Shown: one piece after another, positions 1-38,181 of the stretch | Layout: each line of letters starts with the position of its first letter | Numbering within the stretch: position 1 is the stretch's first letter | Notes under the pieces: model-generated | The model's input: the letters and a program-made list of their open reading frames with translations, nothing else | Told to the model about the DNA's origin: nothing | Databases searched by the model: none | DNA from: Promethearchaeota archaeon | GTDB lineage: Archaea > Asgardarchaeota > Lokiarchaeia > Sigyniarchaeales > Sigyniarchaeaceae | DNA: 38,181 nt | Assembly: GCA_016932935.1 (NCBI GenBank) | Contig: JAFGBX010000068.1 | Location: 1-38,181 of the forward strand | Direction of reading: 5' to 3' | Made by a program: the position numbers and the translations under genes

Positions 1-1
1 A

Positions 2-370
2 CAGGAAGCCCCCGCACCCGTCGTGGTGGAACCGGAGATAATGGCCCCCGTTGCGGTGGCAACGAAGTCGCCCCCTCCCGCATCGGAAGCAGCGAAGGCG
101 ACCCCGGCCGTTGCAGCTGGATCGAAGGTACCCGCCACCACGGCGGTAGAAACGAAGGCCCCCCCTCCCGCAACGGAACGAGCGAAGGCATCACCAATCG
201 TGGCAGCTGAACTGAAGGCGCCAGCCCCCGCGGTAGCGAGGCCAGAGATGGAACGGCCGGAGCAAGACGAGATGGAACTGGAATTCGTCAACATCGAGAA
301 GGAAGATGAAAAACGTCAAGAGAAGCGGAAGAGGGGGGACATCTTCGACTTCCCCGACATCGACAAGTGA
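2..370 (+). CDS. C-terminal part of an Ala/Pro-rich protein (5' end outside window)
   Basis: The frame is open from the first full codon of the window to the TGA ending at 370, so this is the 3' end of a gene that begins upstream; the GTG at 23 is probably internal. The visible 122 residues are mostly Ala, Pro, Lys, Thr and Glu in a low-complexity linker built from about two degenerate copies of a roughly 33-residue unit (pattern TKxPPPAxExAKAxPxVAAxxKxPA). The end is different: acidic, then a basic KRQEKRKR stretch and an FDFPDID tail. No enzyme domain is visible. Such tails are typical of disordered linkers in surface or scaffold proteins, but the function cannot be given. A GC-rich hairpin follows the stop. 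Confidence 0.6.
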   Translation, partial: QEAPAPVVVEPEIMAPVAVATKSPPPASEAAKATPAVAAGSKVPATTAVETKAPPPATERAKASPIVAAELKAPAPAVARPEMERPEQDEMELEFVNIEKEDEKRQEKRKRGDIFDFPDIDK

Positions 371-390
371 GAGGGCGGCGGTTGAGGCGG

Positions 391-412
391 GGCGGGAGGC
401 GGTTTTCCCGCC
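391..412 (+). terminator. GC-rich hairpin after the first gene
   Basis: GGCGGGA at 391-397 pairs perfectly with TCCCGCC at 406-412 across an 8-base loop containing four T residues. It lies 20 bases after the stop at 370. Archaeal termination usually depends on T-runs more than on hairpins, so a terminator role is uncertain; the pairing itself is clear. Confidence 0.35.
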
Positions 413-436
413 GGTGCCCGTCCCGCTGTGCATCCC

Positions 437-473
437 CTTAATATTTCTCGCTGATTACTTATCCCGTACGGGA
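437..473 (+). promoter_or_regulatory. TATA-like box followed by a 12-bp perfect palindrome
   Basis: An AT-rich box (CCTTAATATTT, about 437-446) sits in a GC-rich gap upstream of the TPR-CHAT gene. About 16 bases later is the perfect palindrome TCCCGTACGGGA at 462-473, where transcription would start if the box is used. A repressor site overlapping the start point is a common archaeal arrangement. Promoter and operator roles are inferred from position only. The leader to the ATG at 523 would be about 50-60 bases, longer than at the window's other promoters. Confidence 0.4.
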
Positions 474-522
474 GCCCGGATGCGCGCGGGCGGGCCCGAC
501 GGCAAGCACGAGCTGGCGACCC

Positions 523-3500
523 ATGGATGCCCCCCTCCACGAGATGAAGCGCTTGTTCTCCGGCGGCCAGCGGGAGTTCAGGCACGGCAACTTCGAGGCG
601 GCACTCGCGCAGTTCACGGCGGCGTTTGACAAGTTCCGGGACGCCGGCAACTCGGAGGGAATGGCCGATGCGCTGTACCAGGTCGGCATGACGCAGCAGA
701 AGCTCGGGCAGTTCAACGATGCCATCATCAGCTTGAAAGAGGCTCTGGAACTCTACCGCTTCTTGAAGAAACAGGAGCGCGAGGTCATCACGCTTCATGC
801 GGTCGGCTTGCTCCAGGCGGAGGTCGGTGCCGACGAGATCGCGACGAGATACCTGGAAGACGCGCTCGACATCTACAAGGACAAGGATTACAAGCCCGGC
901 ATGGCCGCGATACAGTTCGAGCTCGGCAACACCTGCTTCAAGGCCGGGGAGCATGCGGAGGCCCGGCGCCTCTACGGGGAGGCGTCCGCGATCATCAAGC
1001 AGATCGCGGGCCTGCCCGGGATGGCTAAAGTGAAGTACATGCTCGCGCTCCTCGATTTCTCGGAGGGAGACCTCGACGCGTGCATGGAGAAGCTCGACGA
1101 GGCGAGCGCGCTGTTCGAGAACGACGGCGATTTGAACGGGCGGGCGAGGGCGCTCTCGATCGAGGGGTTGATCTCCTTGAGCAAGGGCGACACGAGGGCG
1201 GCGGAGAACGACTTCAACGAATGCACCCGAATGGTCGCCGAGGGGTACATGAAGGAACCGACCAAGACCGGCGTGCTTGAAAAACAGCAAGAGGTTCAGC
1301 TCTTGCTCTACATGGGCTCGCTCTTGTACCAAGACACCAAGTACAACCTGCCCGACCTCGGCACGACCCTTCACTTGCGTGCGTACAAGTTCTTCGAGGA
1401 CGCCACCGCGCTGGCCGAGCGGATCCAGTACCGGAACGGTATGTGCCAGGGGCTGTTCAACCAGGGCATGATCCTGGTCGACAGGGGTGATCGCGCGAGC
1501 GTCCGGTCGTCCATCGAGAAGTTCTCCAGGGTGCTCGACATCGCGAAGGAGATCAGGAACAACGAGCTGATTGTGAGGAGCTTGCTCTTCCTGGGAATCG
1601 CCCACCGGTACGTGGATAGACACGACCAGGCGCTCGTCTACCTGCAAGACTGCTCGACCATCTCCAAGCGGCTCAAGTACGCGACGCTCGAGGCTCGCGC
1701 GCTGATGGAGAAGGCGCGCATCATGCACGTATTAGGGAAGCTCGATGACGGGCTTGCAACCCTGGAGCAGGCCCGCTCCATCGTTTCGGGGAACTCTGAT
1801 CTCGCCGTGCTGAACTGGGAGATCCTCGTCATCTTTAGCGACCTCTACCAGGGAACGGGGGCGCTGGACATGGCTGCCGAGTCGCTGATCGAGGCGCGGG
1901 AGCAGTGCATGAGACGAAACGACAAGAAGGGGCTCGTCAGGGTGCTGCACGAGATGGCCAGGCTCGACGAGCGGCAGGGCTTCGTCGCCCATGCCATCGC
2001 CTGCACGGCCGAGATCGAGTCAATCCACAAGGCAGCGAACCAGTTCACAGAGATGTCGCGGGCCAGGATCGACCGGGCCCGCATGACCTTCATATCCGGC
2101 GACGTCGACCGCGCAACGAAACTGCTGCACGAGGAGATCGACTTCATACGCGACGCGGGCATCGCCGACGGCGACGCGCTGATCGCGAGTGCGAAGTTCG
2201 TTCTATTCAAAATATTGAAATTTAAGAGTGAGATCATCGAATCGGATGAATTATTCCGTGAGTTGCTTTCATACTTCAGTGAAAACGACAAATTGCTCGA
2301 CATGTTCGAGATGTTCATCGAGATCGCGTACGATGCCGTGGAGAGCGGCAACTTGCTATCGTTGAAGCGCGCGATGGACAAGACGTGGAAGATCCTCGGG
2401 CAACCCAGTGCTGCGGTCGAGCGCCTTGAGCATCTGGTGTACTTCCTCCACGTGTATGGTTTGATGCACCAGCACGAGGGAACGCCGTCGGGCCTCGACC
2501 TCGCCCGGAAATACATGGGAGAATGCCTTTCGATCGTCCAGAAGGCGAACATGGACGATATGAAGGGGGTTATTGTTGCCCAGCTCGCGGACATCGCCCT
2601 CATCGAGGGGAAACAAGACGCGCTCTCCCTTTTCAACGAAGCTATCCGGGACCTCACCGAGGAGGGCAAGCTAGCGGACGCAATTCGCGTCCACGAGCAG
2701 ATAGCGTGGATACGGTATACGAGCGGGAACCTAGACGAGGCGCTCGATCACGCCTTGCGCGCGGCGCGGTTGTTCGAAGACAACGTGATCGCCCGCCCCC
2801 CGCACGGTATGATACAGGACATCAAGGAAAAGTTCCATTACTACACCAAGCGTGTCGACGTACACGCCCTCCTTGCTTGCTTGTACGTCGAGAAGTTCAT
2901 TGAAGCGGGCGATGCCATCGCCCTGGAACGTGCCCTGATCTCCATCGAGTTCCAGAAGATCTACTCGTTCCACCGTTCCTATTATGCAAAACACATGTTC
3001 ACGATGCTCTCTTGCGAGAAGCTGGAGAAGTACCTTGAACAGGACGAGCGGCTCTGCAAGGAGGCCGTGATGAAGCAAAAGACGATCAACTTCTTGACGG
3101 GCTGCAAGGCGTTCCACGAGCGGATCCTGGCAAGTCCCGACGCCCATAAGGAGTTCGTCAAGCGCACGATCGACTCCTTGAAGGCAAAGCTGAAGGAAGA
3201 ACGCGCCGCGCTGGGTGAAATCGTCTCGAAGGTCAAGCAAACACGGGCATACCTCATGGAATGCAAGGATCCCGGTTCGCTCGTGCCTTTCATCGGGTTC
3301 AACGTCGTGAAACAAGCGCAAAAGCAGCTAGAGAAGCACCCGACGGTTGCCGTGCTCGATTATGCCATCCTCCCGGATACATCCAAGGTCGCCATCTTTT
3401 TAATGCACCAGGCGCGCGTCGAGATCTTTTGGAAAGAACTAACACCCGAGTTCTTTGGAACCATCGACCAGCTACGCGAGGCCCGCTCGGCGGAGCGCCA

Positions 3501-4389
3501 GGACGAGGTCCCGTTCATGCACAGGCAGCTAACGGCCTGGCTGTTTCCTATCAAGCTGAAGGATAGACTCGTCGATATGGGCGTGAAATACATCTTCATC
3601 TGCCCTGATGCACGGCTCGGTGATATACTATTTCCGTTGCTTGGTGAAGACAACGCGCTGGGCGTTGCCTTCACGCCCGTGTACGTGCCACACCTGATCG
3701 ATTTCAAGATCTTGATGCGCGACGGCTCACTCGCCCGAGGGTCGGGGAAATTGGACTTCTACCTGCTGTTCCCGGATCCGTCCGACGAAGCATCGGCCGA
3801 GGAGAAGGCCAGCCTAGAGCAGCTCTTCGACCGCCGTGCCGGCGTCGCACGGGGTACGGGTGCTAAACCCTCCCACGTGTCCGTGTCGGCCGGTGCTGCT
3901 GGCTACCAGAGCCTGCAAGATGTTGGGAAGCACGAACCAAACGTCATCCACTACTCCGGAACCAGCTTCCTGCCCGCGTCGTTGCCGTTCAAGGGCCACC
4001 TGAACATGAGCGACCGGTCCTACTTCCTCGAGGACTTCATGGAGCTCGACCTCGCCAACAAGCAAGGATTGCTGTGCATCTCTTCGACCGACGATCTCCC
4101 CCTTGACCTCGGCCAGGCCCTCGTCACGTGGAAGACGCTCGCGCTCAGCAACATCCCCAACATCCTTTACGTTTCGGCTTGCAACAGCTCGTCGGCCATG
4201 TTCATTACCCTTTTGTACGAGCGGTTGCTCGATGGTGAAACGATCGGGGAGGCGTACCACAGCGCCATGCTCCACCTGGGCAGCATGCCGGAGATCCCGC
4301 CCCTCGCGAGGTCAGACCATCTCCTTATCGCCAACCCGTTCTGGCGGCTTGCTGGCGGCGTCCGGGGCGAAAAAAACGCGGATGGTTAG
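523..4389 (+). CDS. TPR-CHAT protein, putative caspase-like protease
   Basis: A 1288-residue protein. Residues ~1-900 are helical repeats of about 40 residues with the TPR pattern (small residues and aromatics alternating, as in the stretch around residues 10-240), forming a long superhelix. Residues ~900-960 are charged and coiled-coil-like. Residues ~980-1280 look like a CHAT domain, the caspase/separase-clan peptidase fold: the probable catalytic His is H1143 (VIHYSGTSF) and the probable catalytic Cys is C1220 (YVSACNSSS), each after a hydrophobic strand. There is no signal peptide or membrane segment, so it is probably cytosolic. TPR plus CHAT is the layout of Csx29 of type III-E CRISPR systems and broadly of eukaryotic separase; no Cas gene is nearby. 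The substrate is unknown. The stop overlaps the convergent next gene by three bases. ATG 523 is used; no Shine-Dalgarno site is seen. Confidence 0.82.
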   Translation: MDAPLHEMKRLFSGGQREFRHGNFEAALAQFTAAFDKFRDAGNSEGMADALYQVGMTQQKLGQFNDAIISLKEALELYRFLKKQEREVITLHAVGLLQAEVGADEIATRYLEDALDIYKDKDYKPGMAAIQFELGNTCFKAGEHAEARRLYGEASAIIKQIAGLPGMAKVKYMLALLDFSEGDLDACMEKLDEASALFENDGDLNGRARALSIEGLISLSKGDTRAAENDFNECTRMVAEGYMKEPTKTGVLEKQQEVQLLLYMGSLLYQDTKYNLPDLGTTLHLRAYKFFEDATALAERIQYRNGMCQGLFNQGMILVDRGDRASVRSSIEKFSRVLDIAKEIRNNELIVRSLLFLGIAHRYVDRHDQALVYLQDCSTISKRLKYATLEARALMEKARIMHVLGKLDDGLATLEQARSIVSGNSDLAVLNWEILVIFSDLYQGTGALDMAAESLIEAREQCMRRNDKKGLVRVLHEMARLDERQGFVAHAIACTAEIESIHKAANQFTEMSRARIDRARMTFISGDVDRATKLLHEEIDFIRDAGIADGDALIASAKFVLFKILKFKSEIIESDELFRELLSYFSENDKLLDMFEMFIEIAYDAVESGNLLSLKRAMDKTWKILGQPSAAVERLEHLVYFLHVYGLMHQHEGTPSGLDLARKYMGECLSIVQKANMDDMKGVIVAQLADIALIEGKQDALSLFNEAIRDLTEEGKLADAIRVHEQIAWIRYTSGNLDEALDHALRAARLFEDNVIARPPHGMIQDIKEKFHYYTKRVDVHALLACLYVEKFIEAGDAIALERALISIEFQKIYSFHRSYYAKHMFTMLSCEKLEKYLEQDERLCKEAVMKQKTINFLTGCKAFHERILASPDAHKEFVKRTIDSLKAKLKEERAALGEIVSKVKQTRAYLMECKDPGSLVPFIGFNVVKQAQKQLEKHPTVAVLDYAILPDTSKVAIFLMHQARVEIFWKELTPEFFGTIDQLREARSAERQDEVPFMHRQLTAWLFPIKLKDRLVDMGVKYIFICPDARLGDILFPLLGEDNALGVAFTPVYVPHLIDFKILMRDGSLARGSGKLDFYLLFPDPSDEASAEEKASLEQLFDRRAGVARGTGAKPSHVSVSAGAAGYQSLQDVGKHEPNVIHYSGTSFLPASLPFKGHLNMSDRSYFLEDFMELDLANKQGLLCISSTDDLPLDLGQALVTWKTLALSNIPNILYVSACNSSSAMFITLLYERLLDGETIGEAYHSAMLHLGSMPEIPPLARSDHLLIANPFWRLAGGVRGEKNADG

Positions 4390-6413
4390 AACTGCTGGCC
4401 TTGCAACGCTGATTGCACCGACGCGAGCCTCTGGTGCAAGACCTGGTTTTCATGGTCGAGGGATATCATCTTCTCGGAGAACAGCTGGTGTGTCGAGAAG
4501 TACACGTTCGCAGCGATTTTTCCGAGCTCGAACTTTGCCTCCAGGTTTCGCATGGTCTCCTTGATGGACACGATGCGCTGCTCGACTGCTTGAAGCTGGC
4601 TCATGAGCATGTGGATTTCCTGGGCCTTCTGAATCCTTGCCTGTATGACCTGCTGTTGGTACGCGTCGACGCTTTGCTGCCGCACCCCGTTGCTCGTTCC
4701 GAGACCCCAGGCAGGAACCGCATCGATCGGGGCCGGAGGCCGACACGCTGGCGAGGCCGGCCCCGGCGCGTAGGAAGGCGCCTGGAAGGGTAAAGCGACT
4801 TGCGGGTAGGCTTGGTTCACCACCTGCTGGCTTTGCCCCTGGCCGCGCCCATAGACCGGGCGGAAGAACCTGGCATCCCCGGTCGAGATCGCCGGGTGCT
4901 TCAGGAACCCTTGGCTCACCGGATCCGGTTGGGCGTTGCCAGGTGGGAAGAAGCTCGCGTCGACGTAGTTGCCGGCCAGGCCATCGAGCGAAAGGCCGCC
5001 AGAGGGGTACATGTTGTTGCCCGTTGCTTGGCTGGTAGTCGGGCCTTGGCGGAGGGTGTCGTTGCCCGCGAGATCCAGGACCTGTTCGAGCTCCATGTCA
5101 ATGTCTGTGGCCGCGGCAGCGCCCGTCGGTTGGCCCCCCATGTATTGGCAAGCCGTAGGCAGCGCGCTTGCATCCCCGGGGTTGAGCAATGCATTGATGT
5201 TCTCCTCGATATAGGCCTTAATTTTAAAGACCGAGTTCACGTCGAACGCTTTGATCCGCTGTATCTTGTCTTGGTCGAGCTTGTTGATCTGCTCGAAATC
5301 TAGGAGCTGTTCGAAGTACTTGGCCAGCACCTGCATCTTCGCCTTGTCCATGTTGAACCTCAAGCCGATGCCCTGGAACTGGAGGGAAAGGCGCTTGAAG
5401 ATCCGGCCGACGACGTCGGTCGACAGGAGCTTGGTAACGGGGAACGAGAAGAGCAGCGCGTCGGTCTTCTTGAGGTACCCCTGGGACTTGATGAACTTGA
5501 ACGACTTGGTCGTGAGTAGCACGTGGCCGTGGCCCTTGTGTTCCTCGTCGTCAGAGTCCAGTTTCACCTCCTCTACGTGAATGACCGGGTATTCCGCCTT
5601 GTCGAGGCCGATGACGCCCTTGTTCATGTACTTGATGAAGAAATCCTTTATCGTGAGCAAGAAGTCGATACGGTCCTTCAGGGATTGCAGCATCTCGAGC
5701 GGCTGGTTGAAGCTCTCTGACACCTGCGCCGTGAACGACATGAAGTCCGACTGGAGCTGGTTGATGTAGGTCTCGAGCACGGCCACGTCTTGGTTGCTCC
5801 ACGCCTTGCCGTCGACGAAGAATCCTTTCTTCGACCTGAGGAACAGGAAGAAGTGGTTTATGCGCTTCATGATACGGCGCTCGATGAGGGCCCCCTCCTC
5901 GATCAACCCGAGCAGTTCTTGCTCCATACCTGGTTCGTGCAGCATGACCGGTAGTTCGAGGCGCAGCTTCATGAGCTTCTGCTTGGCCGTGCTGAGCAAG
6001 CCAGTGAAGCTGGAGAAGTCCTGGAGCACGTTCCGGCTGTCGATGACGATGTTCTTGTACTTCTCTTTCAAGTTCCCCTTGAGCTCGTCGATCTCGGACG
6101 TGTTCGGCGACCGGCACTTCGGGCAGACCATCTTCTCGCGCTGGACGGCCACGATGCGCGCGTTGTCGAGCCCCTCCTCCTTGCATTGCCTGCAGAACAA
6201 CTGCCCGCTCTTCTCGTCGGTGGCGAAGAAATTCAACCCACACTCGGAGCACACCTGGATCTCCTCCCTTTCCTTCACCACGCAAGCATCGCAGAAAATC
6301 GTGTGGCAGTCGTAGCAGTAATGGTTGGCCGAAACGATGTTCCTTTTACAGACCTCGCACTCCATGAAGTTGGGCAAGACATGGTAACGGGGTGTGGCCG
6401 GCTGGCGCATCAT
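4386..6413 (-). CDS. FYVE-like zinc-finger, coiled-coil, PH-like domain protein
   Basis: A 675-residue protein that I cannot assign to a named family. The N-terminus carries six CxxC pairs (C19/22, 33/36, 41/44, 55/58, 74/77, 97/100). The first four have cross-brace spacing, and the stretch NHYCYDCHTIFCDAC resembles the core of FYVE fingers, although the basic residues that bind PI3P there are missing. C74-C100 look like zinc ribbons. Residues ~105-280 are helical and coiled-coil-like. Residues ~288-372 (HVLLTTKSFKFIKS, then FSFPVTKLLSTDVV) have the strand pattern of a PH/GRAM-like domain. A Gly/Gln/Pro-rich linker (~405-585) leads to a C-terminal coiled coil (~590-670). The order finger, coiled coil, other domain recalls TRIM-type scaffolds. 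It converges with the TPR-CHAT gene. The start could also be M17. Confidence 0.6.
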   Translation of the reverse strand: MMRQPATPRYHVLPNFMECEVCKRNIVSANHYCYDCHTIFCDACVVKEREEIQVCSECGLNFFATDEKSGQLFCRQCKEEGLDNARIVAVQREKMVCPKCRSPNTSEIDELKGNLKEKYKNIVIDSRNVLQDFSSFTGLLSTAKQKLMKLRLELPVMLHEPGMEQELLGLIEEGALIERRIMKRINHFFLFLRSKKGFFVDGKAWSNQDVAVLETYINQLQSDFMSFTAQVSESFNQPLEMLQSLKDRIDFLLTIKDFFIKYMNKGVIGLDKAEYPVIHVEEVKLDSDDEEHKGHGHVLLTTKSFKFIKSQGYLKKTDALLFSFPVTKLLSTDVVGRIFKRLSLQFQGIGLRFNMDKAKMQVLAKYFEQLLDFEQINKLDQDKIQRIKAFDVNSVFKIKAYIEENINALLNPGDASALPTACQYMGGQPTGAAAATDIDMELEQVLDLAGNDTLRQGPTTSQATGNNMYPSGGLSLDGLAGNYVDASFFPPGNAQPDPVSQGFLKHPAISTGDARFFRPVYGRGQGQSQQVVNQAYPQVALPFQAPSYAPGPASPACRPPAPIDAVPAWGLGTSNGVRQQSVDAYQQQVIQARIQKAQEIHMLMSQLQAVEQRIVSIKETMRNLEAKFELGKIAANVYFSTHQLFSEKMISLDHENQVLHQRLASVQSALQGQQF

Positions 6414-6565
6414 GACGCATCGACATCCGTGTCGGACTTACCTACGGTCTAACTGCGGCCTGGCGCGGTATTATATGGCCGTGACATCGAGAGCATAGCC
6501 TCTACCCGCTGTTCCTCGAGCGGAAAATTACAAATGTCTCGGGGGCGACGTTAACGAGAGCAACA
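6414..6565. promoter_or_regulatory. Divergent intergenic region with two AT-rich boxes
   Basis: This 152-base gap separates the zinc-finger gene (leftward) from the aminotransferase gene (rightward). TATTATATGG at 6469-6478 could serve either strand. GAAAATTACA at about 6523 lies ~43 bases before the ATG at 6566, the distance seen at other promoters here. A small inverted repeat (CGACA-TCCG-TGTCG, 6421-6434) lies just upstream of the leftward gene. Roles are inferred from position. Confidence 0.35.
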
Positions 6566-8008
6566 ATGGATGTCGACGAGATCCAAGCGCGGGTTAAAAA
6601 ACTACAAGCGCTGCCGGCGATCCACGTGCCGGACAGCGTGCTCGGGCATGCCATGAAGAAGTTTGATGTCAAGTTCGCCAAATCCAAGGCATTTCAAGAG
6701 GAATTGCTCGCGTCCATCCCTGGCGGTATCGAGCACACGAACGCCATCAAGGAGCCCTTTCCATTGGTCATGCGTAAGGCGCAAGACTGCTACCTCTGGG
6801 ACGTCGATGGCAACCGGTTCATCGACTACCTTATGGCGTCCGGGCCGATCATCCTCGGGCACAACTACCCGGAGCTCCGCGACCACGTGGTCAGAGTCAT
6901 CCAGGAGCAGGGGCCCGCCACGGGCTTCATGGTCGAGGCCGAGCTGGACGCAGCGAGGAAAATAAAACAGCACATGGGGTCGGTCGAGCAAGTTCGGTTC
7001 TTCCAGTCGGGCACGGAGGCATCGATGGAAGCCATGCGGCTCTTGCGGGTCTTCACGGGGAAGCAGAAGGTCATCAAGCTCGACGGGTCATACCACGGCT
7101 GGCACGACCAGATGCTGGTCGACCTGCACGTTCTCGGCACCAAGAACATCCTCTGCCACGGCATCCCCCTCGGCTGTTACGAGCACACGATCTCGGTCAA
7201 GCACGACGACCCCGACCGGCTCGAGAAGGTGATCAAGCGCAACCAGGGAGAGGGAAAGGGTGGCGTGGCTGCGGTCTTCATCGAGCCACCCGGCGGCGAC
7301 GGCGGCACGCACCCGCTCCACCCCGAGTATTACAAAGCGGCGCGGGAGATCTGCGACAGGCACGGCGTTTTGCTCGTCATGGACGAGGTGATCACCGGCT
7401 TCCGGCTCGCGCTGGGCGGGGCGCAGGAGTACTTCGGCGTGGAGGCGGATCTCACGCTGCTCGGCAAGATCGTCGGGCACGGCTTCCCGTCCGCTGGTGC
7501 CCTCGGCGGCCGCGCGGACATCATGGCCTACCTCGCCGGTGGAGTTGGCGGTACGGACGAGAAGGGCGAGGCGATACGGAAGAACGCGTACTCGAGCGGC
7601 ACGCTCGCGGGGAACACGCTCACGTGTTCGGCGGCCGCAAAGGCCATCGAGTGCATAGAGAAGACCGGCGCGATCGAGGTGGCGGCCCGCGTCGCCGCGA
7701 GGCTGGTTGACGGCCTCAACGACATCTTCGGACGTCATGGCCTGCCGTTCTTCGCGTACAATTTCCAATCGATATTGCACGTGGTTACCGCGGATTTCTT
7801 CCACGTGAGCATGAACCGGGCCGATGCGCTGGAGCAGATCAACACCCGCCGCAAGTTGATGGCCGACTACGTCGCGTTGCTCGCCCTCGAGGGCATCACG
7901 TCGCTCCAGGGGGTGCGGCACTACACGTGTTTGAAGCACGACGACGAGGCTGTCATTAACCAGACCCTCGCCGCGTTCGACGCGTTCTGTAAGAAGCTCA
8001 AGTCGTGA
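6566..8008 (+). CDS. Class III PLP aminotransferase, glutamate-1-semialdehyde aminomutase-like
   Basis: A 480-residue PLP enzyme of fold type I. Visible motifs are the substrate/cofactor entry region FFQSGTEASMEAMRL, the YHGWHDQ segment typical of the glutamate-1-semialdehyde aminomutase branch, MDEVITGFR with the pyridine-binding Asp at 273, and LLGKIVGHGFP with the Schiff-base Lys at 301. It is about 50 residues longer than usual HemL (~430), mainly at the N-terminus (~60 residues before the family core). No other haem gene is in the window, so tetrapyrrole synthesis is not supported by context and the substrate is open: HemL or another aminomutase/aminotransferase. It is followed after four bases by a VOC gene, probably in one operon. 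Confidence 0.8.
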   Translation: MDVDEIQARVKKLQALPAIHVPDSVLGHAMKKFDVKFAKSKAFQEELLASIPGGIEHTNAIKEPFPLVMRKAQDCYLWDVDGNRFIDYLMASGPIILGHNYPELRDHVVRVIQEQGPATGFMVEAELDAARKIKQHMGSVEQVRFFQSGTEASMEAMRLLRVFTGKQKVIKLDGSYHGWHDQMLVDLHVLGTKNILCHGIPLGCYEHTISVKHDDPDRLEKVIKRNQGEGKGGVAAVFIEPPGGDGGTHPLHPEYYKAAREICDRHGVLLVMDEVITGFRLALGGAQEYFGVEADLTLLGKIVGHGFPSAGALGGRADIMAYLAGGVGGTDEKGEAIRKNAYSSGTLAGNTLTCSAAAKAIECIEKTGAIEVAARVAARLVDGLNDIFGRHGLPFFAYNFQSILHVVTADFFHVSMNRADALEQINTRRKLMADYVALLALEGITSLQGVRHYTCLKHDDEAVINQTLAAFDAFCKKLKS

Positions 8009-8012
8009 AGGG

Positions 8013-8498
8013 ATGGGGCGTATGGAACGGAAGATCAACCAGGTCGGAATCGTGGTGAAGGACGCCGCCAGGGCGGCCGAGTTCTACCAGCGGGCACTCG
8101 GCGTCCCTTTCCAGGTGATGGACCGGCCGAAGGAGACTTGCCAGCTGCACGGGAAGGAGTCCTGCTTCCAGATGAGAACGGCCTTCGGAAACGCAGCCGG
8201 GTTGCAGGTCGAGCTCATCCAGGTTCTCGAAGGCCGAACTGCGCACGTGGAGTTTATGGAATCTCACGGGGAAGGGATACATCACTTCGGCATCTACGTC
8301 GAGGACATCGAAGCGGAGATCGAGGCGTGCGCGAAGCAAGGCATCGGTGTCATCTCCCGCGGCGAGTTCCTGGGCGTGAAGTGGGCATATGTGGACTCTG
8401 TGGCGTCGGCGGGTGCGGTGTTCGAGTTCATTGAGATGCCGAAGCCTCGCGCGAGGCGGGCGAAGACGGAACCGGCTACCTCACCGAAGCATGATTGA
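8013..8498 (+). CDS. VOC-superfamily protein (glyoxalase/methylmalonyl-CoA epimerase-like)
   Basis: A 161-residue protein with two beta-alpha-beta-beta-beta modules. The first starts at KINQVGIVVKDAARAAEFY and runs to VELIQVLEG; the second runs from HHFGIYVEDIEAEI to FEFIEMP. This matches the vicinal oxygen chelate fold, and the metal ligands would be among the His and Glu residues at strand ends (ELIQ, HHFG, FEFIE). The closest appearance is the methylmalonyl-CoA epimerase/glyoxalase group, but the substrate cannot be read from the sequence. The start is ATG 8013, with ATG 8022 equally possible. It lies four bases after the aminotransferase, so both probably act on the same pathway. The basic C-terminal tail (~145-161) is not part of the fold. 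Confidence 0.75.
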   Translation: MGRMERKINQVGIVVKDAARAAEFYQRALGVPFQVMDRPKETCQLHGKESCFQMRTAFGNAAGLQVELIQVLEGRTAHVEFMESHGEGIHHFGIYVEDIEAEIEACAKQGIGVISRGEFLGVKWAYVDSVASAGAVFEFIEMPKPRARRAKTEPATSPKHD

Positions 8499-8507
8499 TG
8501 AAAATGG

Positions 8508-9269
8508 TCAAGTCAGATCGCCGCAAGAGCACCGGGTCTCGTCGACGAGGTCGAGCAGGTCACCGATCCCCGTTATCCCGTCCCTCGTGATGGAGATCTT
8601 GACCAGCTGCATGGCTGGCAGCAGTCGCTCCACGACCTCCGCCGCGCGGGATGCGAACTCCGTGAGCTGCCCGCGCGTCGCGTCCAGGACGCGCTCCCTC
8701 AGTGCCTTCCCGTCGCCGATGTAGGACTCGGTGGCAGGAAGCAAGAGGTCTGCCTTCGACACGGCGTGCAGTAGCGGCGCGTGGATGGTCAGTTGCAAGC
8801 CCGTCAGGGTGAGGAGCAGGAATGCGAAGCTGGAGGGCGTGTTGATGAGATCCCCGGGCAACAAGAACACGGCGAGGATGTCGTCGAACAACTTCTTTAT
8901 GCTGTCGATCAGCAGGTTGCCAACCTCCGAGAATATCAGCGGTTCGAGCTGCCCCGGCGCGTCGATGATGGCGAGGTCGGAATGCGTGTGCTCCAGGTCG
9001 GCGAATAGCGCCTCGACATGTCCAGCTAGGATCCCGTAGGCCTTTACTATGGCGCCGTTCGGCCCTAGGCCGTGCTCCTCCATGACCTTTTCGACCGTGA
9101 CTATCGACCGGACGTCGACATCCCACGGGAAGTCGTCGCGGGAGCCGGGATCGAGGTTACAAGACCTGACGTCGTTATATTTGCGAGATAGGCGGGCGTA
9201 ATCGCATAGCGCCTTCACGAGCGTCGTCTTGCCAGAGCCCGCCGGGCCGAGCACAAGTATCGTCGTCAC
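8508..9269 (-). CDS. GPN-loop GTPase
   Basis: A 253-residue P-loop GTPase. The Walker A motif GPAGSGKTT is at residues 8-16, the NLDPGSRD segment (~38-45) matches the family's NLDPA motif, the defining Gly-Pro-Asn insert is at 69-71 (GLGPNG), and DAPGQLE is the G3 motif (usually DTPGQ/DxPGQ). Members form homodimers that close around GTP. The eukaryotic relatives assemble RNA polymerase II; the role in archaea is not settled. The length is normal for archaeal members. The gene converges with the VOC gene (nine bases apart) and is divergent from eL33, with which it probably shares the AT-rich region at 9316-9327. Confidence 0.93.
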   Translation of the reverse strand: MTTILVLGPAGSGKTTLVKALCDYARLSRKYNDVRSCNLDPGSRDDFPWDVDVRSIVTVEKVMEEHGLGPNGAIVKAYGILAGHVEALFADLEHTHSDLAIIDAPGQLEPLIFSEVGNLLIDSIKKLFDDILAVFLLPGDLINTPSSFAFLLLTLTGLQLTIHAPLLHAVSKADLLLPATESYIGDGKALRERVLDATRGQLTEFASRAAEVVERLLPAMQLVKISITRDGITGIGDLLDLVDETRCSCGDLT

Positions 9270-9315
9270 TGCATGTCGCCCCCTGGGCGTAGATTATTGC
9301 CGCGGGTTTTTCCGG

Positions 9316-9327
9316 TAAAATATTAAA
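9316..9327 (+). promoter_or_regulatory. TATA-like box upstream of eL33
   Basis: TAAAATATTAAA stands out in GC-rich DNA, with CCGG just before it where a BRE element would lie. It is about 47-58 bases before the ATG of eL33, giving a leader near 25 bases. The region also faces the divergent GPN GTPase gene, 47 bases away, so it may drive both. Confidence 0.55.
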
Positions 9328-9373
9328 CGCCCCAGGGCTTTTAACACCCTAACGCGGCAATGGTTAGAGGATC

Positions 9374-9661
9374 ATGTCCCAACTCCCCATCATCCAATCG
9401 AAAGGTGTCATCACTTCCTTCAAGCGCGGTCGCTCTCGGGTGCACGAGTCGACCATCCTCTGCAAGATCGACGGGTTCGACGACCGCAAGGCAGCGGCCG
9501 CCTTGATCGGCCACTGGGTCGAGTGGACGTCGGAGACTGGCATCAAGATCCGCGCCAAGATCACCCGCACCCACGGAATCAAGGGCGTCGTGCGAGCACA
9601 CCTGCCAGGGAAAGGTATCCCCGGCAGCGCGCTCGGCTCCCCCATCGTCGTCGTGAAATGA
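9374..9661 (+). CDS. rpl35ae: Ribosomal protein eL33 (L35Ae)
   Basis: A 95-residue basic protein with the full L35Ae pattern: GVITSFKRGRSRVHEST at the N-terminus, KIDGFDDRKAAAALIGHWVEW in the middle, then IRAKITRTHGIKGVVRAHL and a C-terminal PGxALGS. It is a small beta-barrel protein of the large ribosomal subunit shared by eukaryotes and only part of the archaea, so it helps with placement: it is known in Asgard archaea, Thermococcales and several TACK lineages and missing from many Euryarchaeota. The start at ATG 9374 gives the normal length. It is monocistronic here, with a TATA-like box upstream and a convergent membrane-protein gene 40 bases downstream. Confidence 0.95.
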   Translation: MSQLPIIQSKGVITSFKRGRSRVHESTILCKIDGFDDRKAAAALIGHWVEWTSETGIKIRAKITRTHGIKGVVRAHLPGKGIPGSALGSPIVVVK

Positions 9662-9701
9662 CCCGTTAGCGTGGTCTACACCACATCGAAGGCGCTGGCA
9701 A

Positions 9702-10616
9702 TCACAACGCGTCCGCCTTGCGGGATTCCCTTATCTTCTCCAAGAATTTAACGATGCGTTCCCTCGTAGCATCGTCCGGCTCCAGCTTGACCAGCACGCT
9801 TGCCAAGTGCTCGACGTCATAACCATAAACCTCCACGTAGAGGGTGCGCAAGACCACGACGAAGAACGATGTGCTCAAGCCCAGGCTTATCAATTGACTC
9901 AAGCTGATGTGCCCGGTGACCGGGCCCTCCACGCTGATGCCGGGCAAGGGAACCACGATCACGTTCAGCTGCAGCTGGCTGACCATGTCGATGAAGTTCA
10001 GCACGAGGAGGAGGATGTAGAGCAAGATGTTGATGATCGTGAACCTCTCGAACTTCTGCTGCGCGGGGCACCAGAGCGTGTACTTCTTGTGTTTCGGGAG
10101 GGGCATGATTATCGATAAATCCTCGTCCCCATCGGCCGCGGGATCCATGGCGCTCTTTTTCTCCTCGGTGAACAGCTCGATGCGTGCCGTCAGCCACGCC
10201 TTGTTGGAGGCCACGTGGAAGCACGAGATGAACGTGATCGTGATCAAGAACGAGAAGATCTTGAAGACGGGTGCGAAGAAATTCGGGGACAGCCTCGCCT
10301 CGTACCCCAGCGCGACCGTGAGCAGCAGGTCGATAATATATCCCACGAAGAACACGCCGTGCATGTACCCCTCGTCGCCGAGGGGGTGCTGGAACATGGC
10401 GATGCCCTGGATGTTCGTGTTGGGTTTCGTGATGGCAAGGATGTCGAATAATATGGAGAAGAAGCCCAGGGACGCCGGGACTAGAAGGAAGAACGCGCCC
10501 GGGCCCCACCCCTGGCTCAGGATGATGACGCAACACGCAAGCGTGATGGCCATGGTTCCCAGGATCGAGTGGTTGAGCAGCACGTCCTTGGTGCCGACTC
10601 GCTCGGCGCGTTCCAT
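9702..10616 (-). CDS. Multi-pass membrane protein of unknown function
   Basis: A 304-residue protein that I do not recognise. Hydrophobic stretches that could cross the membrane lie at about residues 17-36, 38-60, 88-105, 118-140, 195-220 and 240-262, giving five or six helices with a charged cytoplasmic loop (EEKKSAMDPAADGDEDLS, ~150-170) and a charged C-terminal tail (~270-304) with no membrane segment. There is no signal peptide apart from the first helix, no catalytic motif and no transporter signature. It converges with eL33 and is divergent from the helicase. A structural or accessory membrane role is as likely as transport. Confidence 0.65.
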   Translation of the reverse strand: MERAERVGTKDVLLNHSILGTMAITLACCVIILSQGWGPGAFFLLVPASLGFFSILFDILAITKPNTNIQGIAMFQHPLGDEGYMHGVFFVGYIIDLLLTVALGYEARLSPNFFAPVFKIFSFLITITFISCFHVASNKAWLTARIELFTEEKKSAMDPAADGDEDLSIIMPLPKHKKYTLWCPAQQKFERFTIINILLYILLLVLNFIDMVSQLQLNVIVVPLPGISVEGPVTGHISLSQLISLGLSTSFFVVVLRTLYVEVYGYDVEHLASVLVKLEPDDATRERIVKFLEKIRESRKADAL

Positions 10617-10709
10617 AGCGTTCCCCGTCGGGTTGTTCCGCGAAGGTCGTGAAAGACTCGTGTTTCTAATACGTTCGAGGAATGTTAGAAATTAAAAGCT
10701 CTTGCTAGG

Positions 10710-10718
10710 ATATTAAAG
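10710..10718 (+). promoter_or_regulatory. TATA-like box upstream of the helicase gene
   Basis: ATATTAAAG lies ~47 bases before the GTG start at 10757. A second AT-rich stretch (AAATTAAAAG, ~10689-10698) is nearby and could serve the divergent membrane-protein gene. Confidence 0.45.
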
Positions 10719-10756
10719 CAAAAGTATTCACGCGAGGCATCGCGATTCCAGGCAAG

Positions 10757-12787
10757 GTGAGCACGGCGACGATCGGCCCCGACAAGTTGTTCCCATTCAA
10801 GCGCTTCCGCGACGAGCAAGAGGCGTTCATTACGAAGACATACGAGACGCTGGAAGCGGGGAACCACGTGATCGCTTCCGCGCCAAACGGGTTCGGAAAG
10901 ACCATATCCGTCTTGTGCGCGACGCTACCCGTGGCGATCGAGAACGATTTGAAGGTCGTGTATTGCTGCCGCACGCACGTGCAGAACTCGCGCGTCATCA
11001 CAGAGCTCGAAGCGATACACAAACACTTGCTGGGCAATCGAATCGTGGACGACGCCAGCACGATAGCAGTGGATTACTCGGGCGTGAGTTTGCGCGGACG
11101 AAACGAGATGTGCTTCAAGGACCAGATTCGGGAGACCGACTTGAGCCCGGGTGATTCCGCAGCCGTGTGCGCACAGCTCCGGAAGGACAGCCGCTGCAAG
11201 TACTACAAGAACTTCCAGAAGCTCTTGGCGGGTGCGGAGCACGCGTCCGAGCCGGTCCTGGAGCGGCACGCGCTCGATTCCGACGCCATCATCGCGGCGT
11301 GCACGGCGAAGGGAATCTGCCCGTATTTCTTCAGCCGCGACCTCCTCAAATCTGCACGGGTCTCCGTGGGAAATTACCAATGGTTCTTCAACCCATGGAT
11401 CCAAGACAGGTTCCTGGAATCCATTGGGGTCGGAATCGAGGACGTACTCCTCGTGATCGACGAGGCACACAACCTTCCCTCGCTTTCCGAGGAGATCCAC
11501 TCGTTGCGGATGGGCAAGTTCACGATCACGTCCGCGAGGAAGGAGATGCGCGATTACTTCCCGGGCGAACCGGGGCTGGAGCCCGCGGAGCTGTTGCTGC
11601 GCGCGTCCGAGGATCTTTTCGACTCGTACGAGCGCGGGCTGAGGAACCAGGAGGAAATCGAGATCGACGCCCGTGCGATCATCCAACACCTGCAATCATC
11701 GACCCGATCGAGTTTAGCGGGTGCGATCGAGCTGCTCGATGACCGGGGCGACGAGATCCAGAAGCAGAAGCTCGAGACGGGGCGTAAGAGCCCGCGATCG
11801 TTCTGCAAAGCCGTCGCCCAGTTCTGGTCTGAGTGGCAGTCGTCCACGATGGACAAGGCCGCCTTCTACCACTGCTTCTCGACGGATAGGGGCCGCAAGT
11901 ACTCGTCGAATTACACGTTCGAGGCCGTTTGCCTCGATCCCGGGCTCGTGGGCATCAAGAAGATAATGGACAACGTGTATGCGTCCATTTCCTTGTCCGG
12001 CACGATCATCCCGGAAGCCTATTCTGCCATATGCCGCGTGCCTCGTCCTGAAATCCTGCGCATGAACTCGCCGTTCGATCCGGCTCACGTGAAGACGATC
12101 ATCCTCGATGACGTCTCGACGGCGAAGGGCCAGCGGAGCGAGGAGATGTACCGGACCTACCTGGGGAAGATCGTCGAGATGGCCCGGGCGACCCCGAAGA
12201 ACTCCGCCGCCTTCTGCGCGTCGTACGGCGTCTTGCGGGGCATCGTGGACGCCGGGTTCGAGGGCGCCATCCGGCACATCGGACGCTTTCCCCTCGTGGA
12301 GAAGGAGGGTGGGAGCTCGTCGGAGAACGATGACTTGATCGCCCAATACAAGGAGTACTCGCGGGTATCCGACGGGGCGGTGCTCCTGGGCGTGACCGGG
12401 GGCAGGAACTCGGAGGGGGAGGACTTCCCCGGCGACGAGATGAACGCGGTGATGGTCGTCGGCGTCCCGTACGCGACGCCGACCCCCCGCGTCAAGAAAA
12501 AGATCGAATACTACGACGTCGCGTTCGAGGACAACCGGGGTTGGTCGCTTGCCTACGAGATCCCGGCCGTCCAGAAGGCAAACCAGGCATGTGGTCGGCC
12601 CATCCGCACGCTCGACGACCGCGCCGTGATCGTCCTCGCGGACGCACGTTTCAAGAAGGACAAGATACTAGCGCTGCTATCGCCCTGGATCTTGCGGAAC
12701 ATTTGCGCCATTAAGGACGTTCCCGGTCACCTGTATGCCTCCATCGAGAGATTCTTCGCCGGTGCGGCGCAGAACGGCTGCACGTGA
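10757..12787 (+). CDS. XPD/Rad3-family Fe-S DNA helicase
   Basis: A 676-residue superfamily 2 helicase that unwinds DNA 5' to 3' in its family. Walker A is unusual, APNGFGKT with Lys48, where the family normally has APTGxGKT. An iron-sulfur insert follows with cysteines at 119, 138, 147 and 188, a spacing close to XPD's. The DEAH box is D235-H238 (VIDEAHNLP). Helicase domain 2 shows the motif LSGTIIP (~413-420), then GRNSEGEDFPG (~551-561), and motif VI is QACGRPIRT (~617-625). The GTG start at 10757 is placed just before the Q-motif-like FRDEQEAF and matches TATA spacing. XPD in nucleotide excision repair is one role, but archaea often carry several XPD/DinG-like paralogues, so the exact role is uncertain. 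Confidence 0.88.
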   Translation: MSTATIGPDKLFPFKRFRDEQEAFITKTYETLEAGNHVIASAPNGFGKTISVLCATLPVAIENDLKVVYCCRTHVQNSRVITELEAIHKHLLGNRIVDDASTIAVDYSGVSLRGRNEMCFKDQIRETDLSPGDSAAVCAQLRKDSRCKYYKNFQKLLAGAEHASEPVLERHALDSDAIIAACTAKGICPYFFSRDLLKSARVSVGNYQWFFNPWIQDRFLESIGVGIEDVLLVIDEAHNLPSLSEEIHSLRMGKFTITSARKEMRDYFPGEPGLEPAELLLRASEDLFDSYERGLRNQEEIEIDARAIIQHLQSSTRSSLAGAIELLDDRGDEIQKQKLETGRKSPRSFCKAVAQFWSEWQSSTMDKAAFYHCFSTDRGRKYSSNYTFEAVCLDPGLVGIKKIMDNVYASISLSGTIIPEAYSAICRVPRPEILRMNSPFDPAHVKTIILDDVSTAKGQRSEEMYRTYLGKIVEMARATPKNSAAFCASYGVLRGIVDAGFEGAIRHIGRFPLVEKEGGSSSENDDLIAQYKEYSRVSDGAVLLGVTGGRNSEGEDFPGDEMNAVMVVGVPYATPTPRVKKKIEYYDVAFEDNRGWSLAYEIPAVQKANQACGRPIRTLDDRAVIVLADARFKKDKILALLSPWILRNICAIKDVPGHLYASIERFFAGAAQNGCT

Positions 12788-12881
12788 CAGGTCCCTGATC
12801 CATCGTGCGCGAAGGAAGGGGCGTCAATCGAGCCCAGATGTTCGGGCGGCGTGTAGATACGGGGACGGAGGCCGAAAGAAC

Positions 12882-12936
12882 CGCGGGAACAACTTTCTTA
12901 GGTTGGGAGTGGTAACTCCTAAACAACCATCCCGCG
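12882..12936 (+). ncRNA. Nested hairpin in the leader of the GH57 gene
   Basis: Three nested perfect stems lie in one 55-base stretch: CGCGGGA (12882-12888) with TCCCGCG (12930-12936); GGTTG (12901-12905) with CAACC (12924-12928); and GGAGT (12906-12910) with ACTCC (12915-12919) around a GGTA loop. The structure ends 29 bases before the ATG at 12966, in the 178-base gap after the helicase stop. It could be a regulatory leader (riboswitch-like or thermosensor-like), a small RNA, or a terminator of the helicase gene. I know of no matching riboswitch class. The rest of the gap shows no gene. Confidence 0.5.
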
Positions 12937-12965
12937 TTCGTTTCGATTCCGGGACCCGCCGAGTG

Positions 12966-14312
12966 ATGCCCATGGATAGACCACAGACCAGCAACCAGCT
13001 CAACGGGAAGACGGTAGGTAAGTGCTTCTGGGCGCCCTTCTTGCATTTTTACCAACCGCCGACCCAGGACGTGCACATTTTGAAGGAGATCAACGAGGAA
13101 TGTTACGTGCCGCTGTTCTCGATGTTCCTCGACAACCCGGAATTCAAGTGCACGTTCAACATAAACACGGTTCTCCTGGATCTGCTGGCGGATCACGGAT
13201 TGACCCACACGATCGATCTCCTCAAGAAACTCGTGGCAAAAGATCAGGTCGAAATCGTGGGCTCGGGAAAGTTCCACCCCATCCTTCCCTTGATACCCAA
13301 ACAGGAGGTGCTGCACCAGATCGAGATGCAAGAGGACGACCTGAAGCGGACGTTCCCGGGGTGGAGCAAGGGCGGGTTCTACCCGCCAGAGATGGCGATA
13401 TCCCCCGGCATCGCCTCCCTCGTCTCCCAGGAGGGCTACAAGTGGGTGCTCTCGAGCGGGATCGCTTGCCCCTCCGAATGGGCGTTCGACAAGATCTACA
13501 CGAACGCGGAGGGGCACGCGCACCTGTTCTTCCGGGACGACGTCATCTCCAACGAGGTGTCGTTCAAGAAGATCTCGGTCGAGTTCTTCATCGAGAAGCT
13601 CAAGGTCTTGTACAGCACCCCGCATTACATCATCACGGCGCAAGACGGCGAGACGTTCGGCCACCATGCCAAGGGCTACGAGAAGGCGTTCCTGGAGAAG
13701 GCGATGCGCATGGCGATCGAGGACGACGACATCGAGCTCGTCTTCATCTCGGACCTGCCGGCCCACTTCAAGGCCGGCGGCAAGGTCAGACCCGTGGCCT
13801 CGAGCTGGAGCACGTCCCAGAGCGACCTGGACTACAACAACCCTTACCCGCTCTGGAACCACCCCGACAACCCGTTACACCGGATCCAGTTCAAGTTCCT
13901 CAAGAACATCTTCGAGCTGGTCTACATGCTAGAGGGCAGCGGCGGGGACAAGCCCGTCCAGGAGGCCACGACCGCGCGGTACTTCCTCGACCGAGGCCTC
14001 CATTCCTGCCAGTTCTGGTGGGCGAGCGCGCGGCCCATGTGGTCGCCGAACATGGTCTTGAAAGGGGCCGAGCTCCTGCTGCGCGCGGCGTTCAACGCCC
14101 GCATCGGGATCATAGACACGTTCCACCAGAAGGGCGCGATCGCCGAATCGGAGGAAAACTTCGACCAGGTGAGCCAGTACTATTCCTTGCTGCTGCAAGA
14201 GATCACGAAGATGGAACAACTCATCGCGGGCAAGCGCGCGGCGCAAGAGTCCTTGTTCGAGAGCTTGTTCACGAGTGACAAGGATGCGACCGGTGGTGCT
14301 TCCAAGAAATGA
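12966..14312 (+). CDS. GH57 glycoside hydrolase (alpha-amylase/glucan-processing type)
   Basis: A 448-residue protein of glycoside hydrolase family 57, which cleaves or transfers alpha-glucans with retention. The start at FLHFYQPP is the usual first strand. The region GGFYPPEMA carries the likely nucleophile Glu142, and TAQDGETFGHH carries the likely acid/base Asp227. A frame open further upstream to 12735 overlaps the helicase and encodes nothing GH57-like, so ATG 12966 (or 12972) is preferred. No signal peptide is visible, so it acts in the cytoplasm. Its stop overlaps the dehydroquinate synthase start (ATGA), showing translational coupling. Specificity (amylase, branching or other) cannot be set. 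The structured leader before it may regulate it. Confidence 0.85.
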   Translation: MPMDRPQTSNQLNGKTVGKCFWAPFLHFYQPPTQDVHILKEINEECYVPLFSMFLDNPEFKCTFNINTVLLDLLADHGLTHTIDLLKKLVAKDQVEIVGSGKFHPILPLIPKQEVLHQIEMQEDDLKRTFPGWSKGGFYPPEMAISPGIASLVSQEGYKWVLSSGIACPSEWAFDKIYTNAEGHAHLFFRDDVISNEVSFKKISVEFFIEKLKVLYSTPHYIITAQDGETFGHHAKGYEKAFLEKAMRMAIEDDDIELVFISDLPAHFKAGGKVRPVASSWSTSQSDLDYNNPYPLWNHPDNPLHRIQFKFLKNIFELVYMLEGSGGDKPVQEATTARYFLDRGLHSCQFWWASARPMWSPNMVLKGAELLLRAAFNARIGIIDTFHQKGAIAESEENFDQVSQYYSLLLQEITKMEQLIAGKRAAQESLFESLFTSDKDATGGASKK

Positions 14313-15427
14313 AGGAAAAGAGGGTCATATTCGAGGTCACGGGCAGCTGGGCGGCTGCCAAGCCGGTCTACGTCGAGGCCATCACGGCGGGCTTCACGAC
14401 CTTCGTCGTCCGCGAGGCGGGCGACGCCAGGAACCTGCGTGGCCTCGGCAAGGTCGAAATAATCTCCCCCCTTCCGGAGGCGGAGCCGGACTACCTACTC
14501 CTCGACGCAGTCCCCTCCAGCCCCGGCAAGCCGCAGCTCGACGCGTTCTTCTCGAGCCCGCTTAAAAAGTGCGTCCACCTCTCGCTGGGCTCCAAGGGCG
14601 ACGAGGAGTTGGTGGTCGACATCGCGGGCAAGGGTGCGGGCATGGTCATCGTCGACGCGACGGACTGGCGGGTCATCCCGCTCGAGAACCTGATCGCCGA
14701 GCTGCAGAAGCGGAGCACGCTGCTCGCGGGGCACGTGGAGGGCGTCGACGAGGCCCGGCTGTTCTTCGAGACCCTCCAGGTCGGGGTCGACGGCGTGTTC
14801 CACGTCATCGACGCGGCTGGCGGGAAGGCCGCCGGGTTCGACTTCGGCCCGTGGAAGCGCCTCGTGTCGAGCACGGAGTCGATCCCCATCGGGACGGCCA
14901 CGATAACTCGCATCGAGGACGTGGGATCGGGCGACCGCGTGTGCGTCGATACGATCTCCATGCTAGAGCAAGGCGAGGGTATGCTCGTCGGAAACCACGC
15001 CCGCGGGTTCTTCCTCGTGCACGGCGAGGTGAGCGACACGGAGTTCGTCAACGCTCGCCCGTTCCGGGTGAACGCCGGCGCGGTTCACTCCTACACGCTG
15101 CGGGCCGGGAACAAGACGGCCTACCTGTCGGAGCTCAAGGCTGGCGAGCCGGTCATGGTCGTCGACTGGAAGGGGCACACGAGGGTGACCCGCGTCGGTC
15201 GTGCCAAGATAGAGACCCGCCCGATGCTGCTCGTCGAGGGCGAGGTCGGGGGCGAGACCATCTCCGCGGTGTTGCAGAACGCTGAGACCATATGCCTCGT
15301 TGACGAGACGGGGAACCAGCGATCGATCTCGAAGCTCAAGGTTGGCGATAAGGTGAAGGCGTTCGTGACCGGCGAGAAGGGACGCCACTTCGGAAAAAAC
15401 ATAGAGGAAAAGGTAATAGAGAAATAG
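14309..15427 (+). CDS. aroB': 3-dehydroquinate synthase II (archaeal AroB')
   Basis: A 372-residue enzyme of the archaeal alternative shikimate route. It converts 2-amino-3,7-dideoxy-D-threo-hept-6-ulosonate, made from aspartate semialdehyde and a ketohexose phosphate, to 3-dehydroquinate with NAD. Diagnostic segments are GDRVCVDTISMLEQGEGMLVG (~209-229), HARGFFLVHGEVSDTEFV and ARPFRVNAGAVHSY. The length matches the family. The ATG at 14309 overlaps the GH57 stop, so the two are co-translated, an unexpected partner for a shikimate gene. An aspartate-semialdehyde dehydrogenase is in the same window (33.7-34.8 kb) and could supply the substrate. The aldolase AroA' and other aro genes are not in the window. 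Confidence 0.93.
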   Translation: MKEKRVIFEVTGSWAAAKPVYVEAITAGFTTFVVREAGDARNLRGLGKVEIISPLPEAEPDYLLLDAVPSSPGKPQLDAFFSSPLKKCVHLSLGSKGDEELVVDIAGKGAGMVIVDATDWRVIPLENLIAELQKRSTLLAGHVEGVDEARLFFETLQVGVDGVFHVIDAAGGKAAGFDFGPWKRLVSSTESIPIGTATITRIEDVGSGDRVCVDTISMLEQGEGMLVGNHARGFFLVHGEVSDTEFVNARPFRVNAGAVHSYTLRAGNKTAYLSELKAGEPVMVVDWKGHTRVTRVGRAKIETRPMLLVEGEVGGETISAVLQNAETICLVDETGNQRSISKLKVGDKVKAFVTGEKGRHFGKNIEEKVIEK

Positions 15428-15435
15428 AAACCTCC

Positions 15436-15445
15436 TTTTTGCCTT
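15436..15445 (+). terminator. T-run after the aroB' operon
   Basis: TTTTTGCCTTT-type T-rich sequence begins nine bases after the aroB' stop at 15427, the usual form of an archaeal terminator. It sits at the junction with a convergent gene. Confidence 0.35.
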
Positions 15446-16296
15446 TAGATCAAGGACTCGACGAGCCGGAGGTACCGGATGCACTCCTCCGCGTACTGGT
15501 CGGCCTCCGGCCTCGCGGACGACATCGAGGCGTAGACGTCCGCTGCAGTCGGGGGGAGCGGCTCGCAGGCCAGCGAGCCGTTGAAGTCGATGTCCTTGAG
15601 CGCCCGCATGATCTCGAACCAGTCGGTCATACCCCGCCCCGTGCTCTTGCGGTTCGAGTCCGCGACGTGGCAGTGGATCAAGTCCTTGCCCGCGGCGCGG
15701 ATCGCGTCTCCGTTGTTGCTCTCCTCTATGTTGCAGTGGAAAAAATCGAGCATCATCTTGACCTGCGGGTGGTTCAGTTTCTTCAGCAAGACGAGTGCTT
15801 GGTCGCCGCGCTGTAGGAAGGCGTTCTCGTACCGGTTTATGGGCTCGATCGCGAACATGATCCTCCCCGTCTGCTTCGCGAAGTCGCCGATCTCCCTCAA
15901 TGCCTCGACGCACTTGTTCTGGTTCTCCTCGGTCCACCCGTCGGTCACGTTCGCGACGCCGGACGGCACGCTGAGTAAGAGCTTGGCACCCAGCTCCTCG
16001 CCGATGCTCAAGCTGCCCTTGATGTAGTCGAGGGTCTGTTTAACCACGTCCGGATCGTTGTCGATGAGGTTCCTCCGGTGATCCTTGTCGGCGGCTCCCG
16101 TCATCATCGTGCAGACGGACGCGACGGGCATGCTGTATTTCCCCATGAAGGCCTTGGCTTGCGCCTCGTCGAACTTCGTTGGATCCTCGATCATGAGCTC
16201 GATGGCGTCGTAGCCGTACTTCTTGAGCCGCTGGAACGCCTTCTCCAGCGGTTCGGTACCGTAGATCCAGTTGCTGATTTCGTAGGTGATGTGCAT
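15445..16296 (-). CDS. D-tagatose/D-psicose 3-epimerase-family ketose 3-epimerase
   Basis: A 283-residue TIM-barrel sugar epimerase. The Mn-binding and catalytic residues are in the family's exact spacing: E151 (IEPINRYE), D184 (MMLDFFH), H210 (LIHCHVADSNR, with R216) and E245 (LACEPL). Each is one position before the corresponding residue of Pseudomonas cichorii D-tagatose 3-epimerase (E152, D185, H211, E246). The length is normal. The family interconverts free ketohexoses at C3; related hydroxypyruvate isomerases and inosose enzymes share the fold, but the exact residue match favours a ketose 3-epimerase. The substrate is not fixed. A strong Shine-Dalgarno site precedes the ATG at 16296, and the RING-like gene lies upstream on the same strand. 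Confidence 0.85.
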   Translation of the reverse strand: MHITYEISNWIYGTEPLEKAFQRLKKYGYDAIELMIEDPTKFDEAQAKAFMGKYSMPVASVCTMMTGAADKDHRRNLIDNDPDVVKQTLDYIKGSLSIGEELGAKLLLSVPSGVANVTDGWTEENQNKCVEALREIGDFAKQTGRIMFAIEPINRYENAFLQRGDQALVLLKKLNHPQVKMMLDFFHCNIEESNNGDAIRAAGKDLIHCHVADSNRKSTGRGMTDWFEIMRALKDIDFNGSLACEPLPPTAADVYASMSSARPEADQYAEECIRYLRLVESLI

Positions 16297-16303
16297 ATTC
16301 TTT

Positions 16304-16310
16304 ACCTCCT
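16304..16310 (-). promoter_or_regulatory. Strong Shine-Dalgarno site for the ketose epimerase
   Basis: On the minus strand AGGAGGT lies 7 bases before the ATG at 16296. It is the clearest ribosome-binding site in the window, where most genes lack one, and it fixes the start. It suggests the epimerase is translated as an internal gene of an operon that begins with the RING-like gene. Confidence 0.7.
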
Positions 16311-16317
16311 GTTGGAT

Positions 16318-16959
16318 TCATCGCTGAGTAGGGTGTAAAAACGGCACGTCGCAGATCTGGCAAGATCCCTTCATCAAGAGGCAGACGCGGAGGCAATTCT
16401 CGTGGTAGACGGTCTTGCAGCCCTTGCACCGCCAGATCTCCCCCTCTACGTTTCCGTGGTCGTCCAGGATCTCGCCGTCGCCGAAGGCACACTTCTGATC
16501 CCGCTTCTCCAGGTCATCGGGCGTGACCTTTTCCAGGTTGAGGAGCTCGATCCGGGACAGGTCGATGCTCTGTATGTCGAACGGCTGCTGTGCTTGTGAA
16601 CTCTGCTGCGCCGCGGGTGCTTGGCTGGTGCCCGGATGTTGGAACAAAAGTCTATCATCTGGCGTGCCCCGGCCGAGTATGTGCTCCTGGAGGACGAGCA
16701 CTTCAGCAGTGAAGAGGTCGTCGTCCTTGTGGCGTTCGTTTATCAGTTGGATCAAGAACGCGTAGTCCCGTTTCACCTTGCTGTTCGTCTCCTTGATGAT
16801 GCCGTCCTCGATCTTGAGGAGGTGTTCCTGGAGCTTCGCCTCGGTCTTCTTGTCTATCTTGCCCTGCAACCTCCTCGCAAGATCGTTGTACTCGTTCGCG
16901 ATCTTGAGTACCTTCTTATCCCATGCGGGGTCTGGCGGTATGAGCTTGAAGTCGACCAT
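16318..16959 (-). CDS. Small protein with C-terminal RING-like zinc finger
   Basis: A 213-residue protein. Residues ~1-90 are helical and charged. A Gln/Ala-rich linker follows (~105-125), and the C-terminus (~157-208) has Cys/His in RING/treble-clef order: KCAFGD, WRCKGC, VYHENC, and SCQIC. The second ligand of the first pair is not a Cys (Asp or Gly instead), so the finger is of the Prok-RING type rather than a canonical RING. Such fingers occur in bacterial and archaeal ubiquitin-like and proteolysis proteins and in Asgard archaea; an E3 ligase role is possible but not shown. It is divergent from the DUF447 gene across a double TATA palindrome and precedes the ketose epimerase by 22 bases. 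Confidence 0.6.
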   Translation of the reverse strand: MVDFKLIPPDPAWDKKVLKIANEYNDLARRLQGKIDKKTEAKLQEHLLKIEDGIIKETNSKVKRDYAFLIQLINERHKDDDLFTAEVLVLQEHILGRGTPDDRLLFQHPGTSQAPAAQQSSQAQQPFDIQSIDLSRIELLNLEKVTPDDLEKRDQKCAFGDGEILDDHGNVEGEIWRCKGCKTVYHENCLRVCLLMKGSCQICDVPFLHPTQR

Positions 16960-17012
16960 CTCGAACGGCCTTCGGGGGAGAAATCGTCTGTCACGTGCAC
17001 GGAATGCTTGAT

Positions 17013-17038
17013 TATAAATCCTCTTTCAAGGATTTATA
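17013..17038. promoter_or_regulatory. Palindromic double TATA box (bidirectional promoter)
   Basis: TATAAATCCT at 17013-17022 and its exact reverse complement AGGATTTATA at 17029-17038 are separated by CTTTCA. Each strand therefore reads TATAAATCCT toward its own gene: DUF447 (ATG 17071) to the right and the RING-like protein (ATG 16959) to the left. The two promoters are only 26 bases wide in total, so polymerase loading at one would block the other. It could also be the site of a dimeric regulator. Confidence 0.7.
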
Positions 17039-17070
17039 CTCAAGCGACTCCACGCCGGGTCGATGGATCC

Positions 17071-17814
17071 ATGAACGAGAGAGGTACCAAACGCAACCTC
17101 AAAAGTCCCGCGGTACGTGCCCGTGGGTTCGAGCTGAGGCGTGGCTATTTATACGAGTCCATCGTGGGGGTGCTGGATGCCGAGGGGAACCCGCACCTCG
17201 CCCCCCTCGGCGTTCGTGTGACAGATAAACACGATGACGGGAAGCTCGTGCTCGAAGCACGCGTCTTCACGACCGCGACCACCTACCCCCGCTTGAAGCG
17301 TGGCGGGGAATGCACGGTGCACTTCCCCGGGAGATCCCAGCTCGGCCTGTTCTTCCTCCCGTTCCGCGACGTGCTGCCCGGCCTGCAGGAGGGGGTCGCG
17401 CCGCCGGGCATGATCGGGCGGGGCCGGTCGGTCGCAACGCCGGTACACCTCGGCATCGCGAATTACTTGGAAGCGGGAGTTACCTGGGTCGAGGACGAGG
17501 AGGTCAACGACGCGATCGCTGCACAAGGCGCTGCGGGCTCCCGTCGAGGGGTCTTCCGCCTCTCGTCGCGCGTCGTCGTCGTCAACGACCCCGGATCGAG
17601 TCCCATAACTCGCCAGGACGGCTTGATCCTCGAGTTCCTGGTGAAGGCGAGCCGGTTTCGGTGTTGCCCCCCTGGATCCCACTTGCAACGAGCTACCGTT
17701 TCTGAACTGGCCGGCATCATCGAGAAGATGGACAATGTTGCCCCGGGGGACGACAAGACCGCGCTCGCTCTCCGGGTACTCGAATCGTTCCTGCGGGAGC
17801 TGAACGGCAGCTAG
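17071..17814 (+). CDS. DUF447-family protein
   Basis: A 247-residue protein of the DUF447 family, recognised by YESIVGVLDAEGNPHLAPLGVRV at ~29-50 and the following strand-rich FMN-binding split-barrel pattern. The family is tied to tetrahydromethanopterin synthesis in archaea and in methylotrophic bacteria, where a relative is in the dephospho-H4MPT gene cluster; the biochemical step is not known to me. The start ATG 17071 follows the double TATA by about 33 bases. It is the first gene of a plus-strand run, with 60 bases to the next. The link to C1 chemistry fits the Fe-S genes at 29-33 kb. Confidence 0.82.
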   Translation: MNERGTKRNLKSPAVRARGFELRRGYLYESIVGVLDAEGNPHLAPLGVRVTDKHDDGKLVLEARVFTTATTYPRLKRGGECTVHFPGRSQLGLFFLPFRDVLPGLQEGVAPPGMIGRGRSVATPVHLGIANYLEAGVTWVEDEEVNDAIAAQGAAGSRRGVFRLSSRVVVVNDPGSSPITRQDGLILEFLVKASRFRCCPPGSHLQRATVSELAGIIEKMDNVAPGDDKTALALRVLESFLRELNGS

Positions 17815-17874
17815 TTATATCACGAGTACAAACATCTATGCAAGCATTCTGGGTATGACGAGGCGCGGTGCCCA

Positions 17875-18318
17875 ATGCAAAAGAACACCCAGACCAGGAT
17901 CAAGTCGTTCCTCGAGCAGAAGGACCTACGGTACGAGGTCGTCGACGATAGCACCATCATCGTGCCCTACGAGATCGAGCGGCGGTTGTTCAAGCCCCTC
18001 GTCTCGATCAACGGCTCGTGGATCGTCGTCTCGTGCCTCATCGTCGAGGGGAAGGATCTGCCGTCGACCGAGGTTGGTTATCTCCTCAAGCTGTTCAAGA
18101 GCATGCTGGTCGCCACCCACAACTTGCCCGAGATCAATTTCGACGTGGACGGCGAAAACAACATATATGCGAGCGTCGACATGCGCGCGGACATCACCGA
18201 TTACAACAACTTTTTCAGCGAGTTCTTTGCCGTGCCGTATGGCGTGAAGCATTTCATCGAAAAGATAGCGCCCTCGATGGATCCCAAGATCGAAGTCAAG
18301 GGCTGCGGGGACACGTGA
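17875..18318 (+). CDS. YbjN/type III chaperone-like small protein
   Basis: A 147-residue protein that I cannot name. Its pattern of an N-terminal helix (IKSFLEQKDL), strands (YEVVDDSTIIVPY and SWIVVSCLIV), a helix with LLKLFKSMLVAT, strand pairs (EINFDVDGENNIYASVDM) and a last helix before FFAVPYGVKHFI matches the YbjN/secretion-chaperone fold, which usually binds another protein. The start is ATG 17875. It has 39 bases to the GH57 gene downstream, so it may be a partner of the glucan enzymes. TATA-like AGTTATATCA at ~17813 could give it a separate promoter. Confidence 0.55.
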   Translation: MQKNTQTRIKSFLEQKDLRYEVVDDSTIIVPYEIERRLFKPLVSINGSWIVVSCLIVEGKDLPSTEVGYLLKLFKSMLVATHNLPEINFDVDGENNIYASVDMRADITDYNNFFSEFFAVPYGVKHFIEKIAPSMDPKIEVKGCGDT

Positions 18319-18357
18319 ACAAGGCATCCGCCACCACAAAACCGAGGCGTTCAACCG

Positions 18358-20418
18358 ATGGAGAAGGTAAACCTCCCTATTGTATTGCATTTTCACCAGC
18401 CCGTCGATAACTTCGACCATGTAATCGAGGGCGTCTACAAGCGTTGTTACGAGCCCTTGATGGATCGCATCAAGGATTCCAAGGTCAAGTTCACGATGCA
18501 CTTCACCGGTTCTATGCTGGACTGGTTCGAGAACAAGCACCCCGACTACCTCCAGACCGTCAAGGATCTCTGCTATTCCGGCCAGGTCGAACTCATCAGC
18601 GGCGGCTATTACGAGCCCATATTGCCGGCCATCCCTGACGATGACAAGCTCGGCCAAATAAAGCTCCTCACGGAGAAGATCAAGAAGGATTTCGGCATCC
18701 AACCCAAGGGTATGTGGCTGGCCGAACGGGTCTGGGAACCCTACCTCCCCCGCATCATCGCCAAGGCTGGCCTGGAATACGTCATCCTCGACGACAACCA
18801 TTTCAAATCCTGCGGGTTCGAGGAGGCGGACACTTACCACCACTACACGACCGAAGAATCGGGAAACGTGATAAAAGTATTCCCGATCAACGAACCCGTT
18901 CGTTACCTTGCCCCATGGCAGCCAGTCTGGAAGCTCCGGGGATACCTGGACGGGGTGAAGACGGACGCGGGGGATCGCATCGTGCTCTACATGGCGGATG
19001 CCGAGAAGCTGGGCGAGTGGGGGACGACACACCAGCTCTGTTACGTTCGTGGGCACGACGGCGAGGCCCCGTTCGTTGAAGAATTCATCAAGTTCATCGA
19101 GACCACGGATTGGGTGAAGTCACTCACGCTGTCGGAATGTTTAAAGCTCCAACCTCGTGGCCTCGTCTACTTGCCGAACGCGTCGTATGATAAAATGGAG
19201 GAATGGGTGCTTCCGACGCCTTCACGCTGCAAGATCGAGTCCATCAAGGAGAAGATCAAGCGCAACGAGATCAACGTGCCTCATGAACTCGACTTGGATC
19301 GCTTCGTGAAGGGTGGATTCTGGCGGTACTTCATGGTGAAGTATCCCGAGGTCAATAACATGCACAAAAAGGTGCTGCACGTCCACGACATGATCCTCAA
19401 GTACGAGGTCGAGACCGGCGACAAGCTCGGCGTTGCGGACGCGTGGCGCGAGTTGTACATGGCGGAAGCTAACGATTCCTACTGGCACGGGCAGTTCGGC
19501 GGCGTTTACTTCAGCTTCTTGCGGCACTCGGTCTATAAGCACGCGATCGAGGCGGAGAAGAAGGTGCAGGCGTTGTACCGGGCGGTGAAGCGGCGGGCGT
19601 TGACCCCCAAGGTGCGATCGATCCCGTTCTTGAAGGACGGCTTGAAGCAAGTGCTCCTAGAAACATCGAAGGCCAACGTCTATATCAATCCCGAGGACGG
19701 CGGCACGCTGTTCGAGCTCGACTACAAGCCGGTCTCGTACAACTTGATGAACACGCTCGCGAGGTGGCAAGAGGCCTACCACCTCGGCGGCAACAGCCGT
19801 GATCTCGTCGCGGACAGTTACCGGAAGGTCGCGATGCGCGACCACATCGCACGCCGCGGCGTGAGCCCGGAGGACTTCAAGCGGAATGCGTTCGAGGGAC
19901 TCGGCGGGTTCGCCACGGGGGCATTCATAGTCGACACGACCGATTCGGATGGCTTCCGGATCCAGGTGAACCTAAAGCGCGAGGGGAAGGTAGAAGGGAT
20001 GGCGGTCAGCGTTGACAAGCGCGTCATGCTCAAGGAAGACACCGACGAGTTGCAAGTCAAATACCGCATCCAGGACACCCCGGCTGACTTTCTCGAAAAG
20101 TACGATTTTATGGTCGAGTTCCCCGTTTACTTCAACGGCGACCCGAAAGAGTTCGTGCTGCGCCACGAGGGTGGCGAGGGGAACCCCCTCGATGGGCGTG
20201 TGTTCCAAGGGTCGCGTTTCACCCTCGTCGATGGTACTTACGGGCTCTTGCTGGGGTTCGAGCTGTCTTGCCCGTTCAGAATTTGGACGTATTCCCATGA
20301 CACCTATTCGCGGATGAACACAGACGATTACCAATCCCGGTACCAAGCCATTGGTATGGTCTTGCTCCCATCTGAAAAGGAATTCAAGATTTCGGTGAAG
20401 ATGGGAACCGGTAAGTAG
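18358..20418 (+). CDS. GH57 4-alpha-glucanotransferase (amylomaltase-type)
   Basis: A 686-residue GH57 enzyme close to Thermococcus litoralis 4-alpha-glucanotransferase (659 residues). The nucleophile is E123 (GMWLAERVWEP) and the acid/base is D214 (LYMADAEKLGEWG), the same residue numbers as in that enzyme. The first domain starts LPIVLHFHQP; a C-terminal beta-rich domain (~400-686) matches the DUF1925/DUF1926 part, with LARWQEAYHL and LGGFATGAF. It transfers maltosyl and longer units between alpha-1,4-glucans. No signal peptide is visible, so it is cytoplasmic. The next gene starts five bases after its stop, so the two are almost certainly in one operon. Confidence in the 4-alpha-glucanotransferase function is higher than for the first GH57. 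Confidence 0.9.
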   Translation: MEKVNLPIVLHFHQPVDNFDHVIEGVYKRCYEPLMDRIKDSKVKFTMHFTGSMLDWFENKHPDYLQTVKDLCYSGQVELISGGYYEPILPAIPDDDKLGQIKLLTEKIKKDFGIQPKGMWLAERVWEPYLPRIIAKAGLEYVILDDNHFKSCGFEEADTYHHYTTEESGNVIKVFPINEPVRYLAPWQPVWKLRGYLDGVKTDAGDRIVLYMADAEKLGEWGTTHQLCYVRGHDGEAPFVEEFIKFIETTDWVKSLTLSECLKLQPRGLVYLPNASYDKMEEWVLPTPSRCKIESIKEKIKRNEINVPHELDLDRFVKGGFWRYFMVKYPEVNNMHKKVLHVHDMILKYEVETGDKLGVADAWRELYMAEANDSYWHGQFGGVYFSFLRHSVYKHAIEAEKKVQALYRAVKRRALTPKVRSIPFLKDGLKQVLLETSKANVYINPEDGGTLFELDYKPVSYNLMNTLARWQEAYHLGGNSRDLVADSYRKVAMRDHIARRGVSPEDFKRNAFEGLGGFATGAFIVDTTDSDGFRIQVNLKREGKVEGMAVSVDKRVMLKEDTDELQVKYRIQDTPADFLEKYDFMVEFPVYFNGDPKEFVLRHEGGEGNPLDGRVFQGSRFTLVDGTYGLLLGFELSCPFRIWTYSHDTYSRMNTDDYQSRYQAIGMVLLPSEKEFKISVKMGTGK

Positions 20419-20423
20419 AAGCC

Positions 20424-21704
20424 GTGAAATTGATGGTCGAGGCAACAGCATCAATGGAGGCCCATGCCGGGGTTCTGGAGATCGAAAAGATCCCCTTCAT
20501 GAATTGGGGCATCATTTCCCGGTACAATTTTTACACTTTCAAGAACGTGCCCGTGAAGCGCTGGGATCCCTTGAGTTCGGCAGCGATCGAGTTGCACGAG
20601 TACGGCACTACGGTCAGGCTGCCGAAGCAGTTCGGGCATTACTCCTACCTTTCTCCCGTACGGGCGTCTCGCTCCAACCAGTTCAAGGACATCCCCCTTG
20701 ATTCGAAATGCACTCGCGAATTCATAGACATCTTCAAGGCAACCGTCGACGCGCGCGAGTACATCGCTTCGGATGGCCAGAAGATAGGCGATGCGCATTC
20801 GATCACGATCTGTGACGGGACGAGGCGGCTGGACAATCCGTTTTCGCTGCAGCCCCGGATCAGGCCCACGCAGGAGAAGGCGATCACGTTTATCAACAAG
20901 TACCCCGCCATGTGCCGGGTCGTGGAACCCGACATCAAAGATTACATCGAGAAGTTCCTCGACGACAACGCGAAGATCGCGATGGGCGTCAACTTGCTTT
21001 CGACGCCTCGGGAGTACGGCGAGCACTTCGAGGACCTCCCGATCGACACGATCGCATCGCTGTTCCAGTCCATGATCGAGGGCATCAAGTACGTGAAGGA
21101 GGAATCGAACAAGCACGGCATGCATTTCATCCCCGTCTCCCCCTTTTTCAACATCGGCAGCAAAGTCGGGGGCAGCGTTCCTCGGTTGCACGGCCAGGTC
21201 TACATCGATCTGGTAGAGAACGGCCACGGCAGCCGGATGGAGAACATGCTCAAGGCATTCGCCGAGATGAAGAGGCGCGGCGCCTGCCAGCTCTGCCAGT
21301 CCAAGCACGAGTCTGGCACGCGTGCCATCGTGGTGTCGGAACATTGGGTGCTGTTCAGTTCCGGGAGCCCGATACGGAACTACCACCTCCGCCTCGCGCC
21401 ACGGGAACACGTCGAGCGGATAGACGACCTCACGGCGCCGCAGATCAGGAACTTGTGCTTGCTGTTGCAGCTCACGAGCAAAGCGTTGAACAAGCTCGGC
21501 GTGGAAAGGAACAGGAACCTCATCATCAACACGAAACCGTACGGGTACGATTCTTACTTCCATATCTTCCTCGATCTCATCCCTTTCGAGACGATCGGAG
21601 GCGCGGAAATGGCGGATTCAATGCGCGTGGTGCGAACCAGCCCCCTTGCCGTCGCCGAGGACATGAGGAATGCCATCAACGAAGTAACGCAAGAACCAGA
21701 TTGA
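20424..21704 (+). CDS. GalT-like / ADP-glucose phosphorylase-like nucleotidyltransferase
   Basis: A 426-residue protein (GTG start at 20424; ATG 20433 and 20454 are alternatives) with two HIT-fold halves in the order seen in GalT and plant ADP-glucose phosphorylase. The first half has FFNIGSKVGGSVPRLHGQ, where the usual HPHxQ is R254-L255-H256-G-Q; the nucleophile His256 is kept but the zinc-ligand His is Arg, and there is no N-terminal CxxC, so the N-terminal zinc site appears lost. The second half starts CQLCQ and continues EHWVLFSS and NYHLRLAPREH, matching the second GalT half. It probably moves a nucleotidyl group between a sugar phosphate and a nucleoside phosphate; substrate unknown. 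It sits between a GH57 and a maltokinase-like gene. Confidence 0.72.
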   Translation: MKLMVEATASMEAHAGVLEIEKIPFMNWGIISRYNFYTFKNVPVKRWDPLSSAAIELHEYGTTVRLPKQFGHYSYLSPVRASRSNQFKDIPLDSKCTREFIDIFKATVDAREYIASDGQKIGDAHSITICDGTRRLDNPFSLQPRIRPTQEKAITFINKYPAMCRVVEPDIKDYIEKFLDDNAKIAMGVNLLSTPREYGEHFEDLPIDTIASLFQSMIEGIKYVKEESNKHGMHFIPVSPFFNIGSKVGGSVPRLHGQVYIDLVENGHGSRMENMLKAFAEMKRRGACQLCQSKHESGTRAIVVSEHWVLFSSGSPIRNYHLRLAPREHVERIDDLTAPQIRNLCLLLQLTSKALNKLGVERNRNLIINTKPYGYDSYFHIFLDLIPFETIGGAEMADSMRVVRTSPLAVAEDMRNAINEVTQEPD

Positions 21705-21726
21705 ACGGTCAGTTGGACATGGGTGA

Positions 21727-23490
21727 ATGAAAATGACGTCGCTCCTTACGGAATACCCCGTTGACGCCGATTTCACGAGGGAATCGCTCCACCGCCTGTC
21801 ATGGGCGGCACCATATTTCACGGAGACGTTGCACAGTTTCCGGTGGGCTGGATTATCCGGATTGGTTCTGGATCGAGGAGACGTCTCGACTATTGGATTC
21901 ATGCCCGTACTTGCCTCAGATGAAAAGGAGGCGTCTGGCTTCGCGATCCTGGCAGTGCGAAAGGGGGATCCGGCCCTGCCGTCATTGTTTGCGGTTCCCT
22001 TGGGTATGAGCATCGAACCGAGTGGGGATCCTAGTCCCGCCCTTTCACGCGGCACCGGGGCACGTTTCCAGTTCAAGAACGGGGTCAGCGTACTTGCAAG
22101 GATCCTTATCGACGATGTGGCCTTCTGGAAGAAGCTCGGGTGGGCGATATTGGGCCAGTCCATCACGTATGAAGGGCTGTTGATCGACATGCTCGATCCA
22201 GGCTTCTCTAGCGGGATGAGAACCGCCAGCACCTTGCCAGCTGGTGATGCGGCGGAATTAGCTTTCCTGGGGGGAGGCGACACGACGAACATCGTGATCA
22301 AGTTCAAGGTGCCATCGAGCCCGGGGCTCGACTTCGTCCTCAAGTTCTATCCCCGCATCGCATTCAACACGGCGAGATTCTTGAACGACATGCTCGCGAG
22401 CGCCAAGTTCCATCATTTCGCCCGCCTGGTAGCTGCATGCGATTATAAGATGGAAACCGTTTCGCGGTTCTTTCACGACTCGATGTTGGGAGCGTTTTTC
22501 GACCAAGTTGAAGTCGCTTGTTCGTCGTTGAACGTCCCCGTGAACCGCTTTTTCCCGTTCATCCACTTGATACAATACATCCCTGGGAACGGCGATGGCG
22601 GCATGCCCTTCTGGAATTCGGCGGCAAGCCCGCACCAGAGCGGGGCCGATCTCCCCGGGCAAGACGTCGTCGGCCTAGCTTTTAAACTGGGGAAGACGGT
22701 CGCGGAATTCCACCAAGCTCTCCGGGAGAAAGGGGTTCGGCCAGGGGATGACATGCACGCGCAGCTCCACAAGCAAATCCAGAAAGTAACGGCACAATTC
22801 AATAGCGTCAAGGCCCATCTATCCACGTATCAGCAGTCCCTCCCCGGGGAGTTGAGCGAGATGTTCTCGGGTCTTTTACAGATGCTAGACCTTGAGGTGA
22901 TCACCAGGAAGGTGGTTCCTGATGGCACCGAATACCAGGAGGCCAAGCTCCAGTATATCCACCAGGATCTCCACATGGGCCAGCTCATGTTCATAGATGC
23001 GCTCGGGGAGTTCAGCATCCTCGATCTGGAAGGCGATCCACAGCTCCCATGGAAAGAACGGCTCGGGTGCTCTCCCGTCGAGCGGGATCTGGCTTCGCTC
23101 GTTCGATCATTATCTTACATCAAGATCGCGGCATTACGGAAAAGAATCGAGACCGAGCTCAAGGATGTCGGTGAAAACGTTCCCAGGTTCACCGAGCTGT
23201 ATCCTCTCCTTTTCTTGACGCCATCAAACCTCGTCGATTGCTTGTATTCCCGCGTTCCCCCGGCCACTAAGGATGCCATTGCCGGGCTCGTCAAGACGTT
23301 GAACGCATGGGAGAGAAACCTCCAGGGATTCATCATCGGCGCCTACGCCGAGGAACGGCCGATCCGCGAGAAGATCCTTCTGTATTTCAAGCTGCAAAGG
23401 ATCTTGAACGAGATCACGTATGAGATCAAGTTCCGGCCGACGAACGTCTTCGTCCCTTGCATGGGCTTGCTCGAGTTGGTAGGCACATGA
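21727..23490 (+). CDS. Maltokinase-like sugar kinase
   Basis: A 587-residue protein. The N-terminal ~210 residues resemble the maltokinase cap and lead to NIVIKFKVPSSPG and LDFVLKFYPR, the strands that hold the ATP-binding lysine. The kinase core has YIHQDLHMGQ with catalytic-base Asp414 and ILDLEGDPQLP with metal-binding Asp433, as in maltokinase (HGDyHLGQ and DFEGEP). That enzyme uses ATP to make maltose 1-phosphate. It is longer than mycobacterial maltokinase (~455 residues), through the N-terminal part and an insert at ~270-310. ATG 21727 or 21733 could be the start. In bacteria this kinase feeds GlgE; no GlgE is seen here, so the fate of the product is open. Confidence 0.75.
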   Translation: MKMTSLLTEYPVDADFTRESLHRLSWAAPYFTETLHSFRWAGLSGLVLDRGDVSTIGFMPVLASDEKEASGFAILAVRKGDPALPSLFAVPLGMSIEPSGDPSPALSRGTGARFQFKNGVSVLARILIDDVAFWKKLGWAILGQSITYEGLLIDMLDPGFSSGMRTASTLPAGDAAELAFLGGGDTTNIVIKFKVPSSPGLDFVLKFYPRIAFNTARFLNDMLASAKFHHFARLVAACDYKMETVSRFFHDSMLGAFFDQVEVACSSLNVPVNRFFPFIHLIQYIPGNGDGGMPFWNSAASPHQSGADLPGQDVVGLAFKLGKTVAEFHQALREKGVRPGDDMHAQLHKQIQKVTAQFNSVKAHLSTYQQSLPGELSEMFSGLLQMLDLEVITRKVVPDGTEYQEAKLQYIHQDLHMGQLMFIDALGEFSILDLEGDPQLPWKERLGCSPVERDLASLVRSLSYIKIAALRKRIETELKDVGENVPRFTELYPLLFLTPSNLVDCLYSRVPPATKDAIAGLVKTLNAWERNLQGFIIGAYAEERPIREKILLYFKLQRILNEITYEIKFRPTNVFVPCMGLLELVGT

Positions 23491-23560
23491 ACGATCTCCC
23501 GAAACTGAAATCGGAATGCAAGGAGGGAGCCAGTGTTATATGGGGTGCGTTTCCAACGCA

Positions 23561-23570
23561 ATTTAAATAA
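23561..23570 (+). promoter_or_regulatory. TATA-like box upstream of the nucleotidyltransferase gene
   Basis: ATTTAAATAA lies 45 bases before ATG 23606 in a 115-base gap after the maltokinase-like gene, so the nucleotidyltransferase probably has its own promoter. Confidence 0.55.
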
Positions 23571-23605
23571 GATTGCTTGAATATGCATACCTCTTGGTGA
23601 CGTGT

Positions 23606-24763
23606 ATGGATAGATGGACCGGTGTCATCCTGGCAGGCGGGTTGGGCTCGCGGCTCTTTCCTCTGACCCAAGACATCCCGAAACCGCTCGTCCAGGTGGC
23701 TGGGAAGTCGATGCTCGACTTTGCCATAGACCACCTCCGGTACGCCGGCATCAAGAAGATCATCATCGTGCTGAAGCACATGGGCGAGAAGATTCGCCAG
23801 CACATGGAGAAGCACTGGTTCAACGATGCAGCCCGCCTCGGCGACCTTGACATCCAGATCCCGCACGTCGATTCGAAGGACACGGCAGACGCGCTCCGCG
23901 CAGTGGATCACCTCATTGACACGGATCACATCCTCGTGTCGATGGGCGACATCGTCACCAACCTCCCGTTGAAACAGTTCCTGGACTTTCACATGTCGAA
24001 GCGGGGGTTCGCCACGATAAGCATGAAGGCGGTGGACGAACCGACGCAATATGGCGTCGTCATCATCGACTCCGATAAGAAGATCCACACGTTCCTCGAA
24101 AAGCCTGATAGCCAGGAACTTTACGTGAGCTCGATGATCCAACGTTCGGACATGTTCCAGCACACGAACCTCATCAACACAGGCATCTACGCCTTTAACA
24201 AGGAGATCCTCCAGATCCTCCGAAAGGAGCGCCAGCTGATGGACTTCGGGAAGCATGTCTTCAGGTTCCTCCTCGAGAACAAGTACCCCATCTACGGCTT
24301 CGTTGAGAACTACTACTGGATGGACGTCGGCCAGCCGAGGCCCTACCTCTGGGCGAACTGGGATCTCCTGCGAAAGTATGGCTGGCCCATCACCCCAAGG
24401 GGCGTGGAGCACGACGGTGGTCTCTGGTACGAGAGCTTCCCGACCCATGGGGAGGGTCTCAAGATCGACAAGCCTTCGTTCATCGGGAACAACGTTAGCC
24501 TTGGAAGCAGGGTATCTATTCATTCTTTGAGCGTGATCTGCGATGACGTGGAAATAGGAAACGAAACCACGATCGATAAGAGCGTCGTTTGGGAAAGCGT
24601 CAAGATCGGCTCGAAATGCACGATCCGCGAGTCGATCGTGTGCTCCGGTGCGAAGATAGGTGATGGCGTGGAATTAAACGAGTGCGTGGTCGGGCCGGGA
24701 ACGGCGATAGAACCCGGATCGAGGCGGCAGTACGAGAAGATCGTGCGACCTGGGCATAAGTAG
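23606..24763 (+). CDS. NDP-sugar pyrophosphorylase (glucose-1-phosphate nucleotidyltransferase family)
   Basis: A 385-residue protein with an N-terminal nucleotidyltransferase fold: GVILAGGLGSRLFPLT binds the nucleotide, IPKPLVQVAGKSMLDFAI binds the sugar phosphate, and ILVSMGDIVTN carries the metal-binding Asp. The last ~120 residues are left-handed beta-helix repeats (IGNNVSLGSRVSI, DVEIGNETTI, VKIGSKCTI, AKIGDGVEL). It joins an NTP and a sugar 1-phosphate to make an NDP-sugar. Glucose, mannose or N-acetylglucosamine are possible; context favours glucose for glucan metabolism. ATG 23606 is preferred over an upstream TTG because the family starts with a short run before GVILAGG and the TATA box fits. 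Confidence 0.88.
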   Translation: MDRWTGVILAGGLGSRLFPLTQDIPKPLVQVAGKSMLDFAIDHLRYAGIKKIIIVLKHMGEKIRQHMEKHWFNDAARLGDLDIQIPHVDSKDTADALRAVDHLIDTDHILVSMGDIVTNLPLKQFLDFHMSKRGFATISMKAVDEPTQYGVVIIDSDKKIHTFLEKPDSQELYVSSMIQRSDMFQHTNLINTGIYAFNKEILQILRKERQLMDFGKHVFRFLLENKYPIYGFVENYYWMDVGQPRPYLWANWDLLRKYGWPITPRGVEHDGGLWYESFPTHGEGLKIDKPSFIGNNVSLGSRVSIHSLSVICDDVEIGNETTIDKSVVWESVKIGSKCTIRESIVCSGAKIGDGVELNECVVGPGTAIEPGSRRQYEKIVRPGHK

Positions 24764-24820
24764 TGGCACCACACCCGTACTGGGCGAAACGCATGCAGGA
24801 TGAACCTTCATGAAAGAGTG

Positions 24821-24832
24821 TTAAAATAAAAG
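24821..24832 (-). terminator. T-run after the minus-strand membrane-protein gene
   Basis: On the minus strand CCTTTTATTTTAA lies about 30-42 bases after the stop at 24863, in a 99-base gap with no other gene. It is a likely archaeal terminator. Confidence 0.4.
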
Positions 24833-24862
24833 GGGAAACAAACCAGAATACCGGCTCCTTGA

Positions 24863-25465
24863 TTAGATCTCCTCTGGTCCGAATGCGAAACGACTGATCA
24901 CGCCGCCGATGAGCCCGCCGAGAATGGAGAACCCGACGGGGGTGATGATCACACCGCCCAGGAATGGCAAGACCGATCCACCCTTCAAGATGACCTCCGT
25001 GATCAAATCCTTGTTCGCGATTACCTTCAACAGCATGTAGACCAATACCTCCACGATGACGAACACCGCGGCAGCGAGAATGCCCTTCTTTATCGACTGG
25101 GAGAATAAGCCCGAGAGCAGGCCACAAACCAGCCACGAGAGCATCGCGGGGAGGAAGAACAAAAAGACGTTATTCGGCATTAACGTGCTCGGGTTGATTG
25201 AGAAGAAACCAAGTATGTCCGGGTTGAACACAGCAACCTGCACGCCTGGTAATATTTCTTGAACGAATGCGCCGTCAAAAGGTTCCGGGAATCCCGCGCT
25301 GAAGAGCCCTGACAACCCGCTCGTCCAACCAGAGGGCGTGCCAAGAGCGCTTAACAAGTCCTGGAACGTGACGAACATATCTCCGTTGATGAGCGCGAAC
25401 ACGTGGGGGAGAAAGATCGAACCAACGATGCCGACGAGTAAACCCAATCCTATGGCTCCTTTCAT
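24863..25465 (-). CDS. Membrane protein of unknown function
   Basis: A 200-residue protein that I do not recognise. It starts with a hydrophobic segment (~3-25, GLGLLVGIVGSIFLPHVFAL) that may be an uncleaved signal or anchor. A soluble part follows (~30-92) with many Gly, Phe and Pro residues, then hydrophobic segments at ~97-120, 128-148 and 160-190, and a short charged tail. The last two segments are Gly-rich (GGVIITPVGFSILGGLIGGVI). No catalytic motif is visible. It is convergent with the nucleotidyltransferase gene. A TATA-like GATATAAG about 25 bases before the ATG suggests a leaderless or very short-leader transcript. Confidence 0.6.
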   Translation of the reverse strand: MKGAIGLGLLVGIVGSIFLPHVFALINGDMFVTFQDLLSALGTPSGWTSGLSGLFSAGFPEPFDGAFVQEILPGVQVAVFNPDILGFFSINPSTLMPNNVFLFFLPAMLSWLVCGLLSGLFSQSIKKGILAAAVFVIVEVLVYMLLKVIANKDLITEVILKGGSVLPFLGGVIITPVGFSILGGLIGGVISRFAFGPEEI

Positions 25466-25758
25466 GGTTTTGCACCTTCACGTTATGTCGCTTATATCCG
25501 TATCGACAACCACAAGCGACAAATTAGATGACTTCTCGTATCAGAACTATTTAAAATTTTGTAGAACCCCTTGACAAGATAATCGGGAATCAAACGATGG
25601 TTTCTGGCCACGAAAAATGGACGCGTTCGATAGACACTCGTTATTCAAATCGTTTCATTGAACCATGGCTATTTCTCACCACATTGAATGCAATTACCTG
25701 TACATGGTGTGATCTGTGGGACGAGTCCCTGGGTGAAACATGGCGGATGATGAACGGA
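25466..25758. other. AT-richer gap without a gene
   Basis: No coding frame with supporting features is visible in these 293 bases. GTCGCTT (25487-25493) and AAGCGAC (25514-25520) form an inverted repeat 20 bases apart around the likely TATA element of the leftward membrane-protein gene (CTTATATCC, ~25491-25499). ATTTAAAATTTT (~25549-25560) could be a further promoter element. Nothing else is seen. Confidence 0.4.
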
Positions 25759-26595
25759 TCATAGTCTTGGGTTTGCATAACAGTAGATGCACCCGTGCTT
25801 GCAGATCATGTCGTAGGAACCGATATCCTTGCTCCTGGTGCATCCGCAATTTTCACGCTGCCCCGTGTCTCGTTGGGTCGTCGCTTGCTCGGAGAAGAGC
25901 CGGGTAAGGAGGGCGCCATCGATGCAGGAGGATCTCTCGACCAAACCTGGGATCAAGATGTCCTCGTTGCAGCACGCGAAGACGTTGATGCCGAACCGTT
26001 TTGCGACGAGCGCGATCTTCCTCGCGGTTGACTTCCGCAACTCGGGAGACGGCTCGACGAAGGGAAACCCGCGTCGCGAAGCCCTGCGCCGGCATTTCCC
26101 GTACCATTGCGCGAAACTGATCGTGTTCCTGTTAACGCCTATCGCCGCCATCGCAGACGCGATCGTCTCGTAGTCCTGCGTGTTGTCCTTGAGGAGCTCG
26201 CCCTCCTTCCAGAAGACGATCGGGTCGAAGCGCCAGTTGATGGTCTCCGGCCCGTAGCACAATGCGATCTCCTTCGCTTGAGCGAGGCGCTGTTCCAGGG
26301 ATGCCGTTACCCCGGGTTCGAGGAATTGAAGATTCTTGTTCCCATAGCCGTTGATGGTGAACTGGAACGTTTGGTTGTAATCCGAGAAGGCATCACGTCT
26401 GGCTATGAGCCGGGAGAAGTCCTTCGACCACCAGACGATCGAGTGCACCTCCTCGGGCCTCAACGGGACAGTGTACTCCTGCCGGTTGAACGGGTTCTTG
26501 ACCCTCGCGAACCCCCTCTTGAACCACTCGATGACGTCGTCGAGGAACCAGCGTGGGATGTCGGTCCTTCGCGAGGCCGATATCACGGTTTTCAT
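25759..26595 (-). CDS. DUF1848-family protein with C-terminal cysteine cluster
   Basis: A 278-residue protein of the DUF1848 family. It begins TVISASRRTDIP, continues with VHSIVWWSKDFSRLI (~50-63) and INWRFDPIVFW (~118-128), and ends with CGCTRSKDIG and CKHGCIYCYANP. The last motif has the CxxxCxxC spacing of radical SAM enzymes, but at the C-terminus instead of the N-terminus, and the barrel-like part comes before it. It may therefore be a radical SAM-like protein with a rearranged order; this is inference. Function is unknown. It is divergent from speD across a shared TATA-like region, with the ATG at 26595 about 26 bases from that box. Confidence 0.82.
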   Translation of the reverse strand: MKTVISASRRTDIPRWFLDDVIEWFKRGFARVKNPFNRQEYTVPLRPEEVHSIVWWSKDFSRLIARRDAFSDYNQTFQFTINGYGNKNLQFLEPGVTASLEQRLAQAKEIALCYGPETINWRFDPIVFWKEGELLKDNTQDYETIASAMAAIGVNRNTISFAQWYGKCRRRASRRGFPFVEPSPELRKSTARKIALVAKRFGINVFACCNEDILIPGLVERSSCIDGALLTRLFSEQATTQRDTGQRENCGCTRSKDIGSYDMICKHGCIYCYANPRL

Positions 26596-26620
26596 CAGAC
26601 GGGTGCTCGAGTAACCAAAA

Positions 26621-26629
26621 GCATTTATA
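26621..26629. promoter_or_regulatory. Shared TATA-like box between DUF1848 and speD
   Basis: GCATTTATA reads TTTATA on the plus strand and TATAAATGC on the minus strand. It is ~25-30 bases from both ATG 26652 (speD) and ATG 26595 (DUF1848), so both transcripts would be nearly leaderless. Confidence 0.5.
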
Positions 26630-26651
26630 GCATGCGCGTCTCCAGCGCCTC

Positions 26652-27011
26652 ATGAGCTCCCCGTACACGACCATGAGGCACGCCACGGCATGGCTGCGGA
26701 AGTGTGGCTTGTCCAGGGAGGACCTGAACGATTTACCGTTCTTGAGGGCGCAGTTCTCGCTGGCCTTGGAGGCTTGCAAGACGCGGGTGATCGGGATCGA
26801 CGGGCACCGGTTCGAACCGGAGGGGGTCACTTTGACGGCGATCCTCGCCGATTCGCATGCCGTGCTCCACACGTGGCCAGAGGAGGCCTTCGTGATGGTC
26901 GAAATATTCACTTGCGGCCATCGGGGGGATCCGATGGGCGGTATAAGGTTCCTCGTCGGCGTGTTCAAGCCCCGCTCGCACGAGATCCAGGACACCATCT
27001 CGAGGATCTGA
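26652..27011 (+). CDS. speD: S-adenosylmethionine decarboxylase proenzyme family (SpeD)
   Basis: A 119-residue protein of the small class-1 AdoMet decarboxylase family, which makes decarboxylated AdoMet for polyamines using a pyruvoyl group formed by self-cleavage. The motif ADSHAVLHTWPE has the pyruvoyl-forming Ser68, His73 is the proton-transfer histidine, and Cys88 lies in FTCG. The residue before the cleaved Ser is Asp67, where the family usually has Glu. The length is normal for archaeal and bacterial members. Some archaeal relatives decarboxylate arginine instead, which sequence alone does not settle. No spermidine synthase is nearby. Confidence 0.9.
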   Translation: MSSPYTTMRHATAWLRKCGLSREDLNDLPFLRAQFSLALEACKTRVIGIDGHRFEPEGVTLTAILADSHAVLHTWPEEAFVMVEIFTCGHRGDPMGGIRFLVGVFKPRSHEIQDTISRI

Positions 27012-27134
27012 CCCGACTTCTGCAAGGTTCCACGGTTCCTGGGATGTCGTCGTGGATGACGTTTTAATTCCACGGTGCCTTCCAACGCCTCGTTTTCCGA
27101 TCTAGACCACGTGTCGCGGGGTTCGTAAGAAAGG

Positions 27135-28211
27135 ATGCTCTCCGAGATTCCCATGCAGATCTACCTCTTGGCGTTCGGCGTCATATATGTGGTCATCTCG
27201 ATACGGATACGCTCTTTGCCCGGCAAGTCGGGGCACGACTTCGCCAACGAGCTCATCAACGCCGGTATGTGGTTCGTCGGGGCGGCGATCTACCCCTTCT
27301 CCTACTCGCCAGGCATCGATCCGGACGTGAAGAACTATTTCCACCTGTTCTCGGACCTCGCCATGGTCGGCATCTTCCTCATAATCATCGTCATCGTGGC
27401 GCGCCAGAGGCTCTTGATGTCGAGAGATCCCGGCTTCGTCAAGCGCAAGGACTTCGAGGCGTTCGCGGCGACCTTCTCCCCTGAGTACAACCTGCGGCAG
27501 GACATGGCCAGGAAGGCGTTCCACCTGTTGATCCCCGCGTTCGTCCTCGCCATGTACCTGCTCGGGACGGCGGCTGTCTCGTGGCTGGGGGTCGACTTCG
27601 TGTCCGGCCACGACCTCGGCATTTTCCTCATCATCAACTGCGGCTTCGGCGGGCTGTTCCTGTTCGCAGCCGCGGACGTCGTGCGCCTCTCCTACTTCTT
27701 CAAGGACAAGGGCCTGTCGATCTTCCACTTGCTCCCGACGACGGTGCTCAACATCCTGACCAAGCGCATGCACAAGCGGGAACTGTACACGTTCATCCCG
27801 ACGGTCCTGATCTTGCAGTCTTTCATCCCGTTCCTCCCCGCGCCATTCTCCGTCTTCGCCACGGTGACGCTCATCGCGTCGATATCCGACGCGGCGGCGA
27901 GCATCGTCGGCAAGGCTTCCCAACAGGCATGCCCCGACCGGTACATCTTCCCCTCGTCCCGGTACAGGTACTACAAAAAAAAGACCGTCCCGGGATATAT
28001 CGCGGGCTTTCTCGCGACCTTGTTCATCACCTGGTTGATGCTCGTCGCCTTCCCCGTGCCTGGCGCAAGCTTGACATCGGTTGTGGTCGGCCCCATCATC
28101 GTTGCATCCATCTTCGTCATCCTGGACGTCTTGAGCTTGCCCGTGAACGACAACATCCTCAACCCCATCTTGTGCGGCCTTGCCATGCTCGCGTGCTTGC
28201 TGTTCGTGTAG
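27135..28211 (+). CDS. Dolichol/phytol kinase-family membrane protein
   Basis: A 358-residue protein with about eight to nine hydrophobic segments. Family motifs are ARKAFHLLIP (R126, K127, H130), SDAAASIVGK with Asp252, and KKKTVPGYIAGF (~282-293), the pattern of dolichol kinase SEC59 and phytol kinase VTE5 (COG0170). The family phosphorylates polyprenols with CTP, or acts on related lipids. In archaea it could supply lipid carriers for N-glycosylation or recycle geranylgeraniol for membrane lipids. It acts in the membrane. The upstream sequence AAGAAAGG lies next to the ATG at 27135, a weak ribosome-binding site. No related lipid gene is in the window. Confidence 0.8.
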   Translation: MLSEIPMQIYLLAFGVIYVVISIRIRSLPGKSGHDFANELINAGMWFVGAAIYPFSYSPGIDPDVKNYFHLFSDLAMVGIFLIIIVIVARQRLLMSRDPGFVKRKDFEAFAATFSPEYNLRQDMARKAFHLLIPAFVLAMYLLGTAAVSWLGVDFVSGHDLGIFLIINCGFGGLFLFAAADVVRLSYFFKDKGLSIFHLLPTTVLNILTKRMHKRELYTFIPTVLILQSFIPFLPAPFSVFATVTLIASISDAAASIVGKASQQACPDRYIFPSSRYRYYKKKTVPGYIAGFLATLFITWLMLVAFPVPGASLTSVVVGPIIVASIFVILDVLSLPVNDNILNPILCGLAMLACLLFV

Positions 28212-28234
28212 TCGGTGGAGCGCCCGGCTGCAAC

Positions 28235-28244
28235 CTTTAAATAG
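28235..28244 (+). promoter_or_regulatory. TATA-like box upstream of the CARF gene
   Basis: CTTTAAATAG lies 46 bases before ATG 28281, the same spacing as at 9316, 10710 and 23561. It ends the 69-base gap after the kinase gene. Confidence 0.55.
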
Positions 28245-28280
28245 TTGATAAGGCAAACCTCTTAGCAGCGCACGCGGTCG

Positions 28281-29171
28281 ATGGTGGAGCGGATGCCCGT
28301 GGAGAAGCAAGTCAATCCCCTGTACAAGGAGAAGGTTCACGTCGCGTTCTTGGGGTGGGAGATAGACAGGATAGTCCGCCCGGTGCTCGAGATGCGGGGG
28401 AACCGGCTCATCCTCATCTGCTTTCCGAAGGAAACGGAGGGGGCATGGGATTACCTCGGTGAGGTCAAGCGCCAGCTCGATCAAAAGGGAATCCCAGTCG
28501 AGGTCGTCCAGGAATCCCTGTACGAGCTCGTCGACCTGCTCTCGGTTCTGAACAAGGTGTTCCAGGTCGAGCGTCTGAAGGGTAACGAGATCCTCATCAA
28601 CGTGAGCGCGGGGACCAAGATTTCCGCCTGCGCGTCGACGATCGCGGCGATGGCAGCCAAGGACGTGACCGCCTACTACGTCCACATGGAAAAGTACTTC
28701 CCGAAGGACAACCCGGCCTTCAAGAAGGACGACCCGCTGCAGCCGCTCACGTGGGGCTTTAAGGGCACGACGGCGCTGCCAGAGTGCCAGATCATGCTGC
28801 CAGATCAGAAATACATCAAGACCCTGCACGCCATCAAGAAGATGAACGACAAGGGCCACCCGAAGGTCTACATCAAGGACTTGATAGAGAGTTTGAAGGA
28901 AAGAAGCGTCATCAACGTGAAGCCAAACAAGGAGCCGCGGAAGGAGACGAGTTCGGAGTACATGGCCATCAAGGCGATCATGGAGCGGCTCGTCCAATGG
29001 AACTACCTGACGATCGCGCCGAAGAAGCGGAACCGGTTCGTCGAGCTCACCGAAAAGGGCCGGAACGCCATCGACATGTACCTCAGCTTCGACCTCGATG
29101 AGGCGGACTTGAAGGCAAGCAAGGGCGAGCCGATCGTGGAGTGGATAGGCTTGCTGAAGAATCGGGAATGA
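28281..29171 (+). CDS. CARF-like domain plus winged helix (DUF6293/HFX_2341 type)
   Basis: A 296-residue protein. Residues ~15-140 form a Rossmann-like domain: VHVAFLGWEIDRIVRP, RLILICFPKE, and ILINVSAGTKISACASTIAAM with Asn107, the conserved N(V)xxGTK motif of CARF domains, which bind cyclic or linear nucleotides. Residues ~165-275 are a winged helix that ends with FVELTEKGRNAIDMYL. This combination matches the DUF6293 family of archaeal regulators. CARF proteins usually accompany CRISPR-Cas, but no cas gene or array is in the window, so a nucleotide-sensing transcription factor is more likely. It is followed by the convergent FwdB-like gene after nine bases. Confidence 0.8.
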   Translation: MVERMPVEKQVNPLYKEKVHVAFLGWEIDRIVRPVLEMRGNRLILICFPKETEGAWDYLGEVKRQLDQKGIPVEVVQESLYELVDLLSVLNKVFQVERLKGNEILINVSAGTKISACASTIAAMAAKDVTAYYVHMEKYFPKDNPAFKKDDPLQPLTWGFKGTTALPECQIMLPDQKYIKTLHAIKKMNDKGHPKVYIKDLIESLKERSVINVKPNKEPRKETSSEYMAIKAIMERLVQWNYLTIAPKKRNRFVELTEKGRNAIDMYLSFDLDEADLKASKGEPIVEWIGLLKNRE

Positions 29172-29180
29172 CCGCCGGCT

Positions 29181-30404
29181 TCACGCGCGCCCGAGTAACT
29201 CGGCCAGGATCTCAGCGTCCGACTTTTTCCCGTCGGGCTCCTGCAAGGGCGTTCGCAGCACCAAGCTGGTGCCATCGAGGCGCGTCGCCGTGCCGCCGGA
29301 TTCGATGCCCGAAATGCTGGGTGGGAGGACGACACGTGCCGCGTCCGTCGTCGGCGTCCGCTTGAAGTCGACGGCGATCACCGGAACGCCGCTCGCAGCC
29401 AGCGCGGCGTTACCCGCACATTTGCTGACGATGTCAGAACCGAACGCGAGAATCACATCTCCATCTTCCACGTGGGATGGCAGGTCTAGAACGTCGAAGC
29501 ATTCGAAGTTCCCGGCAGCGCTTGCGAGCTCGTGCAAGACGCCCGCGGCGTTCCACGAGTAGAACAGCGGGAGCAGCGCCACACGGCGCTTCTCGTTCGA
29601 GGCACGGACGAACCGCAACAGGCCGTCGAGGAAGCCCGGGTGGCCGTGGAGGAACTGCCGGTTCAAGATGCCCTCGCCGACGAAGAGAGTGCAGTACTCG
29701 GAGGTTTTGAAGGCCTCCACGAGGTCATTCGTGAGCGGGTCGCTCACCTTTTGGCCGGCCAATCCAGACGACATGGAATCGAGCACGCCCGCGTGGTTCT
29801 GGTCGTCTACGAGGATCTTGATGTCCGCGCGCTCCATCGTTGGAGACGGATAATCGTCGATGACGGCGAGCTTCTTGACCTCCTTCCCCGACTGGCGGTA
29901 ACGTCCCCTCGCGAACACGGTGCGCACGAGCAGTTTCGGTGCGAGGTCGACGGGGTTCGCGGCCCAGAACACGATCAAGTCGGCGTTGTTCACGGCTTCG
30001 CCGAGCGTGAAAAACTCGATCCCGTTTTTTTTGATCGAAGTCGTTAGTTGCTGGTGGACATCGAAGTCCGGAACGGCCAAGCTGGCGCCGATTTTCGTGG
30101 CGAGGTTCACGAGGCCAGCGATGGCCTCGTTGGTCACGTGCGTGCCTCCGGCGATCACGACCTTCCTCGCCCCCTTGAGGATCCGAGCGGCCTCGGCGAG
30201 CGCGTCGTCGAAGGAGGCTCCCTTACCGCCGACGAGCGGGGCGTTCAGGAGGGGCTTGGCACCCGAGGGGAGGATCTTCTTGCTGCCCCTGAGGCACGCG
30301 TTGTGGACGGCCAGGATCTTGCCGAGCTGCACGTCGACCGAGATGTCGTCGCAGAGCAACGCGCAGCCAGTGCACGTCATGCGGTTTTTAGTCTCGACTG
30401 ACAT
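29181..30404 (-). CDS. fwdB: FwdB-like formylmethanofuran dehydrogenase subunit lacking the Mo/W cysteine
   Basis: A 407-residue protein of the FwdB/FmdB family, in which the pterin-bound Mo or W reduces CO2 to formate for methanofuran. The [4Fe-4S] ligands C11, C14, C18 and C37 (CTGCALLCDD and NACLRG) are present. At the place where the family has VCHGP with the metal-ligand Cys (residue 118 in the Methanothermobacter enzyme), this protein reads DVHQQ with Val116-His117; the codon is GTC, not a selenocysteine TGA. The usual NPxxAHPRHxxRY is NPVDLAPKLLVRT. The family's catalytic metal site thus looks altered, as in the FhcB subunit of methylotrophic bacteria. The alignment is by eye. The upstream neighbour is an Fe-S protein, six bases away. 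Confidence 0.78.
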   Translation of the reverse strand: MSVETKNRMTCTGCALLCDDISVDVQLGKILAVHNACLRGSKKILPSGAKPLLNAPLVGGKGASFDDALAEAARILKGARKVVIAGGTHVTNEAIAGLVNLATKIGASLAVPDFDVHQQLTTSIKKNGIEFFTLGEAVNNADLIVFWAANPVDLAPKLLVRTVFARGRYRQSGKEVKKLAVIDDYPSPTMERADIKILVDDQNHAGVLDSMSSGLAGQKVSDPLTNDLVEAFKTSEYCTLFVGEGILNRQFLHGHPGFLDGLLRFVRASNEKRRVALLPLFYSWNAAGVLHELASAAGNFECFDVLDLPSHVEDGDVILAFGSDIVSKCAGNAALAASGVPVIAVDFKRTPTTDAARVVLPPSISGIESGGTATRLDGTSLVLRTPLQEPDGKKSDAEILAELLGRA

Positions 30405-30410
30405 GGCGTC

Positions 30411-30881
30411 TCACGTCTTGATCTCTATCGCGTACCTCGGGCAGTAGATCTCGCACACGCGGCAATTCGTGCGCGGGGGTGTGTATCGCCGGCACTCCTC
30501 GATGCTCTTGATCTTGCACTTGCCGTCCTCCAGGGCGTAGATGATGCCCTTGGGGAGCGGCAGGTCGGGGGCCTTCCCGCTCAAGCATTCCAGGCTGAAC
30601 CGCGGGTTCACGGGGCAGGCGATCACGCAGATACCGCAGCCGTCGCACGCGTCCTCGTTCAACACGATGCCCGTCTCCGTCGCCTGCTTCAACGGCTCGG
30701 TGATCGCCCGCAACTTTTCCAGGTTCTGCGCGTTCTTCGGTTCCAGGATGGGCGGGCAGTCCTCCGGCTGCTTCGTGCCCTTCAGCAGCTCGACGGCGAA
30801 CTGCATGCACAGCATACCGCATTTCTTGCAGTTTGTTTTCGGGAGTAATTTGTAGACGTCCAGCGCGTTGATCCCGCCCAT
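30411..30881 (-). CDS. Iron-sulfur protein with Cdh-gamma-like and ferredoxin domains
   Basis: A 156-residue protein. The N-terminus DVYKLLPKTNCKKCGMLC resembles the Fe-S module (PF04060) of the acetyl-CoA decarbonylase/synthase gamma subunit. Next, ACDGCGICVIACP is a [4Fe-4S] ferredoxin motif, and NCRVCEIYCP with further cysteines (C near residue 129) is a second. The cysteine count allows three clusters. It probably hands electrons to the FwdB-like protein, whose start is six bases downstream in the same operon. ATG 30881 is used. No electron-transfer partner beyond the adjacent genes can be named. The TATA-like CTTATATC at 30933 is ~50 bases upstream on the minus strand. Confidence 0.75.
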   Translation of the reverse strand: MGGINALDVYKLLPKTNCKKCGMLCMQFAVELLKGTKQPEDCPPILEPKNAQNLEKLRAITEPLKQATETGIVLNEDACDGCGICVIACPVNPRFSLECLSGKAPDLPLPKGIIYALEDGKCKIKSIEECRRYTPPRTNCRVCEIYCPRYAIEIKT

Positions 30882-30930
30882 TACGAAACACCTTGGAGAA
30901 CGAACCGTCGTGTGAAAAAGGGCTCCAAGC

Positions 30931-30940
30931 TTCTTATATC
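30931..30940 (-). promoter_or_regulatory. TATA-like box for the Fe-S/FwdB-like operon
   Basis: TTCTTATATC (GATATAAGAA on the minus strand) lies 50-59 bases before ATG 30881. The 160-base gap between this operon and hdrC holds no other clear promoter for hdrC; CCCTTTAGTAGAAA near 30944 is a weak candidate. Confidence 0.45.
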
Positions 30941-31041
30941 AAACCCTTTAGTAGAAAAACCATGAATGCTATGAGTTCTTCGACACGAAGCTGGAGCATC
31001 ATTCGGTTGCTCATGGTCGTGTCTGTCCAGTGGTGCACACG

Positions 31042-31575
31042 ATGATTCCCGACGCGGATGCTGGTGATACGAATGGGAACGCGCTGGTGGACGCCATCAA
31101 CCGGCACCCGCTGGCGGGCACGGACTATCTCTCATGCATCCAGTGCGGGCGCTGCGTCGGCTCCTGCCCGGCGGCGACGGTCTCCCCGACCTTCAACATG
31201 CGCCTCATCAACAAGCGGATCCAGGAGGGCGACGAGAGCTTGCTCGTGGAGCGCGACATCTGGGACTGCTTCTACTGCCAGGCGTGCGTGAACCTCTGCC
31301 CGCGCGAGAACATCGACTCGTTCAAGACGATCATCATCCTGCGCGACCTCGCCCTGGAGCGCGGGTCTGGCGTGGAACACCTGAAGCGGATGCTCCCCGT
31401 CATGCGCGGGTACCTGGAGAAGGGCGTCATCACTGACGGCGACTCGTGGATGGATCCGGGGGCTGCCGAGGAGGTGCGCAAGATCAACGAGATCACGGGC
31501 GCCACGGCCCGCGTGGAGCGGCTCGAGGCGCGGCTGCGCGAGAAGGAAGCTGGGGGGGGGCGACGGCGGGCGTGA
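31042..31575 (+). CDS. hdrC: Heterodisulfide reductase subunit C-like protein
   Basis: A 177-residue iron-sulfur protein. SCIQCGRCVGSCP and WDCFYCQACVNLCP each bind a [4Fe-4S] cluster, as in HdrC and its relatives. The family passes electrons from HdrA or a hydrogenase to HdrB. ATG 31042 is preferred; GTG 31030 and 31033 are also in frame. A coiled-coil C-terminal tail (VERLEARLREKEAGG) is longer than usual. The stop TGA overlaps the GTG of hdrB (GTGA), so the two are translationally coupled. No HdrA is in the window. Confidence 0.88.
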   Translation: MIPDADAGDTNGNALVDAINRHPLAGTDYLSCIQCGRCVGSCPAATVSPTFNMRLINKRIQEGDESLLVERDIWDCFYCQACVNLCPRENIDSFKTIIILRDLALERGSGVEHLKRMLPVMRGYLEKGVITDGDSWMDPGAAEEVRKINEITGATARVERLEARLREKEAGGGRRRA

Positions 31576-32531
31576 TTGACGGCAAGGGGAAGGGACCTGG
31601 CATCAACCAGGCCCGCCTGGCGGCGATCCCCTCGCTGGGCGACAAGTTCTTCTACTTTCAGGGCTGCACCGAGCGGGCGTACCCGGGCATCAACGGCGCG
31701 TTCATCGAGACGTGCAAGCTGCTCGGGGCCTCCCCAGAGACGAGCGACGAGCAGTCTTGCTGCACCGGCAACTTCCTCGCGTTCAACACGGCGCCGCTCC
31801 AAACGCCGCTCGTCATCACGCAGCGACACTATGCCGTGATCAAGGCCAAGGCGCCTGCTTGCGTCACGACGTGCAACGGCTGCTTCTCCTCGTTCTTGAT
31901 GTGCGACACTTACCTCAAGCAGCAGCGATGGAAGGACTACACGAGGGGGGTTATGGAGCAGATCGGGAAGGACGTCGTCGAGGGCGTGCCCGTGTTCCAC
32001 GCGGGCGAGTTCTACTACAAGAACCGGGCGGGGATCGCGCAGCACGCCCGCCGGAGCCTTGACGGGTTGAAGGTGGCGGTCCATTACGGCTGCCACTTCC
32101 TGCACCAGGATGACCCGGCCACCTTGCTCGACGACTACGAGAACCCGGGCATCCTCGAGGAGGTGGTGAGGGGTATGGGCGGCGAGCCCGTGGACTACCG
32201 GGAGCGCCTCGCGTGCTGCGGCGCGGGCCTCAACCAGCGCATGCTGCACGACGACCGCACCAACTCGCTCAAGATCACGCTGCGGAAGATGGAGAGCATG
32301 AAGAAGAGCGGGGCCGAGGCGATCGTCGTCGTGTGCCCGTACTGCTTGCTCCACCTCGACAACGCGCAAGCAGAGCTCGAGGTCGAGTTCGACGCGGAGT
32401 TCGACATCCCCGTCTTGCACCTCGCGGAGCTCGTCGGGATGCTCTACGACCTGCCCACGTCCACCCTGCGCCTCGACGCGCACAAGGTCGGCGTGGAAAC
32501 AGTGTCAGAGAAGCTCGGCTATTCCGGCTGA
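31572..32531 (+). CDS. hdrB: Heterodisulfide reductase subunit B-like protein
   Basis: A 319-residue protein with the two CCG cysteine sets that hold the special [4Fe-4S] clusters at which HdrB splits the CoM-CoB disulfide: FQGCTERAYPG, SCCTGNF and CNGC in the first, and HYGCHF, ACCGAG and CPYC in the second. The GTG start at 31572 overlaps the hdrC stop; a frame open further back to 31446 runs inside hdrC and is rejected. In non-methanogens HdrB-type proteins work with other disulfides or quinones, so the substrate is uncertain. The gene overlaps the convergent polyferredoxin by 13 bases. Confidence 0.88.
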   Translation: MIDGKGKGPGINQARLAAIPSLGDKFFYFQGCTERAYPGINGAFIETCKLLGASPETSDEQSCCTGNFLAFNTAPLQTPLVITQRHYAVIKAKAPACVTTCNGCFSSFLMCDTYLKQQRWKDYTRGVMEQIGKDVVEGVPVFHAGEFYYKNRAGIAQHARRSLDGLKVAVHYGCHFLHQDDPATLLDDYENPGILEEVVRGMGGEPVDYRERLACCGAGLNQRMLHDDRTNSLKITLRKMESMKKSGAEAIVVVCPYCLLHLDNAQAELEVEFDAEFDIPVLHLAELVGMLYDLPTSTLRLDAHKVGVETVSEKLGYSG

Positions 32532-33571
32532 CCGGTGCCCGACCTTCTTGTGCCCTTCTTCGACGGGAGTATCTTGCTGATCGCCTTGCGTAGTGGTTCG
32601 ATCTTCGTGAACTCGATCCAATAGCGCGTGTTGACCTGGGCGAGGGATTCCTTGACCGCTTCGTAGTCCCGCAGCAATTGCTCCTTGACCTCCCTCGGGA
32701 TCTCTATCAACCTGACCGCGGGGGCAGCCGCCGGCGGCTGCTCCTGCGCCGTTTCGGCGACCTGAAGCTTCGGCCGTAGCTTCACTTGCCCGGCATGTTC
32801 GAGCAGCAAGCCGATGCGCTTTTCCCATGCCGCGTGCCACGGCATCTTGCCGCCGCCGGGCAGCTCGTGCTCGACCCTCGTGCGCGTGACCTCGATGATG
32901 CGGTGGGGGCACGCGTTGCGGCACGCGCCGCAATGTATGCAGAGGTCGTCGTCCACCGTGATCTTTCCGAGGGCGGCGATGTCCTCGGCTTTCTTGGGCA
33001 CCCAGAAGCAACCGGTCGGGCAGATCTGGAGGCATCCTTTGCACCCCATCGGGTCGCACTTGCCCAGCAAGTCGCCGCGGAGCAACACCTTGCCTTCCGA
33101 CGGCTTCTTGAGCGACGGAGGGGCCTTGACCTCGCTGCTCGCCGGGTGGTCGAAGCTGCGCTTCATGTGCCGCTGCACGTGTTCCACGAACGGCTTGAAG
33201 TGGAAGCGCGGCAGCTCCTCGATGGTGATGAAGTCGGCCGGCGCCGTGGAGAACTCGAACGCCCCCGTCGGGCAGACGGCCGCGCACAGGCCGCAGTAAG
33301 CGCAAGTTTCATGGTTCACGAGGATGGGCGGGACGCCCTCGAGCTTGCCCGAGGCGATCTCGGGTACCGGGCCGAGCTCGATACATGACGTGGGGCACAC
33401 GATCCTGCAGAGGTCGCAGCCGATGCACTTGTCCATTCGGAAACGCAACGTCTTGGCCTTGGCCGGGTCGCCGAATTCCCACTTGTGCACCATGGCGCCG
33501 GCATCGTCGACGTCCATCGAGCGCGCGGGTAAGCGCGCCGGGCATGCATTGGAGGGGGAGTCCGCGCTCAT
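32519..33571 (-). CDS. Polyferredoxin with four [4Fe-4S] clusters (FwdF-like)
   Basis: A 350-residue protein. Four ferredoxin motifs are visible: KCIGCDLCRIVCP, TCAYCGLCAAVCP, KCDPMGCKGCLQICP (irregular first spacing) and LCIHCGACRNACP. The last ~110 residues have no cysteine cluster and look helical. The layout is that of FwdF/polyferredoxins, which wire Fwd to Hdr or hydrogenase. The TATA-like CTTTAAAG at 33602-33609 favours ATG 33571; ATG 33586 or the later ATG 33493 are possible. Convergent with hdrB, so the Fe-S genes are not one operon, but they are probably parts of one electron path. Confidence 0.82.
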   Translation of the reverse strand: MSADSPSNACPARLPARSMDVDDAGAMVHKWEFGDPAKAKTLRFRMDKCIGCDLCRIVCPTSCIELGPVPEIASGKLEGVPPILVNHETCAYCGLCAAVCPTGAFEFSTAPADFITIEELPRFHFKPFVEHVQRHMKRSFDHPASSEVKAPPSLKKPSEGKVLLRGDLLGKCDPMGCKGCLQICPTGCFWVPKKAEDIAALGKITVDDDLCIHCGACRNACPHRIIEVTRTRVEHELPGGGKMPWHAAWEKRIGLLLEHAGQVKLRPKLQVAETAQEQPPAAAPAVRLIEIPREVKEQLLRDYEAVKESLAQVNTRYWIEFTKIEPLRKAISKILPSKKGTRRSGTGQPE

Positions 33572-33601
33572 GGTCTTCGATTGCATAGTGCTGCGGGCTT
33601 G

Positions 33602-33609
33602 CTTTAAAG
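33602..33609 (-). promoter_or_regulatory. TATA-like box for the polyferredoxin gene
   Basis: CTTTAAAG (its own reverse complement) lies 31-38 bases upstream of ATG 33571 and only 16 bases from ATG 33586. A promoter here would start transcription near 33577, favouring the later ATG. Confidence 0.45.
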
Positions 33610-33672
33610 GTACCGGCGGTGCAAGAAAGAAGTCACGAAGAACGCTTCGTGGTCGAGTGCTGATGGAATGGA

Positions 33673-33680
33673 ATAAAAAC
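33673..33680 (-). terminator. T-run after the asd gene
   Basis: On the minus strand GTTTTTAT lies 17-24 bases after the stop at 33697, followed by the separate polyferredoxin promoter. It is a plausible archaeal terminator. Confidence 0.35.
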
Positions 33681-33696
33681 TGGGTACTATCCCGTC

Positions 33697-34788
33697 CTAT
33701 TTCAAGAAGCCCTTTGCCTTCAAGAGCTCGGCGTTCAGGATGCCACCACCAGCGGCGCCCCGGATCGTGTTGTGGCTGAGGGCGACGAACTTGTAGTCGA
33801 ACACGGGATCCTTGCGCAGCCGGCCGACCGTGACCGCCATGCCCTTGTCGTTGTTGCGATCCTTGCGGGGCTGCGGGCGGTTCTCCTGGTCGAGGTAGAT
33901 GATCGGTCGCTTCGGCGCCATGGGGAGGCCGAGCTCCTGGGGGAGGGCCTTGAATCCCCTCCAGATCTTGACGATCTCCTCCTGGCCCGGCACGTTGTCC
34001 TTGAACTTCACGTTCACGACGGCGGTGTGGCCGTCGACGACGGCGACGCGCGTGCACGTGGAGCTGATCTTGATCGACTCGTCGTTGACGAACTCGCCGC
34101 CCACGATCTTGCCGAGGATCTTGTGTGGCTCCTTCTCGGTCTTCTCTTCCTCGCCGCCGATGAGGGGCACGATGTTGTCGACGAGGTCCAGCGATGGCAC
34201 GCCCGGGTACCCGGCACCTGACGTGGCCTGGAGCGTGGTGATGATGAGCTTGTCGACCTTGTAACCGGCCCTCTCGAGCGCGAAGATGGGCGTCAAGAAG
34301 CTCTGCGCCGAGCAGTTCGGCTTCACGACGATGAAGCCCTTGCTCCAGCCGCGGGCTTTCTGCTGGGCGGGGATGATGTCGACGTGGTGCGCGTTGACCT
34401 CCGCGATCAAGCACGGCACGTCCTTGGTCCACCGGTGCGCAGAATTGTTGCTCACGACCGGAATGCCGATCCTCGCGTATTCGTCTTCGACTGCCTTTAT
34501 GTCATCCTTCTTTGGCATCTCCACGGCCGAGAACACGAAGCCGAGATCCTTGGGGAGCTTGGCGTAGTCCTGGACGTCCCGCACGGTCAAGTCCTTTACA
34601 TTATCTGGTATGGGGATGTCCATCTGCCACTTGTCCTTGACTGCCTCGGCGTACGTCTTCCCAGCGGATTGGGGCGACGCAGCGACGTCGACCACTTCGA
34701 ACCACGGGTGGTTGACGAGCAGCTTGATGTACTGCTGGCCGACCATGCCCGTCGCACCCAACACGCCGCATTTTATCTTCTCTACCAT
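33697..34788 (-). CDS. asd: Aspartate-semialdehyde dehydrogenase
   Basis: A 363-residue enzyme that makes aspartate semialdehyde from aspartyl phosphate with NADPH, for Thr, Met and Lys and, in archaea, for the alternative shikimate start. GVLGATGMVGQ binds the nucleotide, KPNCSAQS has the catalytic Cys159, and VVDGHTAVV carries the active-site His. This is the archaeal/fungal-type branch (LRKDPVFDYKFVALSHNTIRG near the C-terminus). Malonyl-CoA reductases of some thermophilic archaea are close relatives, so that reaction is a less likely option. The start MVEKIKCGVLGATG at ATG 34788 is preferred over the open frame upstream to 34905. Confidence 0.88.
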   Translation of the reverse strand: MVEKIKCGVLGATGMVGQQYIKLLVNHPWFEVVDVAASPQSAGKTYAEAVKDKWQMDIPIPDNVKDLTVRDVQDYAKLPKDLGFVFSAVEMPKKDDIKAVEDEYARIGIPVVSNNSAHRWTKDVPCLIAEVNAHHVDIIPAQQKARGWSKGFIVVKPNCSAQSFLTPIFALERAGYKVDKLIITTLQATSGAGYPGVPSLDLVDNIVPLIGGEEEKTEKEPHKILGKIVGGEFVNDESIKISSTCTRVAVVDGHTAVVNVKFKDNVPGQEEIVKIWRGFKALPQELGLPMAPKRPIIYLDQENRPQPRKDRNNDKGMAVTVGRLRKDPVFDYKFVALSHNTIRGAAGGGILNAELLKAKGFLK

Positions 34789-34982
34789 TGCGCTCAGTTC
34801 TCTGTGTGTTCTTATTGCCGCCTTGCTGGTTGTCGTGATGCATTTATCTGACGATTCTTGCAGAGACAATCCTTGTCGATTATTGCAGACCTTTTCTCGA
34901 GCCAATATTCATGCTTTTTTAAAATTTGCGGGAAACCAGGTGAGCTCCTTGCCCCCCGCTAAAACCCGGCTCTGTCGGGTAC

Positions 34983-34990
34983 TTAAAAAA
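34983..34990 (+). promoter_or_regulatory. TATA-like box upstream of the coiled-coil RING-like gene
   Basis: TTAAAAAA lies 42 bases before ATG 35025. The divergent asd gene could use CAGATAAATG (minus strand, 34841-34850), 53-62 bases from its ATG. The rest of the 236-base gap has no gene. Confidence 0.45.
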
Positions 34991-35024
34991 GATTAATGAT
35001 GCACCGGCCATTGATCCCCGTATC

Positions 35025-37241
35025 ATGCAAGCCCAAGGCGGCATCGAGGCATCCCGAGCGAACCAGTTTGTTCTGCTCGAGGCACTGAAGTCGGGACGTC
35101 TGGCCATCGAGGTCGAGAAGGCCGCCCTGGGAAGCCTCCAGTCCGCGTCGATCTCGGGGATCAAGGTGCCCCAGAAGCACCTCGATTACCTCGCGAGCAA
35201 AGCGGTCGCGAACCAAGGGGATATCGGTGCAAACGAGTTCCTGGAAGGTTTAAACTTGCAAGGTCTCGATGCCACCGCATTGCTCTCCAATAACGCTGCA
35301 ATCGAGGCTCTATTCTACGTGTCTTTGCTCTCGAAGGCCGGCGTCGTCAAATTCAAGGAGACCGGCCCCGAGCTCAAGGGCTTCAAGGCCGCCGACCGCC
35401 AAGCCTTCGCAGCGAGCATGGCCCGCCTCAACGACCCGTTCATGGCGCCGATCAAGGCGTTCATCAGCGACACGGGCAAGGCAATGCAAGACGCGCGCAT
35501 CGTCCGTTACCCCGCGATCAAGGAGGATCTGGCCGCGCGGGCGGCGTCCCACGCGGAGCAACTCGACAGGGAGTACGCCATGGCCCAGCACAACATCCGG
35601 TTCACCGGAATCATCCCGGCGCGGGACGGGCTGGAATCCATTATGGCAGCCTTCCAGGCCGCGCGGCAAGCCATCAAGGGCATCAACGACCGCCTTGCGG
35701 CCCCAACGGCCGGGATCCAATGCATCTCCCGCGAGTTCATGGACGAGCAGCTCAAGCTGGTCGATCCGGTCGTCCACGTGGACTCGACGAGGCTCGATGA
35801 CCTGTCGCCGCGGTGCGCCGGCATGTTCAAGGATCGCCCCGCGACCAGGTTCAATGAGGGATACACGGCGCTGATGGCGATCATCGGCTCCACGCCGGAT
35901 TGCAGCCAGGAACTCGCCGCGAGCCTCGTGCTCTACTTCATCGAGACCAAGCAGTTCGCCGTGGAGCTGAAGGAGATAGGGAACAAGGAACGGAAGGAGA
36001 TCCGGAGAAAAATCAACCAGCTTGTCAAGGAAGAGCTCGCCCGCCACCTTGCGGCCACCTGGCCCGGCGACGCGGGCGCCTTCCTGGCCGGGGTCGACAA
36101 GGACGAGAAGCTGTCCGCCCTCCTCCCGAAAGTCCTCAAGCACGCGCTCGAGCACGAGGAGCGCGAGCTCATGACGTTCACGGCGAAGAACGACATCGAG
36201 GGCGGGGAGGCCAAGCTCGCGGCGGCCGTGGCGGCGTACAAGGGGAAGCTGCAAGCCGTCGCGGCGTGGTGCGACGAGATGCAGGGGCTACTCATCGGCG
36301 ACTACGCGACGGCGGTCAACCCCCTCAAGGAATCCCTAGAGCACCAGAACCAGGAGATCGAGCGTTTCCGCTCGAAGTTGGAGTTCTTCTTCCAGGAGAC
36401 CAAGTCGCAAGAGGACAAGGTCAAGATCCGCGACGATGTCAAGAGGATCCTTGGCGAGATCGACGTGCTCGTGAATAGATTCGAGGCCGGCATGGGCTTG
36501 GTGTTGAACAAGACACCGCTCGACCTGGAACAGCTAGGGAAGGGCCTGGCTCAATTCAAGACACAATACCAGGGTTTGCTCAACCAACTAAATGAGATGT
36601 TGAACCGTTTCGATGCATTCAAGCTGCTGAACATCGTGGAGGAGATAAAGCAGTTCTTCGAGAAGCGGAACGAGAAGGTGAACCTCGTCGCGAACATGGT
36701 GCTCGTCGACCTACAGGAGAACGTGGTGCGCATCACGCGGTCGATGGCCGAGCTGTCGGGGATCTTGAAGGAGGGCAAGGGCTTCTCTCTCGAGCGCGGC
36801 AAGCTCGGCGACGCGGCCTTCGACGAGAAGGTCGCCGGCATCGCGTCGGCCATCGACGGTGCCATGACCGAGGAGGTCGTCGAGGACGAGTTCATCACGA
36901 AGAAACGCATCTCGCTCATCGAGGAGCGCCTCAGCGAGCTCGAGACGATCAAGAAGAACCTGGTGGACAAGCGGGACAAGCTACTCTTCAGGCTGGTGAA
37001 GGCCGAGGACAAGGGCAAGTTCCTCGAGGACCGGAAGGTCGGCGAGTGCATCATCTGCTACGAGCCCATCACGACCCTTGACGAGGAGATCGTTGTCTGC
37101 CCACACTGCGGCCGCCTGGGTCACTACCTGTGCCTTGCATACTGGTACGAGAAGTACAGCATCTGCCCGGTCTGCCACGGGAAGCTGACCCGCCCGGAGG
37201 ACGCGGTTCCCGATTTCACCGGCGGGGCGTACAGCCCGTGA
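35025..37241 (+). CDS. Long coiled-coil protein with C-terminal RING-like zinc finger
   Basis: A 738-residue protein. Residues ~1-90 are compact and hydrophobic; from ~95 to ~650 it is mainly charged helix and coiled coil (strong at ~430-560 and ~620-665). The C-terminus (675-717) is C675xxC678, C692xxC695, H700, C703, C714xxC717, the C4HC3 order of RING variant or PHD fingers (GECIICYEP, VCPHCGRLGHYLC, CPVC). The sequence between the two C pairs looks like a RING loop. Eukaryotic proteins of this shape are often ubiquitin ligases, and Asgard archaea have RING-like proteins and ubiquitin-system parts; no ubiquitin, E1 or E2 gene is in the window. Function is unknown. It converges with the asparaginase gene, 12 bases apart. 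Confidence 0.7.
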   Translation: MQAQGGIEASRANQFVLLEALKSGRLAIEVEKAALGSLQSASISGIKVPQKHLDYLASKAVANQGDIGANEFLEGLNLQGLDATALLSNNAAIEALFYVSLLSKAGVVKFKETGPELKGFKAADRQAFAASMARLNDPFMAPIKAFISDTGKAMQDARIVRYPAIKEDLAARAASHAEQLDREYAMAQHNIRFTGIIPARDGLESIMAAFQAARQAIKGINDRLAAPTAGIQCISREFMDEQLKLVDPVVHVDSTRLDDLSPRCAGMFKDRPATRFNEGYTALMAIIGSTPDCSQELAASLVLYFIETKQFAVELKEIGNKERKEIRRKINQLVKEELARHLAATWPGDAGAFLAGVDKDEKLSALLPKVLKHALEHEERELMTFTAKNDIEGGEAKLAAAVAAYKGKLQAVAAWCDEMQGLLIGDYATAVNPLKESLEHQNQEIERFRSKLEFFFQETKSQEDKVKIRDDVKRILGEIDVLVNRFEAGMGLVLNKTPLDLEQLGKGLAQFKTQYQGLLNQLNEMLNRFDAFKLLNIVEEIKQFFEKRNEKVNLVANMVLVDLQENVVRITRSMAELSGILKEGKGFSLERGKLGDAAFDEKVAGIASAIDGAMTEEVVEDEFITKKRISLIEERLSELETIKKNLVDKRDKLLFRLVKAEDKGKFLEDRKVGECIICYEPITTLDEEIVVCPHCGRLGHYLCLAYWYEKYSICPVCHGKLTRPEDAVPDFTGGAYSP

Positions 37242-37253
37242 ACAGCCCCTGGT

Positions 37254-38181
37254 TCAGAATTCCACCTTCTCCCCCGGCTGCTGCCCGTAGAAGCCGCGGT
37301 CGCGCGTTTTCACCGCCCACGTCATCGCCGCCCCGTTGAAGTTCGAGGTCCAGTTCCCGTCCTTGTCGATGGCGATCGTGCCGATGCGGCCCGTAGTGCC
37401 TGGCAATGCCGCCTCGTACTCCTTGATCATGCGGTCGACAGCGAGCATCGCGTTGATGCCCTGATCCTGGACGAGGTCGCAGACCCGCTTCGCGCAGCAA
37501 AGCTTGATCACGTTCTCCCCGCGGCCCGTGTTCGACACGCCGCAAGACCGGTTGGCATACGTGCCCGCCCCGATCACGGGGGAGTCGCCGATGCGGCCCG
37601 GGTACGACCCAGCCAGGCCGCCCGTCGACGTGCCGGCGGCGATGTTGCCCGCGGCGTCGATGGCCACGGCACCCACCGTGCCTTCCTCGGACAGCGGCGC
37701 GGGGACGCGCGACGGGCACTGCCTGCCGGGCATCTTCCACCCGTCAGGCACCCGCTCGCCGTGGATCCCGAATATCTCTTCGATGAAATACCCGCAGAAG
37801 TGGAAGTTCCACTTGGGATCCTTGGACTCGTCGCCGGGGAGCTCGGTGTACTCCATGAGCCGCCGCGCGACCGAGATCGCGTTCTTGATGCCCTCGAGGG
37901 ACGAGACCGCCCCGCACGACAGCGTCGAACCGTCCATGATCGTCGCGTCGCGCCGCTGGACACCGTCCCACTGCTTGACGGCACCGACGCCCGCGTTCAC
38001 GAGGCCGCTGTCCTCGAGCACGTTGACGGCCTTCTCTACCGCCGTGACGGCGGGGCGATCGACCCGGCTCTCGAGCGCCTGGTAACCGGCGTCGACCGCC
38101 TGGATCGCGAGGTCGGCGAGCTTCCTCACCTTCTCCTTGTCAGCCAGCGGCCTGGTGCTGACGCCCGTGTGGATGATGATG
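37254..38181 (-). CDS. Isoaspartyl peptidase/asparaginase or aspartylglucosaminidase family (5' end outside window)
   Basis: An Ntn-hydrolase of the plant-type asparaginase/glycosylasparaginase family, cut at the window edge; 308 residues are visible and the frame is open to the last base. The N-terminus IIIHTGVSTR corresponds to the family's IIVHGGAG start, so few residues are missing. The autoproteolysis site is EEGTVGAVAID, with the nucleophilic Thr coded at 37677-37679, followed by IAAGTSTGGLAG, PGRIGDSPVIGAGTYA and the C-terminal beta-subunit. The insert before the Thr (WNFHFCGYFIEEIFG) is closer to the aspartylglucosaminidase branch, which splits Asn-GlcNAc bonds, but isoaspartyl or asparagine hydrolysis is also possible. 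GTG 38129 is probably internal. Confidence 0.85.
   Translation of the reverse strand, partial: IIIHTGVSTRPLADKEKVRKLADLAIQAVDAGYQALESRVDRPAVTAVEKAVNVLEDSGLVNAGVGAVKQWDGVQRRDATIMDGSTLSCGAVSSLEGIKNAISVARRLMEYTELPGDESKDPKWNFHFCGYFIEEIFGIHGERVPDGWKMPGRQCPSRVPAPLSEEGTVGAVAIDAAGNIAAGTSTGGLAGSYPGRIGDSPVIGAGTYANRSCGVSNTGRGENVIKLCCAKRVCDLVQDQGINAMLAVDRMIKEYEAALPGTTGRIGTIAIDKDGNWTSNFNGAAMTWAVKTRDRGFYGQQPGEKVEF

Follow-up and report, generated by a model that had tools for sequence, protein, structure and literature searches.

Proteins in which a TPR arm leads into a CHAT fold are known from type III-E CRISPR systems (Craspase), where Csx29/TPR-CHAT, of ∼720–820 amino acids, carries the catalytic pair H585/C627. 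Separase is built in a comparable way, with a long helical superhelix before its caspase-like domain, and keeps a His-Cys dyad (H2003/C2029 in the human protein). In CHAT peptidases the catalytic His is the second His of the HFxGH motif. Caspase-fold homologs that have lost the His-Cys dyad and are yet retained have been described in bacteria as pseudo-orthocaspases (PMC6426788); these belong to the p20 orthocaspase family and carry Tyr/Ser replacements, and the abstract of that paper mentions neither a TPR arm nor an ESCRT neighbor.

Here we describe a TPR-CHAT protein of an Asgard archaeon of the family Sigynarchaeaceae, encoded on a 38,181-nucleotide stretch of DNA (contig JAFGBX010000068.1; hereafter the window). 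At 1288 amino acids it is considerably longer than Csx29, and it appears to have the Csx29/separase architecture yet to be without the His-Cys dyad that defines both. In the part of the literature that we searched, we found no paper joining the CHAT domain and Asgard archaea.

Architecture and predicted fold

The open reading frame of the first-pass annotation and its TPR array were both borne out (Table 1). The TPR part matches Pfam TPR_12 (1.6e-32) and TPR_MalT (8.7e-15), residues 697–754 are SNAP-like in Pfam, and profile searches against known structures return LGN/Pins. Full-length orthologs with 71, 53, and 35% identity are present in three other genomes (G001, G002, and G004, respectively; the window's own genome is G000). 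Because differences from the 71% ortholog at codon positions 1/2/3 amount to 0.20/0.11/0.42 in the TPR part and 0.29/0.18/0.43 in the CHAT part, the whole gene is under purifying selection, somewhat weaker in the CHAT part.

Table 1. Positions of the features discussed (window coordinates, or locus and coordinates where a locus is named)
Feature	Coordinates	Strand	Basis or remark
TPR-pseudo-CHAT gene	523-4389	+	ORF, 1288 aa; full-length orthologs
TPR superhelix	550-2802 (residues ~10-760)	+	Pfam TPR matches and TPR-structure profile matches
Predicted CHAT-fold domain, catalytically degenerate	3310-4362 (residues 930-1280)	+	hhalign, AF2, Foldseek
His1143, first His of HFxGH, structural	3949-3951	+	inside beta-strand 1139-1146
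Thr1147, at the catalytic His position	3961-3963	+	26-CHAT alignment and Csx29 alignment
Cys1185, invariant	4075-4077	+	in strand 1183-1188; a gap is needed to align it with the nucleophile
Cys1220, not the nucleophile	4180-4182	+	just after strand 1213-1218
Probable ESCRT-I component of the Znr_PH_CC_SB type, 675 aa	4386-6413	-	27-member alignment, Vps23 matches
Three zinc ribbons of the neighbor (residues 19-100, 12 Cys)	6114-6359	-	Cys conservation
Helical C terminus of the neighbor, Vps23 core/steadiness box-like (residues 597-661)	4431-4625	-	profile matches
Actin and dead-CHAT block	L074:3823-9509; L075:6952-12340; L076:10-6082; L077:3422-9160		

A Pfam search for CHAT (PF12770), proposed as a check on the domain, gave a divided result: the window's protein scores 18.8 bits (E = 0.0012), below the curated cut-off of 24, and two of its orthologs lie above it at 28.9 and 24.3 bits. 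A six-frame CHAT search of the window's genome at E ≤ 0.001 missed the gene. Further comparisons support the Csx29/separase fold that had been proposed. With hhalign, the profile of the four orthologs matches 12 canonical Asgard CHATs at 98.3% probability (E = 1.8e-14), and a PDB search with a 26-member CHAT profile, led by the window's protein and also taking in canonical CHATs, returns Csx29/TPR-CHAT (1.3e-9). An AF2 model of residues 930–1280 has a pLDDT of 91 and a pTM of 0.91, with remote CHATs in its input alignment that may help the fold. In Foldseek searches of the PDB with this model, Csx29/TPR-CHAT comes first (best 1.3e-9, query TM ∼0.6–0.7), followed by separase (5.4e-7), a ciliary central-pair protein, and gingipain, with caspase matching weakly; Csx29 is thus the best match of the window's protein both by structure and by profile. 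An earlier model, for which only the four orthologs served as input, had low confidence (pLDDT 53) and was replaced by the present one; Csx29 likewise ranked first with it. Because the hhalign and PDB profile results, the confident model, and the Foldseek matches agree, the assignment stands, and the C-terminal ∼350 residues are predicted to form a CHAT fold of the caspase/separase type.

The ciliary match concerns a C1 central-pair protein (7sqc, 7n6g), and suggests a separase-like fold in the axoneme, as judged from the Foldseek comparison.

The catalytic positions

The first-pass annotation had read His1143 and Cys1220 as an intact catalytic dyad and the protein as a switchable protease. 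Both residues are indeed present as letters of the sequence, yet neither is a catalytic residue. The motif that corresponds to HFxGH reads H1143-Y-S-G-T1147, so that His1143 is its first His. In the alignment of 26 CHATs, active-type and degenerate alike, the His1143 column holds His throughout, apart from Tyr in two, and in the PDB profile alignment one Csx29 protein has Thr there. The catalytic His column is instead that of Thr1147, which is His in 16 canonical CHATs and Thr, Thr, Thr, and Leu in the four orthologs. The same column aligns in the PDB profile alignment with H585 of Csx29 (residue 539 of 8d9f, with an offset of 46 to full-length numbering), so that the catalytic position of Csx29 is Thr or Leu in the Asgard family. 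By alignment, the catalytic His expected of an active CHAT peptidase or separase is thus missing in all four orthologs.

Cys1220 lies in the motif VSAC, which resembles the CHAT nucleophile motif yet stands one strand further along, one alignment column after the conserved CHAT Trp, and its position is occupied by Arg, Lys, and Arg in the three orthologs. A check of the geometry of the proposed pair in a predicted structure had been suggested, and the strand positions in the model speak against a CHAT site: the strands run in the order 1139–1146, with His1143 inside, 1183–1188, and 1213–1218, with Cys1220 following the last of these. In the topology of the caspase fold, one strand stands between the strands bearing the two residues. 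The CHAT and Csx29 alignments, the three orthologs, and the strand positions in the model together lead us to reject a His1143-Cys1220 dyad.

The case for an active, switchable caspase-like protease, whether with this dyad or another pair, has to be made from two observations: the fold is closest to active Csx29 and separase in Foldseek, and all four orthologs keep Cys1185, which two methods align with the nucleophile. Both hhalign and MAFFT achieve that alignment only by means of a strand gap of four to five residues, and in the model Cys1185 lies within the nucleophile strand, not at the strand end. The invariance of Cys1185 suggests that part of the active site may remain; even with Cys1185 as nucleophile, however, the catalytic His would be gone. 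Because Thr1147 aligns with H585 and Cys1220 is not the nucleophile, we regard a protease of the proposed kind as very unlikely. One might also imagine that the site has shifted rather than died, with invariant His1143 and invariant Cys1185 making up a His-Cys pair in an ESCRT-linked enzyme; the strands of these residues are neighbors in the CHAT fold, and each residue lies a few positions before its strand end. We give this version hardly any credence. The active-site data are most simply read as those of a maintained pseudoprotease.

The probable ESCRT locus and the range of the family

The stop codon of the TPR-CHAT gene overlaps that of a convergent gene by 4 nucleotides, tail-to-tail, as previously noted, and the comparison of gene neighborhoods proposed at that time shows that the two genes are adjacent in all four genomes that carry the TPR-CHAT gene, down to 35% identity. 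The stops overlap in the window and in G001, and ∼50 and ∼250 nucleotides separate the genes in G002 and G004, respectively. The description of the neighbor as a zinc-finger/PH-like protein kept beside the TPR-CHAT gene holds and can be made more specific. Its zinc ribbons consist of six CxxC pairs, with 11 of the 12 Cys residues invariant in 27 sequences and the other (C19) conserved in at least 90%. A PH-like region is recognized in some members of this set (bPH_3 in 4 of 27 and GRAM in 2 of 27, best 4e-7), the window's own member being unscored. Vps23_core is found in 13 of the 27 (best 0.0015), with the window's member alone again unscored, and in a PDB profile search the C terminus matches yeast Vps23 structures weakly (E of 0.02–0.19). 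Makarova et al. (2024, PMC10936438) described Znr_PH_CC_SB (cog.011556), with zinc ribbons, a PH domain, and a steadiness box, as a likely Asgard ESCRT-I component; the text of that paper has no mention of CHAT or caspase. The neighbor shares with it the three zinc ribbons and the Vps23-core-like C terminus, probably also the PH-like region, and is on this evidence a probable ESCRT-I subunit of the Znr_PH_CC_SB type. This likeness is the neighbor's and not that of the TPR-CHAT protein.

The neighbor had also been put forward as a possible substrate of the presumed protease. Of 59 genomes in the order, 55 have its gene, generally as a single copy, and nearly all of these are without the TPR-CHAT protein; because of this distribution we reject a role as dedicated substrate.

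On the other flank of the TPR-CHAT gene, G002 and G004, the two deepest members, carry a divergent Snf7 (ESCRT-III) gene, which reaches 67.9 bits in Pfam in G002, and G001 has an IS66 transposase at this place. Upstream of the gene, the window has 522 nucleotides before the contig stops, and the last part of a Pro/Ala-rich ORF lies in them. A Snf7 gene adjoining the TPR-CHAT gene in the window was discarded: tblastn was negative, and the closest Snf7 in the genome is on another contig (C226). In other families Snf7 stands directly by the neighbor gene at L072, as it also does at L078, and at L069 and L073 one methionine-synthase-like gene lies between the two; the slot taken by the TPR-CHAT gene is in related families either empty or filled by the methionine-synthase-like gene. 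Because Snf7 and the ESCRT-I-like gene flank the gene or its slot across genomes, the TPR-pseudo-CHAT gene appears, from gene order, to sit in an ESCRT locus.

When 83 genomes of the class were searched with a profile made from the C-terminal half, four full members came up, all in the one family, of which four of five genomes carry the gene; two further weak matches are other CHAT proteins, and a scan of GTDB contigs returned the same three relatives. The TPR proteins of ∼1350 amino acids in other families were rejected as orthologs: the TPR part alone matches, and there is no CHAT match. Among the 83 genomes, the family thus appears confined to Sigynarchaeaceae. In G003, the one remaining genome of Sigynarchaeaceae, the TPR-CHAT gene was not found; this bin is 9% contaminated, has a deviant neighbor gene, and is probably chimeric or misassigned. 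This bin, placed in the same genus, has a 26%-identical neighbor gene beside Snf7 (L078, G003:C290, 4018–6349). The record of the 35%-identical relative (WJJB01000489.1, L053/L056) is labeled Bathyarchaeota and its genome is placed in the window's Asgard family; the label looks wrong.

The claim that there is no CRISPR locus agrees with our scan, in which no cas effector was recognized in the window. No RAMP proteins were found in the window's genome (82% complete), hence no Cas7-11 and no Csx29-like context at that completeness, and the window has no closely spaced direct repeats of at least 22 bases; on these two grounds we set a CRISPR link aside. A part in antiviral conflict, as sensor or decoy, deserves separate mention, as TPR and CHAT modules occur widely in conflict systems, where many TPR/NTPase-CHAT proteins act as sensors or decoys. 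PADLOC returns a generic TPR match to the protein. Against this, no defense gene came up in the Pfam scans of genes of the window, no RAMP protein occurs in the genome and no effector lies beside the gene, and the gene is conserved together with housekeeping genes. We consider such a role improbable, and an active protease, given the Thr or Leu at its catalytic His position, the Arg/Lys/Arg at Cys1220, and the placement of His1143 inside a strand and Cys1220 after the strand two along, about as improbable.

Two other genes of the window may be recorded here. Some 24 kb from the TPR-CHAT gene, 28281–29171 (+) encodes a CARF-like HFX_2341/DUF6293 regulator with weak matches to Csa3 and Cas_APE2256, around which no cas genes were recognized. 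The 738-amino acid product of 35025–37241 (+) resembles a RING finger at its C terminus (zf-RING_2, 24.9 bits against a cut-off of 27.3) and is a possible ubiquitin-ligase-like protein.

Possible function

We infer that the protein would use its TPR arm and dead CHAT domain to bind partner proteins without cutting them. The most likely partners would be Asgard ESCRT parts, namely the neighbor, as probable ESCRT-I, and Snf7, as ESCRT-III, and the protein would then serve as an accessory scaffold or adaptor in membrane remodeling in Sigynarchaeaceae. Taken as one statement, a pseudoprotease specific to this family that acts as a scaffold or adaptor binding ESCRT proteins, this has in our judgment an even chance of being correct. 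The ESCRT-linked role is a best guess that rests on the synteny of convergent genes, and it is the weaker of the two inferences, given the convergent orientation of the genes and the unrelated genes that occupy the slot in other genomes. The neighbor is a separate transcript, so that adjacency is weak functional evidence; to our knowledge, the Asgard protein has no securin-like partner.

The view that the protein is a pseudoprotease scaffold unconnected with ESCRT, its gene order simply inherited in a small clade, is accordingly a serious competitor, to which we give roughly one chance in three. The small number of known members, four from related genomes, counts against an ESCRT scaffold, as do the convergent arrangement with no common promoter, the IS66 transposase that G001 has in place of the Snf7 of G002 and G004, and the variable slot outside Sigynarchaeaceae. 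What this alternative does not readily accommodate is that the pair has been kept in four genomes despite divergence to 35% identity and that a divergent Snf7 flanks the gene in the two deepest members.

Related families have a protein of ∼840–870 amino acids with a degenerate CHAT, in which HFVGN and SQ stand for the GH and AC motifs; its gene immediately follows one of the actin family (Pfam Actin, 6e-51 in L077). In other families of the order it belongs to a conserved five-gene block of an AbrB/ACT-like gene, a gene for ∼250 amino acids, the actin-family gene, the gene for the dead CHAT of ∼850 amino acids, and a gene for ∼178 amino acids. A second, widespread dead CHAT is thus predicted in an actin-gene block.

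If the reading of the Sigynarchaeaceae protein as an ESCRT-binding pseudoprotease is true, a lineage-specific degenerate separase-like protein whose gene is kept next to those for ESCRT-I and ESCRT-III would add a new accessory part, and, together with the dead CHAT of the actin block, it would suggest that the caspase/separase fold serves in Asgard archaea as scaffolding for both cytoskeletal and membrane systems.
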